Source of the DNA: Nitrospirota bacterium
GTDB lineage: Bacteria > Nitrospirota > Thermodesulfovibrionia > Thermodesulfovibrionales > UBA1546
Assembly (NCBI GenBank): GCA_009773185.1
Contig: WPIF01000003.1
Location: 76,760-140,759, forward strand
Length of the DNA stretch: 64,000 nucleotides
Direction: 5' to 3'
Below the pieces are notes generated by a model, which saw nothing but the letters and a program-made list of their open reading frames with translations, was not told the DNA's origin and did no database searches. Numbering within the stretch: position 1 is the stretch's first letter; each line of letters begins with the position of its first letter. Both the position numbers and the translations under genes were made by a program. Of this stretch, positions 1 to 64,000 are shown piece by piece.

Positions 1-1502
1 ATGCCGTCCGCAGCGCTGGATATTATCCCCCCTGCGCAACCGCTCCCTTCTCCGACTATATAAAGATTTTCAAAGCCGGCGCAGCGGCTGTCCTTTTCCC
101 GCAGAACCTGGATTGGTGATGAAGTCTTGCTCTCAAGCCCCATAATACTGCCTGTTTCAAATCCCTTTATTTTCCTGCTGAAATCCTTGAGTCCTTCCCT
201 GATAGAACTGCTTACCTCAGCAGGGAGCAGGTCCCATAAAGCAGCGGGTTTTAATTTCAGGGGATAACTTGATTCAACAATTTCTGCCTGCTCTTTCCTG
301 TTTATAAAATTCTGTATACTGCAAAACGGGGCCTTAAAGCCGTCTGAGTATTGGTAAAAACTCTGTTCAAGAGCTTCCAGCCAGTCAAGGGCTTCCTCCG
401 GCAATGCCTTCCTGCCAATGAGTTTATCTGGATGAACCCCGGCTACGCAAGCCGCGTTTGCGAACTTCCCATCCCTCATATACAGGCTCATTCCGTTTAC
501 GATATTTGTATCCTTATATGCAGCTGCAGGAACAACAGTTCCTCCGGGGCACATGCAAAAAGTATACACCGGAAGATTGCCGTCTCCCGGTGATGTAAGA
601 CGGTATTCAGCAGCCTTTACCCCGGCTAGCCTTTCCCTGCCCCATTGTGCCTTGTTTATAATTTCCTGGGGGTGCTCCACCCTGCTGCCTATGGCAAAAC
701 TCTTTGTACGGAACTGAACGCCTCTCCTGATCAACATCCGGTAGGTCTCATAGGCGGAATGCCCCGGGGCGATAATAAAATAATCCGTTTCAATTCCGCC
801 TGATGTAGTGATTGCTTCAATGACTTTTCCGTCTTTAATTTTCAGATCTTCCAGCATGGTTTCAAATAACACGCTCCCGCCGATCTCGATGAATGCATCT
901 CTGAGATTTCTGACAATCTTTCTGAGATTATCACTCCCGAGATGAGGGTGCGCCATATATCCTATTTCTTCCGGCGCGCCTGCCTGAATATAACTGGACA
1001 ATATAAACTGTCTTTCTTTTGATATATGCTTGGACCTTGAAGTGAGCTTTCCATCTGAAAAGGTCCCTGCGCCGCCCTCGCCAAACGCATAGTTACTGAC
1101 AGGATTAAAAACACCGGTCTTTTCAAACTTCCTGACTCCTTCGACCCTTTTATAAACATCTGTGCCACGTTCGATTATCGTTGTATGGAAGCCTGCCTTC
1201 TGAAGGACAAACGCTGAGAAGAACCCTGCCGGGCCGCTTCCGACAACAACCGCCTTCTCTCTTCTTTTCCGATACGGAATATCTAAAGACGGGGATGGAA
1301 CGAGAATGTCTCCCGTAACTTCATCCGATAAAACTAAAACCCTGACCAGCCAGTGGATGTTATCTTTTTTTCTCGCATCAAGGCTTTTATTTTCTATCTG
1401 ATAGGAGAATTCCTGTATCCCCAGTTCTTTCCCAATGCCTTTTCTAAACTCGTCCTCATTGTAATCAGTGGGCAGCTTTAATGAAATTTCTCTGTATCCC
1501 AT
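1..1502 (-). CDS. NAD(P)/FAD-dependent dehydrogenase (COG2509-like), 3' end outside window
   Basis: Reading frame open from an ATG at 1502 to the window edge, about 500 residues, so the C-terminus is missing. It begins MGYREISLKLPTDYNEDEF. A dinucleotide-binding motif VVGSGPAGFFSAFVL lies near residues 80-95, followed by an acidic-arginine segment (IERGTDVYKR) and later flavoprotein segments such as FGEGGAGTFSDGKLTSR and ENLYIVGEGSGCAGGI. This pattern, including a short N-terminal domain before the Rossmann fold, fits the uncharacterised FAD-dependent dehydrogenases annotated as COG2509. The substrate is unknown. It stands alone, divergent from the glucan synthase, with about 200 bp between them. 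Confidence 0.85.
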   Translation of the reverse strand, partial: MGYREISLKLPTDYNEDEFRKGIGKELGIQEFSYQIENKSLDARKKDNIHWLVRVLVLSDEVTGDILVPSPSLDIPYRKRREKAVVVGSGPAGFFSAFVLQKAGFHTTIIERGTDVYKRVEGVRKFEKTGVFNPVSNYAFGEGGAGTFSDGKLTSRSKHISKERQFILSSYIQAGAPEEIGYMAHPHLGSDNLRKIVRNLRDAFIEIGGSVLFETMLEDLKIKDGKVIEAITTSGGIETDYFIIAPGHSAYETYRMLIRRGVQFRTKSFAIGSRVEHPQEIINKAQWGRERLAGVKAAEYRLTSPGDGNLPVYTFCMCPGGTVVPAAAYKDTNIVNGMSLYMRDGKFANAACVAGVHPDKLIGRKALPEEALDWLEALEQSFYQYSDGFKAPFCSIQNFINRKEQAEIVESSYPLKLKPAALWDLLPAEVSSSIREGLKDFSRKIKGFETGSIMGLESKTSSPIQVLREKDSRCAGFENLYIVGEGSGCAGGIISSAADG

Positions 1503-1577
1503 AATATTAGTTTAACCTTAAATAGCTTAAAAACAGAATATGCTCCCGCCAGCTGACTAACCGTCAAGGTAGTAATC

Positions 1578-1633
1578 TGCTATAATGGGACGTAGATTAC
1601 AGCATGAACACCGACTACCGAAACGAGGTAGTC
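1578..1633 (+). promoter_or_regulatory. Extended -10 promoter and 5'-UTR hairpin of the glucan synthase
   Basis: TGCTATAAT (1578-1586) is an extended -10 element without a convincing -35. Downstream, a 7-bp stem (GACTACC at 1613-1619, GGTAGTC at 1627-1633) would lie in the leader of the synthase mRNA. It is not followed by a U-run, so it is not a typical terminator. Promoter assignment is inference from sequence alone. Confidence 0.4.
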
Positions 1634-1708
1634 TAAAGCCACCATTCCAGTTCCGATAGTTGCGATTTGGTTCGTTGAGGCTTCGCTTCTCATAAGGAGA
1701 CCACAAGC

Positions 1709-4700
1709 TTGAAGATAAGCAGCAAGAGCATATTGAGGAGTCTTTCCCGCTTGCGGGCGAGGTTCCGCGGAAACATCCGGATACAAAACGGCGCTGACAC
1801 CGAGCTGCCGCTGAGATCAGAACTGCTCAGCAGCGAGCAGCTGGAGCAGCACGGCAAGACCCTGGCGGGCCTGCACAAGCTGGGTCCGGGACGTGCACAG
1901 GACCGGCTTCTGACGCGGCTGGCTGATAATGAAGGTGTACTGCTTGGAGTCCGCAATCTGCTGATAGAGGCTGTTAAGGCAAACCGCCGTATTACGCCGG
2001 CGGGGGAATGGCTGCTCGATAACTTCTACCTTATTGAAGAGCAGATTCGCACGGCCAGGAGACACTTGCCAAAGGGGTACAGCCGGGAATTGCCCCGGCT
2101 GCTGAATGGCCTGTCAGTTGGTCTTCCGCGCGTGTATGACATTGCTCTGGAGACGATCTCACATGGCGATGGGCGGGTAGATCCGGAGAGCCTCAGCAGT
2201 TTCGTGGCAGCCTACCAGACAGTCACTGACCTGAAGTTAGGTGAATTATGGGCAATCCCCATCATGCTGCGCCTTGCGCTGATAGAGAATCTCCGGCGCG
2301 TTGCAGTCCGGATCGCCACGGACAGGACTGACCGAAACCTCGCTGATTATTGGGCGGACCAGATGACGGAGATCGCGGAGAAAGATCCGAAGAGCCTTAT
2401 TTTAGTGATCGCGGACATGGCGCGTTCGAACCCGCCCATGGTAAGTTCGTTTGTCGCAGAATTTGCGCGCCGGTTGCAGGGGCAGGGCCCTGCTTTGGCA
2501 ATGCCGCTCACATGGATTGAGCAGCGGCTTTCCGAGTCCGGCCTGACAATCAAACAATTGGTGCAGTCGGAGAACCAGCAGCAGGCCGCTGATCAGGTCT
2601 CGATGAGCAACAGCATCAACAGCCTCCGCTTTCTGGATGCGATGGACTGGCGTGATTTCGTGGAAACGATGAGTGCCGTGGAGAAAACCCTGCGTGAGGA
2701 CACGGGCGGCGTTTACGGCAATATGGATTTCTCAACCCGTGACCACTACCGCCACGTCGTGGAAAAAATTGCGAAGAGCAGCCGGCTGTCCGAGAGCGAG
2801 GTGGCGCGCGAGGCGATTCAGTTTGCCCGCGAGAGCGCTGACAGGAATGGGCCCGACGATCGCTCGGCACATGTCGGCTTTTACCTTATAGACAAGGGAC
2901 TGGCGCAGCTTGAGCATCTGGCAGAAGTGCGCTTATCTGTCATTGAGGCCCTGCGAAAATTGAGCTCACGGTTTCCCTTGCTGCTGTACACAGGCACGAT
3001 TATGCTGATGACAACGGTCTTCAGCGGTCACTTGCTGGCAAAGGCGCATGCCGGCGGGTTACATGGTTGGGCACTCGGGCTGATTGGTGCTCTCTCTCTA
3101 ATGGCTGCAAGTCAGCTGGCAATAGCGCTGGTAAACTGGCTGGCGACATTGCTCGCGACGCCGCGTTCTCTGCCGCGAATGGACTTCTCCAAAGGGATTC
3201 CGCCGGAATTGCGTACTCTGGTCGTGGTCCCGGCTATGCTCACAAGCACTCATAATATAGAGGAACTGATTGAGGCGCTTGAAGTCAGGTTCCTTGCAAA
3301 CCGGGACGACAGCCTGCACTTCGGCCTGCTGACTGATCTTAGAGACGCGGCCGGGGAGATGCTGCCGGAGGACGAACCGCTGTTGCTGCTGGCCCGGCAG
3401 CGGATAGAAGAGCTGAATAAAAAATACAGGAATATAAAAGGCGACACTTTCTTCCTTTTCCATCGCCCGCGCAGATGGAACCCTCAGGAGCGGATGTGGA
3501 TGGGTTACGAGCGCAAGCGGGGGAAGCTTGCGGAATTGAATTCTTTTCTGCGCAGCAGGACGGATAACGCCCCTGCCTTCTCTCTTATCGTCGGTAATAC
3601 AGAAATCCTATCGAACGTGAAGTACGTGGTCACCCTTGACACGGATACCCAACTGCCCCGCGATTCGGCATGGCAGTTTGTGGGGACCATGGCGCATCCG
3701 CTGAATCGTGCACAGTACGACAAAGACAGACAACGTGTGGTTGCCGGCTACGGTATTCTTCAGCCGCGCGTGGCTGTGAGCCTGCCGGGCACGAACCGGT
3801 CCCGGTATGCGCGCATGTGCGGGAGTGAGCCGGGAATCGATCCGTATACGCGCGCTGTCTCAGATGTTTACCAGGACCTGTTCCATGAAGGCTCGTTTAT
3901 CGGCAAGGGCATCTATGAGGTTGATGCATTCGAACTGGCGCTCAACGGACGCTTCCCCGAGAACCGAATCCTCAGCCACGATCTTCTGGAAGGATGCTAC
4001 GCCCGGGCAGGGCTATTGAGCGATGTAATGGTGTACGAGGAATATCCATTCCGCTACAGCGCGGATGTAAGCCGCCGGCACCGCTGGATTCGCGGAGACT
4101 GGCAGCTTTTGCGGTGGCTGCTGCCTTATATCCCCGGTCCCGGCCTGGATGCGCGCCTTCAGAAGAATCCGCTCTCGGGGCTGTCCCTATGGAAGATATT
4201 CGATAACCTTCGGCGTAGTCTCGTATCTGCAGCGTTGACACTGCTGTTGCTCCTGGGCTGGACAATCTTGCCATCGGCATGGCTTTGGACTCTGTCGGTG
4301 ATAGGCATCATCCTGATTCCTTCTTTGATTGCCTCTGTCATGGATGTGTTTCAAAAGCCGGGCGATGTGCTTTTGATGCAGCACCTTGCTGCCTCAGTAC
4401 GCTCTGTGCGCAGGCGTTTCGCTCAAGCTGCATTTTTACTTGTCTGTCTGCCTTACGAGGCTTTTTACAGTCTTGATGCGGTTGTGCGCACCACATGGCG
4501 GATGCTGATAACGCACAGGCGGCTGCTTGAATGGAATCCTTCGGGCGATCCTGAGAGTACGAGCCATAATAACAAGGAGGGACTCGTCAGCTCGTATAGG
4601 GCAATGTGGATTGCCCCGGTCATTGCCATTGCCACAGTGGTCTGCCTGGCGCTTTCGGGGCGGGCGGTTTTAGCTAATGCTGTTCCTATACTGTGCCTCT

Positions 4701-7700
4701 GGTTTTTTTCCCCTGCTATTGCGTGGTGGATCAGCCTGCCACTCGCACGCCGCGGAGCAAGGCTGACTGCTGAGCAGACCCTTTTTCTCCGTAAGCTTTC
4801 CCGAAAGACGTGGACGTTTTTCGAAACCTTCGTTGACCCGGAAGATAATTGGCTGCCGCCTGATAACTATCAGGAGCATCCTGTTGCCGTGGTTGCTCAT
4901 CGCACATCACCAACCAACATGGGACTTGCGCTGCTTGCGAATTTGTCAGCGCACGACTTCGGCTATATTTCAACGGGGCAACTCATCAAGCGCACTGATA
5001 ATGCATTCCAGACAATGAAAAAATTGGAACGATACCGGGGCCACTTCTACAACTGGTATGACACACAATCCCTGAAGCCGCTGTCACCCCTCTACATTTC
5101 TACGGTGGACAGCGGGAACCTTGCAGGCCATCTGATGACATTACGGCCAGGGCTGCTCGCGCTTCCCGATCAAAAAATCTTTGGAGAGAGATTATTTGAA
5201 GGCCTTAGAGATACATTAATGATTCTCGCAGAGATTCTCGCGGACACTACAGGAGTAGTCACTCCGGCGGGGCTTGCTCAACTACATAAGTATCTGGAGT
5301 CCGCGCTCAAGTCTCCGCCAACTACGCTTATGGCGGCCCGGATGTATCTTAATCAAATGGCAATGTCTGCCGAGGAAGTGGTCTCCGGTATTAGTACTGA
5401 CCGTGACGACCCGGCCGGGTGGTGGGCGCGTGCCTTTGCCCGGCAATGCCAGGATGCCCTCCAGGAGTTGACGTTTCTAGCTCCGTCGGCAGTTCCTGGT
5501 ATTGACAAGATACCGACTTTGCGTGAACTGGCAGGACTCGGCAACCAACGCGCCATTGAGAGGATCGCTGCTATCGAACGCCTTGCATTGCAAGCGAATG
5601 AACTCAGCCGTATGGAATATGACTTTCTGTTTGACAAGGAGCGGCATCTATTGACCATCGGGTACAATGCAGGTGAACACCGGCAGGACGCGAGTTATTA
5701 TGATTTGCTTGCCTCGGAAGCGAGATTGTACAGTTTCGTAGGGATTGCGCAGGGACAACTGCCGCAGGAGAGCTGGTTCACGCTGGGGCGGCTGCTTACC
5801 ACTACGAGCGGAGAGCCAATCCTGCTTTCTTGGGGCGGATCTATGTTCGAGTACCTGATGCCGCTTCTGGTGATGCCGACGTATGAAAACACGCTGCTTG
5901 ACCAGACCTATAAGGCGGCTGTGGCCAGGCAGATCGAATATGGAAAGAAGAGCGGAGTACCGTGGGGCATTTCGGAATCCGGCTACAATACGATAGACGT
6001 CCGCCTTAACTACCAGTACCGGGCATTCGGCGTGCCAGGCCTCGGGCTGCGGCGCGGGCTCGCCGGGGATCTGGTAATTGCGCCCTATGCTTCGGCGCTT
6101 GCGCTGATGGTGGCACCCGAGGAAGCGTGTCTGAATCTCGAGCGACTCTCTGATGAAGGGTTTGAAGGAAAATACGGCTTCTATGAAGCGATAGATTATA
6201 CACCTTCACGTTTGCCGCGCGGACAATCGAGCGCCGTGGTCCGGTCCTTTATGGCACATCACCAGGGTATGAGTTTACTCTCGCTGGCCTATCTGCTTCT
6301 GGACCGTCCGATGCAGAAACGATTCGAGGCGGAGCCGGTGTTCCAGGCGACCATGCTGCTGCTCCAGGAGCGGGTGCCAAAGGCTACTGCGTTTTATTCG
6401 CACATTGCCGAGTTCTCCGACATACATGAAACTTCCAGTGGTGCGGATATGCCGGTGCGCGTTTTCAGCAGTCCTGATACGCCTATTCCTGAAGTGCAGT
6501 TATTGTCCAACGGCAGATACCATGTAATGGTCACGAACGCCGGCGGCGGTTACAGCCGATGGAAGGACCTCGCAGTGACACGCTGGCGCGAAGACAGCAC
6601 CTGCGACAACTGGGGTACGTTCTGTTATCTGCGCGACGTGGCGAGCGGAGAATTCTGGTCTACTGCATATCAGCCGACGCTTAAGCGATCGAATAACTAC
6701 GAAGCAATTTTTTCGGATGCTAAAGCGGAATTTCGCTGCAGGGACCACGACGTTGACACCCATACGGAGATCGCTGTTTCACCGGAAGATGATATCGAAC
6801 TGCGCCGGATAACTATAACTAATCGCACCCGGATACGAAGGACGATTGATGTCACGAGCTATGCGGAAATAGTCCTTGCATCGTCTGCCGCGGACGCACT
6901 GCATCCGGCGTTCAGCAATCTCTTTGTTCAGACTGAAATTATCCGCCAGCAGGGAGCCATACTCTGCACCCGCCGTCCCCGTTCCCTGGACGAGCATCCA
7001 CCGTGGATGTTCCATCTCATGGCAGTGCACGGGGCAGATATAGGAGAGGCTTCCTATGAGACTGACCGCATGCAGTTTATCGGGCGGGGAGGCACTATCG
7101 CTGACCCGCAGGCAATGCGCGGGGCAGCTGGTTTTTTTACAGGGGCGCTCTCCGGCAGCCAGGGCTCAGTGCTCGATCCGATTGTTGCTGTGCGGTATCG
7201 GATAACCCTTGATCCGGAAGAATCGGCAACGATTAATATTGTCTCCGGCATCGGCGAAACCCGTGACATGTGCCTGGGACTTGTAGAGAAATACCAGGAC
7301 CGGCGTCTCGCGGACCGTGTCTTTGAACTGGCGTGGACACATAGCCAGGTGCTCCTGCGGCAGCTCAATGCCACAGAGGCAGATGCGCAACTCTATGGAC
7401 GCCTTGCCGGCTCTGTTATCCATGCTAATTCTTTGCTGCGAGCCGAACCTGGTGTCATCAACAACAACCGCAGGGGGCAATCCGGTCTATGGGGCTACTC
7501 CATTTCAGGCGATTTACCAATCGTGCTGCTGCAGATTGAAGATCCGGCCAATATAGACCTGGTGCGCCAACTCGTGCAGGCCCACGCATACTGGCGATTA
7601 AAAGGACTGGCGGTGGATCTTGTGATCTGGAACGAAGATCGTGCCGGTTACCGGCAACTTCTGCAAGACCGGATTATGGGGCTCATTGCCGCAGGCGTCG

Positions 7701-10345
7701 AAGTCAACGTGACCGATCAGCCAGGCGGCATTTTTGTAAGACCTGCGGACCAGATATCGAACGAGGACCGCATCCTGCTCCAAACTGTAGCGCGCGCCAT
7801 CATTACTGACAGCAAGGGGACGCTGGCAGAGCAGATCAACCGTCGCAGTCTTATGGAAGTAACAGTGCCGCTCCTTACATTGACCCGAACCCATCACTCC
7901 GAACCACTGGCAATTGCTGCATTGCCTCGCCACGACCTGACGTTCTTCAACGGACTCGGCGGATTCACGCCTGACGGGCGCGAGTACATCATTACGACAA
8001 CACACGGGCAAGTGACACCGGCGCCATGGGTAAATGTGCTGGCAAATCCGCACTTCGGAACTATTATTTCGGAAAGCGGAGGTGCTTACACATGGAGCGA
8101 GAATGCCCACGAGTTTCGTCTCACTCCATGGGGGAACGATCCCGTGAGCGATTCGGGCGGAGAGGCGTTTTATATCCGGGATGAAGAGCGCGGACATTTC
8201 TGGTCCCCCACGCCGCTGCCACGTAGCGGGGCAACGCCTTACGTTACACGGCACGGATTCGGCTACAGCGTCTTTGAGCACACGGAGCGCGGCATCCTCT
8301 CGGAGATGTGGGTTTACGTGGCCCCGGATGCACCAATTAAGTTTACGGTGCTGAAAATACGAAACGAGTCGGGTAGGTCCCGCCGCCTCTCTGTTACCGG
8401 ATATGCAGAGTGGGTGCTGGGAGATCTGCGGCCAAAAACAGCAATGCATGTGATTACTGAACTTGACCCCAACAGCGGCGCGCTTTTTGCGCGGAATTTC
8501 TACAACACGGAGTTTGCTGACCGGGTTGCCTTCTTTGATGTTGACGATGTGTCCAGGACTTTAACCGGCGACAGGGCTGAGTTTCTCGGGCGCAACGGCA
8601 CACTTCGGAATCCCGCGGCAATGACCAGATTGCGCCTCTCCGGCAAGGTGGGGCCCGCTTTGGACCCCTGTGCCGCTATCCAGGTTCCATTCGAGCTGGC
8701 TGACGGGCAAGAGCGTGAGATCATCTTCAGGCTTGGCGCAGGGCGGGATGCTGCTGATGCCGGTAAACTGGTACGTCGTTTCCGTGGACCTGCTGCCGCG
8801 CGCGGAGCGCTCGAGGCAGTGTGGCAGTACTGGAATAACACGCTTGGCGCAGTGCAGGTGGAAACACCTGACCAGTCTGTCAATATCCTGAGCAATGGCT
8901 GGCTCTTGTACCAAACTCTTGCGTGCCGTCTTTGGGCCCGGAGCGGATATTATCAGTCGGGCGGAGCCTTTGGTTTCCGTGACCAGTTGCAGGACGTGAT
9001 GGCGCTCATCTATGCAGACCCGGGCCTCGCGCGCGAGCATCTCCTGATATGCGCGGCCCATCAGTTTAAGGAGGGTGATGTTCAGCATTGGTGGCATCCT
9101 CCGTCAGGCCGGGGTGTACGTACACACTGTTCGGACGATTTCCTCTGGTTGCCGCTGGCTGTCTCCCGCTACGTTCTAAGCACAGGGGACACAGGAGTGC
9201 TGGATGAACCAGTCCGTTTCCTCGAGGGCCGCCCGGTAAACACTGACGAGGACTCGTATTACGATCTTCCCCGCGTGTCTGAAAAAGCGGCTGGTTTGTA
9301 TGATCACTGTGTGCGGGCTATCATGAAGGGTATCAACCTTGGCAGGCATGGTCTGCCGCTCATCGGCTCGGGCGATTGGAACGACGGCATGAACATGGTG
9401 GGCGAATACGGCAAAGGCGAAAGCGTCTGGCTTGGCTTCTTCTTTTATGAAGTGCTCATGCGGTTCACTGAGATTGCACGACTGCATGGCGACCTGGCCT
9501 TTGCCGAACGCTGCCAAAAAGAAGCAGCTCAATTGCGCCGGAATATCGAGCAGAATGCCTGGGATGGCGAATGGTACCTCCGCGCTTTCTTCGATGACGG
9601 CTCGCCGCTTGGTTCGGCGGGTAACCCTGAATGCCGGATTGATTCCATTGCGCAAAGCTGGTCTGTTCTCTCCGGGGCCGGGGATGCCAAGCGCTCAGCC
9701 ATGGCAATGGAATCAGTGAATAAACGCCTTGTTAGGCGTGACCATAGACTTATCCAACTTCTGGATCCGCCGTTTGATAAGTCGAATTTGAATCCCGGCT
9801 ACATAAAGGGATATGTGCCAGGCGTCAGGGAAAACGGCGGACAATACACTCATGGCGCTATCTGGACAGCTATGGCATTTGCCGCCTTGGGCGACAGCCA
9901 GCGCGCATGGGAACTGCTGGCAATGATAAACCCTTTAAACCATGGGAGATCTCCGGAGGAAATTGAAATCTACAAAGTAGAACCATACGTTGTCGCAGCC
10001 GATGTATATGCGGTCTCACCGCACAGCGGCCGTGGTGGATGGACATGGTACACGGGATCATCCGGCTGGATGTACCGGCTTATACTGGAATCACTCCTGG
10101 GGCTGAGACTTGAAAAAGACAAGCTGCGTTTCGAGCCGTGTCTGCCTGGGGATTGGGATATGTTCAAGGTGCATTACCGGTACAGGAAAACTCTCTATCA
10201 TATCACTCTCCGGCAAACGCCTGCGGGCAGCGGCGAGACGAGCGTGGCCGTTGATGGCGTTGAACAACACGATAAGGCTATCCCACTTGTTGACGACCGT
10301 CAGGAACACTCAGTAGAGGTGAGGATACCTGTTAAAGAAGGATAA
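1709..10345 (+). CDS. ndvB: Cyclic beta-1,2-glucan synthase (NdvB/ChvB family)
   Basis: This inner-membrane enzyme makes cyclic beta-1,2-glucan from UDP-glucose. At 2,878 residues it matches the family length (about 2,800). The start is TTG with AAGGAG nine bases upstream. Order: N-terminal helical region, two membrane segments near residues 420-480, a GT84-type glycosyltransferase with DTDT at about 644-647 and the RRHRWIRGDWQ motif near 790, more membrane segments near 840-890 and 970-1020, then the linker and two carbohydrate-binding/phosphorylase (GH94) halves with GSGDWNDGMN near 2553-2562. The aspartate of GDWND is the conserved general acid of GH94. All expected motifs are present. Base composition is richer in G+C than neighbouring genes, suggesting transfer. 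No glucan exporter (NdvA) is next to it. Confidence 0.93.
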   Translation: MKISSKSILRSLSRLRARFRGNIRIQNGADTELPLRSELLSSEQLEQHGKTLAGLHKLGPGRAQDRLLTRLADNEGVLLGVRNLLIEAVKANRRITPAGEWLLDNFYLIEEQIRTARRHLPKGYSRELPRLLNGLSVGLPRVYDIALETISHGDGRVDPESLSSFVAAYQTVTDLKLGELWAIPIMLRLALIENLRRVAVRIATDRTDRNLADYWADQMTEIAEKDPKSLILVIADMARSNPPMVSSFVAEFARRLQGQGPALAMPLTWIEQRLSESGLTIKQLVQSENQQQAADQVSMSNSINSLRFLDAMDWRDFVETMSAVEKTLREDTGGVYGNMDFSTRDHYRHVVEKIAKSSRLSESEVAREAIQFARESADRNGPDDRSAHVGFYLIDKGLAQLEHLAEVRLSVIEALRKLSSRFPLLLYTGTIMLMTTVFSGHLLAKAHAGGLHGWALGLIGALSLMAASQLAIALVNWLATLLATPRSLPRMDFSKGIPPELRTLVVVPAMLTSTHNIEELIEALEVRFLANRDDSLHFGLLTDLRDAAGEMLPEDEPLLLLARQRIEELNKKYRNIKGDTFFLFHRPRRWNPQERMWMGYERKRGKLAELNSFLRSRTDNAPAFSLIVGNTEILSNVKYVVTLDTDTQLPRDSAWQFVGTMAHPLNRAQYDKDRQRVVAGYGILQPRVAVSLPGTNRSRYARMCGSEPGIDPYTRAVSDVYQDLFHEGSFIGKGIYEVDAFELALNGRFPENRILSHDLLEGCYARAGLLSDVMVYEEYPFRYSADVSRRHRWIRGDWQLLRWLLPYIPGPGLDARLQKNPLSGLSLWKIFDNLRRSLVSAALTLLLLLGWTILPSAWLWTLSVIGIILIPSLIASVMDVFQKPGDVLLMQHLAASVRSVRRRFAQAAFLLVCLPYEAFYSLDAVVRTTWRMLITHRRLLEWNPSGDPESTSHNNKEGLVSSYRAMWIAPVIAIATVVCLALSGRAVLANAVPILCLWFFSPAIAWWISLPLARRGARLTAEQTLFLRKLSRKTWTFFETFVDPEDNWLPPDNYQEHPVAVVAHRTSPTNMGLALLANLSAHDFGYISTGQLIKRTDNAFQTMKKLERYRGHFYNWYDTQSLKPLSPLYISTVDSGNLAGHLMTLRPGLLALPDQKIFGERLFEGLRDTLMILAEILADTTGVVTPAGLAQLHKYLESALKSPPTTLMAARMYLNQMAMSAEEVVSGISTDRDDPAGWWARAFARQCQDALQELTFLAPSAVPGIDKIPTLRELAGLGNQRAIERIAAIERLALQANELSRMEYDFLFDKERHLLTIGYNAGEHRQDASYYDLLASEARLYSFVGIAQGQLPQESWFTLGRLLTTTSGEPILLSWGGSMFEYLMPLLVMPTYENTLLDQTYKAAVARQIEYGKKSGVPWGISESGYNTIDVRLNYQYRAFGVPGLGLRRGLAGDLVIAPYASALALMVAPEEACLNLERLSDEGFEGKYGFYEAIDYTPSRLPRGQSSAVVRSFMAHHQGMSLLSLAYLLLDRPMQKRFEAEPVFQATMLLLQERVPKATAFYSHIAEFSDIHETSSGADMPVRVFSSPDTPIPEVQLLSNGRYHVMVTNAGGGYSRWKDLAVTRWREDSTCDNWGTFCYLRDVASGEFWSTAYQPTLKRSNNYEAIFSDAKAEFRCRDHDVDTHTEIAVSPEDDIELRRITITNRTRIRRTIDVTSYAEIVLASSAADALHPAFSNLFVQTEIIRQQGAILCTRRPRSLDEHPPWMFHLMAVHGADIGEASYETDRMQFIGRGGTIADPQAMRGAAGFFTGALSGSQGSVLDPIVAVRYRITLDPEESATINIVSGIGETRDMCLGLVEKYQDRRLADRVFELAWTHSQVLLRQLNATEADAQLYGRLAGSVIHANSLLRAEPGVINNNRRGQSGLWGYSISGDLPIVLLQIEDPANIDLVRQLVQAHAYWRLKGLAVDLVIWNEDRAGYRQLLQDRIMGLIAAGVEVNVTDQPGGIFVRPADQISNEDRILLQTVARAIITDSKGTLAEQINRRSLMEVTVPLLTLTRTHHSEPLAIAALPRHDLTFFNGLGGFTPDGREYIITTTHGQVTPAPWVNVLANPHFGTIISESGGAYTWSENAHEFRLTPWGNDPVSDSGGEAFYIRDEERGHFWSPTPLPRSGATPYVTRHGFGYSVFEHTERGILSEMWVYVAPDAPIKFTVLKIRNESGRSRRLSVTGYAEWVLGDLRPKTAMHVITELDPNSGALFARNFYNTEFADRVAFFDVDDVSRTLTGDRAEFLGRNGTLRNPAAMTRLRLSGKVGPALDPCAAIQVPFELADGQEREIIFRLGAGRDAADAGKLVRRFRGPAAARGALEAVWQYWNNTLGAVQVETPDQSVNILSNGWLLYQTLACRLWARSGYYQSGGAFGFRDQLQDVMALIYADPGLAREHLLICAAHQFKEGDVQHWWHPPSGRGVRTHCSDDFLWLPLAVSRYVLSTGDTGVLDEPVRFLEGRPVNTDEDSYYDLPRVSEKAAGLYDHCVRAIMKGINLGRHGLPLIGSGDWNDGMNMVGEYGKGESVWLGFFFYEVLMRFTEIARLHGDLAFAERCQKEAAQLRRNIEQNAWDGEWYLRAFFDDGSPLGSAGNPECRIDSIAQSWSVLSGAGDAKRSAMAMESVNKRLVRRDHRLIQLLDPPFDKSNLNPGYIKGYVPGVRENGGQYTHGAIWTAMAFAALGDSQRAWELLAMINPLNHGRSPEEIEIYKVEPYVVAADVYAVSPHSGRGGWTWYTGSSGWMYRLILESLLGLRLEKDKLRFEPCLPGDWDMFKVHYRYRKTLYHITLRQTPAGSGETSVAVDGVEQHDKAIPLVDDRQEHSVEVRIPVKEG

Positions 10346-10585
10346 GAAAAACATAGACAAATCCAATAAACTCCCCGAAGCCCTTGCTTAATGTTTACAG
10401 TCTTCCTAACTTCCTGGCTATGGAACTTTTTTCGTTGAGCCTGGCAAACGGAAGAAAAGATATTTTAAAGATAGGCCAAGTCTTTTGAATTTTGCAGCAG
10501 TGTAGGAGTTAATAATCCTGGAAGCGTCCCCCTACTTATTTATTCCTAAAATTTCCCTTCTTTTTGCAAGGCTCGATCTTATTAG
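10346..10585. other. Intergenic, no gene seen
   Basis: 240 bp between the synthase and the convergent ImmA gene. No reading frame with a ribosome site is visible. Around 10520-10536 the text GGAAGCGTCCCCCTACTTAT resembles the GTCCCC-type ends of small palindromic elements (compare 52625-52740), but I find no matching opposite end, so a decayed element is only possible. The base change from G+C-rich to A+T-rich begins here and may mark the left edge of the island. Confidence 0.35.
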
Positions 10586-11506
10586 TTATTTTATAATTTT
10601 ACTAATTACTCCAAGAATAGGTTTGTGTCGCAATAAAACAAATAAAGTATAACCATTCCACCATGCTTGCCATTCAAAGGTATATTCACTCATACCACAA
10701 CGAATTAAGTCTTTTCCTTCAAGTATATTGATACCGTCATGAAACTTAATATCTCGCGCTGCGACCCATGGGTGCCCAGTTCCTATGCGAGATGGAAGTT
10801 CAATGTCTTCATATTTTTTTATAAATTTTTTTGAAGGTATTGTTTTCCAATGTCTCAGAAAATGATTACCATGCTCATCAGTAGAGTCTATCGGATAGTA
10901 TTGTGCAACTGCAATTGCCTCATCTTGTTCCTCAATATATCGCCAAATAGTTGCCTGTTTTGAAGCCCCATACATTTCAGAAAGGCGAAATACTGCGTGT
11001 AGAGAAGCAACATAATCAAGTGCATGAACCCTAAAACTTTTACCTTGGAATATAACTTCTGAAGCAAAAAAATTCGCCTCTCTATCAAAATCTGTTTCCA
11101 CATCTGGACTTAATGTGTAATCATCGTCTAGATATGTAGTGTTAATGTTATGCCATGGAATAATTTGATGCCCGAACTCATGAGCTTTCGGGAATAGATT
11201 TCTGCATGGATTGCCATTTTGGGGAATATAATTTATTCGGTCTCTCAAGTCTGCGATTCCTCTAACTTTTTGAATAGCATATTTAAAAGTTTCCTGTGCG
11301 GATTTGGTAAGGCGTGCGAAAAAACTTTCTTTTAATTCCTCAGGTGACTGAACCTCCATTATGGCGGCGGCCTTTACCAGATCATCAACCGGCGTTGGCA
11401 AAACTTCCATTGCACCTGCTCTTTTAATGGCTCTCTCTGCAATCTTTGATATCTCAGATTCACTATCTGGTCTGCAAATGAGTTTTACATTAGTTGATAA
11501 CTTCAA
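10586..11506 (-). CDS. ImmA/IrrE-family metallopeptidase
   Basis: A 306-residue protein with the zinc-peptidase motif HEFGH at residues 109-113 in the context FPKAHEFGHQIIPWHN, typical of ImmA/IrrE (COG2856) proteins that cleave XRE repressors. The start is TTG at 11506, immediately after the TAA of the upstream XRE gene, with AGGAG just inside that gene. The C-terminal 140 residues are a separate region rich in aromatic residues (WEWQAWWNG-like), possibly a sensor; I do not recognise it. Together with the XRE gene it forms a repressor/anti-repressor pair transcribed away from the ubiquitin-like module, and probably controls it. Direct peptidase activity on other targets is also possible. Confidence 0.85.
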   Translation of the reverse strand: MKLSTNVKLICRPDSESEISKIAERAIKRAGAMEVLPTPVDDLVKAAAIMEVQSPEELKESFFARLTKSAQETFKYAIQKVRGIADLRDRINYIPQNGNPCRNLFPKAHEFGHQIIPWHNINTTYLDDDYTLSPDVETDFDREANFFASEVIFQGKSFRVHALDYVASLHAVFRLSEMYGASKQATIWRYIEEQDEAIAVAQYYPIDSTDEHGNHFLRHWKTIPSKKFIKKYEDIELPSRIGTGHPWVAARDIKFHDGINILEGKDLIRCGMSEYTFEWQAWWNGYTLFVLLRHKPILGVISKIIK

Positions 11507-11872
11507 TTAGCGTGAACTCCTTTGCCTCTGTGAGCGTAAATATCCAATATAATGCGCAACTAGATTTTCTTCTTCATCAGTTAAGCCAGCACTCATCAAA
11601 GCCGCCTGCATTGTGCTAGGTTTTATTGTCTTTTCTCCCTTTTCGACCTTTGATTTCTTTAGATAACCTGCTGCTTCCATCAAAGAGGAATAGGGGATTT
11701 CATAATACTCGGCAAGTTTATACAAAATATTAGGCGACGGATTAGTTGCCTCTCCACGTTCCAATTGTGAAAGATAAGCATTTGATATCTCTGTGGCTTT
11801 TTCCACTTCACGCAGACTAACACCTTTGACTTTGCGAACGCTTTTTAGTTCTTCAGCCAATTTATTGCTCAT
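11507..11872 (-). CDS. XRE-family HTH repressor
   Basis: 121 residues. The N-terminal 70 residues are a Cro/CI-type helix-turn-helix (LAEELKSVRKVKGVSLREVE, then ISNAYLSQLERGEATNPSPN). The C-terminal part (LMSAGLTDEEENLVAHYIGY) is a short helical tail. A strong ribosome site, AAAGGAGG, precedes the ATG at 11872. The gene directly precedes the ImmA peptidase and is divergent from the ubiquitin-like genes. The palindrome at 11959-11974 is the best candidate for its operator. Role inferred: repressor of the divergent module, inactivated by the neighbouring peptidase. Confidence 0.88.
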   Translation of the reverse strand: MSNKLAEELKSVRKVKGVSLREVEKATEISNAYLSQLERGEATNPSPNILYKLAEYYEIPYSSLMEAAGYLKKSKVEKGEKTIKPSTMQAALMSAGLTDEEENLVAHYIGYLRSQRQRSSR

Positions 11873-11937
11873 ATTTCCTCCTTTCTACATAGATTTTATA
11901 ACGGTTTGCAAAATAAATCAAGCAGTGCATTATTTAG

Positions 11938-11974
11938 TTGACAAATATAGTGCGCATTGCTTACTATAGTAAGC
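11938..11974 (+). promoter_or_regulatory. Promoter and 16-bp operator of the ubiquitin-like module
   Basis: TTGACA (11938-11943), an 18-bp spacer and TACTAT (11962-11967) form a near-consensus sigma-70 promoter. The -10 box is embedded in the perfect palindrome GCTTACTATAGTAAGC (11959-11974). A repressor bound there would block RNA polymerase. The XRE protein encoded 90 bp away is the obvious candidate. Confidence 0.7.
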
Positions 11975-12003
11975 GAATAGATTTTGAAAAGGAGGTTTTA
12001 AGA

Positions 12004-12102
12004 ATGCGCATAGTAAAAGAAAGACAGTCGCTTACGAAAGGAGGTAAAAAGATATGGGCAAGAACAAGCCTTATGGCGACGGGCACAGGCAGGGGGCGGT
12101 AA
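12004..12102 (+). CDS. Possible 32-residue leader peptide
   Basis: ATG at 12004 is preceded by AAGGAGG at a spacing of 8. The frame gives MRIVKERQSLTKGGKKIWAR and ends at TAA 12100-12102, overlapping the next gene by 49 bp in another frame. The Lys-Gly-Gly-Lys stretch is encoded by the ribosome site of the following gene. Either translation of a basic leader peptide or a chance frame is possible; the strong ribosome site is the only support. Confidence 0.35.
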   Translation: MRIVKERQSLTKGGKKIWARTSLMATGTGRGR

Positions 12103-12236
12103 AAGACCGCTCTCAAGTGTATAACCCTAAAACAGACAACTGGACAAAGCGTAACACTGACGACGGTCGCTTTATTGATCAGAAGGCCGACAATGACCCC
12201 TTTAAAGGGGTCAGAAAAGAAAAAGGAGGTAGTTAG
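12054..12236 (+). CDS. Small charged protein at head of ubiquitin-like operon
   Basis: 60 residues, MGKNKPYGDGHRQGAVKDRS at the start and PFKGVRKEKGGS at the end. It is rich in Lys, Arg, Asp and Asn with no hydrophobic core, so it is probably disordered. AAAGGAGG stands ten bases before the ATG. I recall similar short proteins beside multiubiquitin/E2 genes in other bacteria, but I cannot name a function. The terminal Gly-Gly-Ser looks like a modifier tail, yet its codons are GGAGGTAGT, the ribosome site of the next gene (ATG 12239), so the tail may be incidental. Candidate roles: substrate, adaptor or modifier of the E1/E2-like proteins. Confidence 0.75.
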   Translation: MGKNKPYGDGHRQGAVKDRSQVYNPKTDNWTKRNTDDGRFIDQKADNDPFKGVRKEKGGS

Positions 12237-12238
12237 TT

Positions 12239-12880
12239 ATGGAAAAAGACAAAGGACATAAGGAAGACCATGTCACGATTCTTATCAATCAGGTGCCCCA
12301 CCACATCACGGCAACAACCATCACCGCTGATGAAATCAGAAAACTGGCTGGAGCAGACAATGATTATGAGGTCTGGAAAGTTGTCAAAGCCCCAGACCCT
12401 GAAGGACAACTCCCTATAGACGACATTCAGGTCAAAGGAAGCATTGAGGTGAAGAGTGGTGATAAGTTCAGAGTCGTACCTCCGGGAACTTTCGGTGCTG
12501 TGGCAGTAATGCCACAGCAGCTCACTCACGAAATCAACCACTTACGGACTGAGGGACACGAGATCGATGTTTATGAAGATTCAGGGTTGCTTCTGCTTGT
12601 CATGAAGGCATATCCTTTGCCGCGTGGTTACAACAAGGCAAGCACGAATCTGCTTCTCAAGATTCCTCTATCTTACCCGAACGGCAAGCTCGATATGTTT
12701 TGGACAGACCCTGACCTACGACTTCAGGAATCAAATGGGCAGGCCGCAACAACAGTCGAAAACATTCTCGATAGGCAGTGGCTACGTTTTTCTTGGCACC
12801 CTCAGAAATGGAATCCTGGGGCGAATAACCTCTTCACATTCCTTGAATTCGTTAATAGGAGGCTCATGCAATTAAAATGA
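12239..12880 (+). CDS. Multiubiquitin-type Ubl domain fused to cysteine-less E2-like domain
   Basis: 213 residues. Residues about 10-85 match the multiubiquitin domain pattern (HVTILINQVPHHITATTITA, then DEIRKLAG, ending DKFRVVPPGTFG). Residues about 90-213 match the prokaryotic E2/UBC family E pattern (YPLPRGYNKASTNLLLKIPL, MFWTDPDLRL, WLRFSWHPQKWNPGANNL). The whole protein contains no cysteine, so a thioester on the E2 fold is impossible. The Ubl has no C-terminal Gly-Gly because the E2 part follows directly. Its stop overlaps the start of the JAB-E1 gene (ATGA). Family assignment rests on recalled motifs. It may be a non-catalytic scaffold or use serine or threonine. Confidence 0.8.
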   Translation: MEKDKGHKEDHVTILINQVPHHITATTITADEIRKLAGADNDYEVWKVVKAPDPEGQLPIDDIQVKGSIEVKSGDKFRVVPPGTFGAVAVMPQQLTHEINHLRTEGHEIDVYEDSGLLLLVMKAYPLPRGYNKASTNLLLKIPLSYPNGKLDMFWTDPDLRLQESNGQAATTVENILDRQWLRFSWHPQKWNPGANNLFTFLEFVNRRLMQLK

Positions 12881-14274
12881 AAAACAAATATACAATCAGA
12901 ATTACGGAGCAAGACTTCAACCGTTGCCGAACCACCGTTCTGAGTGATCTTCCGAAAGAGGGCGCGGCTTTCTTGCTTGCTGGACGTAAAGTGATAGGGG
13001 CATCAGAGGAGCTTATTGTTAGAAGAATCGTTGATGTTCCTAAAAGCAAATATAGGATACAGGAAAATTACCATCTGGACATATCTCCAAAGGCCATCAA
13101 TGGCCTGATCTCATTATGTGAGCGTAATAACCTTGGTGTCATTCTATGCCACAGCCACCCAACAGATAGTTCTTATTCTCCATCAGATGACCATGGGGAG
13201 AAGAGAATCGCGGAAAGTATATGGAAGAATATACCCAATGTGCCGGTAGGCTCACTTCTCATATCGCCCACAAAAGTTCGTGCGAGAATATGGAAGCCTA
13301 AAGACGGATATAAGCCTGTTTCATCCGTCACTATACTTGGCCGACACATCAGGAAAATCTTTCTCAATGGGAGGGACCATAAAACCAATACACCGAGCGA
13401 TATATACGATAGACAAATATTGGCTTTTGGAAACAAGGGGCAAGCTATTCTCTCAAACGCTAAAATTGCAATAGTCGGCCTCGGTGGTACCGGCTCTCCT
13501 GTGGCCGAACAGCTTGTCAGGATGGGTGTCAAAGACATTGTACTCATAGACCCCGATGTTTTTGATCCGTCAAATATTACCCGTGTTTATGGAAGCACCT
13601 ATGAAGATGGCTATAAACGGTTTTTGCATACTTATCGTCTACGAAAGAAAAAAATCCCAAAAGTCGAGCTGATGTCAAAGCATCTAAAGAAAATTAACCC
13701 GGAAATATATATTCAGCCAATCCGAGACTCCGTCGTTAAAACGGACGCTGCTAAATTGCTTCTTGACCGTGATATTATCTTTTGCTGTACCGATGAACAC
13801 TGGGGAAGGTCTATCGTGAACCAAATAGCCTACCAGTATCTCATTCCTGTAATTGACATGGGAGTCCGCATTGATGCAAAAGATAAGAAAATACACGGTG
13901 CCTTCGGAGCTATTCATATACTAAGGCCAGATAAGCCATGCTTGTGGTGCTATGAGTTTCTCAATGCTGATCGAATCAGAGCTGAAAGTTTACCCGAACA
14001 CGAAAGAAAAAGTTTATTGCGTGAAGGTTATGTGCAAGATATCGATTCTAAAGCGCCTTCCGTAATATCATTGACAACTTCGATCTCCGGCCATGCTGTC
14101 ACCGCATTTCTGCAACTCATGACTGATTTTATGGGGCCTGCGGGGGATTTAGCCCGTCTGAACTATTTTATTATGGAAGGAACTGTGGGTAGGGGAAGTA
14201 GCGGCATCAAGGAGAGTTGTGTGTGTAAAAAAGTCAGAGGGTATGGAGACTTAATGGGGTTGCCAACACTTTAA
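12877..14274 (+). CDS. JAB metallopeptidase fused to ThiF/E1-like adenylyltransferase
   Basis: 465 residues. N-terminal JAB/MPN domain: Glu28, then H92-S-H94-P, Ser101 and Asp104 give the JAMM zinc set. C-terminal ThiF/E1 fold: nucleotide loop GLGGTGS at 201-207, DPDVFDPSNITR after it, and a zinc site from CLWC (355-358) and CVC (448-450). The crossover-loop region that holds the catalytic cysteine in MoeB/ThiF/E1 reads DIDSKAPSVISL and has none; the remaining cysteines of the E1 part are the zinc ligands and a CC pair near residues 303-304. So it should adenylate a Ubl C-terminus and deconjugate or process it, but not make the usual thioester. JAB-E1 fusions are known in bacterial Ub-like operons. 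Confidence 0.88.
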   Translation: MKNKYTIRITEQDFNRCRTTVLSDLPKEGAAFLLAGRKVIGASEELIVRRIVDVPKSKYRIQENYHLDISPKAINGLISLCERNNLGVILCHSHPTDSSYSPSDDHGEKRIAESIWKNIPNVPVGSLLISPTKVRARIWKPKDGYKPVSSVTILGRHIRKIFLNGRDHKTNTPSDIYDRQILAFGNKGQAILSNAKIAIVGLGGTGSPVAEQLVRMGVKDIVLIDPDVFDPSNITRVYGSTYEDGYKRFLHTYRLRKKKIPKVELMSKHLKKINPEIYIQPIRDSVVKTDAAKLLLDRDIIFCCTDEHWGRSIVNQIAYQYLIPVIDMGVRIDAKDKKIHGAFGAIHILRPDKPCLWCYEFLNADRIRAESLPEHERKSLLREGYVQDIDSKAPSVISLTTSISGHAVTAFLQLMTDFMGPAGDLARLNYFIMEGTVGRGSSGIKESCVCKKVRGYGDLMGLPTL

Positions 14275-14368
14275 TAAGAATTAAGGTGAACGGAATTCCC
14301 GGAATTCCCTCAAGCAGAGGCAATATGAAAATTAAGTATGGTTCCCCGGAATATTGAATATCGGCACT

Positions 14369-14974
14369 CTACTCCCTTTTGCGGGCCCAGAACCCTATCT
14401 CATTGTCTTCATGCGCCTTGCTAAATTCAGGACCTACAGGGAAGCGGTATCGACTCCTATACTTGCCCTCACCTTCCACAGTATGCAAAATTAATTGTGC
14501 AATACGAATACCAGGATAAAGAACTATTGGCACCTCACCTAAATTTTCAAGTTCAAGTGTTAAACAGCCTTTATATCCAGGATTAATCCCAGTAGCTGTC
14601 GCAATAATCAGGCCGAGACGGCCCCAAGAGGACCGTCCAATAACATATCCCGACAGGCAGTTTGGGAAAACTATATATTCCATTGTACTCCCTAAAACTA
14701 ATTGCTGCGGGTGTAAAACAAAGCGTTCTCGAAAACCTATTACAATTTTTCGTTGATACTGCCCAATTCTCGTTTTAATTTGATCTTGAAGTGAAACATC
14801 CATTTCAGTGAAAGAGGTTTTCTGTGTGATAATAAATTGGTTGCCTAACCTCACGTCTATAGCGCAGTCTTTAACTTGTTCATCTTTATCAAGCAATGGG
14901 GTAATAATTAAACGTTCATTTAAATTGATGGCTGTCATAAATCGAAGTATTTCTGCTTTCGACAAGGTGCTCAT
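14369..14974 (-). CDS. dCTP deaminase/dUTPase-superfamily protein
   Basis: About 201 residues from ATG 14974, which overlaps the stop of the upstream gene (ATGA); an earlier ATG at 14995 has no ribosome site. The signature GRSSWGRLGL, GINPGYKGCLTLELEN, LYPGIRIAQLI is that of dCTP deaminase. Catalytic residues of the E. coli enzyme (S111, R115, E138) correspond here to Ser115, Arg119 and Glu141, all kept, so it should deaminate dCTP to dUTP (or both deaminate and hydrolyse). It is the last gene of an accessory operon and not beside nucleotide-metabolism genes, which suggests a defence-type nucleotide-depleting enzyme rather than the housekeeping Dcd. That is inference. Confidence 0.87.
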   Translation of the reverse strand: MSTLSKAEILRFMTAINLNERLIITPLLDKDEQVKDCAIDVRLGNQFIITQKTSFTEMDVSLQDQIKTRIGQYQRKIVIGFRERFVLHPQQLVLGSTMEYIVFPNCLSGYVIGRSSWGRLGLIIATATGINPGYKGCLTLELENLGEVPIVLYPGIRIAQLILHTVEGEGKYRSRYRFPVGPEFSKAHEDNEIGFWARKRE

Positions 14975-16446
14975 TTTTTTGAATCCTTTATCCACTTAAA
15001 ATATTCTCGATGAACATGGCTGAGTTCTACCGCTTTTAAAAGTAAATCATTTAGAATATTTAACTCTTTGACATATTCTTCTTGTTTCCTATAGGAAGAT
15101 AACTTTGAAAGACATGTAATCTTGTAAAACCACCCTGCATTTAAAATTGCAGGGATATCTGCTATTACAGGCATAAAAGGATCTATCTCAACCGCATTAG
15201 GAGGTATGCGATTGGCTATTCTATCGCAAAGAGGTAACACCGTATTATGAATTTTTTCAAATTCAAACACATGGCCACTTATTCTTGTCTTTATAAAACC
15301 CTTAATTTTAGGTAATACTTCCAGAATAGAATCATACGCAATCTTTAATATGGGATCATTTTCTATATGGTTTTTATCTTTATCTATGGAAACTGTAGTT
15401 TTAATTATATCAAGCCTTTCTTTTACCGCACTTAGAACATGCATATTAAAATCATTTTGCTGAAAGGTTCTTTGGGCATCCACATTATTGAACATTGAGT
15501 CTAGCCCATTTGATAAGAGTTCCTCATACATTAACCGTAAGCGCATACGCAATGGAGGATAATATTGTGGTGCCTTTACTTCATCTATCGATTGAGAGAT
15601 ATCAGCTATTTCTTCGGTTGCAAAGAGAGATGCAATGCCAAATAAATTCACAGAGATCAAATCAGAAATTATTTCCTCTAATCCTCTTTTGCGTAGGAAG
15701 ACTATGTGTGCTTGCAGTTTCCCTTTTTGGGCATATTTTTCGAGTTCTGTAGCATCCCTCCCTAAATATTTTTCTAATACTTTTTCTAATACTTTTTCCA
15801 ATTCTTCTGCAATTCTGGGCAGATATTGTGGTTTTGCCTTTGCACTTTCTGCTTCAGCAGCTAAAAACTCTGACGCAATGGGGTGACCAATCTCATGCCC
15901 CAAATTAGCATGAAGTAGAAGATTATTCTTTTCAAACCCAGGGAATGAAACAATATATAATTTTGTATTGAAAACTTTTTGATCCAAACTAACTTTTTTG
16001 CTGAGCCCTTTTTCTATGTGTTCTTTGTAAACTTCTACAAGATCCCATATCACTTTATAGTTATATTGCCATTGCGGACGAACAATCAAAAACGAATTCG
16101 GCTGATAAATATCTTTGACGAAAGATTGAAAAGGCAAAACCATATTCCATGGTGTTCTTTCAATGCTAGCCCCTTCGACAAACCGAAGATGTGAGGCAAG
16201 TTCTCCTGTTGTGTTAGCTATAAATTTCGCTAGGCGAGCAACCTCAACTGGCTGAGAGCTTGCATCATTTTGAAGACGAAGAAGATACTCCTGGAATAAA
16301 TTACAAATTACCTTTATAATCTCAGCGAGTTGTTTAGGATTATCCGAGGGAAAACTATGAAGTCGAATTTGAGAAATTTGCTCTTTAATAAGGCTAAGCT
16401 TATAATACGTCGCCGTAATAACTTTTTCGGCTATTATTTCATCCAT
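14971..16446 (-). CDS. Uncharacterised HExxH metallopeptidase-like protein
   Basis: 491 residues, cytosolic by composition. A zinc-peptidase motif HEIGH lies at residues 184-188 in the context LLHANLGHEIGHPIASEF, followed by a long helical, Glu/Lys-rich segment (KVLEKVLEKYLGRDATELEK) and a downstream acidic region ISDLISVNLFG that could supply the third ligand. No other domain is recognised. It starts directly after the TAG of the preceding gene and overlaps the dCTP-deaminase gene by 4 bp, so all three are surely cotranscribed. By analogy with protease-effector pairs it might activate the deaminase or sense infection; this is not shown by the sequence. Confidence 0.8.
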   Translation of the reverse strand: MDEIIAEKVITATYYKLSLIKEQISQIRLHSFPSDNPKQLAEIIKVICNLFQEYLLRLQNDASSQPVEVARLAKFIANTTGELASHLRFVEGASIERTPWNMVLPFQSFVKDIYQPNSFLIVRPQWQYNYKVIWDLVEVYKEHIEKGLSKKVSLDQKVFNTKLYIVSFPGFEKNNLLLHANLGHEIGHPIASEFLAAEAESAKAKPQYLPRIAEELEKVLEKVLEKYLGRDATELEKYAQKGKLQAHIVFLRKRGLEEIISDLISVNLFGIASLFATEEIADISQSIDEVKAPQYYPPLRMRLRLMYEELLSNGLDSMFNNVDAQRTFQQNDFNMHVLSAVKERLDIIKTTVSIDKDKNHIENDPILKIAYDSILEVLPKIKGFIKTRISGHVFEFEKIHNTVLPLCDRIANRIPPNAVEIDPFMPVIADIPAILNAGWFYKITCLSKLSSYRKQEEYVKELNILNDLLLKAVELSHVHREYFKWIKDSKK

Positions 16447-16947
16447 CTACATAGCTTGAAAGATTTTCGCCTCAGAGCGTGAAAAGGTTTGAACTTTGTC
16501 TAAGAAAACATCTGCAAGCCGAGCAAAAAATTGATTTGTCATATTTAAATTATCTTCGGCAATATCTGCTAACTTAGATTCCGAAAGTTTGTCTAAAACT
16601 GATAATATCTCTTCAAAAAATAATAGGAGTCCCGCAACATCGGACGGACGTTTTTCCTTTCCGATTGATTCAATAGTCTGTATAGCGTAATTAAAGGCAA
16701 TAATGCCTTCCACGCTAGGAGCGACCTGTTTTGTTTTGCCAGAAATGAATTGCTGTCCATTTAGGATGTTAGTAAGAAAATGTCTTGCATTTTCCAGAAT
16801 GATTTCATTTTCTGAGCCTAATACAATATCAATATTAGTCTTTTGTCCCTTCGCTATTAAGCAGGTAGCTAACAATTTCGAAGTTGTTGCAGCAAGAAGA
16901 CCATTGGTATATACGGAAGCTTGATCGATAAAAAAATCTGCTGACAT
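16447..16947 (-). CDS. Hypothetical protein, second gene of the deaminase operon
   Basis: 166 residues, MSADFFIDQASVYTNGLLAA at the start. It is predicted mostly alpha-helical with no membrane segment and no motif I recognise. A good ribosome site (AGGAGG, on the minus strand near 16960) precedes the ATG. The stop codon abuts the start of the HExxH protein gene, so coupled translation and a shared complex are likely. Codon use is A+T-rich like the rest of the island. Confidence 0.78.
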   Translation of the reverse strand: MSADFFIDQASVYTNGLLAATTSKLLATCLIAKGQKTNIDIVLGSENEIILENARHFLTNILNGQQFISGKTKQVAPSVEGIIAFNYAIQTIESIGKEKRPSDVAGLLLFFEEILSVLDKLSESKLADIAEDNLNMTNQFFARLADVFLDKVQTFSRSEAKIFQAM

Positions 16948-17018
16948 ATCAATACCTCCTTTTAATTAGGGTTCATTCTAACATATTTATCTCATAAAAC
17001 TAAATATCTGTCAAATAT

Positions 17019-17225
17019 CTATAAAGTCAGTTTCCCATCTTTTCTTTCAACTGTGATCTTATACTTTTCTAGTTCCTCTATATGATCACCAATCCAGTCT
17101 CTTAATATAAAACCAGCCACATCAGAAACAGAGGTTCCTTTAATTCCAACTAATTTTTTCAACACATGATGGGTATATTGATCTACGGATGGTTGAACTT
17201 TATGGCTTTTATTGTTTTTTGCCAT
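17019..17225 (-). CDS. Ribbon-helix-helix-like small protein, first gene of deaminase operon
   Basis: 68 residues. The segment VQPSVDQYTHHVLKKLVGIK followed by GTSVSDVAGFILRDWI has the strand-helix-helix layout of CopG/Arc-type DNA-binding proteins. The gene is first in the operon, 71 bp before the 166-residue protein. Two palindromes lie directly upstream (17234-17252, 17254-17268), where a ribbon-helix-helix dimer could bind, so it is probably an autoregulator of the operon. No clear ribosome site is visible before the ATG. Confidence 0.7.
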   Translation of the reverse strand: MAKNNKSHKVQPSVDQYTHHVLKKLVGIKGTSVSDVAGFILRDWIGDHIEELEKYKITVERKDGKLTL

Positions 17226-17233
17226 TTTTAAAT

Positions 17234-17268
17234 CTAAATAGAGTCTATTTAGCTCTAATTATATTAGA
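17234..17268 (-). promoter_or_regulatory. Tandem palindromes upstream of the ribbon-helix-helix gene
   Basis: Two adjacent perfect inverted repeats: CTAAATAGA-G-TCTATTTAG (17234-17252) and TCTAAT-TAT-ATTAGA (17254-17268). They lie between the start codon at 17225 and a possible minus-strand -35 (TTGACA near 17300). Their position fits operators for the small protein encoded next to them. Confidence 0.55.
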
Positions 17269-17580
17269 AAAAGATTATCAGTTATAGAAAGCACTTGTCA
17301 AGAAAAAAATAGTAGATATAAAAAAGGAAAAGGTTGGCTATTGAAAAACGCTGAATCAAAGGAGTAATTAAATCATTACGGTACTACGACAAGATACAAC
17401 AATGGGGTCGCATCTTGTCTCAAACAAATAGGTCAGCGCCCATTTTTAAAATCTCAAAGAACCTTGCTCCTGCCTCCGGTAAATTAAAAATTCGTAGCAT
17501 TCATAACCTGCAAGCAACCCCGTGCCCGTTCATATCCACATTCCCAAGACAGCCATGGGTATAGGAGCGGAAGGCTAATT
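17269..17580. other. Intergenic, no gene seen
   Basis: About 310 bp between the island and the acs leader. I see no reading frame with a ribosome site and no tRNA. It marks the right edge of the A+T-rich island; no obvious attachment-site duplication with 10.4-10.6 kb is visible by eye. Confidence 0.4.
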
Positions 17581-17583
17581 AAT

Positions 17584-17686
17584 ATATAATATACTGTGCC
17601 GGAGGATATATGCCGGAAAAGCTCCGGCGTTTGTTCGCTTTACCGGACTGTTTTGCTGACACGGCACTTACATGATACAAGAGGAG
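17584..17686 (+). promoter_or_regulatory. acs leader with mutually exclusive hairpins
   Basis: TATAAT at 17584-17589 is a good -10 box without a clear -35. Downstream, GCCGGAG (17597-17603) can pair with CTCCGGC (17621-17627), while GTGCCG (17595-17600) can pair with CGGCAC (17662-17667). The two helices share bases 17597-17600, so they exclude each other. The ribosome site GAGGAGG (near 17680) lies just after. It could be a regulatory leader; no known riboswitch class is recognised. Confidence 0.35.
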
Positions 17687-17695
17687 GAATAAAGG

Positions 17696-19669
17696 ATGGC
17701 AGTGGCTAAGAAGATTGATGTATTAATGCAGGAAAAAAGACATTTCCCGCCGTCAAAGGAATTCAGCAGGAGGGCCCATATCAAAAGTCTGGAAGAATAC
17801 GAGAAGATATATAAAAGATCTATTGATGACCCCGAAGGTTTCTGGGCGGAGATGGCTGAAAAGAACCTGGCATGGTTCAGGAAGTGGGATAAGGTCCTTG
17901 AATACAATTTTGAAAAACCCGAGATTAAATGGTTTCAGGGCGGCAAGCTCAATGTCTCATATAACTGCCTTGACAGGTTTATAAATACACCCGTACGGAA
18001 TAAAGCGGCAATCATATGGGAAGGGGATGACGGCTCATATAAAACATACACCTATCAGCAGATGTATTACGAAGTAAACAGGTTTGCCAATGTCCTGAAA
18101 AAACATGGGATAAAAAAGGGCGACAGAATAACCATCTATCTGCCAATGATACCTGAACTTGCCATCTCAATGCTTGCATGTGCAAGGATCGGCGCTATCC
18201 ACAGCATTGTCTTTGGCGGATTCAGTGCGCAGGCATTAAGGGACAGGATTCAGGACTGTAAGTCAAAGCTGATAATTACCGCAGATAAAGGCGTAAGGGG
18301 AGGAAGGATGGTTGCGCTTAAGGCAAATGCCGATGAAGCGCTTCATGAATGCCCGACAGTGGGGAAAATGATAGTTGTAAAAAGGGTTGACGGAATAGAC
18401 ATGGAGCCCAGCAGGGATGTCTGGTGGCATGAAGAGATGAAGGCCCCTGATATTGCAAATTATTGCGAGCCCGAACAGATGGATGCTGAAGACCCGCTCT
18501 TTATACTCTACACATCAGGCTCTACAGGAAAACCTAAAGGCGTACTTCATACAACAGGAGGATATTTACTCTTTACAAATCTCACATTCAGATGGATATT
18601 TGACTATCACGATGAAGATATCCATTTCTGTACAGCGGACATAGGGTGGGTAACAGGCCACAGCTATATTGTTTATGGGCCGATGAGCAATGGCGCAACA
18701 AGCCTTATGTTTGAAGGCATTCCAACATACCCTGATGCAGGAAGGTTCTGGGATATAGTTGATAAACATAAAGTAAATATTTTTTATACAGCGCCCACAG
18801 CCATAAGGGCCTTAATGAGAGAAGGTGAAGGCTGGGTGGAAAAGCACGACCTTTCTTCTCTCAGGGTTCTTGGCACAGTCGGAGAGCCGATAAACCCGGA
18901 GGCATGGATGTGGTACCATGTTCACATTGGAAAGGAAAAGCTCCCGATTGTTGACACGTGGTGGCAGACAGAGACAGGCGGGATTCTTATAACTCCGCTG
19001 CCCGGGGCAATGACATCAAAGCCCGGTTCAGCCAACAGGCCCTTCCCGGGTGTGGCGCCAAAGGTGTTAAAAGAAGACGGCTCCGCTGCAGGCGTAAATG
19101 AAGGCGGCTATCTTGTAATAGAAAAACCTTGGCCCGGAATGCTCAGAGGCACTTACGGAGACCCGGAAAATAAACGTATAAAAGAGGTCTATTTTTCCAG
19201 ATTCCCCGGCAAATATCTTACCGGAGACGGAGCCAGGGTTGATGAAGACGGCGATTACTGGCTTATGGGAAGAATAGACGATGTTATAAATATTTCAGGA
19301 CACAGGCTGGGCACTGCAGAGGTTGAATCAGCTTTGGTCAGCCATGAGGCTGTTGCAGAGGCTGCTGTTGTCGGATTTCCGCATGAGATTAAAGGCGAGG
19401 GCATTTATGCTTACGTGACCCTCAAGGAAGGCCAGCAGCCTTCAGAAGAACTCAAAAAGATACTTGTCGGCCATGTAAGGACTGTTATAGGCCCGATTGC
19501 ATCACCGGACAAACTCCAGTTTGCGCCGGGCTTGCCAAAGACAAGAAGCGGCAAGATAATGAGAAGGATACTAAGGAAGATTGCCCATGGCCAGATAGAA
19601 GAGCTTGGGGATACATCAACCCTGGCAGATCCATCTGTGGTTGATAATCTGGTAAAGGGGAAGCTGTAA
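17696..19669 (+). CDS. acs: Acetyl-CoA synthetase (AMP-forming)
   Basis: 657 residues, the usual Acs length. It makes acetyl-CoA from acetate, ATP and CoA through acetyl-AMP in the cytosol. The P-loop-like motif [11 protein letters not shown] lies at about 272-282, the acetate/ATP pocket segment TWWQTETGG near 422, and the hinge/C-domain [14 protein letters not shown] near 543. The catalytic lysine, the usual site of inhibitory acetylation, is in [11 protein letters not shown] near 620. GAGGAGG precedes the ATG. It stands alone as a transcription unit, with repeat element A1 right after the stop. It supports growth on acetate or recovery of overflow acetate. Confidence 0.96.
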
Positions 19670-19677
19670 GCTATTTC

Positions 19678-19806
19678 AGCAGGCAGGGCATAGCATTTTC
19701 ACTCATTCTCGCTACGCTCCGAGGTATTTTGCCTATTGATATTTATAAGACAAACTCTCTGAATATCGGCAAAATAAAACCGCTCAAATGCTATGCCCTG
19801 CCTGCT
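19678..19806. repeat. Family A intergenic element, copy A1
   Basis: A 21-bp perfect inverted repeat (19678-19698 with 19786-19806) encloses a core shared with A2, A3 and A4: TCATTCTCG, a small inner hairpin, CCGAGGTATTTTGCC, then ATCGGCAAAATAAAACCGCTC. It sits nine bases after the acs stop and could act as its terminator. Confidence 0.85.
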
Positions 19807-19878
19807 TCGTCTCATCTTGACTACAACAATCTTTAATGTTTAAACTATCTATCCACTTAAAATTTTAGGAGGTTTCCC

Positions 19879-21018
19879 ATGTTAAAAAGATATTTATTGG
19901 CGCCCGGCCCGACACCTGTTCCACCGGAGGCGCTGCTGGCAATGGCAATGCCCATAATACATCACAGGTCGCCGGATTTTCTGCCTGTGCTTGATTCTGC
20001 CAAAAAAGGGCTTCAGTGGTTATACCAGACAAAGAATGACGTCCTCATCATTTGCTCAACCGGCACAGGAGGAATGGTTGGCTCGGTCAATAATTTCTTC
20101 AGCCCCGGGGACAAGGCATTGGTAATCAACGCCGGAAACTTTGGAGAAAGATGGACAAAGATATGCAAGGCATACAACCTTTCAGTTGAAGAGATGAAGA
20201 TTGACTGGGGATATGCAGTAAAACCTGAGGATGTAGAAAAGGCCCTGAAGAAAGACCCTTCAATCAAGGGAGTTTTTGTTCAGGCTTCAGAGACGTCAAC
20301 AGGCGTTTATCATGATATCAAGGCACTTGCCTCAATCGTAAAAAAATACGAAAACACAATATTTGTTGTTGACGCAATATCAGCATTGGTTGCGCATGAC
20401 CTCAGAATGGATGAATGGGGGATTGACGTAATGATAGGAGGTTCCCAGAAAGGCGTGATGCTTCCTCCTGGCCTTGCATTCGTAGGGATAAGCGAGAAGG
20501 CTTGGAAATTCGCGGAGACTTCGAAGTCTCCCAAGTTCTATTTTAATTTCACTGCCGAGAGGAAGAAACTCAAAGACAACCAGACGAACTTTACATCTCC
20601 GGTTACCCTGATAATAGGCTTAAATGAATGCATCAAGATTCTTCAGAAAGAAGGCCTTGAGAATGCCTTTGCGCGCCATGCAAAACTTGCGCATGCAACA
20701 AGAGAGGCAGTAAAGGCTATCGGGCTTGAGATGTTCACGAAGGAATCTCCGTCTAATTCTGTTACTGCCATAAATGCGCCAAAAGGCGTGGACGGCCAGG
20801 AGATTTACAAGAATCTAAGGGTGAAATACGGCATCACAGCAGCAGGCGGACAGGGACAGGCAAAAGGAAAGATATTCAGGATTGCACATCTTGGTTATGC
20901 TGATACGTTTGATGTTATAACAGCGATTGCAGGAGTTGAGATGACCTTAAAGGGCATGGGACATCCTGTCAAGCTCGGAACCGGAGTTGCGGTTGCAGAG
21001 GAATTGCTGCTGAAGTAG
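19879..21018 (+). CDS. Class V aminotransferase (serine-pyruvate/alanine-glyoxylate type)
   Basis: 379 residues, a PLP enzyme of the serine-pyruvate, alanine-glyoxylate and related aminotransferases. It begins LLAPGPTPVPPEAL, has the phosphate-binding region CSTGTGGM near 57-64, and the Schiff-base lysine in GGSQKGVMLPPGL at residue 191. The C-terminal domain ends with RIAHLGY near 335, typical of the family. AGGAGG precedes the ATG. In this type of bacterium it may serve glycine/serine interconversion or glyoxylate removal; the exact amino donor cannot be read from sequence. It is followed by a terminator. Confidence 0.9.
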   Translation: MLKRYLLAPGPTPVPPEALLAMAMPIIHHRSPDFLPVLDSAKKGLQWLYQTKNDVLIICSTGTGGMVGSVNNFFSPGDKALVINAGNFGERWTKICKAYNLSVEEMKIDWGYAVKPEDVEKALKKDPSIKGVFVQASETSTGVYHDIKALASIVKKYENTIFVVDAISALVAHDLRMDEWGIDVMIGGSQKGVMLPPGLAFVGISEKAWKFAETSKSPKFYFNFTAERKKLKDNQTNFTSPVTLIIGLNECIKILQKEGLENAFARHAKLAHATREAVKAIGLEMFTKESPSNSVTAINAPKGVDGQEIYKNLRVKYGITAAGGQGQAKGKIFRIAHLGYADTFDVITAIAGVEMTLKGMGHPVKLGTGVAVAEELLLK

Positions 21019-21042
21019 CCTGACCTTTTTCTAAAGACACCA

Positions 21043-21075
21043 GAAGGGGATGCAGGATTATCCCCTTTTTTATTT
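21043..21075 (+). terminator. Rho-independent terminator of the aminotransferase gene
   Basis: AAGGGGA and TCCCCTT flank a short loop (21044-21067), followed by a run of T residues. Confidence 0.75.
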
Positions 21076-21105
21076 TTTTAGGCATTAGTGATAATATAAG
21101 CCTGT

Positions 21106-22656
21106 ATGTCACTGAAGAAAAAGATAATCCTCAGCTTTCTTGTGAGTTCTGTAATCATAGCAATCCTTGCTATTTCTTCTTACATTAATTTTGTAGAAAT
21201 AAGGAAAGAGATAAGATATCTGGAACTGTCTGACACCATAAGGAGCAAATCCTTGCAGCTCAGGAGGCACGAAAAGAATTTTTTTCTCTACGGGGACATC
21301 AAGGAGCTTGAAAACGTATATGATTATATAAGGCAGCTTAAAGATATCCTTAGACAGAACAGGCCCCTTTATAATTCCGGGAAACTGCTCAGCCTTGAAA
21401 ATAAGGTAGGCGAATACACACAGAGATTTAACCAGATAGAACTTATTTTCTGGGAGTTTCACCGGGAATTTGATAAGGTTAAGCCGTCATACAAGCAATA
21501 CGCTGTTTTTTCGCAGCTTATAGAATCAACAATCCTGGAGCGCCCGCTGGCCAATGCAGAGGTGTTGGAAAAGTCATTTTTTTTAAAACGCGGCAGCCCT
21601 GTGATTGAAAGCCTTAAAAAATTAAGTACGGAGATACTTGCTCTCAGAAAAGACGGAGAAGAGATATTGACCCTCTCCAAGGATCTGGATAAATCAGCCA
21701 GGGAGAAAGTGGAAAGGGTCATCAGTTTATCGCAGACTGCCGTATTGGTCCTGATACCTCTGTTCCTTTTTGTAGGCCTGAGCACCCTGTTTTTTATCGG
21801 CCACAGCATTGTAAGGAGGCTGAAACTATTGGCAGGCGCTATTGAAAAAACAGGCAGGGGAGATTTTTCATCCCTGGTGATTCCGGCGGAAGAGGATGAG
21901 GTTGGCGTACTGGTTAATACCTTCAACAAGATGGAACAGGATTTGATTGCAAGAGATGCTGAACTTGGCAGGAAAAACGAGGAACTGCTTCAGGGCAAAA
22001 AACTTGCCTCTATAGGGACCCTTGCATCAGGAGTTGCGCATGAGCTTAACAATCCCCTTAACAATATCTATCTCTCGGCACAGGTCTTATCAAAAGAGAT
22101 AGACGAGGAGACATGTCTCCCGATAGTCAGGGAAACCGTTAAAGACATTTTTTCTCAAACCCTGAGGGTAAAAAGAATAGTCGGAGACCTTCTCGAGTTT
22201 GCCAGAGAAAAACCGCCTGACCTCAAAAAGGTTAATATAGTAAGCGTGATAAATGAGGTGCTTAAACAGATGTCTGCGTCAGGGGAATTATATAATTCAA
22301 AATATGATATTGACGCTCCCGAAGAAATGGAAATCCTTGCAGACAGGCATCTCATGGAGCAGGTCTTCATTAACCTTTTCACGAATGCAGTTGATGCCAT
22401 GGACCGGAGCGGGTTATTGCATATCCGGGTAAATGCGGCAGACACTTCTGTTCAAATTAAAGTGTCTGACACCGGCAAAGGCATCCTGTCAAAAGATATC
22501 ACAAGGATATTTGACCCCTTTTTTACAACCAAGGAAAAAGGCACCGGTTTGGGACTTGCGATTGTTTACAGTATAATAAAAAAACATAACGGGAAAATAG
22601 AAGCGGACAGTGAACCATATAAAGGCACTGCTTTTACAATAACTCTGCCCCGCTGA
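21106..22656 (+). CDS. HAMP-type sensor histidine kinase (NtrB-like)
   Basis: 516 residues. Membrane segment 1 at about 7-27, a helical periplasmic sensor domain of about 180 residues, membrane segment 2 near 208-232, HAMP, then HisKA with phospho-acceptor His312 (VAHELNNPLNN). The ATPase domain has NLFTNAVDAM, DTGKGI and FFTTKEKGTGLGLAI. It is encoded ten bases before a sigma-54 activator, its likely partner. The sensor domain resembles that of the second kinase at 29.5 kb (both have RRYEK/RRHEKNFFL-like segments), so the two pairs are probably paralogous. The signal is unknown. Confidence 0.92.
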   Translation: MSLKKKIILSFLVSSVIIAILAISSYINFVEIRKEIRYLELSDTIRSKSLQLRRHEKNFFLYGDIKELENVYDYIRQLKDILRQNRPLYNSGKLLSLENKVGEYTQRFNQIELIFWEFHREFDKVKPSYKQYAVFSQLIESTILERPLANAEVLEKSFFLKRGSPVIESLKKLSTEILALRKDGEEILTLSKDLDKSAREKVERVISLSQTAVLVLIPLFLFVGLSTLFFIGHSIVRRLKLLAGAIEKTGRGDFSSLVIPAEEDEVGVLVNTFNKMEQDLIARDAELGRKNEELLQGKKLASIGTLASGVAHELNNPLNNIYLSAQVLSKEIDEETCLPIVRETVKDIFSQTLRVKRIVGDLLEFAREKPPDLKKVNIVSVINEVLKQMSASGELYNSKYDIDAPEEMEILADRHLMEQVFINLFTNAVDAMDRSGLLHIRVNAADTSVQIKVSDTGKGILSKDITRIFDPFFTTKEKGTGLGLAIVYSIIKKHNGKIEADSEPYKGTAFTITLPR

Positions 22657-22681
22657 TGGAAACGGGGTGAACCGGGGGATA

Positions 22682-24010
22682 ATGGCACTTAAAATTTTAG
22701 TTGCTGAAGACGAAGAAATAACATTAAAACACCTGCTCTATGCCCTGGAGAAAGAAGGGCATGCAGTCACCGGCGCAAAAAACGGCACAGATGCATTGAA
22801 GAGAATCGAAAAAGAAGAATTTGAGCTTCTCATATCCGATATAAAAATGCCGGGAATAGACGGCCTTTCGCTTCTTGCAGAGGTGAAAAATAAATATCCC
22901 GGCATGGATGTAATCATTATCACAGGCTTTGGCAGCATAGAGTCTGCAGTTGAGGCCATGAAAAAAGGCGCAACTGATTATATAACCAAACCTTTTAACC
23001 TCGATGAGCTGAACCTGAAGATAAACAGGATTCAGGAAAAAAAAAGATTAGAGAATGAGAACATCGCCCTTAAAGTTTCCCTCGGCCTTGATAAAAACCA
23101 GCCTTTTATAGCAAAAAGCAAGACAATGAGAAGGGTGATAGAGGTTGTGAAAAGCATCACCAATTCTGACTGCAATGTTCTTCTCACAGGTGAAAGCGGC
23201 GTAGGGAAAGGGCTTATTGCAAAGATCATCCATTATACAGGACTAAGAAAACAAAGACCCTTTCTGGCCCTGAATTGCGCCGTATTTACCGAGGAGCTGC
23301 TGGCAAGTGAGCTTTTCGGCCACGAAAGAGGTGCATTCACCGGCGCTGTCACATCAAAGCAGGGGCTCCTTGAGATTACTGATAAGGGCACGTTATTCCT
23401 TGATGAGATAGCAGAGATGTCATCTAATCTTCAGGCAAAATTATTGAAGGTGATAGAGGACAAGGAATTCTTAAGAGTTGGCGGCACAAGGACAATAAGG
23501 GTAGATGTGAGATTCATTGCTGCGACAAACCAGAACATAACCGCCCTGGTATCGAGCGGTAAATTCAGGGAAGATTTATATTACAGGCTGAACGTGATGG
23601 ACATTCATATCCCTCCTCTGAGGGAGAGAAAGGAGGACATCGCCCCTCTCTTCAAACATTTTCTGGAAAAGTATAGCGGAAAGGAAAATAAGAAAATCGA
23701 AGGCTTCACAAAAGAGGCGATGGACATGCTTCTTTCATACGGCTTCCCGGGAAATGTAAGGGAACTGGAAAATATTATTGAGCGGGCAGTTATTCTTGAA
23801 AAAACATCGCGCATCAGGCCGGAGACACTTCCCCAGAGCATAAAACTTTTTCAGGTAGAAACCATAGACCCGAACAGGATAAAACCGATTGATGACCTGA
23901 ACAGAGAATACGCTGAGAAGGTACTTGAATTCTCAGAAGGCAATAAATCAAAGGCAGCAGAGCTTCTGGGGATTTCAAGGACAAGCCTGTGGAGGATATT
24001 GAAGAAGTAA
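22682..24010 (+). CDS. Sigma-54-dependent response regulator (NtrC family)
   Basis: 442 residues from ATG 22682 (GGGGGAT just before it); a GTG at 22667 is less likely. Receiver domain with phospho-acceptor Asp53 (SDIKMPGIDG). AAA+ domain with Walker A GESGVGKG, sigma-54 contact loop GAFTGA and an arginine-finger region. The C-terminal Fis-type helix-turn-helix is GNKSKAAELLGISRTSLWRI. It activates sigma-54 promoters when phosphorylated by the kinase encoded upstream. Candidate targets are the promoters before the Usp genes at 26.4 and 34.2 kb. Confidence 0.94.
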   Translation: MALKILVAEDEEITLKHLLYALEKEGHAVTGAKNGTDALKRIEKEEFELLISDIKMPGIDGLSLLAEVKNKYPGMDVIIITGFGSIESAVEAMKKGATDYITKPFNLDELNLKINRIQEKKRLENENIALKVSLGLDKNQPFIAKSKTMRRVIEVVKSITNSDCNVLLTGESGVGKGLIAKIIHYTGLRKQRPFLALNCAVFTEELLASELFGHERGAFTGAVTSKQGLLEITDKGTLFLDEIAEMSSNLQAKLLKVIEDKEFLRVGGTRTIRVDVRFIAATNQNITALVSSGKFREDLYYRLNVMDIHIPPLRERKEDIAPLFKHFLEKYSGKENKKIEGFTKEAMDMLLSYGFPGNVRELENIIERAVILEKTSRIRPETLPQSIKLFQVETIDPNRIKPIDDLNREYAEKVLEFSEGNKSKAAELLGISRTSLWRILKK

Positions 24011-24616
24011 TCATACTAATGTTTTATCACGCCTGGCTTTGAAATACCTGTAAAATATATAGCCTGCTATAGCGATTATAAGCAGGAAAATGGCGGCATG
24101 TTCAATCCTTGTGATGTCCTTTTTTATGATTTGTAAACTATTGCCTCCTATGTAACCTGCTCCAACCATTAAAGCAATGGTAAATATCGAAGATACAGCA
24201 TCGGCTGCTATGAACTTTAACGCCGGCATTCTCATGACACCTGAAGCAAGGAATATCTGGGCCCTCAGGCCGAATAAATGTCTTCCAACCAATACGACAA
24301 GGATTCCCTTTTTACTAAATTTATCCTCAAGCGCTGAAAGTTTTTCAGGAGACATAATATTTCTGAACTTCTTGTGGGTAACAATCATACGGCCATATTT
24401 CCTCCCGACAAGATAAAGAAAGAAATCTGCTGCCAATAACCCTGAATAAACAACAAATAACGCAAGGGCAGGCTTTACCATGTCATGGGAAATTAAAAAT
24501 CCGCACAATATCAGGGTTGCATCTTCAGGGAAAGGAAGCCCGATGCCACCAAGGATAAGGAGGATGAAAAGTCCTGCATAAGGGAAATGTTCCACGAGTC
24601 CTGAAAAATTAAGCAT
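24011..24616 (-). CDS. DedA-family membrane protein
   Basis: About 201 residues from ATG 24616, which overlaps the end of the upstream kinase gene by eight bases. Several membrane segments and the DedA signature ([42 protein letters not shown]) place it in the SNARE-associated/DedA family, thought to move undecaprenyl phosphate or other lipids across the membrane. The conserved acidic residue (PEDA) and arginine (GRH) are present. It is cotranscribed with the sensor kinase and converges with the NtrC-like gene. Confidence 0.88.
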
Positions 24617-25676
24617 AGTGTTTGGGAAGTGTAAAACTAAAAGTGCTTCCCTTCCCGTGTTCGCTCTCCACCCATATCTTGCCGCCATTTGCCTCAACTA
24701 TCCTTTTGGCAATGGATAGCCCGAGGCCCGAGCCTTTTGCATCCCTGCTTACACGATAAAATGCATCGAATATATGGGGGATGTGTTCATCCGGTATACC
24801 AACCCCGGTGTCTGCTATCTGAACGATTACATCTTTATCTCTATCTACGAGCTTTACCGTTGCAGTTCCACCTGTATCAGTATATTTAATTGTGTTGTCC
24901 AGCAGATTGGTAATTACCCTGTCTATCTGAATTGCATCTGCGCTGACCATAACTGCGGTATTTTCAGGGATTTCGAATTTTATAGTGATATCTTTTTTTT
25001 CTGCTGTGATTCTTTCCATCTCAATACGCATTTTTAAGGCTGCTGCTATATTGAAAACAGAGGGGGCAGGTTTATATCCTGTTGCCTCAAGTTTTGATAA
25101 TTCAAGAAAGCCTGTCATGTACCTCTCAAATCTCTGTAATTCATCCCGCATCAACTCCATATAGTCGAGTTGCTTTTCCGTAAGCGGGCCTGCCTTGCCT
25201 GAAATCAGCCTTGACAAAAAGCCTCCTATTATTACAAGCGGATTTTTCATATCATGGGCAAACATGGAAAGCATATCTTTTCTTTCCCGTTCCAGTCTCT
25301 TTGAGGTTTCCTCGCCTTCTTTAATCCTTAACAGGATATAAACGACTATTAAAAAAATACCTAATTTTTCTGCAGGGTTCCAGAAAGGAATAATCATGTT
25401 GGGATACTGTTGTCTTGGTGCCGCTTCGGCCAGAAGCCATATCAATGCGCTTGAAATGGCTATAAGAATTCCCAGCAATCTTCCTGCAAACCACGTAACA
25501 AGGATGATAGGAATTAAATAAAAGGTCAGTGCGGAGAAATCCGGCCCTGTTAAATAATCAAATGCGCCTATAAAAAGTACAAGTATAAAACCTGAGATTG
25601 CTAATAATATCTCTGCTCTCTTGCCTGGAATATTTTTTAAATTCATAGTTTTTTGTTCAGTATTCTTCCCGGACAC
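24609..25676 (-). CDS. Membrane sensor histidine kinase without adjacent regulator
   Basis: 355 residues. Four membrane segments within residues about 20-120 form a compact sensor with hardly any external loop, followed by a coiled linker, HisKA with His141 ([10 protein letters not shown]) and an ATPase domain ([37 protein letters not shown]). There is no response regulator next to it; the downstream partner gene encodes a DedA protein. It could feed one of the two NtrC-like regulators in the window. Confidence 0.9.
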
Positions 25677-25786
25677 CTCATGCCCTATATTGGTTTTGCC
25701 GCTGTTTTTAACAGAGCGTATAACATCATCAAATATATCTTTAGCATACTATCAACCGAAATAAAAGAGGAAACATAGGGGCGCTG

Positions 25787-25813
25787 AGCCTGTGGAGGAT
25801 ATTAAAAAAGTAG
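25787..25813 (+). pseudogene. 27-bp remnant of an NtrC-type C-terminus
   Basis: The codons read SLWRILKK followed by TAG, identical in protein to the last nine codons of the sigma-54 activator ending at 24010. Nothing of the gene remains upstream. This suggests an ancestral regulator gene here, removed when the kinase/DedA genes came in, or a recombination scar. Confidence 0.5.
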
Positions 25814-25815
25814 CT

Positions 25816-26214
25816 TTATATGCTGTGAATCAGGTAAATCATAAGAAATATCCCGATTGCAAGAATGGATATAGCGAGCAGCACATCAAGAAGCAAAGAC
25901 GGCTGGTAAGTATCTTCATCTATCTGTTTCTCCACTTTCTTATACCTGATAAATGCAAGCACGCCCATTAAGGCCCCCAAACCAACAAGAAATATTCCAA
26001 AGATGGATGAATATCCGCGGGGTGGTACAGCAATCTCTTTGCCTAAAAAATATGAAACCTGCTTTAAAAAAATGGCGAACCTTTCAACTACAAAGCCAAA
26101 GGCCATTATCCCTATGCTGGTCCTTATCCATGCAAGGAATGTCCTTTCATTCGCCATATGCACGCGGCGGTTGCGGACTTTTGAATTATTTTCATCTCTT
26201 GAGAGTTCCGGCAT
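25816..26214 (-). CDS. DUF202/YidH-family membrane protein
   Basis: 132 residues from ATG 26214 (AGAGGA eight bases upstream; the frame extends further but without a ribosome site). The motif HMANERTFLAWIRTSIGIMA, then three membrane segments, is that of DUF202 (YidH). Members are small inner-membrane proteins of unknown function. It is divergent from the Usp-like gene that follows. Confidence 0.85.
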   Translation of the reverse strand: MPELSRDENNSKVRNRRVHMANERTFLAWIRTSIGIMAFGFVVERFAIFLKQVSYFLGKEIAVPPRGYSSIFGIFLVGLGALMGVLAFIRYKKVEKQIDEDTYQPSLLLDVLLAISILAIGIFLMIYLIHSI

Positions 26215-26364
26215 AGTTTCTGTCCTCTGATAAATTATACGCCATAAAAGTAAAAAATAACATTGAGCCAAGCTGTCCCCTCTCTGTTCACCTCTGTTTA
26301 AGTTTGAAACAGCGCTTGGGCTTCTCTAATCCAAAAAACAATTTAATTTCAACACGTTTCTCTC

Positions 26365-26380
26365 TGGCACATATCTTGGA
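26365..26380 (+). promoter_or_regulatory. Candidate sigma-54 promoter of the first Usp operon
   Basis: TGGCACATATCTTGGA agrees with the -24/-12 consensus (TGGCAC-N5-TTGCA) except for the C of the -12 GC. It stands 38 bp before the start codon at 26418, with AAAAGGAGG between. Two sigma-54 activators are encoded nearby. Confidence 0.55.
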
Positions 26381-26417
26381 ATTACTATCAGCAAAGCTCA
26401 AAAAGGAGGCGAGGCAG

Positions 26418-26903
26418 ATGGTAGAAAAAATCTTATTCGTAACCAAAGGAGGTGAAGGCTGTGACGAAGGGTTCTCCTATGCTCTTGAACTTGCAAAGAC
26501 ACTTCATTCAGGGATTGCCGTGCTGATGGTCTACAGCAAGGGGATGATGGAAACCTACGAGGATGTGATGGCTGCGGTTGCTTTTGCAGAAGCCGGACAA
26601 CTTGAAACAGTAAAGGAATTGATGAATAAGCAGGCAGCAGAAATAAATGAGACTGAAAAGAAAAAGATAAAAGAACTGGCTGAGAGATGCAGGGAAAATT
26701 CTCTGGAATTCATTTATCAGACAGCTGCCGGTGACTCAATAACTGCAATTAAAGATTTTCTCAAAACCAGGCCCGGCGTAGACATGGTTCTCCTGAGCCC
26801 TAACCTCTCAGAGAATAAGAAGGGTATAGATTTTAAAAAATTATTCAAAAACATAACAAAACCTGTCGTAACCATATCAAGGCCTGCAGGGGCCCAGGTA
26901 TGA
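26418..26903 (+). CDS. Usp-like stress protein (single domain)
   Basis: 161 residues from ATG 26418. The fold pattern is UspA-like: strand VEKILFVTKG, helix, LHSGIAVLMVYS, and a C-terminal strand KPVVTISRPAG. The usual ATP-binding signature (G-2x-G-9x-G-S/T) is not recognisable, so it is a divergent member. Residues about 50-72 (VMAAVAFAEAGQLETVKELM) share a motif with the next gene and with the paralogue at 34288. It heads an operon of small protein, membrane protein, exporter and a two-domain Usp. Confidence 0.78.
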   Translation: MVEKILFVTKGGEGCDEGFSYALELAKTLHSGIAVLMVYSKGMMETYEDVMAAVAFAEAGQLETVKELMNKQAAEINETEKKKIKELAERCRENSLEFIYQTAAGDSITAIKDFLKTRPGVDMVLLSPNLSENKKGIDFKKLFKNITKPVVTISRPAGAQV

Positions 26904-26928
26904 AGACAGAAAAAAAGGAGGGATTGAA

Positions 26929-27117
26929 ATGAAAACACTCGGAAGATTAATTAACAGGCTTGACACCTTAATGGCTTCTGCGGCATTTGCAGAGGAAGGG
27001 GAGTTTGATACAGCAAGGGAAATCCTGCGCGATGCAAATTCTCAGAATGAAAGAGCCACAAAGAGAGTAGACAGGCCACAGCCAAGGTCTGTGGTTCATA
27101 ACGCAAGAAACAAATAA
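26929..27117 (+). CDS. Small protein with the FAEEGE motif
   Basis: 62 residues. AAGGAGG precedes the ATG. The core LMASAAFAEEGEFDTAREIL is closely similar to a segment inside the two Usp-like proteins of this window; the rest is a basic, probably disordered tail (RVDRPQPRSVVHNARNK). It may be a free-standing copy of a regulatory or interaction helix pair of those proteins. Function unknown. Confidence 0.75.
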   Translation: MKTLGRLINRLDTLMASAAFAEEGEFDTAREILRDANSQNERATKRVDRPQPRSVVHNARNK

Positions 27118-27142
27118 ATAAAACCAAATCTAAGGAGAAAAA

Positions 27143-27400
27143 ATGGCAGCATACAATGAAAATGTAAAGAAAAAGCCTTATGGGAAGCTGATAATAGCAG
27201 GGATTGTCTCTGTAGGACTTTACTACATCCTGCTCATGAAGCAGGATGTAGTAAACAGCTATTTCGGATTGGGAGGAGTTTATGCTTTTTTACCGATACT
27301 CACAGCTTTTCTCTTCTCATTCGTCCACGGTTCATTCACAGGAAATTTCTGGACAGTGCTGGGTATCGAGGCGGCAAAGAAGAAAAAGGAGGTAAAATAA
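27143..27400 (+). CDS. Small membrane protein next to TSUP exporter
   Basis: 85 residues with two membrane segments (LIIAGIVSVGLYYILLM and YAFLPILTAFLFSF) and basic ends. AAGGAG precedes the ATG. It ends one base before the exporter start, so it may be an accessory subunit of that transporter. I know no family name for it. Confidence 0.75.
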   Translation: MAAYNENVKKKPYGKLIIAGIVSVGLYYILLMKQDVVNSYFGLGGVYAFLPILTAFLFSFVHGSFTGNFWTVLGIEAAKKKKEVK

Positions 27401-27401
27401 C

Positions 27402-28484
27402 ATGCACGAGGCAGTTCAGGCAGCAGCCAATTTTATTAATCTTGACGCTGTAAATATGATTTATCTTTTTCTCGTAGGTTTTGTTGGCGGCCTTGTCAGC
27501 GGATTTATAGGTTCGGGCGGGGCCTTTGTAATGACCCCTGCAATGATGAGCATGGGAGTGCCGGGCCTTGTGGCAGTTGCAAGCAATATGTGCCACAAAT
27601 TTCCAAAGGCTTTAATAGGCGCTATCAAACGGGCAAAATACGGGCAGGTTGATATAAAACTCGGGATAGTGCTTGGTATTTCTGCTGAAGCCGGAGTTCT
27701 CTACGGCGCGCATATACAAGAAAGCATTAAAAAAATATTTGGAGATGCAGGTTCAAATCTTTATGTAAGCGTGGCATTTGTAGTAATCCTCGCTGTTGTC
27801 GGCGGTTTTGTGCTGATGGATGCGTGGAAGACATATAAATCAGGGACTGCAAACGAGGAAGAAAAGGCCACAAAAATAGCACGCTGGGTCCAGTCAGTAA
27901 ATATCCCCGGAACAATGGTCTATTTTAAGAGCCTTAATGCAAGAATTTCTGTTCTTTTCACAATACCATTGGGATTTGCAACAGGCATGCTCGCAGCAAC
28001 AATCGCAGTGGGCGGTTTTATTGGTGTCCCTGCAATGATTTATGTGCTTGGCGCCCCGAGTCTTATGGCCTCAGCCACGGAACTTGTTATAGCATTTGTA
28101 ATGGGGCTTGGTGGTTCATTCAAATTCGCAATGCACGGGCTTGTTGATATCAGGCTTGCGATGATAATACTTGCAGGCTCTCTCTTTGGAATCCAGCTCG
28201 GCGCAATAGGAACAACTTATGTGAAACCTTTTATAATAAAGGTTGTTATGGGAGTAATAATGGTAATAGTGCTTTTCAGCCGCGGGCTGATGGTCCCTGT
28301 TTATCTTTCCCAGTTAGGTCTTATACAAACTTTAGGCGAAGGCACTGTAAAAGTATTAAAGAGTACAAGCTTTGCAATTATGATATTTGCTTTGGTATTG
28401 GGAGCATTCATAGTCCTTCGCGCAATGTGGCAGGGACGTAAGGCAGAGCATGAACTGGCAACGAAAGAGGCTTTAGTCAGATAA
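27402..28484 (+). CDS. TauE/SafE (TSUP) family anion exporter
   Basis: 360 residues with about eight to nine membrane segments. Two internal repeats carry the TSUP signature: GGLVSGFIGSGGAFVMTPAM near residues 29-48 and MLAATIAVGGFIGVPAMIYV near 195-215. Members export sulfite, sulfoacetate or related organosulfur anions. A cytosolic loop between the halves is enlarged here (about 140-180). It is flanked by Usp genes, as is the second TSUP gene at 34.8 kb. The substrate is inferred from the family only. Confidence 0.88.
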   Translation: MHEAVQAAANFINLDAVNMIYLFLVGFVGGLVSGFIGSGGAFVMTPAMMSMGVPGLVAVASNMCHKFPKALIGAIKRAKYGQVDIKLGIVLGISAEAGVLYGAHIQESIKKIFGDAGSNLYVSVAFVVILAVVGGFVLMDAWKTYKSGTANEEEKATKIARWVQSVNIPGTMVYFKSLNARISVLFTIPLGFATGMLAATIAVGGFIGVPAMIYVLGAPSLMASATELVIAFVMGLGGSFKFAMHGLVDIRLAMIILAGSLFGIQLGAIGTTYVKPFIIKVVMGVIMVIVLFSRGLMVPVYLSQLGLIQTLGEGTVKVLKSTSFAIMIFALVLGAFIVLRAMWQGRKAEHELATKEALVR

Positions 28485-28488
28485 AAAA

Positions 28489-29343
28489 ATGGGAAGATAC
28501 AAAAAAATACTTGTGGCATTTGACGGCTCTGAATCAGGCACGAATGCGCTTTTGCAGGCATTCAGGCTGGCAAATGATGAGGAATGCTGGATAACAGTTG
28601 CCACAGTAGTGCCGGCATATGACGGAGATATTGACCTTACAGGAGTGACTGATATACATGCGGCATTAAGGCGTACAGGGGAGGAAATCCTTTCCAGGGC
28701 AAATGGGATAGCAAAAAAAGAGGGCGCCCTTATAAAAACTGTGCTTGAAGAGGGAGAAAGCTCTGAGAGGCTCGTTGCCCTTGCTGAGTCTGAAAACTGC
28801 GGGATTATTGTTATGGGAAGGCGCGGGGTGTCCCGTTTTGAAAGGTCCCTCATCGGCAGTGTTGCTGCAAGAGTGATTGGACATTCCGGCAAGGATGTGC
28901 TTGTGGTCCCTTCGGATACGGTAATCGGCTGGAAGAATATCCTGCTGGCTACAGACGGCTCAAAATACAGCGCTGTTGCAACAGGCAGGGCAATAGACTT
29001 TGCAAAATCGTATGGCGGAGAACTGATGGCCATATCTATTGTTGATGTCCCTGCCGAGTTTTATGCCGAGGCGCCCAAGGCAGTAGAAGACATGACCCGC
29101 AAAGCAAAAGAATTTGTTGCAGAGGTCAAGAAAAAGGCAGAGGCCTCCGGCATCAAAACAACAAAATTTGTTGGCGAAGGCGATGCCTATAAGGTGATCA
29201 CAGATCTTGCAAAGAAAGAAAAGGCTGATGTTATTTTCATGGGAAGCCATGGGCGCACAGGCCTGACAAAACTCCTTATGGGAAGCGTAACTGAAAAGGT
29301 CATCGGTTATGCATCATGCCCTGTGCTTGTGGTCAAGGCCTGA
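28489..29343 (+). CDS. Two-domain UspA protein
   Basis: 284 residues with two tandem Usp domains. The second has the full nucleotide motif GSHGRTGLTKLLMGSVTEKV, the first a good one (GRRGVSRFERSLIGSVAARV). Both therefore could bind ATP. It closes the first Usp/exporter operon and is followed by a terminator. Two-domain Usp proteins act in stress survival; a specific target is not evident. Confidence 0.92.
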   Translation: MGRYKKILVAFDGSESGTNALLQAFRLANDEECWITVATVVPAYDGDIDLTGVTDIHAALRRTGEEILSRANGIAKKEGALIKTVLEEGESSERLVALAESENCGIIVMGRRGVSRFERSLIGSVAARVIGHSGKDVLVVPSDTVIGWKNILLATDGSKYSAVATGRAIDFAKSYGGELMAISIVDVPAEFYAEAPKAVEDMTRKAKEFVAEVKKKAEASGIKTTKFVGEGDAYKVITDLAKKEKADVIFMGSHGRTGLTKLLMGSVTEKVIGYASCPVLVVKA

Positions 29344-29368
29344 AAGCAAAACAATCCTGACAAATATA

Positions 29369-29403
29369 AAAAGCCCCTGAAATTCACAGGGGCTTTTAAT
29401 TTT
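29369..29403 (+). terminator. Rho-independent terminator after the Usp operon
   Basis: AAAAGCCCCTG and CAGGGGCTTTT form a strong stem around AAATTCA, with T-rich ends (29369-29403). Confidence 0.85.
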
Positions 29404-29477
29404 GGTGTATAGGATATTATTAACAAACAAATAGAATCTCTAAATTTTTTAGCGGTTATTGATTACAATTACAATAT

Positions 29478-31142
29478 ATGAAAATAAGAGATAAACTTTT
29501 CATTGGTTTCGGGCTTTATACACTGCTTGCTGCTATTCTTGGCTTTTTCGCATATAAGGAACTGCGCACAGTCACTGTCAGGTTAGCGCTTGTCGAAACA
29601 GCAGATGACATAACCAACACCATCCTCGAGGTAAGGAGATATGAGAAGGTATTTCTTTTGTTAAAGGATAAAGGCAGCCAGCAGGAACTTAAAGGCTACC
29701 TTGGCATATTAAAAAAAGATATTGATGGTATTAAAATCGAGATAATCAAAGAGATAGGTGAAAAGAACCATGATATGATGAAAAAGGCAATAGCCGAGTA
29801 TGAGAATTTTTTTAACAGCGTGGCAGAAAATCTCAGGTCACAGGACGAACTCATAACAATAATACGCGAGACCGGCAGGACGATTGAGAAAAAGGCCGCC
29901 GGCAGAGACCTCCAGACATTTCTGACCTTAAGAAAGGATGAGAAGAACCTCATGCTGTATAAAGATGAGGCTGCCTATCGAACTTTCATGAAAACACTGA
30001 CTTCCTCCAGGCTTGTTCACGGCAAAGAAATTGAAAGATACAGCACCCTTATGAAAAAGCTGTATGAGCTTTATAAACAGGAAAATGCCTCTGTCAACAA
30101 AATGAGGGTGAAGGCCAGAGAGATACAGTCTTTTACAGAGAGCCTTTCAAAAAAGGAAAGGGCGGATATCGGAGCGATACTTAAGAAATTTACGAACCTG
30201 CTGCTGTATGCGCTGCTGGCAATTATAATATTGGGCGCAATCATTAATATAAAACTTGCAACGAGTATATCCACGCCGATAAGGAACCTTGAAAAAATAA
30301 CAAAAAAGGTTGCAGTGGGTGATTTATCTGAAAGCGTGGCTGTTGAAGGCAATGATGAAATAGCATCGCTTGCAGTCTCGTTTAACATAATGGAAGAAAA
30401 ACTGCGGATTGCACTTACGAGGCTTGAAAATAAAGTCATAGAACTCAGGGAAAAGCAGTCCCAGCTTGTAGAAGCGGAAAAACTTGCATCCATAGGCATT
30501 CTCGCTACCGGCATTGCCCATGAGCTTAATAATCCGCTTACATCTGTCCTTACGTTTTCGCATCTTATGCTTGAACACCTACCAGAGGGAGACCCGTATT
30601 ATGAAAAAGTCAAGATAATGGCAAGAGAGACCGAAAGAGCAAGAAATATTGTGAGACAACTTCTAAGCTTTGCAAAAGAGACGCCGCTTAATACCATAAA
30701 GATAAATATCAACCGGCCTGTAACAGAGATAATTGACTCCCTTATTGCTCAGGGCATCTTCAGGGATATTGAACTTACACTGAACCTGTCCGATACCCTT
30801 CCTGAGATATCTGCCGACCCGGCGCGGATAGGGCAGGTAGTGTTGAATATCCTGCTGAACGCAGTCCATTCTATCACGCCTCCGGGGAAGATAGAGGTTG
30901 CAACGCGGGTCATGGATAATTTTCTGGAGATAATCTTTTCTGATACAGGCAGCGGCATTTCTGAAGAGAATATAACCAAAATCTTTGACCCGTTCTTTAC
31001 AACAAAGGACCTGAATAAGGGAACAGGGCTGGGACTTGCAGTAAGTTATGGTATCATTAAAAAACATGGCGGGGAAATCAGAGTGGAAAGCAGTGTCGGT
31101 AAAGGCTCTAAATTTATTGTAAGGCTTCCTGTAAATGTATAA
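29478..31142 (+). CDS. HAMP-type sensor histidine kinase (second NtrB-like)
   Basis: 554 residues. Membrane segment 1 about 7-27, a long helical periplasmic domain with the RRYEKVFLL segment shared with the first kinase, membrane segment 2 near 238-258, HAMP, a coiled linker, HisKA with His348 (IAHELNNPLTSVLTFSHLML) and an ATPase domain (NILLNAVHSI, DTGSGI, TGLGLAVSYGII). Its last codons overlap the start of the cognate regulator by eight bases. The helical-bundle sensor resembles those of chemoreceptor-like kinases. Confidence 0.93.
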   Translation: MKIRDKLFIGFGLYTLLAAILGFFAYKELRTVTVRLALVETADDITNTILEVRRYEKVFLLLKDKGSQQELKGYLGILKKDIDGIKIEIIKEIGEKNHDMMKKAIAEYENFFNSVAENLRSQDELITIIRETGRTIEKKAAGRDLQTFLTLRKDEKNLMLYKDEAAYRTFMKTLTSSRLVHGKEIERYSTLMKKLYELYKQENASVNKMRVKAREIQSFTESLSKKERADIGAILKKFTNLLLYALLAIIILGAIINIKLATSISTPIRNLEKITKKVAVGDLSESVAVEGNDEIASLAVSFNIMEEKLRIALTRLENKVIELREKQSQLVEAEKLASIGILATGIAHELNNPLTSVLTFSHLMLEHLPEGDPYYEKVKIMARETERARNIVRQLLSFAKETPLNTIKININRPVTEIIDSLIAQGIFRDIELTLNLSDTLPEISADPARIGQVVLNILLNAVHSITPPGKIEVATRVMDNFLEIIFSDTGSGISEENITKIFDPFFTTKDLNKGTGLGLAVSYGIIKKHGGEIRVESSVGKGSKFIVRLPVNV

Positions 31143-32463
31143 GGCAATAGTTATTGACGATGAAATCAGCGTATGCGAGGCTGTAAGGGCCATACTTGAA
31201 GGAGAAGGCATAGAGGTCTTTACCACCACAAACAGTATTAATGCGATTGAACAGATTAAAGGCAATAACTACGACCTTATCATATCAGACCTTAAAATGC
31301 CTGAGATGGACGGCCTTGAACTGTACGATAATATCAAAGAAACAGCTCCTGAGAGTATATTCATAATCATTACCGCATACGGCACAATCCAGTCCGCTGT
31401 CGATGCCATAAAAAAAGGCATATACGATTACATCCCAAAACCTTTTACTCCGGATGAAGTCAGGATTCCTGTGAGAAGGGCCCTCGAAAGAAAGATGCTC
31501 AAAAAAGAGAACATTGCATTAAAGGCATATATAGGAATGGACAAAAAGGTCCCTGTTGTTGCAAAGAGCCAGAGCATGAAAAAAGTTTTGTCTCTTATTG
31601 AAGGGATGAAAGATTCGAACTGCGGCATCCTGCTTACAGGAGAAAGCGGGGCAGGCAAAAATCTGATAGCGCAGATAATACATTCCACAAGCAAAAGAAA
31701 GGACATGCCGTTTCTGTCAATAAACTGCGCAACTCTTACAGAGGAGCTTCTCGCAAGTGAGCTGTTCGGACATGAAAAAGGCGCTTTCACAGGAGCTGTC
31801 AGGACAAAGCCCGGGCTCATAGAGATAGCAGACACAGGCACATTGTTTCTTGATGAGATTGCAGAAATGTCCCCAAACTTACAGGCGAAACTTCTTAAGG
31901 TTATTGAAGATGGAGAATTTTACAGGGTCGGCGGGACCAAGCTCATTAAGGTTGATGTGCGGTTTATAGCTGCCACAAATCAGGACATAAAGAAACTTAT
32001 TGCAGAAGGCAAGTTCAGGGAGGACCTTTATTACAGATTAAATATTATGGACATATTTATTCCCCCTCTCAGGGAAAGGCAGGAAGATATAAAGCCTTTA
32101 AGTACATTCTTTCTCCAGAAGCATCTTCCTGAGTCCAATAAGAAGATAACAGGTTTTGCAAAAGATACGATGGATATTCTGATGCGCTACAGCTTTCCCG
32201 GCAATGTCAGAGAGCTTGAGAATATTATCGAAAGGGCAATAATACTTGAGAACAGCTCAACCATCACCCCTGAAAGCCTTCCGGAAGGCATCCGCATATT
32301 AAATATAGAAACATTTGAGCCTGGCAGGATAAAAAGCATTGATGAGCTTACTAAAGAATATGTGGAAAAAGTTCTTAAGATGCTTGGGGGAAATAAATCA
32401 AAGACAGCAGAGGTGCTGGGCATATCCCGTACAAGCCTCTGGAAGATTCTTAAGGAAGAGTAG
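31135..32463 (+). CDS. Sigma-54-dependent response regulator (second NtrC-like)
   Basis: 442 residues. Receiver with Asp52 (SDLKMPEMDG), AAA+ with GESGAGKN, GAFTGA and RFIAATNQ, and the C-terminal Fis-type helix-turn-helix GNKSKTAEVLGISRTSLWKI. It is strongly similar along its length to the regulator at 22.7 kb, so the two kinase-regulator pairs arose by duplication. It is translationally coupled to its kinase. Likely targets are sigma-54 promoters such as those before the Usp genes. Confidence 0.94.
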   Translation: MYKAIVIDDEISVCEAVRAILEGEGIEVFTTTNSINAIEQIKGNNYDLIISDLKMPEMDGLELYDNIKETAPESIFIIITAYGTIQSAVDAIKKGIYDYIPKPFTPDEVRIPVRRALERKMLKKENIALKAYIGMDKKVPVVAKSQSMKKVLSLIEGMKDSNCGILLTGESGAGKNLIAQIIHSTSKRKDMPFLSINCATLTEELLASELFGHEKGAFTGAVRTKPGLIEIADTGTLFLDEIAEMSPNLQAKLLKVIEDGEFYRVGGTKLIKVDVRFIAATNQDIKKLIAEGKFREDLYYRLNIMDIFIPPLRERQEDIKPLSTFFLQKHLPESNKKITGFAKDTMDILMRYSFPGNVRELENIIERAIILENSSTITPESLPEGIRILNIETFEPGRIKSIDELTKEYVEKVLKMLGGNKSKTAEVLGISRTSLWKILKEE

Positions 32464-32519
32464 GCCTGACTTGACAGGGCTTTAGCCTTTTGCACTTCTG
32501 ACTTCGGCACTTGGAGGGC

Positions 32520-32582
32520 GTCATTCCCGCGAAGGCGGGAATCCAGACCTCTGGATGCCCGATTACAGTCCTCGGGCATGAC
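32520..32582. repeat. GTCATTCCCG-type palindromic repeat
   Basis: GTCATTCCCGCGAAGGCGGG is followed by AATCCAG, ACCT, CTGGATGCCCG and a closing CGGGCATGAC. It folds into an outer stem (GTCAT/ATGAC) and two inner hairpins. Repeats beginning this way are widespread in bacterial genomes. It lies in the 240-bp gap after the second regulator. Confidence 0.75.
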
Positions 32583-32701
32583 AGAATATGATTTTATGTA
32601 TCTTTACTTATGAACCGCATTAGTAATTGCTGAGAGATAACTATTCTGTAAATTATACGGATTCAGTATAATAATGCTTAGCGCAATATTATATTTGAAA
32701 T

Positions 32702-33247
32702 ATGAATTTAATTAACAGCCGATTAAAATACAAAATCACATGTCCTAAATGTGCTACCACTCAATCATGGTGGCTGGGACTGATAGGAATGATTTCAAAA
32801 GAACATATCTGGGGCCGTTACAAGTGGGCTTGTTATAATTGTGGCACGTTACAGGCTTTTCCATTAACGGCAATATTGTACTTCTTGGGTGTTGCAATTT
32901 TCTCTGCTGGCATCTTCGGTTATTTAGATAATAGGTATGATTTTTTTAGTCAATTGACCAATTTTGCTTCTATTGCAATATTTCTTTTATTGTTTTCCCT
33001 ATGGTTTCCCTTTTCCCTTTTATTGACATTCTTTTTTCGAAGCTTTCAGGTTGAAGTGATTTCAAGCTCTTCTATCTTTAAAAAGAAAAGCTGGACTGAC
33101 GATATATTTATTTCAGGTAGACTCCTTGCTTTAAAATGCGGCTTGCTTAAGGCAATGGCTCTTATGTTCACTGTAATATTTTCATTTCTTCTAACTGTCG
33201 TCGGCTTATTTTATTGCTTAGGGACGGCACTCGGCGTTGGTAAGTGA
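32702..33247 (+). CDS. Hypothetical zinc-ribbon membrane protein (cassette-like gene)
   Basis: 181 residues. An N-terminal zinc ribbon is formed by CPKC (about 14-17) and CYNC (about 43-46). Three or four membrane segments follow (TAILYFLGVAIFSAGIFGYL, ASIAIFLLLFSLWFPFSLLL, a last one at MALMFTVIFSFLLTVV). The gene is A+T-rich, alone, and its stop codon lies ten bases before an attC-like site, so it looks like a solitary integron gene cassette. Function unknown. Confidence 0.75.
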   Translation: MNLINSRLKYKITCPKCATTQSWWLGLIGMISKEHIWGRYKWACYNCGTLQAFPLTAILYFLGVAIFSAGIFGYLDNRYDFFSQLTNFASIAIFLLLFSLWFPFSLLLTFFFRSFQVEVISSSSIFKKKSWTDDIFISGRLLALKCGLLKAMALMFTVIFSFLLTVVGLFYCLGTALGVGK

Positions 33248-33256
33248 TTAATCAAA

Positions 33257-33346
33257 ACATAGCAACGCCTTCAACCAGACGTGGAATAAGCCTAGTTTGT
33301 TTTTGGCGTTGCTGGTTGCCCGCGCTGGTTAAGGCAATCGTTATGT
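33257..33346 (+). mobile_element. attC-like recombination site (solitary)
   Basis: A 90-bp imperfect palindrome. The inner arms GCCTTCAACCAG (33267-33278) and CTGGTTAAGGC (33325-33335) pair except for one bulged C, as with the extrahelical base of integron attC sites. The outer pair is ACATAGC and GTTATGT (33340-33346). It shares TCAACCAGAC and GCTGGTTA with the site at 51820-51910. It follows directly on an orphan gene. No integrase is in the window. Confidence 0.6.
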
Positions 33347-33374
33347 GCTAATAAATGAGTAGAGCAAAAGTTTA

Positions 33375-33788
33375 CTAATAAGGTATGTAATTAAAATCCA
33401 ATATCTCTTTTATCAGCTTGAAATCCTTCTCGTTTCTTGTAATCAAAACCGCGCCGATGTCTCTTGCGGATACAGCTATCAGAATGTCTGCAAGGAGGCT
33501 TTTGATTCTCAGGGGGTCAACTTTTTTATCTTTTCTTAACCTCAACATCACATTGCCTGCAACATACCATTGTCTTTCGGTCACTGTTACAACAGTAAAA
33601 TTATTTTTTATCTGCTCAATAAGTTTTTGTTCCGCGGTGTCGTAAGCCCCTGAAAGGAGTTCCATCAGGACTACAGAACTGAAACTAATATGATAGAACC
33701 TGTTCAGGTTTAAGAAGGTATCATAAACCGAGCCTTTTCTGAAATGTTCTATGAGAAAAGAGGTATCGAGAACAGCCTTCTGCCTCAA
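33375..33788 (-). CDS. PIN-domain toxin (VapC-like)
   Basis: 137 residues. PIN-domain acidic residues appear in order: VLDTSFLIEHF (Asp8), VVLMELLSGAY (Glu near 43) and LLADILIAVSARD (Asp near 99), with TRNEKDF near the end. Such proteins are ribonucleases, usually cutting tRNA or rRNA, held inactive by the antitoxin. Its start overlaps the stop of the upstream antitoxin gene by 4 bp (ATGA). Confidence 0.88.
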   Translation of the reverse strand: MRQKAVLDTSFLIEHFRKGSVYDTFLNLNRFYHISFSSVVLMELLSGAYDTAEQKLIEQIKNNFTVVTVTERQWYVAGNVMLRLRKDKKVDPLRIKSLLADILIAVSARDIGAVLITRNEKDFKLIKEILDFNYIPY

Positions 33789-33982
33789 TTAAGCCCCTCA
33801 AATTTAAATTTCCCCTTTGTCTGCTCAATAAACTTCCGTATCTTTTCCTGATATATCACATCAGAAAGTGCGGATTCTATTGTCTCTGTCTCGGTTTTTG
33901 CCCTGAGTATTTTCTGGGCATTTTTAATTAAGGTTTCATCGAGCCTGAAATGTTTAGCCACTTTTTTTGTTGCAGTCTGCAT
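33785..33982 (-). CDS. VapB-like antitoxin
   Basis: 65 residues. The N-terminal half, KHFRLDETLIKNAQKILRAK followed by TETETIESALSDVI, is the ribbon-helix-helix pattern of VapB antitoxins. The C-terminal half (KIRKFIEQTKGKFKFEGLN) would wrap the toxin. GGAGG precedes the ATG. It is coupled to the PIN gene. Confidence 0.82.
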   Translation of the reverse strand: MQTATKKVAKHFRLDETLIKNAQKILRAKTETETIESALSDVIYQEKIRKFIEQTKGKFKFEGLN

Positions 33983-34231
33983 GGGACCTCCTTGTGCTGT
34001 AGTGTATACAATTTATAATATTATGGCTACAAAGTCAAGGAAGAACATTTCTGCGCATGGCGTTCCACTGTTCATTTTCTTAACACTCCAATAATCTCCC
34101 CTTATATCCCCTAAAAATAGTTTTAAAACAATAAGTTATAGCCATATATCTTACTTGAGTCTACTGTTCAAATTATAAACACTCCTTAAGCCATCCCTTT
34201 AAAAAGCCTTTAAAAACAAAGAGTTGCAGTC

Positions 34232-34247
34232 AGGTATCCTTTATGCT
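34232..34247 (+). promoter_or_regulatory. Candidate sigma-54 promoter of the second Usp operon
   Basis: AGGTATCCTTTATGCT keeps the invariant GG and GC at the correct 10-bp gap of the -24/-12 consensus and the TGCW at -12. It ends 40 bp before the ATG at 34288. The rest of the roughly 300-bp gap from 33983 shows no gene. Confidence 0.4.
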
Positions 34248-34287
34248 CTATATACCCGTATAAAGACTGAGTATATGGAGGTAAAGA

Positions 34288-34773
34288 ATGAGGAAAAATC
34301 TTTTATTTGTTACCTATCAGGATGAGGATTCCGAGGCAGGGTTTGGCTATGCAATAGACCTCGCAACCATGATGAAAAAAGGCCTGTCAGTCCTTTTGCT
34401 TAATAAAAAAGGGCTATGGCAGAAGTTTGATAACCTCATGACTGCAATTACCTTTGCAGAGGCCGGTGAGCATGAAATAGCAAGGGAAATACTTTCCGAA
34501 GACGGCTCAGAGAAAAAAGGGTTCAGGGAAAGGATTGCTTCTTTTACAGAAAGATGCAGCAAGTCGAACGTAGATGTGAGTATCCATACCGCTGAAACAG
34601 ATGTGGTGTCGGCAGTCAAGGATTTGCTGACACAGAAGATGGGCATTGACATGGTTCTGCTGAGCCCAAGCGTAACCAATAACGGGCATGTATCGTCAAA
34701 AGAATTAAACAGGCTTGTGAAAACAGCTTCAAGGCCTGTTGTTACGATGGCAAGAAATGTCTATGCGACTTAA
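34288..34773 (+). CDS. Usp-like stress protein, paralogue of the 26.4-kb gene
   Basis: 161 residues, the same length as the protein at 26418 and similar throughout: KNLLFVTYQDED, LSVLLLNKKG, NLMTAITFAEAGEHEIAREI, VDMVLLSPSVTNNG, RPVVTMARN. As in that protein, the usual Usp nucleotide motif is not recognisable. TGGAGG precedes the ATG. It heads the second exporter operon, mirroring the first. Confidence 0.8.
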   Translation: MRKNLLFVTYQDEDSEAGFGYAIDLATMMKKGLSVLLLNKKGLWQKFDNLMTAITFAEAGEHEIAREILSEDGSEKKGFRERIASFTERCSKSNVDVSIHTAETDVVSAVKDLLTQKMGIDMVLLSPSVTNNGHVSSKELNRLVKTASRPVVTMARNVYAT

Positions 34774-34821
34774 AGGGATCAATTTACAAAAAAATTACTG
34801 ATATAGAAGGAGGATTTTCGG

Positions 34822-35739
34822 ATGTATCTTTATCTGCCTGTAGCATTAACAAGCATTAACATCTTAATACCCATCGGCCTCGGGCTTGCTGTTGGTCTGC
34901 TCTCGGGACTGTTCGGGGTTGGAGGCGGGTTTTTAATGACGCCGTTATTGATAATGTTAGGAATACCGGCGACAGTTGCAGCTGCAACTGATTCAAACCA
35001 GATTGTGGCAGCATCTACATCCGGCACATATGCCCACTGGAAGGTTGGAAATGTTGATTTCAAGATGGGGTTGTATCTTCTTGCCGGGGGTTTTATCGGC
35101 GGGCTTATAGGAGTCCAGGGCATAAAAATACTCAATACAATGGGGAATGCGGATTTTGTTATAAAGATTACCTATGTACTGATGCTGGGTATAGTAGGCA
35201 CATACATGTTTATTGAAAGCCTTTTGAGCATGAAAAAGAAAAAGGTGGAAGAGGTCAAGGCAGAGAAAGAATCCGGTATAACCAGGTTTCTCAAGTCCCT
35301 GCCCCTCCAGACTCATTTCGAAAAATCAGGCGTTACTCACTCAGCCATTCTCCCTGTTGTCTTTGGCGGATTTGTAGGAATCCTTGCGGCAATAATGGGT
35401 GTTGGCGGCGGGTTCTTGATGGTTCCGGTGATGGTATACATTTTAAGAATGCCGATGCATGTTGTTGTAGGCACAAGCCTCTTTCAAATACTGTTTAATT
35501 GCATAGAGGTGACTTTTCTTCAGGCATATACCAACCATACCGTAGATTTTATGCTTGCGGTACTGCTCCTTCTCGGTTCAACAGTCGGAGCACAGATTGG
35601 GACGGTATTCGGCAGAAAGCTCAAGGGCGAACAGCTCAAGATAATCCTTGCAGTTATAGTGCTTGTCGTGACTGTAAAGATAATCTTTGAGCTGACATTG
35701 AGCCCAACATTGCTTTTAGCACAGGGAGGAGGACACTAA
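34822..35739 (+). CDS. TauE/SafE (TSUP) family anion exporter, second copy
   Basis: 305 residues with about eight membrane segments. The two TSUP repeats are GLLSGLFGVGGGFLMTPLLI (about 25-45) and FVGILAAIMGVGGGFLMVPV (about 185-205). It is more canonical than the first exporter at 27.4 kb. AAGGAGG precedes the ATG. It is followed one base later by the TIGR02186-type protein gene, a frequent partner of TSUP genes. Probable export of sulfite or another sulfur oxyanion. Confidence 0.92.
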   Translation: MYLYLPVALTSINILIPIGLGLAVGLLSGLFGVGGGFLMTPLLIMLGIPATVAAATDSNQIVAASTSGTYAHWKVGNVDFKMGLYLLAGGFIGGLIGVQGIKILNTMGNADFVIKITYVLMLGIVGTYMFIESLLSMKKKKVEEVKAEKESGITRFLKSLPLQTHFEKSGVTHSAILPVVFGGFVGILAAIMGVGGGFLMVPVMVYILRMPMHVVVGTSLFQILFNCIEVTFLQAYTNHTVDFMLAVLLLLGSTVGAQIGTVFGRKLKGEQLKIILAVIVLVVTVKIIFELTLSPTLLLAQGGGH

Positions 35740-35740
35740 T

Positions 35741-36541
35741 ATGCCGGAACACAGGACACAGAATACAGGATACAGAATACGATTCTTGCTCTTTGCTCTC
35801 TGCTCTCTGCTCTTTGCTCTAAACGGGATAGCGTTAGCGGAACTGACAGCAAAGGCAAACCATGACCACATCACAATAGATTTCTTTTATCACGGAAGCT
35901 CTGTGAGCGTTAAAGGCATATCAGAGCCGGGGACTGACCTTATTGTAAAGATAACCTCGCCAGAGAGGCATGAGGCATTACGGAAAAAAGGGAAAGTAGC
36001 CGGGTTTTTATGGATGAATGTCGGCAAATTAACATTCGAGCGCGCACCGTTTCTTTATTTTCTTCACAGCACAAAAAACATTGAAGATATTCTGGGCCGG
36101 GAAGAGATGGATAAATATGTTCTTGGGTATCCGGCGCTTAGCAGGCATATGGAGGTAACTCCGGTTGCAAACGACAAAGAAAAAAATATCTGGTTCAATG
36201 AATTCCTGAAATACAAGGAATCATCGAACCTGTATTCCACATCTTCAGGGAAGATATCTACAGTTACAAAGAATGGGAAGCAGGAGTATTCCATAGTGCT
36301 GGACTGGCCTTATCAGGCCTCCCCTGATAATTATGTAGTAACTGTACATGCTGTTAAGAATGGCAAGGTGGCTGAAACAGCAGAGGCAAAGGTTCTTGTT
36401 GAGCAGGTTGGCCTGGTAAAGGGGCTTGCAGACATGGCAAAGAACAAGGCAATATTTTACGGGATAATTTCCATAATCGCTGCGCTGGGTGCAGGGTTTG
36501 GCGTAGGCCTGGTATTCAGAAAGGGCGGAGGTGCACATTAA
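35741..36541 (+). CDS. TIGR02186-family membrane-anchored protein
   Basis: 266 residues. The pattern ITIDFFYHGSSVSVKGISEP, KGKVAGFLWMNVGKLTFERA with a C-terminal membrane segment (IISIIAALGAGFGVGLVF) matches the TIGR02186 proteins found beside TSUP exporters; they are thought to be extracytoplasmic accessory parts. The signal peptide region (residues about 4-33) is encoded by two tracts of 7-bp tandem repeats (35752-35820), so the leader has been rebuilt from simple repeats. Confidence 0.85.
   Translation: MPEHRTQNTGYRIRFLLFALCSLLFALNGIALAELTAKANHDHITIDFFYHGSSVSVKGISEPGTDLIVKITSPERHEALRKKGKVAGFLWMNVGKLTFERAPFLYFLHSTKNIEDILGREEMDKYVLGYPALSRHMEVTPVANDKEKNIWFNEFLKYKESSNLYSTSSGKISTVTKNGKQEYSIVLDWPYQASPDNYVVTVHAVKNGKVAETAEAKVLVEQVGLVKGLADMAKNKAIFYGIISIIAALGAGFGVGLVFRKGGGAH
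35752..35820 (+). repeat. Two 7-bp tandem repeat tracts in a signal-peptide region
   Basis: Units CAGGACA/CAGAATA/CAGGATA/CAGAATA (35752-35779), then GCTCTTT/GCTCTCT/GCTCTCT/GCTCTTT (35788-35815). Confidence 0.85.
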
Positions 36542-36542
36542 T

Positions 36543-37400
36543 ATGTATGAAAAAATATTAGTAGGATTTGATGATTCATATTCCAGCAAGGCAGCGCTGA
36601 CTGAGGCCTCTAACTGGGTAAAAAAGCACAGCGGCAGGATTATCCTTGTTCATGCTGTTTATTTTGACCCCGAGGAATTCGGAATCGCGCCAGAGCAGTT
36701 GGAAAAGCGCCTGAAGGCAGGGGAAAAGGTATGTGTTCAGGCAAAGGGAACGCTGACTTCCGAATTTGGGATAGAAGTTCAGTCCTTGCTCTGCGAGGGG
36801 GATCCGCCCACTGTTATCGTTGATATGGCACGTGAGAAGAAAGCAGACCTTATTGTGCTGGGCACGTATGGCAGAAAAGGTTTAAACAGATTGCTGATGG
36901 GAAGTGTGACATCACAGGTTATTATCAATTCCAATGTTGATGTCCTTGTAGTTAAAAAGGAATGCAGTAAATGCACAGGGGTTTACAAATCAATTCTTGT
37001 CCCGTTTGATGGTTCAGAATTCAGCAAAAAAGCGATTAACAGGGCATGTGAGCTGTCAAAGATTGATAATGCCCGGGTAACGGTCCTGTATGTCATCCCC
37101 CGTTACGAAGAGATGATAGGTTTTTTCAAAACAGATTCAATAAGAAAGAGCCTTATGAAAGAGGCGCAGAGAATAGTTGATGAGGCAAAGGACATAGCGT
37201 CAAAACAGGGTGTGGCTGCAAACACTGAGATAACAGAAGGGCCTTCAGGAGAAGAGATATTAACAACTGCCTCTAAGCTTAACAATGACCTGATAGTCAT
37301 GGGGAGCCACGGCTGGAGGGGCGTCAGCAAGGCAATGATGGGAAGCACTGTTGAAAGGGTGATAACCAATGCTTCCTGCCCGATACTTGTGGTGAGGTGA
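36543..37400 (+). CDS. Two-domain UspA protein
   Basis: 285 residues from ATG 36543, one base after the previous stop; a longer frame starting at 36531 lies inside the upstream gene. Both halves have the Usp nucleotide motif: GTYGRKGLNRLLMGSVTSQV and GSHGWRGVSKAMMGSTVERV. A cysteine pair (ECSKC, about 141-145) in the inter-domain linker is unusual and could bind metal or be redox-sensitive. It belongs to the second Usp/exporter operon. Confidence 0.92.
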   Translation: MYEKILVGFDDSYSSKAALTEASNWVKKHSGRIILVHAVYFDPEEFGIAPEQLEKRLKAGEKVCVQAKGTLTSEFGIEVQSLLCEGDPPTVIVDMAREKKADLIVLGTYGRKGLNRLLMGSVTSQVIINSNVDVLVVKKECSKCTGVYKSILVPFDGSEFSKKAINRACELSKIDNARVTVLYVIPRYEEMIGFFKTDSIRKSLMKEAQRIVDEAKDIASKQGVAANTEITEGPSGEEILTTASKLNNDLIVMGSHGWRGVSKAMMGSTVERVITNASCPILVVR

Positions 37401-37405
37401 GAAAA

Positions 37406-37825
37406 ATGAAGGGTTACAGAAAAGTTCTTATAGCAGTGAATGGTTCAAAAGAAGTCCTCAGGCAGGGTTTAAAACTTGCAGGAGATGAGGAATGCTGGGT
37501 CACGGTTGTCAAGGTTATCCCTCCTTATGACGGAGACCTTAACCTTGTAGGGATTAAAAATATTGAGGATGTGCTCGGCAGCGAAGGGGAGAGGGAAGTA
37601 TCAGAGATAAAAAAGATAGCAGAGACAGAAGGCGCTTTGATAAAGACGAGGCTGGAAGAAGGCAATGTCCATGAAAAGATTGTAGACGTTGCTAAAGAAG
37701 AACAATGCGACATTATTGTTATGGGAGCGCACAAGCAAGGCTGGATAAAAAAACTTTTCAGCGGGAACACAATTGAAAAGGTTATTGACCATGCCCCCTG
37801 CCCTGTTCTTGTAGTAGAGGCGTAA
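37406..37825 (+). CDS. Single-domain UspA protein
   Basis: 139 residues from ATG 37406 (GAGGTG six bases upstream lies in the preceding gene's stop region); GTG 37397 is an alternative. The first 100 residues (KVLIAVNGSKEV, DEECWVTVVKVIPPYDGDLN) resemble the first domain of the two-domain Usp at 28489, so part of that gene was probably copied. The ATP motif is altered: GAHKQGWIKKLFSGNTIEKV. Last gene of the operon. Confidence 0.88.
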   Translation: MKGYRKVLIAVNGSKEVLRQGLKLAGDEECWVTVVKVIPPYDGDLNLVGIKNIEDVLGSEGEREVSEIKKIAETEGALIKTRLEEGNVHEKIVDVAKEEQCDIIVMGAHKQGWIKKLFSGNTIEKVIDHAPCPVLVVEA

Positions 37826-38009
37826 AAAGAAAATAGGATGAAACAGAAAAGCCCCTGAATTTTGCGGGGGGGGTATTATGGCCGAATTGCTGTAATTGCT
37901 GCCTCCTGAAAATAACCCCGTTAGAAAACTGTCTTTTCGGCAGGAGTGCTATACTATTAGAAAATGTGTGCTCATTTTAAAATCACTCCCCTTTCTAACG
38001 GCGTAAACG

Positions 38010-39785
38010 ATGCTTAAGAAACTTTCACATGTCCCTCCAAAGCCAGGGGTCTATTTATTTAAAGGCTCAAAGGGAAACGTGCTGTATGTGGGCAAGGCAA
38101 AAAATTTAAAGAACCGGCTAAGAAGCTATTTTCAAAAGTCGGCAGCGCTTGATGAAAGAAAGTCCTCGATGGTCAGAAAGATAAGGGATTTTTCCTATGT
38201 CATTACAGGCAATGAGCTTGAGGCGCTTGTGCTTGAAGCAAATCTGATAAAGCAATACAAGCCGCATTTCAACATAATCCTCAGAGACGATAAAAACTAT
38301 CCTTACCTGAAACTCACAACAAATGAGGAATGGCCAAGGCTTGAGGTTGTGAGAAAGATTAAAAAGGACGGCTCTCTTTATTTCGGGCCTTATATCCCTT
38401 CAGGCGGCATGTGGGAGGCGCTTTCTTTTATAAGGAAAAATTTCCATTTGCGGCCGTGCAGGTATGTCCTTGATAAACCTATAAGGCCATGCGTTCAGCA
38501 TCAGATGGGAAGATGCCCTGCGCCCTGCGCCGGATTTATAGGCAGGGATGAGTATTTGAAGACAGTTGAAGATGTAAGGCTCTTTCTGGCGGGGAAAAAG
38601 AAGAACCTGCTTGCTGGCCTTGAAGAAAGAATGGAGAGATTCTCCGAAGAACTCAGATTCGAGGATGCTGCCAGGATAAGGGACAGTATAAACAATCTTA
38701 AAAATATATGGGAATCCCAGAAGGTTGTTGCCCCTGAACTCAATGACATAGATGTTATCGGCTTTTACATGGAAGGAAGAGACGCTGCATTTCAGGTGTT
38801 CTTCATAAAAAATGGGCTAATGATCGGCATAAAAGATTTTTTTCTGAAAGAGACAGGGGATATTACGGTTAAAGAATTACTCCATAACTTTATTGAGCAG
38901 TTTTACACAAAAGAGATTATCCCGCCGGATGAGATTGTCCTCAGCAGCAGCCCTGAAGGGGCAGCAATGCTGGCTGCATGGCTTAAGACGAAGAAGGGCA
39001 AAAAGGTAAAGATAATTATCCCGAAAAAAGGCAAAAGGCTTGAGCTTCTTAAAATGTCTGAGGAGAACGCAAAAATATTGGCCGGGGATAAAAAGCAGGC
39101 TGTTTCCGGTGATGTTCTTGAAACACTGAAACAAAGGCTTGCGCTTTCAGATATTCCTTACAGTATAGGAGCTCTCGATGTATCAACTATCTCAGGCAGT
39201 GAATCCGTGGGCGCATTTGTTTACTGGTCCGGAGGCGAATTTAAAAAAGAGCTGTACAGGCATTTTAAGATTAAGACTGTGAAAGGCATGGATGATTATT
39301 CAATGATGAGAGAGATAGCAGACAGGGTTATAAAAAATCTTGGGGATAAACTTCCTTTATTGGTGGTTATTGACGGCGGCAAAGGTCAGCTTGAAGCAGC
39401 CAGAAAAGCCTTTGCCGAATACAACATAAAAGACGCAGAGATTATTTCCATCGCAAAAAAACCTGACAGGGCCTTTACCACAACTTTCAACATACCTGTG
39501 GACCTTGAGGACAGAAGCCCGTCCTCCCTTCTCCTTAAAAAGATAAGGGATGAGGCGCACAGATTTGCAATAAGTTTCCACAGGAAGCTGAGAGATAAGA
39601 GGCTGATGCGGTCTCCCCTTGAAGAAATTCCCGGCATAGGCAAGAAAAGAAGATTTGCTCTTTTGAGGCATTTTGGTAGTATAGAAGATATAAGAAAAGC
39701 AGGCATTGATGATATTGCAGGCATAAAGGGGTTTAACAGAAAGATTGCAGAAAAGCTGCTGCAGGAGCTCAGGAGGAAAGTATGA
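38010..39785 (+). CDS. uvrC: Excinuclease ABC subunit C
   Basis: 591 residues, close to the usual 600. UvrC makes both incisions around DNA damage in nucleotide excision repair. GIY-YIG domain at the N-terminus (PGVYLFKGSKGNVLYVGKAK), UVR domain near 205-240 (FSEELRFEDAARIRDSINNL), RNase-H-like nuclease with ALDVSTISGSESVGAFV and VIDGGKGQLEAA, and tandem helix-hairpin-helix at the end (IPGIGKKRRFALLRHFGS). Nothing is missing. The stop overlaps the next gene's start. Confidence 0.97.
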   Translation: MLKKLSHVPPKPGVYLFKGSKGNVLYVGKAKNLKNRLRSYFQKSAALDERKSSMVRKIRDFSYVITGNELEALVLEANLIKQYKPHFNIILRDDKNYPYLKLTTNEEWPRLEVVRKIKKDGSLYFGPYIPSGGMWEALSFIRKNFHLRPCRYVLDKPIRPCVQHQMGRCPAPCAGFIGRDEYLKTVEDVRLFLAGKKKNLLAGLEERMERFSEELRFEDAARIRDSINNLKNIWESQKVVAPELNDIDVIGFYMEGRDAAFQVFFIKNGLMIGIKDFFLKETGDITVKELLHNFIEQFYTKEIIPPDEIVLSSSPEGAAMLAAWLKTKKGKKVKIIIPKKGKRLELLKMSEENAKILAGDKKQAVSGDVLETLKQRLALSDIPYSIGALDVSTISGSESVGAFVYWSGGEFKKELYRHFKIKTVKGMDDYSMMREIADRVIKNLGDKLPLLVVIDGGKGQLEAARKAFAEYNIKDAEIISIAKKPDRAFTTTFNIPVDLEDRSPSSLLLKKIRDEAHRFAISFHRKLRDKRLMRSPLEEIPGIGKKRRFALLRHFGSIEDIRKAGIDDIAGIKGFNRKIAEKLLQELRRKV

Positions 39786-40432
39786 CGAGCAATTCAAAGT
39801 TCAAAATTCAAAGTTCAAAATTCAAAATTATTGTATCCCTTAATTTTATATTTTTAATTTTACATTTTGCATTTGCATCATATGCCGATGCTGCTTACAA
39901 GATTTATCTGAAAAACGGTTCAACAATAAAGGGTGTAACCCGCTATGAGAAATCAGAGGGGGAGATAAAGTTTTATTTTGAAGGAGGGATGGTAGGGATA
40001 CCCGAGGCAGATATTCTTAAAATAGAGAGCAGTAAGGAGCTGATTAAGGACATTAAGCCGGCTGAAATTAAACCAGCCGAAGAATTAAAAGAGGAAAGAA
40101 CAAAAGCCCCTGAGCCTGAAACCAGAAGGGACGTGCCGGGAAGTGACAGGCCACAAGAGACATCTGATATAAAAACCCAGCCTGCCGATGATATAAAAAC
40201 TCAGTCTGCCGAAGCAGACAAAAAAGCTCAGGAGATAGCCGGCAAAGAAGCCGAGCTTAGGAAAATAGAAGGAGAACTGCTGACTACACGGGCAAGAATT
40301 CAGAATCTTTATATTAACGCCAGCAGCGATGCAGAGCGGTCCATGCTGCAGCAAAATATGATGAGAAAGAGAAAACTGGAAGCCGAAAAAAAGAAACTTG
40401 AAGATGAGCTGAAAGCGCTGCGTCAAAATTAG
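39782..40432 (+). CDS. Hypothetical exported coiled-coil protein
   Basis: 216 residues. A signal peptide or membrane anchor (IIVSLNFIFLILHFAFASYA) precedes a small beta domain (YKIYLKNGSTIKGVTRYEKS) typical of short exported proteins that begin with an 'ILKNG' strand, then a Glu/Lys/Pro-rich linker and a C-terminal coiled coil. The first codons are encoded by a 7-bp repeat tract (39793-39827), so the signal peptide N-region (KFKIQSSKFKI) derives from it. It overlaps uvrC by ATGA. Confidence 0.72.
   Translation: MTSNSKFKIQSSKFKIIVSLNFIFLILHFAFASYADAAYKIYLKNGSTIKGVTRYEKSEGEIKFYFEGGMVGIPEADILKIESSKELIKDIKPAEIKPAEELKEERTKAPEPETRRDVPGSDRPQETSDIKTQPADDIKTQSAEADKKAQEIAGKEAELRKIEGELLTTRARIQNLYINASSDAERSMLQQNMMRKRKLEAEKKKLEDELKALRQN
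39793..39827 (+). repeat. 7-bp tandem repeat in a gene start
   Basis: Five units of TTCAAAG/TTCAAAA just after the ATG of the exported coiled-coil protein. Confidence 0.85.
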
Positions 40433-40473
40433 CAGCAAATAATAAAGAGGAAAGGGTTATACAGGAAATACTT

Positions 40474-41406
40474 ATGAATATTTATGTCTCAGGTTCAATG
40501 GCATACGACAGGATTATGGACTTCCCTGGTAAATTCTCAGACCACATCCTGCCGGGCAAGATACATATTCTGAATGTATGTTTTACAGTTAATGGCATGG
40601 TAGAAAAATTCGGCGGCACTGCCGGAAATATTGCTTATTCGCTCAGTCTTCTTAAGGAGAAACCCGTAATACTTGCTACTATCGGCAAGGACTATGAAAG
40701 TTATTTCAGGTGGCTGAAAAAGAAAAAAATTTCCACAAAGGGGCTGAAGATAATTAAGGGAGAGTTTACTGCAGGCGCCTATATAACAACTGACAAGTCA
40801 GACAACCAGATAACGGGTTTCAATCCCGGCGCCATGAAATATCAATCCAAATATAAATTCAGCGGTGTTGACCCGGAAGACTCAATTGTCCTGATTGCAC
40901 CCGGGAACCTTCAGGATATGATTGAATATGCAGGGGCATGCAAAAAGAAAGGCATTAATTATATCTGTGACCCCGGACAGTCCCTTACTGCATGGGGAAA
41001 GAAAGCCCTTATAGAATGGATTAAAGGCTCAGTGATGTTAATCTCCAATGATTATGAACTTGAGATGATTATGAACAGGACCGGGATTGACAAGAAGGGA
41101 TTGCTGAAACTGACAAAAACAATTATCACAACCCTTGGAGAAAAAGGTTCATTGATAAGCACCTCCAAATCTGACATTAGTGTCCGGGCAGCAAAAGTTT
41201 TTGGTGTGGTTGACCCTACAGGCGCAGGAGATGCATACAGGGCGGGGTTGCTGAAAGGGCTGGCTATAGGTAAGGACCTTAAGGCCGCTGCAAAGATAGG
41301 GGCTGTAGCAGCCACATATGCGATAGAAAAATACGGGACACAGGAGCACCATTATACGTATCAGGATTTTATTAAAAGGTACAGGAGTAATTTTGGAGAA
41401 ATGTGA
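40474..41406 (+). CDS. PfkB-family carbohydrate/nucleoside kinase
   Basis: 310 residues. The ribokinase fold has the N-terminal FGGTAGNIAYSLSLL motif and the C-terminal signature DPTGAGDAYRAGLLKGL with the catalytic aspartate of GAGD. Sequence details (GSMAYDRIMDFPGKF at the start) resemble adenosine-kinase-type members. The exact substrate (adenosine, ribose or another sugar) cannot be fixed. It is followed by repeat element B1. Confidence 0.9.
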   Translation: MNIYVSGSMAYDRIMDFPGKFSDHILPGKIHILNVCFTVNGMVEKFGGTAGNIAYSLSLLKEKPVILATIGKDYESYFRWLKKKKISTKGLKIIKGEFTAGAYITTDKSDNQITGFNPGAMKYQSKYKFSGVDPEDSIVLIAPGNLQDMIEYAGACKKKGINYICDPGQSLTAWGKKALIEWIKGSVMLISNDYELEMIMNRTGIDKKGLLKLTKTIITTLGEKGSLISTSKSDISVRAAKVFGVVDPTGAGDAYRAGLLKGLAIGKDLKAAAKIGAVAATYAIEKYGTQEHHYTYQDFIKRYRSNFGEM

Positions 41407-41424
41407 GTGGTAATGGAAGGCATA

Positions 41425-41457
41425 ATGTCTGCTCTCGTTGTCATATTTGACAGACAT
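41425..41457 (+). terminator. Possible hairpin terminator after the PfkB gene
   Basis: ATGTCTG (41425-41431) pairs with CAGACAT (41451-41457). No U-run follows, so termination is uncertain. Confidence 0.3.
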
Positions 41458-41617
41458 GACTGGTTTTCGCTTGCTACGATATTTTTCGACAGTTCTAAGC
41501 TCATTCCGCTACATCCTCGAAACTCACCCTTCGGGCTCAAACAGTCGAGGCTGTGGTCGCTTCATTTCACTAAGAACTGTCACCGAAAAATCTCTGATGC
41601 CGCTCAAGCCAGTCCTG
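41455..41617. repeat. Family B intergenic element, copy B1
   Basis: The core (AGTTCTAAGCTC, CCTCGAAACTCACCCTTCGG, CAGTCGAGG, CACTAAGAACT) is shared with B2 at 54973-55144. The arms GACTGGTTTT and AAGCCAGTC pair with each other, and TTTTTCG pairs with CGAAAAA, but their sequence differs from B2. It lies between the PfkB kinase and the phosphotransferase; frames within it are not real genes. Confidence 0.75.
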
Positions 41618-41638
41618 CCTATGCTATATAGATAAGCA

Positions 41639-42724
41639 ATGATTAATGAAAAAGCCATAAAGACTTACCTTAGAAAAAAATTCAGAAATGTTTCCCGGGT
41701 AAAAATCAAAAAACTCGGCTCCGGTGTCCAGGGAGCAGGGTTTCTTGCAGAGATAAAAACAAAGGCGGGCATTAAGTCCTATGTCATAAAAAGCCTGAGC
41801 CCAAAAGAGTTCGGGCATGACTATCCATCGGACAGAGCATCTGTTTTCCTTCTTGACCTTGACGAGTATAAAAACCTGCCCAAACATGTTAAGGCCCTTG
41901 ATGTGCTTGCTGAGACGGAGAAAGGTTTAATAAAGTCCATCGGCGGCGGCAGGGAATATTATCTTCTGCTTGAAAAAGCAGAGGGCCGCCATTATTTCCA
42001 TGACCTGTCCGGGTTTGCGCATAAAAAAAGGCTTGAAGACTCAGACATGGAAAAGATAAAGGCAATGGCGTCATATCTTGCAAAGATTCATTCAGCAAAG
42101 AAAGATTCAAAAACACTTTATTGGAGAAAGCTAAGGGACACTGTTGGCCATGGTGAATGCCTTATGGGTGTTTTTGACATATATCCCGATGGCGCTCTCC
42201 CTTATAAAGAGATGACGGATATAATAAAAAAGTCAGTTGACTGGATTTATAAACTGAAACCAAGATACAAAAGACTTTCACAGATACACGGAGATTTCCA
42301 CCCGGGCAATATATTGTTTAAAGAAGTTAAAAGTGAGAAGTTAAAAGTTAAAAGTGACTTCATTCTTCTTGACCGGAGCAGAGGGCCGTGGGGGGAACCG
42401 GCTGATGATGTGACAGCGCTTACGATAAACTATATCTTTTTCTCTATAAAAAATTACGGTAAGATTACCGGGGTTTATCTTGAGGCGTTGAAATTATTTT
42501 TTGATGAGTATGTGAGATTGTCAGATGACAGGGAAATTTACGAAACTCTTGCGCCATTTTTTGCATTCAGGGGGGCTGTTGTTGCAAACCCTGTATTCTA
42601 TCCTGAGGTGACCAGGGAGCAAAGAAGGTTAATATTCAGGTTTGTGAACAATGTTTTGGATTCTGAAAGGTTTGAGCCTGAGAAAATCGCGGATTTAATT
42701 CAGGGCAAACACAAAAATTTATAA
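41639..42724 (+). CDS. APH/choline-kinase-type phosphotransferase
   Basis: 361 residues. The kinase-like fold shows LGSGVQGAGFLAEI (nucleotide loop), IHGDFHPGNILF (catalytic loop with Asp) and ILLDRSRGPWGEPADDVTAL (metal-binding Asp). These are typical of the aminoglycoside phosphotransferase (APH) superfamily; the target may be a small molecule. A 34-bp repeat tract (42325-42358) inserts EVKSEKLKVKSD between the catalytic loop and the metal-binding strand, in frame. Confidence 0.82.
   Translation: MINEKAIKTYLRKKFRNVSRVKIKKLGSGVQGAGFLAEIKTKAGIKSYVIKSLSPKEFGHDYPSDRASVFLLDLDEYKNLPKHVKALDVLAETEKGLIKSIGGGREYYLLLEKAEGRHYFHDLSGFAHKKRLEDSDMEKIKAMASYLAKIHSAKKDSKTLYWRKLRDTVGHGECLMGVFDIYPDGALPYKEMTDIIKKSVDWIYKLKPRYKRLSQIHGDFHPGNILFKEVKSEKLKVKSDFILLDRSRGPWGEPADDVTALTINYIFFSIKNYGKITGVYLEALKLFFDEYVRLSDDREIYETLAPFFAFRGAVVANPVFYPEVTREQRRLIFRFVNNVLDSERFEPEKIADLIQGKHKNL
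42325..42358 (+). repeat. 7-bp tandem repeat inside the phosphotransferase gene
   Basis: Units of AGTTAAA/AGTTAAA-type within the text AGTTAAAAGTGAGAAGTTAA; in frame and between two catalytic motifs. Confidence 0.8.
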
Positions 42725-42792
42725 TCTTATCAAAGTGTTTTATTTGACAGCATACTTTAGATTCCTATAAACTATATAACAGTTAAATCACC

Positions 42793-43410
42793 ATGAAACT
42801 TTTCCCCAAAGAAATAGATTTTTTTGAGATTTTCGACAGGGCTGCGCAAAACGTAACCAAGGCAGCTGCCCTCCTTGTTGCCCTCATGGAAAACTTCGAC
42901 AATATCGAGGCGCGGGCAAAAGAGATATACGAGGTTGAGCAGGACGGCGACATGCTGACCCACGACATAATGAAGAAACTCAACAAAACCTTTATTACTC
43001 CCATAGACAGGGAGGACCTGCACGCGCTTGCGGCAAGTCTGGATGATGTTCTGGACCTGATATGGGCCTCTGTTGACAGGCTCGCAGTATTTAAGATAAA
43101 AGAACCAACAAAAGAGGCAATTGTAATGTCAAAAGACCTTCTTACAACCGCTGAGGTTATACATAAGGCGATAAAAGAACTGAAGGGAAAGAATTATTCT
43201 CATGTGCAGGAATACTGTATTGAGATAAACAGGCTGGAAAACAGAGTGGACAGGGCATTCAGGGACGCCCTTGGAGCGCTGTTTGATGGTGTGCATGACC
43301 CCATCTTTATCATAAAATGGAAAGAGATATACGAACACCTGGAAGACGCATCAGACAAATGCGAGGATGTCGCAAATGTCCTGGAATCTATAGTCCTTAA
43401 ATATGCATGA
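42793..43410 (+). CDS. PhoU-like DUF47 protein, partner of Pit
   Basis: 205 residues, all helical. The pattern (FFEIFDRAAQNVTKAAALLV, EQDGDMLTHDIMKKLNKTFI, TPIDREDLHALAASLDDVLD) is that of the DUF47/TIGR00153 proteins encoded next to Pit transporters, which bind metal and probably tune phosphate uptake. Its last eight bases overlap the start of pit, so they are coupled. Confidence 0.93.
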   Translation: MKLFPKEIDFFEIFDRAAQNVTKAAALLVALMENFDNIEARAKEIYEVEQDGDMLTHDIMKKLNKTFITPIDREDLHALAASLDDVLDLIWASVDRLAVFKIKEPTKEAIVMSKDLLTTAEVIHKAIKELKGKNYSHVQEYCIEINRLENRVDRAFRDALGALFDGVHDPIFIIKWKEIYEHLEDASDKCEDVANVLESIVLKYA

Positions 43411-44413
43411 TACATATTTTCTTCTCATTTGTGTAATAGTTCTCGCAACTATCTTTGACTTCATAAACGGCTTCCACGATACAGCAAATGCAATAGCCAC
43501 ATCTGTATCAACAAGGGTTTTATCCCCTAAGGTTGCTGTTGCAATGGCAGCAATATTGAATATGGTCGGCGCTTTAACCGGGACAGCAGTCGCGAAGACG
43601 GTTGGGTCCGGCCTTGTCGAGACCGCATCTGTCACGCAAGTCACGGTTGTTTCTGCACTGGTGGCTGCCATTATATGGGATTTAATAACATGGTATTTTG
43701 GGCTTCCAACATCTTCAAGCCATGCCATACTATCAGGTCTTGTAGGGGCAGCAATAGCAACGGCAGGCACAGAAGTTATTATTAAAAAAGGTGTCTATAA
43801 AGTTCTTATGGGATTGATTTTGTCCCCTGTAGTAGGGCTGATACTTGGTTTTTTACTCATGATGTTTCTTATATGGGTTTTTAAAAGGTCCTCGCCATCT
43901 CTGGTTACGAACCTTTTTAACAGGCTTCAGATTGTATCAGCTTCATACATGGCCTTCAGCCATGGCAGTAATGATGCCCAGAAGACAATGGGTATCATTA
44001 CAATGGCATTGATAAGTTATGATGTAAGCCTGGGGAAAGTTCCTCCTGCCGGCTTTCATGTTCCATTCTGGGTAATTATACTGTGTGCAACAGCCATGGC
44101 CTTCGGTACAGCATTGGGGGGCTGGAGGATAATAAAGACTCTCGGCGTGCGCCTGGTGCAGCTAAAACCTATTCACGGGTTTGCAGCAGAGGCGTCAGCT
44201 GCAACTGTCATAGAGATTGCATCAAGGATAGGCTTGCCATTATCAACAACGCATGTTATCTCATCAACTATAATGGGTGTGGGTGCATCAAAAAGGCTTT
44301 CAGCAGTGAGATGGGGAATTGGCGGAAACATTGTAATTGCATGGATTCTTACAATTCCGGCATGTGCTCTGCTTGCATGGGCTATCTGTAAGGCTATACA
44401 CTTTGTAGTTTAA
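43403..44413 (+). CDS. pit: Low-affinity inorganic phosphate transporter
   Basis: 336 residues, about ten membrane segments, Pit/PHO-4 family. The two duplicated signatures are DFINGFHDTANAIATSVSTR (about 14-34) and MAFSHGSNDAQKTMGIITMA (about 188-208). It imports phosphate as a metal-phosphate complex driven by protons or sodium. It forms an operon with the PhoU-like gene upstream. Confidence 0.95.
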   Translation: MHDTYFLLICVIVLATIFDFINGFHDTANAIATSVSTRVLSPKVAVAMAAILNMVGALTGTAVAKTVGSGLVETASVTQVTVVSALVAAIIWDLITWYFGLPTSSSHAILSGLVGAAIATAGTEVIIKKGVYKVLMGLILSPVVGLILGFLLMMFLIWVFKRSSPSLVTNLFNRLQIVSASYMAFSHGSNDAQKTMGIITMALISYDVSLGKVPPAGFHVPFWVIILCATAMAFGTALGGWRIIKTLGVRLVQLKPIHGFAAEASAATVIEIASRIGLPLSTTHVISSTIMGVGASKRLSAVRWGIGGNIVIAWILTIPACALLAWAICKAIHFVV

Positions 44414-44444
44414 TGAAAATCCGGGGAGCAGATGGATATTCAGG

Positions 44445-44945
44445 ATGAGGATTAAAGAGTCGTCCGGGACAGAACTGTTTTTTGATGTATTCGACAGCCC
44501 GATAGGGGCGCTGTATCTGATATTTTCAGGGAAAAATCTCTCGGGTATATATTTTGAAAGGCCTGAGCACAGGCGGGGGAAGACGCCGGGTTCATTCAGG
44601 AAAGAACTTAAGGAATATTTTGAGGGGAAAACCGTTGAATTCGGGCAGAACATAATTTTCCTTGAGGGTACGGATTTTGAAAAAAAGGTCTGGCTTGCAT
44701 TAAAAGATATTCCGTACGGGCAGACAAGGACATATAAATGGCTTGCGGAGAGGATAGGAAATCCAAAAGCAACCAGGGCAGTAGGGCAGGCTTTGGGCAG
44801 AAATCCCATACCCATAGTTTTGCCGTGCCACAGGGTCATAGAGTCAGACGGCTCGATTGGCGGATACTCGTCAGGGGTAGATATAAAGAGAAGATTGCTC
44901 GATATGGAATATTATAATGTGATATCAAAGAAAGCTGTAAGCTGA
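44445..44945 (+). CDS. ogt: Methylated-DNA-[protein]-cysteine S-methyltransferase
   Basis: 166 residues. It repairs O6-methylguanine by transferring the methyl to its own cysteine. The active-site motif IVLPCHRVI has Cys128, preceded by PYGQTRTYKWLA and RAVGQALGRNP (the DNA-binding helix and arginine finger). The C-terminal codons KKAVS and the stop are embedded in a 7-bp tandem repeat (44933-44960), which may have altered the natural end. Confidence 0.95.
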   Translation: MRIKESSGTELFFDVFDSPIGALYLIFSGKNLSGIYFERPEHRRGKTPGSFRKELKEYFEGKTVEFGQNIIFLEGTDFEKKVWLALKDIPYGQTRTYKWLAERIGNPKATRAVGQALGRNPIPIVLPCHRVIESDGSIGGYSSGVDIKRRLLDMEYYNVISKKAVS

Positions 44946-44960
44946 TAGCTGTCAGCTGGG
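44933..44960 (+). repeat. 7-bp tandem repeat at the end of ogt
   Basis: Four units AGCTGTA, AGCTGAT, AGCTGTC, AGCTGGG. The second supplies the ogt stop codon. Confidence 0.85.
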
Positions 44961-44982
44961 CGCTATTTTAAAAGGAGGGAAA

Positions 44983-45411
44983 ATGGCTACAGTAAAAGAA
45001 GGAGACAGGATAAAGGTTCATTACACAGGGAAGCTTGAAGACGGTACAGTTTTCGATTCCTCAAGGGACGGCACACCTTTGGAGTTTACAGTCGGCAAGG
45101 CTGAGCTTATAAAAGGCTTTGACCGCGGCGTTATCGGGATGAGCGCTGGTGAATCAAAGACAGTAAAAATCCCGGCAGAAGATGCATACGGGCTGCATAG
45201 TAAAGAGAGGGTGTTTGAGTTTAACAGGAATAGGGCTCCACAGGACTTCGACCCTCCAATAGGCCAGCAGGTTCATATGCAGAGGGCTGACGGACAAATG
45301 GTAGTTGTTACTGTAATAGGCAAGTCGGATACATCATTTACCATGGATAGCAATCACCCCATGGCAGGAAAGAACCTGACATTTGATATCACGCTTGTAG
45401 AGATAGAATAG
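44983..45411 (+). CDS. FKBP-type peptidyl-prolyl isomerase (SlyD-like)
   Basis: 142 residues. The FKBP fold motif VHYTGKLEDGTVFDSSRDGT is followed by FTVGKAELIKGFDRGVIGMS, then the insert-in-flap region typical of SlyD-type enzymes, ending ITLVEIE. It isomerises proline bonds and may be a chaperone. It lacks the His-rich tail of E. coli SlyD. A good ribosome site (AAAGGAGG) precedes the ATG. Confidence 0.94.
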   Translation: MATVKEGDRIKVHYTGKLEDGTVFDSSRDGTPLEFTVGKAELIKGFDRGVIGMSAGESKTVKIPAEDAYGLHSKERVFEFNRNRAPQDFDPPIGQQVHMQRADGQMVVVTVIGKSDTSFTMDSNHPMAGKNLTFDITLVEIE

Positions 45412-45477
45412 ATAACCCAGTATTTTGGTCTATGCTCCGGCAAAGAAGAGAAAGGCAGCGATGCTTATTTTAAATTC

Positions 45478-45762
45478 TTACTTCCCTGTTATTTCTTTTA
45501 CTTCTTCCCTGCCGTGCTTTAGCTCAGATACCTGTTCCCTGTCTTCCCTCAGGAGCAGTTCCTGAAATTCTCCGACATGGGTCTTTTCTTCTTTTGCTAT
45601 ATCAAGAAAGACCTTCCTGACATCCGCCCTGTCTGTCATTGCTGCAAGCTGTTCATACAGGTTTATCGCATCAAGCTCAGCTATCATTCCTATGCGGAGT
45701 ATCTCTTTTACTATGTCACCTTTTCTGACCTTCTTAATATCTATCGGGATATTTGACATCAT
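45478..45762 (-). CDS. Small ferritin-like protein
   Basis: 94 residues. The helix EILRIGMIAELDAINLYEQL and the second helix with DIAKEEKTHVGEFQELLL carry the E...Y and ExxH residues of a ferritin-like di-iron half-bundle. This length suits a protein that dimerises, as in encapsulin-associated ferritin-like proteins and small rubrerythrin-like proteins. No encapsulin gene is seen in the window. It would store or detoxify iron or peroxide. It is convergent with the FKBP gene. Confidence 0.8.
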   Translation of the reverse strand: MMSNIPIDIKKVRKGDIVKEILRIGMIAELDAINLYEQLAAMTDRADVRKVFLDIAKEEKTHVGEFQELLLREDREQVSELKHGREEVKEITGK

Positions 45763-45824
45763 GGCTTTTGCCTCCTGTATTTTAATTTTTCACACTTTGC
45801 AATATCGTAAACAACAGCGATACG

Positions 45825-47558
45825 CTATCTTATATAAGCCTCGGTGACGTATCTCCTCATCATCCTGTGGCAGTTGAAATAATAGGCATTCTTGCCTATG
45901 GCATTCTGCATCATCCTTATCCATGTATGCCTGTCATTGTAATACATGGGAATCAGGATAGTCTCAAGCTTGGCATATAAATCATCGGCATCTCTTTTAT
46001 CTATAACCTCGACATTATCAGTAAGAGCTATCTCTGTGGGGCTCGGACCAATGGCCCAGCCTGTGAAGCCTTCGATATGCCCCTCTATCCACCAGCCGTC
46101 AAGAACGCTGAAGTTCATCACGCCGTTATGCGCTGCCTTCATACCGCTTGTGCCTGATGCCTCGCGGGGCCTGAGGGGCGTGTTAAGCCATACATCAACA
46201 CCGGCGACAAGTTTGAGCGCCTTTTCCATGTTATAGTTTTTTACATAAGCCATCTTAATCTTGCCTTTTAATTTTTCTTTTATTACATGGATTTTTTCTA
46301 TAAGCCATTTGCCGTGGTCGTCTTTAGGATGAGCCTTGCCGGAGTAAATAATCTGAATCTTTCCTGCGGCAATTTTTTCGAGCCGTTCCATATCGCTGAA
46401 TATCAGGTCAGCGCGCTTGTATGCGGTTGCCCTTCGTGCAAAACCGATTGTGAGGGTTTCATAATCCAGGCCGGCATTTGTCTCTGCATTGACAAAATCA
46501 ATTAAAATCCTTTTGGCCTCTGTATGCGCTGTCCACAATTCCTCATCAGGGATACGGCCGACCCTCACAAACAGTTCAGGCTCGTTTGCCCATCCCGGAA
46601 GATATTTATCATAGAGCTTTTTAAGGCTGTCACAGGTCCACGTGAAGGAATGCACGCCGTTTGTTATGGCGGAAATCTCATAGCCCGGGAACATGTGTTT
46701 TGAAACCTCTCCGTGTTTTTTGGCAACTCCATTGATAAATTCGCTGAGGTTTATTGCAAGGAGTGTCATGTTGAGATTGTCCTTGCCGCCAAGTGATTTC
46801 AATATATCAATGGGTATCGGTTCTCCCATTATCTTTGATACCAGGTCATAGGAAAATTTGTCGTGGCCTGCTTCAACAGGGGTATGGGTTGTAAAAACAC
46901 ATATATCTTTTACACGGTCCACATCCCATACAAGCCTTTCGTCCCAGACATCTTCAATGGGCCTTTTATATCTAAGAAGCAGTTCAATTGTCAGCAGGGC
47001 GGCGTGGCCTTCGTTCATGTGATATTTTTTAATTTCAAATCCGAGTTCATGGAGCATTTTTACCCCGCCTATCCCGAGGATAATCTCCTGTTTCAGCCTG
47101 TATGACAGATCGCCGCCGTAGAGATGGGCTGTAAGCTCCCTGTCATCAGGAGAATTTCCCTGGATGTCAGCATCAAGAAAGAATACAGGGATGTTCCCTC
47201 CTGTAAGGCTTTTTACAACATAGAGCCAGGCCTGTATAGCAACATCGCGCCCTTCTATCTGCACATATACCTTTGATGGAAGGAGGGTCATATATTGTGA
47301 CGGCTCCCAGATAGTAGGCAGTTCTGACTGCCGGCCTCTCTCATCTATTTCCTGGGTGAAATATCCTTTTTTACTCAGAAGAGTTACTGCAACCATCGGG
47401 AGTTTGAGGTCTGCGCCTGATTTTATTGTGTCTCCTGCAAGCACGCCAAGGCCTCCGCTGTAAGTAGGGATGTCATTGGCAAGCCCTATCTCCATAGAGA
47501 AATAGGCAATCTTCGGCTCTTTGATAAATTCGTTTAGCTGGGTCAAAATCGGGTCCAT
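45825..47558 (-). CDS. glgP: Alpha-glucan (glycogen) phosphorylase, short type
   Basis: 577 residues, the length of the short alpha-glucan phosphorylases (TIGR02094-like, GT35). It releases glucose-1-phosphate from alpha-1,4-glucans using PLP. The start IAYFSMEIGLANDIPTYSGG and the PLP-site region REASGTSGMKAAHNGVMNFS are both present; the lysine in GTSGMK binds PLP. It stands alone; no glgB or glgA is seen here. Confidence 0.94.
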   Translation of the reverse strand: MDPILTQLNEFIKEPKIAYFSMEIGLANDIPTYSGGLGVLAGDTIKSGADLKLPMVAVTLLSKKGYFTQEIDERGRQSELPTIWEPSQYMTLLPSKVYVQIEGRDVAIQAWLYVVKSLTGGNIPVFFLDADIQGNSPDDRELTAHLYGGDLSYRLKQEIILGIGGVKMLHELGFEIKKYHMNEGHAALLTIELLLRYKRPIEDVWDERLVWDVDRVKDICVFTTHTPVEAGHDKFSYDLVSKIMGEPIPIDILKSLGGKDNLNMTLLAINLSEFINGVAKKHGEVSKHMFPGYEISAITNGVHSFTWTCDSLKKLYDKYLPGWANEPELFVRVGRIPDEELWTAHTEAKRILIDFVNAETNAGLDYETLTIGFARRATAYKRADLIFSDMERLEKIAAGKIQIIYSGKAHPKDDHGKWLIEKIHVIKEKLKGKIKMAYVKNYNMEKALKLVAGVDVWLNTPLRPREASGTSGMKAAHNGVMNFSVLDGWWIEGHIEGFTGWAIGPSPTEIALTDNVEVIDKRDADDLYAKLETILIPMYYNDRHTWIRMMQNAIGKNAYYFNCHRMMRRYVTEAYIR

Positions 47559-47675
47559 TGATTTTATATTTTAAGACATTAAAGAAAGATATACAACTTG
47601 TAAATTACAGATAAAATTTATGCATTAATGTTCTTCTCTTGTTGAAACCACCTGATCCGTGATATATTCATTCTC

Positions 47676-48905
47676 ATGCAGAAACATATTCCATATCAAT
47701 TTTTTATTGCATTCCGTTATCTCAAATCCAAAAAGAAGAATAAGGGGATATCGCTTAATACAGCCATTTCTGTCGGCGGTGTGGCAGTCGGCGTCATGGC
47801 GCTCCTTGTTGTGCTTTCTGTAATGAGCGGCTTTCACGAAGACCTTCAGAGAAAGATACTTGGTGTGAATCCGCATATTGTAGTCCTGAGTTACAGGGGA
47901 GGGGTAACTGATTATAAAGATATAATGGAGAAAGTTAATGAAGAAAAGGATATAGCTTCTTCGTCTCCGTTTGTCCTCGGTCAGGTCATGGTCTCATCAG
48001 GGAAAAGGGCGCACGGTGTTTATTTAAGGGGAATTGACCCTGCACTTGAAATAAAGACCACTGAAATATCCAGATATATAAAAGACGGGAAGATGGATGA
48101 CCTTAAGCCTGAGAAAGGAATCGCCGGAATTGTAATAGGCAAAGAACTTGCAAGCAGCCTTGGTGTTTTTAGAGGCGACCAGATAAATGTGATATCGCCT
48201 GTTGGAGAAATCGGCCCGTTGGGAATGCTTCCAAAGGTCAGGCAGTTCAGGGTTGCTGCGATATTTGAAGTCGGGATGTTCGAATATGATTCGAATCTTG
48301 TTCTTACAGAGCTTTCTCCTGCCCAGGAATTTTTTGGCATGGGAGATACTGTGACAGGGATTCAGCTTAAGGTTAAGGATATTTACAAGGCAAAGGAAAC
48401 AAGAGAGCATATCCAGAAAAAACTTGATTTCCCATACTACGGAAGAGACTGGATGCAGATGAACAGCAATCTTTTTTCAGCCTTAAAGCTCGAAAAGCTT
48501 GCAATGTTTGTAATACTTATCCTTATAGTCCTTGTTGCCTCGTTTAATATTGTCGGCACTCTTATAATGAATGTCATTGAAAAAAGCCGTGAGATTGCAA
48601 TCCTTAAAGCAATGGGCGCGACAAACAGGGGAATCATGTTCATATTCATGCTTCAGGGGCTTTTTATAGGGCTTACCGGCACAACAATTGGAATTGCAGG
48701 CGGATATCTGCTTGGACATCTGTTCAATAATGTGATTAAACTGCCGCCGCAGGTATATTATCTCAGCCATCTGCCGATAAAAATGGAGCTGATTGATTTT
48801 GTCGCTGTTTCTTCGTCTGCGATATTAATAAGTTTTTTTGCAACGATATATCCTGCCTGGCAGGCGGCAAAACTTAATCCTGTTGAGCCGTTGAGGTATG
48901 AGTAG
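47676..48905 (+). CDS. lolE: LolC/LolE-type lipoprotein-releasing ABC permease
   Basis: 409 residues. It extracts lipoproteins from the inner membrane and passes them to the carrier LolA. Membrane segment 1 at about 25-50 (AISVGGVAVGVMALLVVLSV), a large periplasmic domain (about 55-265), and three C-terminal membrane segments with the FtsX domain ending AKLNPVEPLRYE, the family ending. Single-permease organisms use it as a homodimer (LolF-like); only one permease is seen. It is separated from lolD by repeat element A2. Confidence 0.92.
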   Translation: MQKHIPYQFFIAFRYLKSKKKNKGISLNTAISVGGVAVGVMALLVVLSVMSGFHEDLQRKILGVNPHIVVLSYRGGVTDYKDIMEKVNEEKDIASSSPFVLGQVMVSSGKRAHGVYLRGIDPALEIKTTEISRYIKDGKMDDLKPEKGIAGIVIGKELASSLGVFRGDQINVISPVGEIGPLGMLPKVRQFRVAAIFEVGMFEYDSNLVLTELSPAQEFFGMGDTVTGIQLKVKDIYKAKETREHIQKKLDFPYYGRDWMQMNSNLFSALKLEKLAMFVILILIVLVASFNIVGTLIMNVIEKSREIAILKAMGATNRGIMFIFMLQGLFIGLTGTTIGIAGGYLLGHLFNNVIKLPPQVYYLSHLPIKMELIDFVAVSSSAILISFFATIYPAWQAAKLNPVEPLRYE

Positions 48906-48911
48906 AGGGAT

Positions 48912-49035
48912 GAAGTCAGGCAATAGCATCTTCGCTCATTCTCGCTGCGCTCCGAGGTTTTTGCCTCTTGATTATTTTATTTGCACTGTCGGACTATCGG
49001 CAAAAAAAACCGCTCAGATACCATTGCCTGACTTC
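48912..49035. repeat. Family A intergenic element, copy A2
   Basis: Arms GAAGTCAGGCAATAGCATC (48912-48930) and its near complement (49017-49035) match at 17 of 19 positions. The core has TCATTCTCGCTGCGCTCCGAGG and TATCGGCAAA, then AACCGCTC. It splits the lolE-lolD operon. Confidence 0.85.
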
Positions 49036-49055
49036 TGCGTAAAAGGTGATGTTAA

Positions 49056-49745
49056 GTGATTGAAGTTCGGAATTTAAAAAAATCTTTTTATCCGCCTGCG
49101 GGTGAGCTGCAAGTCCTGAACGGGATTAATCTCTCTATAAAGGCAGGGGAAATGGTTGCGATTGTTGGAGCATCAGGTGTTGGCAAGAGTACACTCCTGC
49201 ATATCCTGAGCGCTCTGGACAGGCCAAGTTCAGGCAGTATCTTATATGAGGGCCAAGATGTGTTTTCTCTGGATGATAATGCACTGGCTGCTTTCAGGAA
49301 TACATCAATAGGCTTTGTCTTTCAGTTCCATCACCTGCTCCCTGAATTTACCGCGCTTGAAAATGTGATGATGCCGGGACTGATAAGCATGGCAACAAGC
49401 GGGCAAGCGAGCAAGCGGGCAAGCTTTGAAGAGGTTAAAGAAAAGGCAGAAAAGCTGCTCAGAGAACTCGGAGTGTATGAAAGGAAAAACCACAGGCCAG
49501 GAGAGCTTTCAGGCGGAGAGCAGCAGCGCGTTGCAGTTGCGCGGGCATTAATACTCGGGCCCAAGGTTGTTTTTGCTGATGAGCCGACAGGGAATCTCGA
49601 CACGCATACAGGCGAGGAGCTTTTTAAACTGCTCCTTGAACTCAATAAAAAAGAAGGCATCACATTCGTAATCGTCACCCATAACGAATCACTCTCGCGC
49701 CAGTGCCACAGGATTTTAGAGATGGTGGATGGAAGGTTCAGGTAG
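49056..49745 (+). CDS. lolD: Lipoprotein-releasing ABC transporter ATP-binding protein
   Basis: 229 residues from GTG 49056 (AAAGGTGA upstream). It powers lipoprotein release together with the permease encoded before it. Walker A GASGVGKSTL, signature LSGGEQQRVAVARAL, Walker B VVFADEPTGNLD and an H-loop in VIVTHN are complete. Between Q-loop and signature it carries an eight-codon insert (GQASKRAS) made by an 8-bp repeat at 49401-49424. Confidence 0.95.
   Translation: MIEVRNLKKSFYPPAGELQVLNGINLSIKAGEMVAIVGASGVGKSTLLHILSALDRPSSGSILYEGQDVFSLDDNALAAFRNTSIGFVFQFHHLLPEFTALENVMMPGLISMATSGQASKRASFEEVKEKAEKLLRELGVYERKNHRPGELSGGEQQRVAVARALILGPKVVFADEPTGNLDTHTGEELFKLLLELNKKEGITFVIVTHNESLSRQCHRILEMVDGRFR
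49401..49424 (+). repeat. 8-bp tandem repeat inside lolD
   Basis: Three units GGGCAAGC, GAGCAAGC, GGGCAAGC; a 24-bp, in-frame insert in a surface loop. Confidence 0.8.
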
Positions 49746-49999
49746 GGGTTATACCATTTTCTTCCTGTAAGTGACAACTTGTAGATAAGCAAAAAACTTA
49801 AGACTTCAAATGGATAGAAACAGTGGTGGACGATTTTGCCACAAAAGACCAGCCAGGCTTTTAGTCCTTATTATCACAAAATGCCAAACAGGTTCATTTT
49901 ATAGCCATTGATTTTAATGATTTTCTTGTTTTCTCTTTTTACCAAAATGTGCTATATTTCCACCGTAAAGGCAGAAACTACCTTCGAGGTAGATTATAT

Positions 50000-50069
50000 G
50001 TTAGCGCAAACCGGCAATCGGGGCATAAAATAGCCCCGATAACCGTTAGGGTAAAAAATTAATAACGGC
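50000..50069 (+). repeat. 70-bp direct repeat, copy 1, with hairpin
   Basis: Begins GTTAGCGCAAACCGGCAATC and ends AATTAATAACGGC. The stem CGGGGC/GCCCCG encloses ATAAAATA. Nearly identical to 50438-50507. The gap before it (49746-49999) shows no gene. Confidence 0.8.
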
Positions 50070-50093
50070 ATTAAGAAAAAAGGAGAAAAAACA

Positions 50094-50255
50094 ATGGACA
50101 AGAAAGATGCTGTATTCATCGCAACAACTCTTATGATTAAAGACAAATTTAAAGACTTCAATCCAGAAGAGAAAATTGAGACAAATAAACAATATTCAGA
50201 ATTATTCATAACTTTAAATCGGTATCTTTCTCAACTTTACGATAAGTGCCAGTAA
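50094..50255 (+). CDS. Small protein (53 residues), cassette-like
   Basis: ATG at 50094 with AAAAAGGAGAAA upstream, stop TAA at 50253. It begins MDKKDAVFIATTLMIKDKFK and is acidic-basic and helical. It resembles no family I know. It lies within the repeat-bounded unit 50000-50437 and overlaps the opposite-strand small gene by 50 bp at its 3' end. Confidence 0.5.
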   Translation: MDKKDAVFIATTLMIKDKFKDFNPEEKIETNKQYSELFITLNRYLSQLYDKCQ

Positions 50256-50388
50256 CCTTTTCAAAAGAAAGAGTAAGATAACCACAGATATTTACATACT
50301 GAGAATCAATGACAGAAAAAAAGTCATCAAAAAGCTTTTGTCTATCTTCTTTACTAAAAGCATGTCCAGTGACAGAAAATTTAAACAT
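50206..50388 (-). CDS. Small protein (60 residues), opposite strand of the cassette
   Basis: A strong ribosome site (TAGGAGG, seven bases before the ATG at 50388) supports translation. It begins MFKFSVTGHAFSKEDRQKLF and ends with a charged tail; the sequence suggests one alpha/beta domain. It converges on and overlaps the 53-residue gene. Function unknown. Confidence 0.6.
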   Translation of the reverse strand: MFKFSVTGHAFSKEDRQKLFDDFFSVIDSQYVNICGYLTLSFEKVTGTYRKVEKDTDLKL

Positions 50389-50437
50389 AGCAACCTCCTA
50401 CAAAGTTAAATGGTTAATAAAAATAAACCCCAACGGC

Positions 50438-50507
50438 GTTAGCGCAAACCGGCAATCGGGGCATAAAATAGCCCCGACCGCCGATAGGGACAAAAATTAA
50501 TAACGGC
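50438..50507 (+). repeat. 70-bp direct repeat, copy 2, with hairpin
   Basis: The same start (GTTAGCGCAAACC), stem-loop and end (AATTAATAACGGC) as copy 1. It follows AACCCCAACGGC, a boundary motif seen again at 50822-50832. Confidence 0.8.
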
Positions 50508-50524
50508 AAAAAAGGAATAAAGTA

Positions 50525-50821
50525 ATGTCATTATTTGACCCCATCGAAAAACTTATTACCGAACATGGTTCTTCTGCGATACAAGAGAAGCATATCGCGT
50601 TGCTCAGAGAGCAGCTTTCGATTCTCAAGGAGCAGTTTACGTTGCTCGAAGCGGAGAATAAAATTCTTAAAACGGAGAATGAAAACCTTAAAACGGAAAA
50701 TCAAAATCTCAAACAAGAGGATATAAACCTGAAAAAGAAAATAGAAGAAATTTCTCACAAAATACCTCCAACACTCGGTAAAATTGTTTATACACATGAC
50801 CCCAAACTTGACAAAATATAA
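50525..50821 (+). CDS. Coiled-coil protein, cassette-like
   Basis: 98 residues. A long leucine-rich coiled coil (LREQLSILKEQFTLLEAENK, then TENENLKTENQNLKQE) fills residues about 28-75. Ribosome site AAGGAATAAAGTA precedes the ATG. It follows the second 70-bp repeat directly and ends just before the AACCCAACGGCGTTAGC boundary. Such small coiled-coil proteins are frequent in integron cassettes. Function unknown. Confidence 0.65.
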   Translation: MSLFDPIEKLITEHGSSAIQEKHIALLREQLSILKEQFTLLEAENKILKTENENLKTENQNLKQEDINLKKKIEEISHKIPPTLGKIVYTHDPKLDKI

Positions 50822-50850
50822 ACCCAACGGCGTTAGCCCAAGATAAATAA

Positions 50851-51825
50851 ATGAAATCTAAAATCATGAGCAACTTTGAAATTCCCCAGAATGTTTCATA
50901 TTTCGGCCTTCTTGGAAATGTTAATTATTCGATACAATTCATAGAATTTCCTAACAATTTGAAAGTGGAGCAAAGGGCAAAATCTAGAATTGTTGAATTG
51001 ATTGCTGAAATGACCGATCAATCAACTTTTGAAATCGAAGGAAGGTTTGAAACTATTTATGGATGCGGCGATAGGAAAAGCGCCTATTGTATTACCACAC
51101 AACTAATGGACGCACCTAAGCAGGACAATGAGAGTTCTGTCTCCTATTTTCTGAAGACGCATGAATATCAGTCATCATTTATAGAGAAAATAGAACAAAG
51201 AATTAATTTGCTACGCCTCTGCTCAAAAGGCGACATAAGACTCAGCTTTAGTTGTTTTTATACCTATGATGACCAGGGGAAAAGAGAACTTGATGCTCTT
51301 CATGACAACTTTAATGAACTAAGGAATTGGAAGTTTCACGTCAGCCCAACAGAAATAGATAATTTCAACGACTTTATATCAACAACGCGTTTTCCGCTAA
51401 GTCATGAATACTTACAATTAGCATTTGAAACTTTTCTACTGTCGTACGAGGCTCACGATGATCGCCTTTCTTTCTTAGCTTTAATGATCGCGATGGAAAC
51501 GTTGTTTAATGATGGTAATCAAGAGCTGCGCTACAGGCTTGCACGGGGCGCGGCGGTCTTCTTAGGCAAATCCAGTAGAGAGTCCCATCAAATTTTCAAT
51601 GACATTCGAAAGCTCTATGACAAAAGATCTACTCTTGTTCATACTGGAGATTCTAAGAAGTTAAGCACTTCAGATCTCTTATTGCTCCAAAATTATGTTC
51701 GCAACAGCTTACGCTTACTAATACAATGCAACCTTCCGAAGAAAGATCTTATTAACAGATTAACGGTGGAGGGTTTCGGCGCTCTAAATCGCATAAAGAA
51801 ATTCGGAACAAAAAAACAAGGCTAA
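50851..51825 (+). CDS. HEPN-domain protein (ApeA-type), cassette gene
   Basis: 324 residues. The C-terminal half (SFLALMIAMETLFNDGNQEL, RYRLARGAAVFLGK, then YDKRSTLVHTGD at about 258-270) is a HEPN domain; R-x4-H in KRSTLVHTG is the ribonuclease motif. The arrangement is close to Apea-HEPN proteins such as the anti-phage protein ApeA. The N-terminal 180 residues are a separate beta-rich part without motif. The gene starts 15 bp after GTTAGCC, with no clear ribosome site, and its stop lies inside the R'' site of the attC at 51820. Likely an RNA-cutting defence protein (inference). Confidence 0.82.
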   Translation: MKSKIMSNFEIPQNVSYFGLLGNVNYSIQFIEFPNNLKVEQRAKSRIVELIAEMTDQSTFEIEGRFETIYGCGDRKSAYCITTQLMDAPKQDNESSVSYFLKTHEYQSSFIEKIEQRINLLRLCSKGDIRLSFSCFYTYDDQGKRELDALHDNFNELRNWKFHVSPTEIDNFNDFISTTRFPLSHEYLQLAFETFLLSYEAHDDRLSFLALMIAMETLFNDGNQELRYRLARGAAVFLGKSSRESHQIFNDIRKLYDKRSTLVHTGDSKKLSTSDLLLLQNYVRNSLRLLIQCNLPKKDLINRLTVEGFGALNRIKKFGTKKQG

Positions 51826-51910
51826 CAAAATGCTCAACCAGACTCGCAATAAACGTCGGTTGGTTTTCATCTTTGGCTTGTACGCTCGCTGGTTAGCATC
51901 GGCGTTATAC
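51820..51910 (+). mobile_element. attC-like integron recombination site
   Basis: R'' GGCTAAC (51820-51826), inner arm GCTCAACCAG, central loop, inner arm CTGGTTAGC, R' GTTATAC (51904-51910): 91 bp in all. The inner arms pair with one extra C in the first arm, the extrahelical base expected in attC. The stop codon of the HEPN gene is inside R'', as in many cassettes, and the next gene starts 20 bp after R'. Shares core bases with 33257-33346. Confidence 0.7.
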
Positions 51911-51930
51911 CTGAATAATATGGACAGCAT

Positions 51931-52566
51931 ATGAAAAAGTTCGCAATGACTATTGCTGCATCAATAACGCTGGCCCCTGCCCTAATATTTTCGAACTCAA
52001 TTATTTTTAGTAATTTTATAATAATCTTGATTGCGATTTGGCTTTGTTGGATATTAACAGAATTTTATATTGGTATCACAAGACCTTGTCAGGGCACGGA
52101 GCCTAAACAACCACTGCTTATGATCAGTCGGATGTTTTGGCTTTTTTTTGTCATATATTCATGGGTTGACATCCGTTATCACTGGTCTACGGCAGAATTC
52201 CCGCCATGGTTTCTGGCGATTCTCCTTGTATTATGTTCCGCAGGTCTTCTTATCAGGATATGGGCAGTTATCCACTTAGGGAAATCATTTTCATATGATG
52301 TTAAGAAGCCGGAAGCCGGTAAATTTATCAAAACAGGTCCTTACAGGTTTACTCGACATCCGGCATATTTGGGCATTTTAATTCTGGGGTCTCTTCCCGG
52401 GCTGATACTGGGAAGCATCCCCGGTTTCGTCGGTATGCTGCTGACAACACTTGTGCCTGTTATTATTCGCGCAAAGTCCGAAGATGAATTATTGGAGGCA
52501 GAATTTGGTGAAGATTATATAAAATATAAAAAATCAACTTTTGGTATTATTCCTTTTATTTATTGA
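51931..52566 (+). CDS. Isoprenylcysteine carboxylmethyltransferase-family protein
   Basis: 211 residues, four or five membrane segments. The C-terminal signature GPYRFTRHPAYLGILI and E-x-x-L-x-x-x-F-G-x-x-Y (EAEFGEDYIKY) is that of the ICMT/PEMT-like methyltransferases, which use S-adenosylmethionine. The substrate in bacteria is usually unknown. It follows an attC-like site, so it may have entered as a gene cassette. Confidence 0.82.
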   Translation: MKKFAMTIAASITLAPALIFSNSIIFSNFIIILIAIWLCWILTEFYIGITRPCQGTEPKQPLLMISRMFWLFFVIYSWVDIRYHWSTAEFPPWFLAILLVLCSAGLLIRIWAVIHLGKSFSYDVKKPEAGKFIKTGPYRFTRHPAYLGILILGSLPGLILGSIPGFVGMLLTTLVPVIIRAKSEDELLEAEFGEDYIKYKKSTFGIIPFIY

Positions 52567-52581
52567 TACAGGAGGTAAGCT

Positions 52582-52644
52582 ATGGAAAAAGCAAGAATTC
52601 ATTCGGAAGGTTTTCGAAACAGAAAAGGGGACGGTTCTATTTAA
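52582..52644 (+). pseudogene. Start of a small gene cut by the 52.6-kb palindromic element
   Basis: AGGAGG and an ATG at 52582 open a frame (MEKARIHSEGFRNRK) that runs into the palindromic element and stops after 20 codons. Past the element, LKSFDKKVREEEFPQFIL reads on in one frame to a stop near 52828, which could be the rest of the same gene. The element probably interrupted it. Confidence 0.4.
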
Positions 52645-52740
52645 ATGAGAAAAATGCAAAAATATAGAGCCATTATTATAAATTTTATTGGTTGTCTGCG
52701 GCTGGCGGTGAAAAATGAAAATAAATAGAACCGTCCCCTT
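52625..52740. mobile_element. 116-bp miniature inverted-repeat element
   Basis: AAGGGGACGGTTCTATTTA (52625-52643) is perfectly repeated in inverse at 52722-52740. The inside is 78 bp, A+T-rich, without a reading frame. It has the form of a MITE or REP-type element; GGGGACGGTTC ends are common around REP-associated transposase genes. No transposase is near. Confidence 0.75.
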
Positions 52741-52984
52741 AAATCCTTTGATAAAAAAGTCAGGGAAGAGGAGTTCCCCCAATTTATTTTGTTACCAAAT
52801 CTTTTAAAACTTATTAGGAGCTAGTAAATTTTTTCAATCTATGCCTGATTGCATCTCTTCATATTCTTTCGTATAATCTAAATATGTTTTAAAGGCACAG
52901 GAACATTTTCCGTATTTTTTATTTGACAGAGCCGGCAGGCATATCTTTCTTTACAGAAGTTCGATATATGGACTATAATTTTGT

Positions 52985-53263
52985 ATGGCGACTACAATCG
53001 AATACAGATATGTCGTGAGCGACAAAAAAATCCTCGGAGGAGAGCCTGTAATCAGAGGGACGCGCACTCCTGTGAGGGCGATTGTGGAAAACTGGCGTCT
53101 TGGCCTCTCCCCTGAAGAGATCGTAATTCATATGCCCCACCTTAAGCTTGCTCAGGTATTTGAAGCTCTTAGCTACTACAGCGACCACCAGAAAGAAATC
53201 AATAAATACATTGAGAAAAATCAGGTTCCGGAAGATAAAATCCACTCTGCCTTTATTATATAG
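52985..53263 (+). CDS. DUF433 antitoxin-like protein
   Basis: 92 residues. ILGGEPVIRGTRTPVRAIVE is the DUF433 signature, followed by GLSPEEIVIHMPHLKLAQVF. DUF433 proteins often are antitoxins of DUF5615 PIN-like toxins. No such partner is present; the next gene encodes a DUF5661-type protein instead. Confidence 0.85.
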   Translation: MATTIEYRYVVSDKKILGGEPVIRGTRTPVRAIVENWRLGLSPEEIVIHMPHLKLAQVFEALSYYSDHQKEINKYIEKNQVPEDKIHSAFII

Positions 53264-53280
53264 AAATCATCGGAGGAATT

Positions 53281-53715
53281 ATGAAACTGCCTGAATATGT
53301 TACTAAGGCTGAAGTACAGAGAGTATGCAAAGCGCTCGGATTAAGAGACTGGACAAAAATCAAAGAGCCTAAAGTTACTTTAAAAGAAGCAAAAAGGATT
53401 TTAAGAGAGATTGACGCAAGAGGCATGAAGATTGAGCCTGAGCAGTTCCGTGCAGGGCTTGATGTTGAGCTTGAGCACGGCACAATGTACAAAGAGGCGA
53501 ATGTTACAAATAATCACCCGGTGATTACAGGCAAGATAGTTCTTGCCCATATGATTGAGTCACTTGATTACTACAGGAGGCTTGAGGTTGCGGAACTCGA
53601 AGGTGACCTGCATAAGGCGGTTGTAAATGGGAATGATGCAAAGGCAAAAAACTACTATAAAAGAATTATAAAAGCAAAAATAGAACTTGCAGGGGCAGAA
53701 GGCAGGAAGCTGTAG
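53281..53715 (+). CDS. DUF5661-like protein
   Basis: 144 residues, helical, soluble. The segment FRAGLDVELEHGTMYKEANV, then TGKIVLAHMIESLDYYRRLE resembles DUF5661 (GLDVELEHG...GKIALAHL...YY). It starts 17 bp after the DUF433 gene with GGAGG, so they form an operon. Function unknown. Confidence 0.72.
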   Translation: MKLPEYVTKAEVQRVCKALGLRDWTKIKEPKVTLKEAKRILREIDARGMKIEPEQFRAGLDVELEHGTMYKEANVTNNHPVITGKIVLAHMIESLDYYRRLEVAELEGDLHKAVVNGNDAKAKNYYKRIIKAKIELAGAEGRKL

Positions 53716-53734
53716 GAGATTTATATGATAATAG

Positions 53735-53864
53735 ATAGGTCGGATATAGTGTTTGAGCGGTTTTATTTGCCGATAGCCTTACAGAATATGTTTATATAAT
53801 AAAGAGGCAAATACCTCGGAGGGCTTTAGCCCGAGAATGAGCGAGAATATTATATCCGACCTAT
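53735..53864. repeat. Family A intergenic element, copy A3 (inverse orientation)
   Basis: Arms ATAGGTCGGATATA (53735-53748) and their exact complement (53851-53864). The core has GAGCGGTTTTATTTGCCGAT and AGAGGCAAATACCTCGG. Its inner hairpin is GGGCTTTAGCCC, unlike A1/A2. It lies between convergent genes. Confidence 0.85.
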
Positions 53865-53873
53865 TTCTGAGCT

Positions 53874-54953
53874 TTAAAACTCTTTTAAGATATTGTAGTA
53901 TGTATCTCTCTGTGCGGGTCTGAAGCCGGCATTTTTTATTGCCCTGATTATATCTTCCATTGAGACGCTGTAGCTTATGCCTGTTGATGCAACGACATTC
54001 TCTTCAATCATTGTCGAACCGAAATCATTTGCGCCGAACCTCAAAGCAACCTCTGCAATCTTAAGTCCCTGAGTTACCCATGACGCCTGAATGTTTTCTA
54101 CATTATCGAGATATAGCCTTGAAAGTGCAAGCACTCTCAGGTATTCGACAGCAGTAGCGGGCATTAGTTTGGAGTTTTTTTTCGCTGAACGCTGAACGCT
54201 GAACGCTGAACGCTTTTTGGCTAGTTCCGTATTCCCCGGCTGAAAAGTCCATGGGATAAATGCTGTAAATCCTCCTGTCTTGTCCTGAAGATTTCTTATC
54301 GCATCAAGATGTTCGATGATGTCTTCCGGTTTTTCTACACTCCCGAACATCATTGTTGCTGTTGTCCTCATGCCAAGCATATGAGCATTCTCCATGACCT
54401 TAAGCCATGAGGATGATTTTATTTTTTTCGGGCTCAGTATTTCCCTAACCCTGTCTGAAAGTATCTCAGCGCCTCCGCCTGGTATTGAATCAAGGCCGGC
54501 AGCCCTTAAAATATTTAAAGCCTCTTTAATTGTTAGGTTTGATTTGTCTGCGATGTAACATATCTCGGGAGGAGAGAAGCCATGGATATTTATATCAAAG
54601 CGTGACTTTATATTTTTGAGCAGGTCAATATAGTATTCGATTCCGAAATCAGGATGAAGCCCGCCCTGCATGAGAATCTGTGTGCCGCCGAGGCTTATTG
54701 TCTCCTCTATCTTCTTGAAGAGACCATCTTTGCTCAGGATGTAGGCATCTTTGTCTTCCTTGTCCCGCCAGAATGCGCAGAAAGTGCATTTATTTATGCA
54801 GATGTTTGTGTAATTGATATTCCTGTCAACTACAAACGTGACAACCTTTTCAGGGTGCAAATCTTTTCTTATCTTGTCAGCCCACTCCCCAAGTCCGAGA
54901 AGGTCAGCTTTTTTAAGTAAGTCCAATGCCTGTTTTTTTGTCAGTCTATTCAT
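53874..54953 (-). CDS. mqnC: Cyclic dehypoxanthinyl futalosine synthase
   Basis: 359 residues, radical SAM enzyme of the futalosine menaquinone pathway. The cluster motif CINKCTFCAF (CxxxCxxC) binds the 4Fe-4S cluster. Family marks include QGGLHPDFGIEYY, PGGGAEILSDRVR and the MqnC-typical FIPWTFQPGNTELA. Near residue 255 a 7-bp repeat tract (54183-54214) inserts RSAFSVQRSAKKNSK in frame, lengthening the protein. It is on the same strand as mqnE, separated by element B2. Confidence 0.95.
   Translation of the reverse strand: MNRLTKKQALDLLKKADLLGLGEWADKIRKDLHPEKVVTFVVDRNINYTNICINKCTFCAFWRDKEDKDAYILSKDGLFKKIEETISLGGTQILMQGGLHPDFGIEYYIDLLKNIKSRFDINIHGFSPPEICYIADKSNLTIKEALNILRAAGLDSIPGGGAEILSDRVREILSPKKIKSSSWLKVMENAHMLGMRTTATMMFGSVEKPEDIIEHLDAIRNLQDKTGGFTAFIPWTFQPGNTELAKKRSAFSVQRSAKKNSKLMPATAVEYLRVLALSRLYLDNVENIQASWVTQGLKIAEVALRFGANDFGSTMIEENVVASTGISYSVSMEDIIRAIKNAGFRPAQRDTYYNILKEF
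54183..54214 (-). repeat. 7-bp tandem repeat inside mqnC
   Basis: Four units CGCTGAA plus CGCT, in frame. Confidence 0.88.
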
Positions 54954-54972
54954 TTTTTTTAGTCACAGTTGA

Positions 54973-55144
54973 TATAAGAATTACCGGCTTTCACTTGCCG
55001 GGAGATTTTTCTGCAGTTCTAAGCTCTTCCGCTGCATCTTCGAAACTCACCCTTCGGGTTCAGACAGTCGAAGCTGCTAACGCTCCATTCGCTAAGAACT
55101 ACTGACGAAAAATCTCCAAGTCGTTCAATCCGATAATTCTTATA
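54973..55144. repeat. Family B intergenic element, copy B2
   Basis: Outer arms TATAAGAATTACCGG and CCGATAATTCTTATA (one mismatch), inner arms GGAGATTTTTC (55001-55011) and GAAAAATCTCC (55107-55117), then AGTTCTAAGC/GCTAAGAACT. The core ATCTTCGAAACTCACCCTTC, CAGACAGTCGAAG is shared with B1; the arms are not. It lies between mqnC and mqnE. Confidence 0.82.
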
Positions 55145-55158
55145 TACTGTTTACATAT

Positions 55159-56253
55159 TTATTTGACCTTTCTGTAAAACGAATCCCTTTCAACAGGAAC
55201 CTTCCCTGCCTTTTTAATCATATTTATCAACTCGCCGGCAGTTAAGCCTTTGCTGCTGAGCGCTCCTGCTGAATGAGTAACCTTTTCATCAATAATAGTT
55301 CCGTCAATATCATCAGCCCCGAATAAAAGCGCAACCTGTGACAATTTTTCTCCAAGCATAATCCAGTAGGCTTTTATGTGAGCGAAATTATCAAGGACAA
55401 GCCTGCTCACAGCAATTGTCTTAAGGTCATCTATCCCTGATGAATATGCGCCCCCAATCTCTGTGTTCTTTGGATGATATGCCAATGGTATGAATGCCTG
55501 AAACCCTTTTGTATTGTCCTGAAGTTTTCTCAGCCTTATCAGATGGTCAACGCGCTGTTCATAATTCTCCACATGCCCGTAAAGCATTGTTGCATTTGTC
55601 TTAATCCCTGCTCTGTGTGCGGCCTCCATTACATTAATCCATCCTTCCCCTGAAAGTTTCTCGGGGCAGAGCTGGTTTCTTACTCCTGTATCAAATATCT
55701 CGGCGCCTCCGCCCGGCATTGTATCAAGCCCGTGTTTTTTAAGTTCCGTCAATGTTTCAACAATGCTTTTCCCGCTTATCCTTGAAAAATAATCTATCTC
55801 TGTTGCAGTAAATGCCTTAATGCATATCTTCGGGAAAGATTTTTTTATTCTCGATATCATCTCAAGGTAATATTCAAAAGGCCAGTCAGGATGTAACCCG
55901 CCGACGATGTGGACTTCGCTGAAGGGCTGAGGGCTGTCGCCACTGGCGACTCGCCGAGGAGAGAGAGCTGAGGGCTGAAGGCTTTTTACTATTTCATCAA
56001 TAGTCATTTCATATGCGCCTGCTTCTCCTTTTGAACGGCTGAAGGCGCAGAATTTACAACGGTTTACGCAGATATTTGTAGGATTGATATGGATGTTCCT
56101 GATGAAATATGCCTTATTGCCGTTTTTCTTTTTTGCGGCGCGGGATGCAAGTTTTCCGAGTGTGAATATATCATCTGTCTCAAATAACTTTATTGCATCT
56201 TCTTTTGAGAGCCTTTTTCCTGAGAGGACTTTATTTTTAATCTTTTGAAGCAT
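55159..56253 (-). CDS. mqnE: Aminofutalosine synthase
   Basis: 364 residues, radical SAM enzyme that joins inosine-derived product with chorismate-derived enolpyruvate to form aminofutalosine. Cluster motif CVNRCKFCAF; family marks FTATEIDYFSRISG, PGGGAEIFDTGVRNQ and FIPLAYHPKNTEIGG. Near residue 90-110 an insert (SLQPSALSPRRVASGDSPQP) comes from a repeat tract at 55918-55983 that also holds the palindrome GTCGCCACTGGCGAC. The active site is not interrupted. Confidence 0.95.
   Translation of the reverse strand: MLQKIKNKVLSGKRLSKEDAIKLFETDDIFTLGKLASRAAKKKNGNKAYFIRNIHINPTNICVNRCKFCAFSRSKGEAGAYEMTIDEIVKSLQPSALSPRRVASGDSPQPFSEVHIVGGLHPDWPFEYYLEMISRIKKSFPKICIKAFTATEIDYFSRISGKSIVETLTELKKHGLDTMPGGGAEIFDTGVRNQLCPEKLSGEGWINVMEAAHRAGIKTNATMLYGHVENYEQRVDHLIRLRKLQDNTKGFQAFIPLAYHPKNTEIGGAYSSGIDDLKTIAVSRLVLDNFAHIKAYWIMLGEKLSQVALLFGADDIDGTIIDEKVTHSAGALSSKGLTAGELINMIKKAGKVPVERDSFYRKVK
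55918..55983 (-). repeat. 7-bp repeats with nested palindrome inside mqnE
   Basis: GCTGAAG/GGCTGAG-type heptamers at both ends (55918-55937, 55968-55983) flank GTCGCCACTGGCGAC. Confidence 0.75.
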
Positions 56254-56271
56254 TTAGTTTTTCTTAAACTT

Positions 56272-56400
56272 AGACAGCAGGATTAATTTTTCGCTTATTC
56301 TCGGTCGTTCCGACCTCCGAGGTATTTGCCTTTTTATTATATAAACACATTCTGTAAGGCTATCGGCAAATAAAACCGCTCAAAACAAATCCTGCTGTCT
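56272..56400. repeat. Family A intergenic element, copy A4
   Basis: Arms AGACAGCAGGATT (56272-56284) and their exact complement (56388-56400). Core TATTCTCGG, inner hairpin TCGTTCCGA, CCGAGGTATTTGCC, CTATCGGCAAATAAAACCGC. It lies between the divergent mqnE and hemC genes. Confidence 0.85.
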
Positions 56401-56506
56401 GTTATTTCATTTCGATAAATTAGTTCCGGTCTTCCTTGAAGCTTTTTCTATAAAGATATTATACTATAAAGCCTCGGGTAATTTTTGACAGAAAAGAGGG
56501 CTTTAA

Positions 56507-57532
56507 TTGAAGAAGAAAAAAGTTGTAATAGGAACACGCGGAAGCAAGCTTGCATTATGGCAGGCTGAGTGGGTTAAGTCAGAGCTTATTAAGCTCAACC
56601 CTGATTTAACAATCGAACTCAACAAGATAAAAACAACAGGCGACAAGATTCTTGATGTCCCGCTTGCAAAGGTCGGCGGCAAAGGGCTTTTTGTTAAAGA
56701 GATAGAAGAGGCGCTTTTAAGGGGCGAGGCAGACCTTGCTGTTCACAGCATGAAGGATGTGCCGACTGATTTTCCAAAAGGGCTTTATCTTGCGGTTATA
56801 TGCAAAAGAGAAGACCCGCGTGATGCTTTTATAACTGCAGGGGTTAGGGGCCAGGGGTCAGGGGTTAGCGAAAGGAAAATTAAAAAATTTAAAGACCTGC
56901 CGCAGGGTGCGACTGTAGGAACGAGCAGCTTGAGACGTTCGAGCCAGCTTCTCAGTATCAGGCCTGATTTAAAGATTTCACAATTAAGAGGAAATCTTGA
57001 TACAAGACTGAGAAAGCTTGATGAAGGGCAGTTTGATGCAATCATCCTTGCTGCTGCAGGAGTAAAAAGGCTGGGATGGGCTGACAGGATTACAGAAACA
57101 ATTGAGCCCTCGATAAGCCTTCCTGCAATCGGGCAGGGCGCAGTTGGCATTGAATGCAGGATAGATGATGAATTTATAAATAAACTCATTGCACCATTAA
57201 ATCATAATGAAACATCAGTCTGTGTGAGGGCAGAAAGGGCATGCCTTAAAAAACTCGAGGGCGGATGCCAGGTGCCTATCGCTGCGCATGCAAAATTAGG
57301 GATTAGGGGTCAGGGGTCAGGGAAAAACCCGGAACTACTAATTATTGACGGATTGGTTGGAAGTGTTTCAGGCGACAGGATTATAAAAAGCCATGTCGAA
57401 GGAAACCCCAAAGATGCAGAAAGCCTGGGCCTCAAACTCGCTGAAGACCTGCTTTCAAAAGGCGCAAAGGAGATTCTTGATGAGGTTTACGGCAAAGACA
57501 TCAGGCCTGTTAATGGAGAAATAGCAAGTTAA
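56507..57532 (+). CDS. hemC: Hydroxymethylbilane synthase (porphobilinogen deaminase)
   Basis: 341 residues against the usual about 310. It links four porphobilinogen units for heme and other tetrapyrroles. TTG start at 56507 (KKKKVVIGTRGSKLALWQAE). The dipyrromethane cofactor Cys254 lies in EGGCQVPIAAHA, and VGTSSLRR and SMKDVPTDFP are present. Two inserts from 7-bp repeats explain the extra length: GVRGQGSGV (56840-56867) and GIRGQGSG (57296-57322). The 3' end is duplicated as a fragment at 58295. Confidence 0.96.
   Translation: MKKKKVVIGTRGSKLALWQAEWVKSELIKLNPDLTIELNKIKTTGDKILDVPLAKVGGKGLFVKEIEEALLRGEADLAVHSMKDVPTDFPKGLYLAVICKREDPRDAFITAGVRGQGSGVSERKIKKFKDLPQGATVGTSSLRRSSQLLSIRPDLKISQLRGNLDTRLRKLDEGQFDAIILAAAGVKRLGWADRITETIEPSISLPAIGQGAVGIECRIDDEFINKLIAPLNHNETSVCVRAERACLKKLEGGCQVPIAAHAKLGIRGQGSGKNPELLIIDGLVGSVSGDRIIKSHVEGNPKDAESLGLKLAEDLLSKGAKEILDEVYGKDIRPVNGEIAS
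56840..56867 (+). repeat. 7-bp tandem repeat inside hemC (first)
   Basis: GGGGTTA, GGGGCCA, GGGGTCA, GGGGTTA. Confidence 0.88.
57296..57322 (+). repeat. 7-bp tandem repeat inside hemC (second)
   Basis: TTAGGGA, TTAGGGG, TCAGGGG, TCAGGG; the same unit type as the first hemC repeat, shifted. Confidence 0.85.
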
Positions 57533-57584
57533 TTGCCATTGCTAATTGCCATTTGGCATGCTATAATGGCAATTAGGAGATTTC

Positions 57585-57848
57585 ATGAAAGCAACGATTG
57601 ATAGATTCGGACGGGTTGTTGTGCCTAAGGACATGCGGGACAGGCTTGGTTTAAGGCCAGGGGCTGAGCTGAATATAGAGGAACATAATAAAGAAATAGT
57701 AATCAAACAAGCGGAACAGGAATCACCGCTGCGTATTGAAGATGGGGTGCTTGTATTTACAGGAACTGTCTTAGGTGACATTACAGAAAACATCCGCAGG
57801 CATCGCGAGGAACGCATTAAGAAATTGTCGTCTATCAAGAGGGCATGA
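57585..57848 (+). CDS. AbrB/SpoVT-type antitoxin
   Basis: 87 residues. The swapped-hairpin DNA-binding domain KATIDRFGRVVVPKDMRDRL, then GLRPGAELNIEE is clear. The C-terminal tail (ITENIRRHREERIKKL) would bind the toxin. TTAGGAGATTTC precedes the ATG. The last 4 bases overlap the PIN gene. Confidence 0.9.
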   Translation: MKATIDRFGRVVVPKDMRDRLGLRPGAELNIEEHNKEIVIKQAEQESPLRIEDGVLVFTGTVLGDITENIRRHREERIKKLSSIKRA

Positions 57849-58279
57849 AGGTATTTTTTGATACAAGTGTCCTTGTTGCCGCACTTGTCAAGTTGCATCC
57901 AATGCACAGTCAGGCAATCAACTGGCTCAAACGGGCAAAATCACACAACCTTGATATGATTATATCTTCACATACCCTTGCCGAACTGTATGCAGTATTA
58001 ACAACATTACCTGTAAGTCCAAAAATTACTCCTGAAATGGCATGGAGGCTTATCAGCGAGAATATCGAAGGAATTGCAACAATAATTTCTCTTTCAAGCT
58101 CGGAATATATCGCCACAATAAAACATTTAAGGGATTCGGGATTTTCAGGCGGCATAATATATGATGCCCTTGCCTTTAAGGCAGCCATAAAATCAAACGC
58201 GGATAAATTGATAACTTTTAACGTCTCTGATTTTAAACGCTTATTGACTGATGAAAGAATACAGATTCTCTCGCCATGA
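57845..58279 (+). CDS. PIN-domain toxin
   Basis: 144 residues. Acidic residues of the PIN nuclease: Asp6 (VFFDTSVLVAAL), Glu47 (SSHTLAELYAVL), Asp near 106 (GGIIYDALAFKAA) and FNVSDF near 128. Predicted ribonuclease, neutralised by the AbrB-type protein encoded before it. The pair sits directly after hemC and is followed by a copy of hemC's 3' end, suggesting insertion there. Confidence 0.88.
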   Translation: MKVFFDTSVLVAALVKLHPMHSQAINWLKRAKSHNLDMIISSHTLAELYAVLTTLPVSPKITPEMAWRLISENIEGIATIISLSSSEYIATIKHLRDSGFSGGIIYDALAFKAAIKSNADKLITFNVSDFKRLLTDERIQILSP

Positions 58280-58294
58280 GGAGAATGATTTGAC

Positions 58295-58336
58295 CGGCAA
58301 AGATATCAGGCCTGTTAACGGAAATAGCAAGTTGAG
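58295..58336 (+). pseudogene. Duplicated fragment of the hemC 3' end
   Basis: CGGCAAAGATATCAGGCCTG and the following bases to 58333 repeat 57490-57530 of hemC with two substitutions and a small deletion. The text would read GKDIRPVNGNSKL and stop. With the real end of hemC it brackets the AbrB-PIN pair. Confidence 0.8.
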
Positions 58337-58362
58337 GGACAGCATTAAGTAAGGAGGAAAAC

Positions 58363-58509
58363 ATTCTAAAGGCAATTATTATATTAAGTATTGTGATAAC
58401 AGCACCTGTTTTATTTTGGATATTAAGATTGAACTTGGCAGGTAAGAATACTAAGCAGGCCATGAAAAATATTACACCTAAGAAAGAAAAACCGGAAAAG
58501 AAAAATTAG
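58363..58509 (+). CDS. Small single-span membrane protein with possible ATT start
   Basis: 48 residues: one membrane segment (AIIILSIVITAPVLFWIL), then a basic tail ending KKEKPEKKN. No ATG, GTG or TTG opens the frame near the ideal site AAGGAGG (58351-58357); the codon five bases after it is ATT (58363). ATT starts are rare. The frame, hydrophobic stretch and ribosome site support a real gene, the start codon remains uncertain. Confidence 0.45.
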   Translation: MLKAIIILSIVITAPVLFWILRLNLAGKNTKQAMKNITPKKEKPEKKN

Positions 58510-58526
58510 AGTAATTATGCGTTGTT

Positions 58527-59762
58527 TTATTTTCCCTCAATCTTCAAAAACTTTCTCTTTCCTGCCTTAAAAAGGTAAGTTCCCTTTTTGAGCTTTGCAT
58601 CAGGGTTATCGCATTTTTGGTCATCTATTTTCAGCCCGCCCTGTTTTATAACCCTCATTGCCTCACCTGTGCTTGATGTAAGGCCTGAGAGCTTCATAAT
58701 CTTCGGAATCCACATCTCTTCTTCTTCCCACTTAAGTTCAAATACCTGTATATCATCAGGCAGCCCTTTGTCTTTTCCAAAGATATGCCCGAATTCTTCC
58801 TTTGCACTTAAGGCAGCGTCTTTTCCCCAGTATCTCTCTACAATCTCGAGTGCAAGATTTTCTTTAGCAGCCTTTGGATGGACTGTTCCATTTTCGATTC
58901 CCTTTTTAAGTTTCTTTAGCTCCTCAAGAGATATGCGGCTCAGGAGTTCATAGTATCTGAGCATGAGAGTGTCAGTTATGGACATCAGTTTTCCGAACAT
59001 TTCTTTTGGCGACTCTGTAATGCCGATATAATTTCCGAGGCTCTTTGACATCTTGTTAACACCATCAAGCCCTTCAAGCAAGGGCATCATTATAACCACC
59101 TGTTCTTCAATTCCCATCATTTTTTGCATGGATCTTCCCATCAGAATATTAAAGCGCTGGTCTGTTCCTCCAAGCTCAACATCTGCTTTCAGAAAAACCG
59201 AGTCGTAAGCCTGAAACAGAGGGTAATAAAATTCAAGTATTGTTATTGGTTGATGGGATTCAAACCTTTTTTTGAAATCTTCTCTTTCAAGCATCCTTGC
59301 TACTGTTTCCATCGAGCCAAGCTTCACAAGCTCCATTACATCCATTTTTGACAGCCAATCGCTGTTGAATACAACCTTTGTTTTTTCAGGCTCTAATATC
59401 CTGAATACCTGTTTTTTGTAAGTCTCCGCATTTTTTAAAACATCTTCTTTTGTTAATGGTTTTCTTGTCTCAGACCGTCCTGTTGGGTCGCCAATCATTC
59501 CTGTGAAATCACCTATCAGAAATATTATCTCGTGTCCGAGTTCCTGGAACTGGCGCATCTTTTCAAGAAGCACTGTATGCCCTATATGTATGTCCGGAGC
59601 TGTCGGGTCAAACCCGGCCTTTATTTTAAGAGGCCTTTTTTCTTTGATGGATTTCTCAAACTTTTGAAGAAGCTCTTTTTCGCTTATAACCTCAACAGCG
59701 CCTCTCTTGATTGTCTCAAGTTGTTTCTTCGCCTCGGCGAATCTTCGATCAGGGGTAATCAT
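58527..59762 (-). CDS. tyrS: Tyrosyl-tRNA synthetase
   Basis: 411 residues. Class I synthetase charging tRNA-Tyr. HIGH motif in [13 protein letters not shown] near 56, KMSKS in [12 protein letters not shown] near 245, and a C-terminal S4 RNA-binding domain ([17 protein letters not shown]). The form [12 protein letters not shown] is that of the TyrZ-like bacterial type. It stands alone on the minus strand. Confidence 0.97.
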
Positions 59763-59835
59763 GGAAATTATGATAACCCCTTAAGGTCAACATAGTCAAT
59801 TTGTCAGCGGAACAGGGCTTATAGTAAACTATTGG

Positions 59836-60930
59836 ATGAATAAAAAATTCGGGCATATTGAGATTCCGCTTAAACGCGTACATATTGAATTAACAAATGT
59901 ATGCGATTTTAACTGCGTATTCTGTCCAAAATCAGAGATGAAGAGGCCTTATGGCTATATGGAGACTGATCTCGCCAAACGCATAATCACCGAGATTAAA
60001 GAAAATAATATAAGCGAAAAAATTACCTTTCATGTAATGGGAGAGCCAACTCTGCACCGTGATTTCTTTGAAATACTGTCCCATGCCCGGGACATCGGCA
60101 TGAAGGTGGGGCTTACCACAAACGGAGGGGGTCTTGGCGGCAAGACAGGAAAACAGCTTCTGGATTATGACCTCCACCAGATAGATATATCTCTCCAGAC
60201 GTCTGATAAAAGGTCCTTTGCTCTCAGAAAGGCAGGCAAGCTGGATTTTGATACGTATCTTAACGGCATCTTTGATTTTTTCTCCTCCTATATCACAAAA
60301 CATGCAGATACAATCTTCAAATTCCGCTTTCTGAATACGCGGTTTCCCAGGAAAGGGCTTGAAAAAAGGAAAGGCCCCATAAAAGTCATATCAACAACAG
60401 CAGAATTGCAGGACACGTTCAGATATTGGGCGGGACGCATTTATGATATACTCGGATTGGAGCATGAAAAGAGAGAAAAGGCAATGGCAAACATAGGGAA
60501 ACTCTCGGCTTATAAGTGGAATGTAGCGGAGATTTATCCGAATATCTTTTTTGAGACCTATGTCCTTGAAGACTGGGGGCATGCCTTTGAGGATGGAAGC
60601 ATCAAAGATGCATGGGCAGGCTACTGTTTTGGCATGCGGGACCACTTCAGCATCCTTTATAACGGTGACGTAGCCCTGTGCTGTATAGATTTTAACGGCC
60701 GCACCGCAATCGGGAACCTGCATAATTCTTCCCTTAAAGATATTCTTTCTTCGGATGAACTTGGCAGGATTATAGAAGGATTCAGGAAATACCGGGTAAT
60801 TCATCCATACTGTAAAAAATGTCTGGGGAGCAAATCAGCTGCTTCATGGCTTTTAAAACCCGTGGTTTCAATTATGGCGCTGAAGATGTTAAAGCCCTTT
60901 TTTTATAAACAAATAAAACTTTACAAATAA
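59836..60930 (+). CDS. Radical SAM protein with SPASM-like C-terminus
   Basis: 364 residues. The cluster motif CDFNCVFC (CxxxCxxC, about 22-29) lies in HIELTNVCDFNCVFCPKSEM. The C-terminus has CCIDFNGRTAIGNLHNSSLK and CKKC, typical of SPASM or twitch domains with auxiliary clusters. Members modify peptides or sugars. It stands between tyrS and mnmA without a peptide or operon partner, so the substrate is unknown. Confidence 0.85.
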   Translation: MNKKFGHIEIPLKRVHIELTNVCDFNCVFCPKSEMKRPYGYMETDLAKRIITEIKENNISEKITFHVMGEPTLHRDFFEILSHARDIGMKVGLTTNGGGLGGKTGKQLLDYDLHQIDISLQTSDKRSFALRKAGKLDFDTYLNGIFDFFSSYITKHADTIFKFRFLNTRFPRKGLEKRKGPIKVISTTAELQDTFRYWAGRIYDILGLEHEKREKAMANIGKLSAYKWNVAEIYPNIFFETYVLEDWGHAFEDGSIKDAWAGYCFGMRDHFSILYNGDVALCCIDFNGRTAIGNLHNSSLKDILSSDELGRIIEGFRKYRVIHPYCKKCLGSKSAASWLLKPVVSIMALKMLKPFFYKQIKLYK

Positions 60931-60935
60931 GCCGG

Positions 60936-62024
60936 TCAGATTATTATCCCTCCGCCGATTACAATGTCTTCGTCATAAAAAACTGCTGACTGGCCCGGTG
61001 CAGGGGCCCACTGAGGTTCCTCAAATATAACCTTAACTGTTCCTGAATCAGAACTTCCAGATATTGTTGCAGGCTCAGCTTTCATCATGGAACGGACCTT
61101 TACTGTAAATTGGTGAACAGGTGAATTGGTAAACGGGTGAACAGGGACAATCCAATTTAAATCATTCACTTCGAACTCTTTTATCTTTGCTGATTCCTGC
61201 GGGCCAACATAAACAATGTTTTTGACCGCGTCAATTTTTGAAACATATAACGGAGATGGAGAAGATATGCCAAGCCCCTTTCTCTGGCCGATTGTATAAT
61301 TATAAATTCCCTTGTGCTCTCCCAGTACCTTGCCATCCATGCCCATTATAGGCCCTGTGGCGCCGGCAAGAGGATTTATTTTACTGATAAACTTGAAATA
61401 ATTTTTGTCTTCTATAAAACATATCTCCTGGCTCTCAGGCCTTTTAGCAGAAGGAAGCCCCAGCTTGTTTGCAAGATTTCTTACATCCTCTTTTTTGTAA
61501 TCTCCCAGAGGAAGCAGAAGCCTGTTAAGTTCCTTCTGTCTTAAAACATAAAGAAAATACGACTGGTCTTTTTTAGGGTCAATTCCTTTTTTTAAAAAAG
61601 CTGGGGGCTGAGGGCTGATAGATGAAACCTGTCTTTCTATTTTTGCATAATGCCCTGTTGCAATAAACTCAGCGCCTTTTTTTTCAGCCTCTTTAAGAAG
61701 AAACGGGAATTTTATATATCTGTTGCATAATATGCACGGGTTGGGAGTCCTTCCCTTTGTATAGGCATCAACAAAGGGCTCTATGACCTTTTCAATAAAC
61801 TCGTCTCTTACATCAACCGAGTTGTGAGGAATTCCGATTTGAGAGGCGGTTCTGGATGCATCTTCGATTGCCTGAGAGGAACAGCAGGTTGTGAAATCAT
61901 TCCGTTGCCTGGCTTCCCATAGAATAAAACTCAGCCCTTCAACATCATATCCCTGCTCTTTAAGAAGATATGCTGTTGCAGATGAATCAACCCCTCCGCT
62001 CATTCCTACGAGGACCTTTGACAT
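60936..62024 (-). CDS. mnmA: tRNA-specific 2-thiouridylase
   Basis: 362 residues. It adds sulfur to U34 of tRNA-Lys, -Glu and -Gln. PP-loop GMSGGVDSSATAYLL at the start; catalytic cysteines in NPCILCNRYIKF and SQEICFIED; C-terminal GQSAVFYD. Two repeat-derived inserts are present: SSISPQPPA region (61600-61620) and VPVHPFTNSPVHQFTVK (61110-61146). Neither touches the catalytic motifs. Confidence 0.96.
   Translation of the reverse strand: MSKVLVGMSGGVDSSATAYLLKEQGYDVEGLSFILWEARQRNDFTTCCSSQAIEDASRTASQIGIPHNSVDVRDEFIEKVIEPFVDAYTKGRTPNPCILCNRYIKFPFLLKEAEKKGAEFIATGHYAKIERQVSSISPQPPAFLKKGIDPKKDQSYFLYVLRQKELNRLLLPLGDYKKEDVRNLANKLGLPSAKRPESQEICFIEDKNYFKFISKINPLAGATGPIMGMDGKVLGEHKGIYNYTIGQRKGLGISSPSPLYVSKIDAVKNIVYVGPQESAKIKEFEVNDLNWIVPVHPFTNSPVHQFTVKVRSMMKAEPATISGSSDSGTVKVIFEEPQWAPAPGQSAVFYDEDIVIGGGIII
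61110..61146 (-). repeat. 8-bp tandem repeat inside mnmA
   Basis: TGGTGAAC, AGGTGAAT, TGGTAAAC, GGGTGAAC, AGGG; encodes an in-frame HPFTNSPVHQFT insert. Confidence 0.82.
61600..61620 (-). repeat. 7-bp tandem repeat inside mnmA
   Basis: GCTGGGG, GCTGAGG, GCTGATA: 21 bp, in frame. Confidence 0.78.
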
Positions 62025-62026
62025 AT

Positions 62027-63781
62027 TTATTTTAGTCCGGAGGGTTTTACTTCTAAAGCCTTGCCCTGCTCTTTGGTCTGTTGTTCCTTGAAAATAAGGC
62101 GGAAGAGGTCATCTGCCTTATTGGAGTCAAGGCTTTTCAGAATCCTGTATTGGTCAATCGCAGAGTTTGTATTCCCCATGGTGAGATATGTATAACCAAG
62201 GCCTGCATGCGCGTCATCATGTTCAGGATTCAATTTAATAGCCATCAGGAAAGCATCCACTGCACTGCCCAGTTTGCCCTGCAAATAATATGCATACCCG
62301 AGCCCGTTATACGCATCTGAAGAATTTGGATCACGCTCAATGGCCTTTTTGTAGATATCAAGCGCCTCGTCTTTTTTCCCGAACTTAAAGAGGGAGCGGC
62401 CTATAGCCACATAGGTCTCCGCGCTCTGGGGATTTAATTCCACAGCCTTTCTGAAATCGAGCAAGGCCTTTTCATCTTCTCCTGACTGAATATGTTTTTC
62501 CCCTGAGGATATATAATCAGCGGCATCTTTTTTTATCATAGGAGAACCCTCCGGCTTTTGTTCCGGGGGAACAACATCAGGTTCTTTTTTCAGGGATGGG
62601 GCTGTAACCTCAGGTGCTTGCGGTGGTAATGGAGATACACCAGGTTTTATTGGAGCAGGTGCAGCAGCCTCAGGCTCTTTTGTTAAAGGCGTCGGGGTGA
62701 TTTCAGGTTTCTTTGTCTGTGCAGGCGGTACAATATCAGGCTCTTTTTTGCCTGGTTTGGAGGCGTAAATATCAACAACAAGTCTTGTTGGTTTGGTAAG
62801 CGCAGATATCTTGAAGTCCTCTATCTTTTCCACATCCAGGACAATTCTGACCGTATCTCTATTGAACTGCCTCGCCCTTACTGCCTTTAATATCCCATCT
62901 CCCACATTGAAAACTGCCTTTACCTTTTTAGAAAGGGTAGTGCTTTTTAAATCAAAATAAAGCCTCTCGGGTTTTGAAATGCGGTTCTTTGTAAATTCAA
63001 CAGGCCCTGATAAATAGACAACAACCTGGGTGTAATTTTTAAACGACTGAGAACGAATATTTTTTATAATTCCTTTCCCGGTTATATGCCACTTTTCTCT
63101 GGCAGATGTCCCGGGTTTTGTTGGCGCCGGAGAGATAATATCAGGTTTTTTTCCGGCAGGAATGGCCTCAGGCTCTTTTGCCGGGGCTTCAGGTTTTACA
63201 GGCGCCGGAGGAACAACCTCAGTATCTGTTTTTTTTGCAGGGGGTTCCGATTTTTCACCTGTCGCGGGGACAGCATCGGGTTTTTCCCGTGGTGCGGGCA
63301 TAACCTTTTCAGCCGTTGGTTCAGGCTTGGCCACATCAGCCTCCTTCCCGGCTGGCTTGAGGGCATAAATATCAATAACAAGCCTTGGATTTTTCTTGTT
63401 AAGCAAAGACGCCTTAAAGTCTTCTGCCTTCCCCAGATCAAATACTACCCTCACGGTATCCTTATTAAACTGTTTTGTCCTGATTGTTTTTAATATTGTA
63501 TCTCCGACAGTGAAATTTGCCTTGGTTTTTGGGAGCAGTGTTGTATCCTTTAAATCAAAATAAAGTCTCTCGGGATTAGAAAGATGTTTCATTGAAAATT
63601 CGACGGGCCTTGAGAGATAGATTGTAACCCGCGTATAACCCTTGAATGATTGATGTTTTATGCTTTTTATGCTGACCTTGCCTGCTGCGTATAAGGGTGG
63701 CGTGAATGAAAATATGGAAAAAAGGAGTAAGCCTGACAGAAAAACAGCCTTTAATTTAAACCTCGAATCAGGGCCTGTCAT
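62027..63781 (-). CDS. Exported AMIN-domain protein with TPR repeats
   Basis: 584 residues. Signal peptide (KAVFLSGLLLFSIFSFTPPL). Two AMIN domains, residues about 33-135 and 230-345, are near-copies of each other (RVTIYLSRPVEFSMKHLSNP; QVVVYLSGPVEFTKNRISKP). Pro-rich linkers follow each. TPR repeats fill about 430-570 (AETYVAIGRSLFKFGKKDEA and similar). AMIN domains bind peptidoglycan or the periplasmic side of secretion pores. It starts at the stop of cysS, so it is cotranscribed. Confidence 0.88.
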   Translation of the reverse strand: MTGPDSRFKLKAVFLSGLLLFSIFSFTPPLYAAGKVSIKSIKHQSFKGYTRVTIYLSRPVEFSMKHLSNPERLYFDLKDTTLLPKTKANFTVGDTILKTIRTKQFNKDTVRVVFDLGKAEDFKASLLNKKNPRLVIDIYALKPAGKEADVAKPEPTAEKVMPAPREKPDAVPATGEKSEPPAKKTDTEVVPPAPVKPEAPAKEPEAIPAGKKPDIISPAPTKPGTSAREKWHITGKGIIKNIRSQSFKNYTQVVVYLSGPVEFTKNRISKPERLYFDLKSTTLSKKVKAVFNVGDGILKAVRARQFNRDTVRIVLDVEKIEDFKISALTKPTRLVVDIYASKPGKKEPDIVPPAQTKKPEITPTPLTKEPEAAAPAPIKPGVSPLPPQAPEVTAPSLKKEPDVVPPEQKPEGSPMIKKDAADYISSGEKHIQSGEDEKALLDFRKAVELNPQSAETYVAIGRSLFKFGKKDEALDIYKKAIERDPNSSDAYNGLGYAYYLQGKLGSAVDAFLMAIKLNPEHDDAHAGLGYTYLTMGNTNSAIDQYRILKSLDSNKADDLFRLIFKEQQTKEQGKALEVKPSGLK

Positions 63782-64000
63782 TTACCCGACCTTAATTTTC
63801 CAGTCTGTCCCGTCTTTCTTATCTTCAAGAATTATTCCTTTTTCATCGAGTTCTTTTCTTATTGCATCCGAAGCTGCCCAATCCTTCTTTTGTCTTGCCT
63901 CTTCCCTTTCCTTTATCTTATTCAGGACATCCTGCCCTGTCAGCTGAATCTTTTTTGACTTCATCAATGCGCTCTGCCATTCATCAGGGGCCCTTCTGAA
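63782..64000 (-). CDS. cysS: Cysteinyl-tRNA synthetase, C-terminal fragment (cut by window end)
   Basis: 72 residues of the C-terminus are visible; the rest lies beyond the window. Motif IKEREEARQKKDWAASDAIR, then KELDEKGIILEDKKDGTDWK is the conserved ending of CysS. The frame is open through position 64000 with no start needed. Stop codon TAA is followed directly by the ATG of the AMIN-TPR gene. Confidence 0.88.
   Translation of the reverse strand, partial: FRRAPDEWQSALMKSKKIQLTGQDVLNKIKEREEARQKKDWAASDAIRKELDEKGIILEDKKDGTDWKIKVG

Follow-up and report, generated by a model that had tools for sequence, protein, structure and literature searches.

Operons of type 6e, as described by Iyer et al. 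2006 (PMC1779556), encode one to three ubiquitin-like (Ubl) repeats, a JAB-E1 fusion and a metal-binding protein, together with an E2/RWD-related domain in which the conserved cysteine is missing; this domain is fused to the Ubl in some species, and E2s of this type were predicted to be catalytically inactive. Structures of a relative exist for Citrobacter BubA, BubB and BubCD (PDB 9eae, 9eav, 9ea4 and 9ea8), namely a Ubl, a cysteine-less E2 of the Prok-E2_E family and a JAB-E1 fusion. They include a BubCD D104A mutant, and we read D104 as the JAMM aspartate. CapW, or CapH together with CapP, accompanies 219 of 544 Bub operons, and protection against phages by Bub has not been demonstrated according to the same paper (EMBO J 2026, PMC13373217). 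Another bacterial Ubl/E1/E2/JAB set, BilABCD, is tied to anti-phage defence, and its E2, BilB, carries the catalytic Cys138 in a CEHH motif (PMC11354881).

Here we describe a locus of this kind in a 64,000-nucleotide stretch of a Nitrospirota genome, hereafter the window. With type 6e it shares a Ubl (as polyUbl or, as here, solo), a cysteine-less E2/RWD-like domain that is sometimes fused to the Ubl and a JAB-E1 fusion, whereas the metal-binding C-x3-C...H-x2-C protein of that type, here read as DUF6527, is absent. Compared with Citrobacter Bub, it has a single Ubl domain, as against up to three, the Ubl is fused to the E2, the DUF6527 gene is missing and the E2 motif reads FSWH rather than WSRH. 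It is a Ubl/E1/E2/JAB set like BilABCD, but its E2 has neither a catalytic cysteine nor a CEHH motif. Eukaryotic UEV and RWD proteins likewise have an E2 fold without a catalytic cysteine; unlike them, the window family has an invariant Ser-x-His-Trp motif, and its operon includes an E1 and a JAB domain. In ubiquitin-ribosomal protein precursors, ubiquitin is made as an N-terminal fusion that is cut after its C-terminal Gly. The window protein resembles them in its N-terminal Ubl and in a predicted cut after the C-terminal Gly, and differs in that the fusion partner is an E2 of the same pathway and the Gly is single. The operon family, the absence of cysteine and the Ubl-E2 fusion have all been described earlier; what is new is that the window and its closest relatives are a modest Bub variant without DUF6527, an unusual minimal gene set.

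Organisation of the locus

The central gene (12239..12880, + strand) is a single open reading frame of 213 residues without any cysteine, exactly at the coordinates and on the strand originally reported, and corresponds to a BubA-BubB fusion. Its Ubl domain (residues 1-86, ending ...VVPPGTFG86; 12239..12496, +) is delimited by a predicted beta-grasp fold, a Ubl profile across relatives and Foldseek matches. The codon of Gly86, which stand-alone Ubl ends in relatives mark as the conserved mature C-terminal Gly, lies at 12494..12496 (+). An AVAV linker follows at the Ubl/E2 junction (12497..12508, +), where AlphaFold2 confidence dips (block 81-90) and where cleavage is predicted between Gly86 and Ala87. 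The E2-like domain (residues 91-213; 12509..12877, +) begins at Met91, which aligns with the start of stand-alone E2s, and contains Ser185-Trp186-His187 (12791..12799, +), the invariant Ser-x-His motif, located in the loop that joins the last strand to the C-terminal helix. The gene overlaps by four bases with that of a 465-residue, BubCD-like JAB-E1 fusion (12877..14274, +).

Divergent from the operon lie a CapH-like HTH regulator (11507..11872, -; PADLOC capH 2.5e-11) and a CapP-like M78/IrrE peptidase with the motif HEFGH (10586..11506, -; PADLOC capP 7.8e-17; PDB CapP 7t5t 0.0036). An HTH repressor and an M78 protease with HExxH thus stand beside an immune operon as a CapH/CapP pair, and such a regulator is found upstream of many Bub operons. 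Between capH and the operon, a promoter-like TTGACA-N18-TACTAT carries a perfect 16-bp palindrome, GCTTACTATAGTAAGC, over its -10 element (11938..11974, +). This palindrome is a candidate CapH operator, that is, a putative repressor site; promoter-like matches in the region were no commoner than in shuffles (5 vs 4.8).

The first gene of the transcription unit (12054..12236, +) encodes a 60-residue PADLOC PDC-S38 protein (PDLC05010 8e-32). This family occurs in 24 of 396 same-phylum genomes, two of which also carry Prok-E2_E; as the other 22 lack it, the PDC-S38 protein is not a core Bub part. The same distribution counts against a Pup-like modifier, a reading of this open reading frame (which ends in KGGS) that we rejected also because its GGS is encoded by the Shine-Dalgarno sequence AAGGAGGT of the Ubl-E2 gene and because the homologue in a second Nitrospirota genome, L024, stops at KEK. 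PDC-S38 also stands first in an operon of Multi_ubiq and DUF6791-ThiF genes that has an HTH/M78 pair (L064). On the other side of the window operon, the segment 14369-16446 (-) holds a dCTP deaminase-like gene (TIGR02274, 126.6 bits, over the cut-off), beside it a gene for a 491-residue protein without a Pfam family but with a HEIGH (HExxH) motif, and open reading frames of 166 and 68 residues; it is possibly a second defence cassette.

Fold and family of the encoded proteins

The E2 half matches Pfam Prok-E2_E at 3.2e-23 (82 bits, cut-off 25), and the Ubl half matches Multi_ubiq weakly (0.0023; 18.5 bits, under the cut-off of 24.5). AlphaFold2, run on family alignments, models the full-length protein with an E2-like fold after a beta-grasp (1-86) (pLDDT 89), and the E2 alone with a pLDDT of 91 and a pTM of 0.85. 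Its top Foldseek match is BubB (TM 0.80); UbcH7, the UEV domain of Vps23, Rad6 and Cdc34 come next at a TM of about 0.5, with E-values that are not significant. The predicted fold is therefore E2-like, as had been proposed. The multiubiquitin pattern that had been read into the protein alongside the E2-like one did not hold up in the same way, as there is one Ubl domain rather than several.

Sequence relatives of known structure point in the same direction: for the E2 they are only the Citrobacter BubB chains 9eae_C and 9eav_D, and for the JAB-E1 fusion the best match is Citrobacter BubCD (9ea4_A, 7e-38). The Ubl half is linked by profile search to BubA and other multi-ubiquitin structures, and Foldseek also matched it to multi-ubiquitin proteins and BubA. 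The locus combines a BubB-homologous, cysteine-less E2, a BubCD-homologous JAB-E1 fusion and an operon-encoded beta-grasp Ubl. Given these homologues, the BubB fold match and the divergent capH/capP-like pair, we assign the locus, by its sequence, to the Bub operons, Iyer type 6e.

Absence of cysteine and an invariant Ser-x-His motif

Without a cysteine in its 213 residues, the Ubl-E2 protein cannot itself form a thioester, as the original prediction had stated. At the cysteine frequency of the window (0.75%), such an absence has a chance of about 0.2; it is unremarkable by composition, and the claim has to rest on homologues. These were collected from same-phylum whole genomes (Pfam profile), plasmid records (tblastn) and a scan of GTDB contigs, with search patterns that contained neither the Ser nor the His of Ser-x-His. 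None of the 52 distinct E2 domains has an aligned active cysteine; the domain thus departs from a canonical E2 (UBC), which has an active-site cysteine. A sequencing error or a lost cysteine is ruled out, since relatives also have no catalytic cysteine and L024, an independent Nitrospirota genome, has the same fused open reading frame (73% identical) with the same motif. Nor is the absence a peculiarity of this locus, as it had first appeared: it holds across the 52 relatives and is a property of the operon class known since the type 6e description of 2006 (PMC1779556). What deserves notice is a family without any conserved catalytic cysteine and with an invariant Ser-x-His instead.

Ser185, His187, Trp191 and Pro147 are invariant in 52 of 52 E2 domains, a haloarchaeal one included. 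In the distant same-phylum relatives L010 (1441-2082) and L011 (1408-1830), the Ser is kept and the His is replaced by Gln or Pro. Eleven of the 52 relatives have an E2 domain free of any cysteine, and among the columns with one only position 153 is common (29 Cys, 22 Met). We rejected Cys153 (DCFW) as a hidden nucleophile because of these 22 Met and because its strand is the one that comes after the YP motif. In the model, the last strand (179-184) leads to Ser185, which is followed by a helix (198-211); this loop would presumably be the place where E2s carry their cysteine. A profile alignment with a Cys-type bacterial E2 of Cap2 type did not place Ser185 on the canonical cysteine with significance.

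A plasmid of the haloarchaeon Halorarius litoreus (L015, 3512-6341) carries an E2/JAB-E1 set of the same family whose Ser-x-His site reads LSWH; the Bub-like family thus extends to archaea. No relative turned up in searches of viral contigs or phage records.

The JAB-E1 partner

In the E1 half, the adenylation site is conserved (GxGGxG, Asn, Arg, Lys, Asp). At the position of the MoeB catalytic cysteine, for which the motif SCQEAGV of the MoeB-like protein of the same genome served as reference, there is no cysteine in 51 of 51 E1 sequences, most of which have [GP]Y[VIL] in this segment. The JAMM residues E28, H92, H94 and D104 are intact in the JAB half and conserved in relatives.

The C-terminus of the Ubl

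As had been claimed, the Ubl has no free Gly-Gly at its C-terminus; this is no oddity, though, as the Ubls of the family end in a single Gly. Among relatives the Ubl occurs free, with a short tail or fused to the E2, with one conserved Gly throughout (Gly86 here). In 19 relatives the Ubl has a gene of its own that stops precisely at this Gly (for instance PKANFG*, PPATFG* and TTTEG*), one to five residues follow the Gly in about twenty, and the Ubl is fused to the E2 in about a dozen, which come from each of the three main clades in the E1 tree. Fusion and separation meet even within the clade of the window, where three loci are fused (the window, L024 and L025) and the other three have separate Ubl and E2 genes, divided at the same point, with Ubl ends PPGTFGEK* (L026), PPGTFGDY* (L027) and PPGTFGGTDGV* (L028). 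That the two parts are joined or separated at one and the same point, and that the Gly is retained, argues for proteolytic maturation after Gly86, and the Ubl-E2 fusion is best read as a putative precursor cut there. The obvious candidate for the maturing protease would be the JAB domain.

A clade without DUF6527

The E1 tree joins the window to a second Nitrospirota locus (L024), one from Wallbacteria (L025), two from Chloroflexota (L026 and L028) and one from Methylococcales (L027), in a six-member clade that has a support of 100/100 and covers at least four phyla. DUF6527, the metal-binding partner that is common in Bub operons but not strictly defining, is found in 35 of the 36 loci outside the clade with enough flank, and in none of the five clade members for which 3 kb or more of downstream sequence is available (hypergeometric 8e-6, a value that overstates independence because the loci are related). 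It is absent both downstream of the window operon and from the whole genome, which is estimated to be 100% complete. Next to the Methylococcales operon (L027, 2723-5874) lie a gene for a LexA-like repressor and a small, HNH-like open reading frame.

Discussion

We consider it somewhat more probable than not that the locus is, as a whole, a minimal Bub operon with a JAB-matured Ubl, cysteine-free transfer through a Ser185 oxyester and regulation by CapH/CapP. In such a model, a regulator of the CapH/CapP type, for which a response to DNA damage is expected, would control the operon, and the Ubl would be produced as an N-terminal fusion on its own E2. Cleavage after Gly86 by the JAB domain of JAB-E1 would then yield the E2 as a separate protein and a Ubl whose C-terminal Gly is free, and Gly86 would be adenylated by the E1 half. 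As a catalytic cysteine is absent from both the E1 and the E2, the Ubl would pass from the adenylate to the E2, likeliest onto the hydroxyl of Ser185 with the help of His187 to form an oxyester, and from Ser185 to a target amine; the JAB domain may also be able to remove the Ubl again. Three options had originally been left for the cysteine-less protein, a scaffold, a dead E2 or a Ser/Thr oxyester, and the invariance of Ser185-x-His187 favours the third. Ser185 as the acceptor of the Ubl is favoured but unproven, and its role could be structural. Oxyester-linked intermediates have reportedly been observed for Bub by Ye et al. in 2026. Against the oxyester speak the 2006 prediction of a catalytically inactive E2, the profile alignment with a Cys-type E2, which had no significance, and the modelled fold, which resembles eukaryotic E2s only at a TM of about 0.5.

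The main rival, in our judgement an unlikely but serious one, is that the E2-like domain acts as a non-covalent cofactor in the manner of UEV/RWD domains, which would dock on the E1 and position the target amine for a direct attack on the Ubl-adenylate, with Ser185 and His187 serving in binding or as general acid-base residues. This would agree with Iyer et al. 2006 (PMC1779556), who placed the domain among the inactive relatives of E2/RWD, and with Vps23 UEV being among the Foldseek matches; moreover, direct attack requires no relay, since the E1 has no catalytic cysteine to offer one. On the other hand, an invariant Ser-x-His before a helix exceeds what a docking domain needs. To our knowledge, UEVs have no Ser-x-His motif of such kind. 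The precursor reading would in turn be mistaken if the fusion stayed uncut, as a tethered Ubl-E2 unit that is either a scaffold or an acceptor on which free Ubl is built up. While the fused form does occur in about a dozen relatives across all three main E1 clades, fused, tailed and free forms alike keep the Gly and the same point of separation, and conjugation would lack a free Ubl if the fusion stayed whole, as the window genome has no second Ubl gene over the cut-off (in a search that also misses the window's own Ubl); we therefore hold this to be improbable. Least probable of all, with very little weight in our view, is a thioester on another cysteine, either Cys304 of the E1 or one of the E1 CxxC...CxC cysteines. 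Cys304 is nearly invariant (50 of 51 E1 sequences), but it is part of the CTD motif in the adenylation site, and the genome's own MoeB-like protein has a Ser in its place (GSDN). This motif is shared with MoeB/ThiF enzymes, in which, we assume, the cysteine is not the thioester residue. The CxxC...CxC cysteines look like zinc ligands and are absent from a whole subclade.

Returning to the oxyester reading, we tentatively suggest, at less than even confidence, that the clade of the window is a two-protein, cysteine-free machine, made of a Ubl-serine-E2 and a maturing and activating JAB-E1, which would have spread over Nitrospirota, Chloroflexota, Wallbacteria and a Methylococcales bacterium and would work without DUF6527. 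If the Ser is indeed the acceptor, Ubl tags would be transferred in this family without a cysteine in either the E1 or the E2, as opposed to the thioester relay of the textbooks. With two proteins and no DUF6527, the clade of the window is the smallest form encountered here, which would make it convenient for reconstitution.
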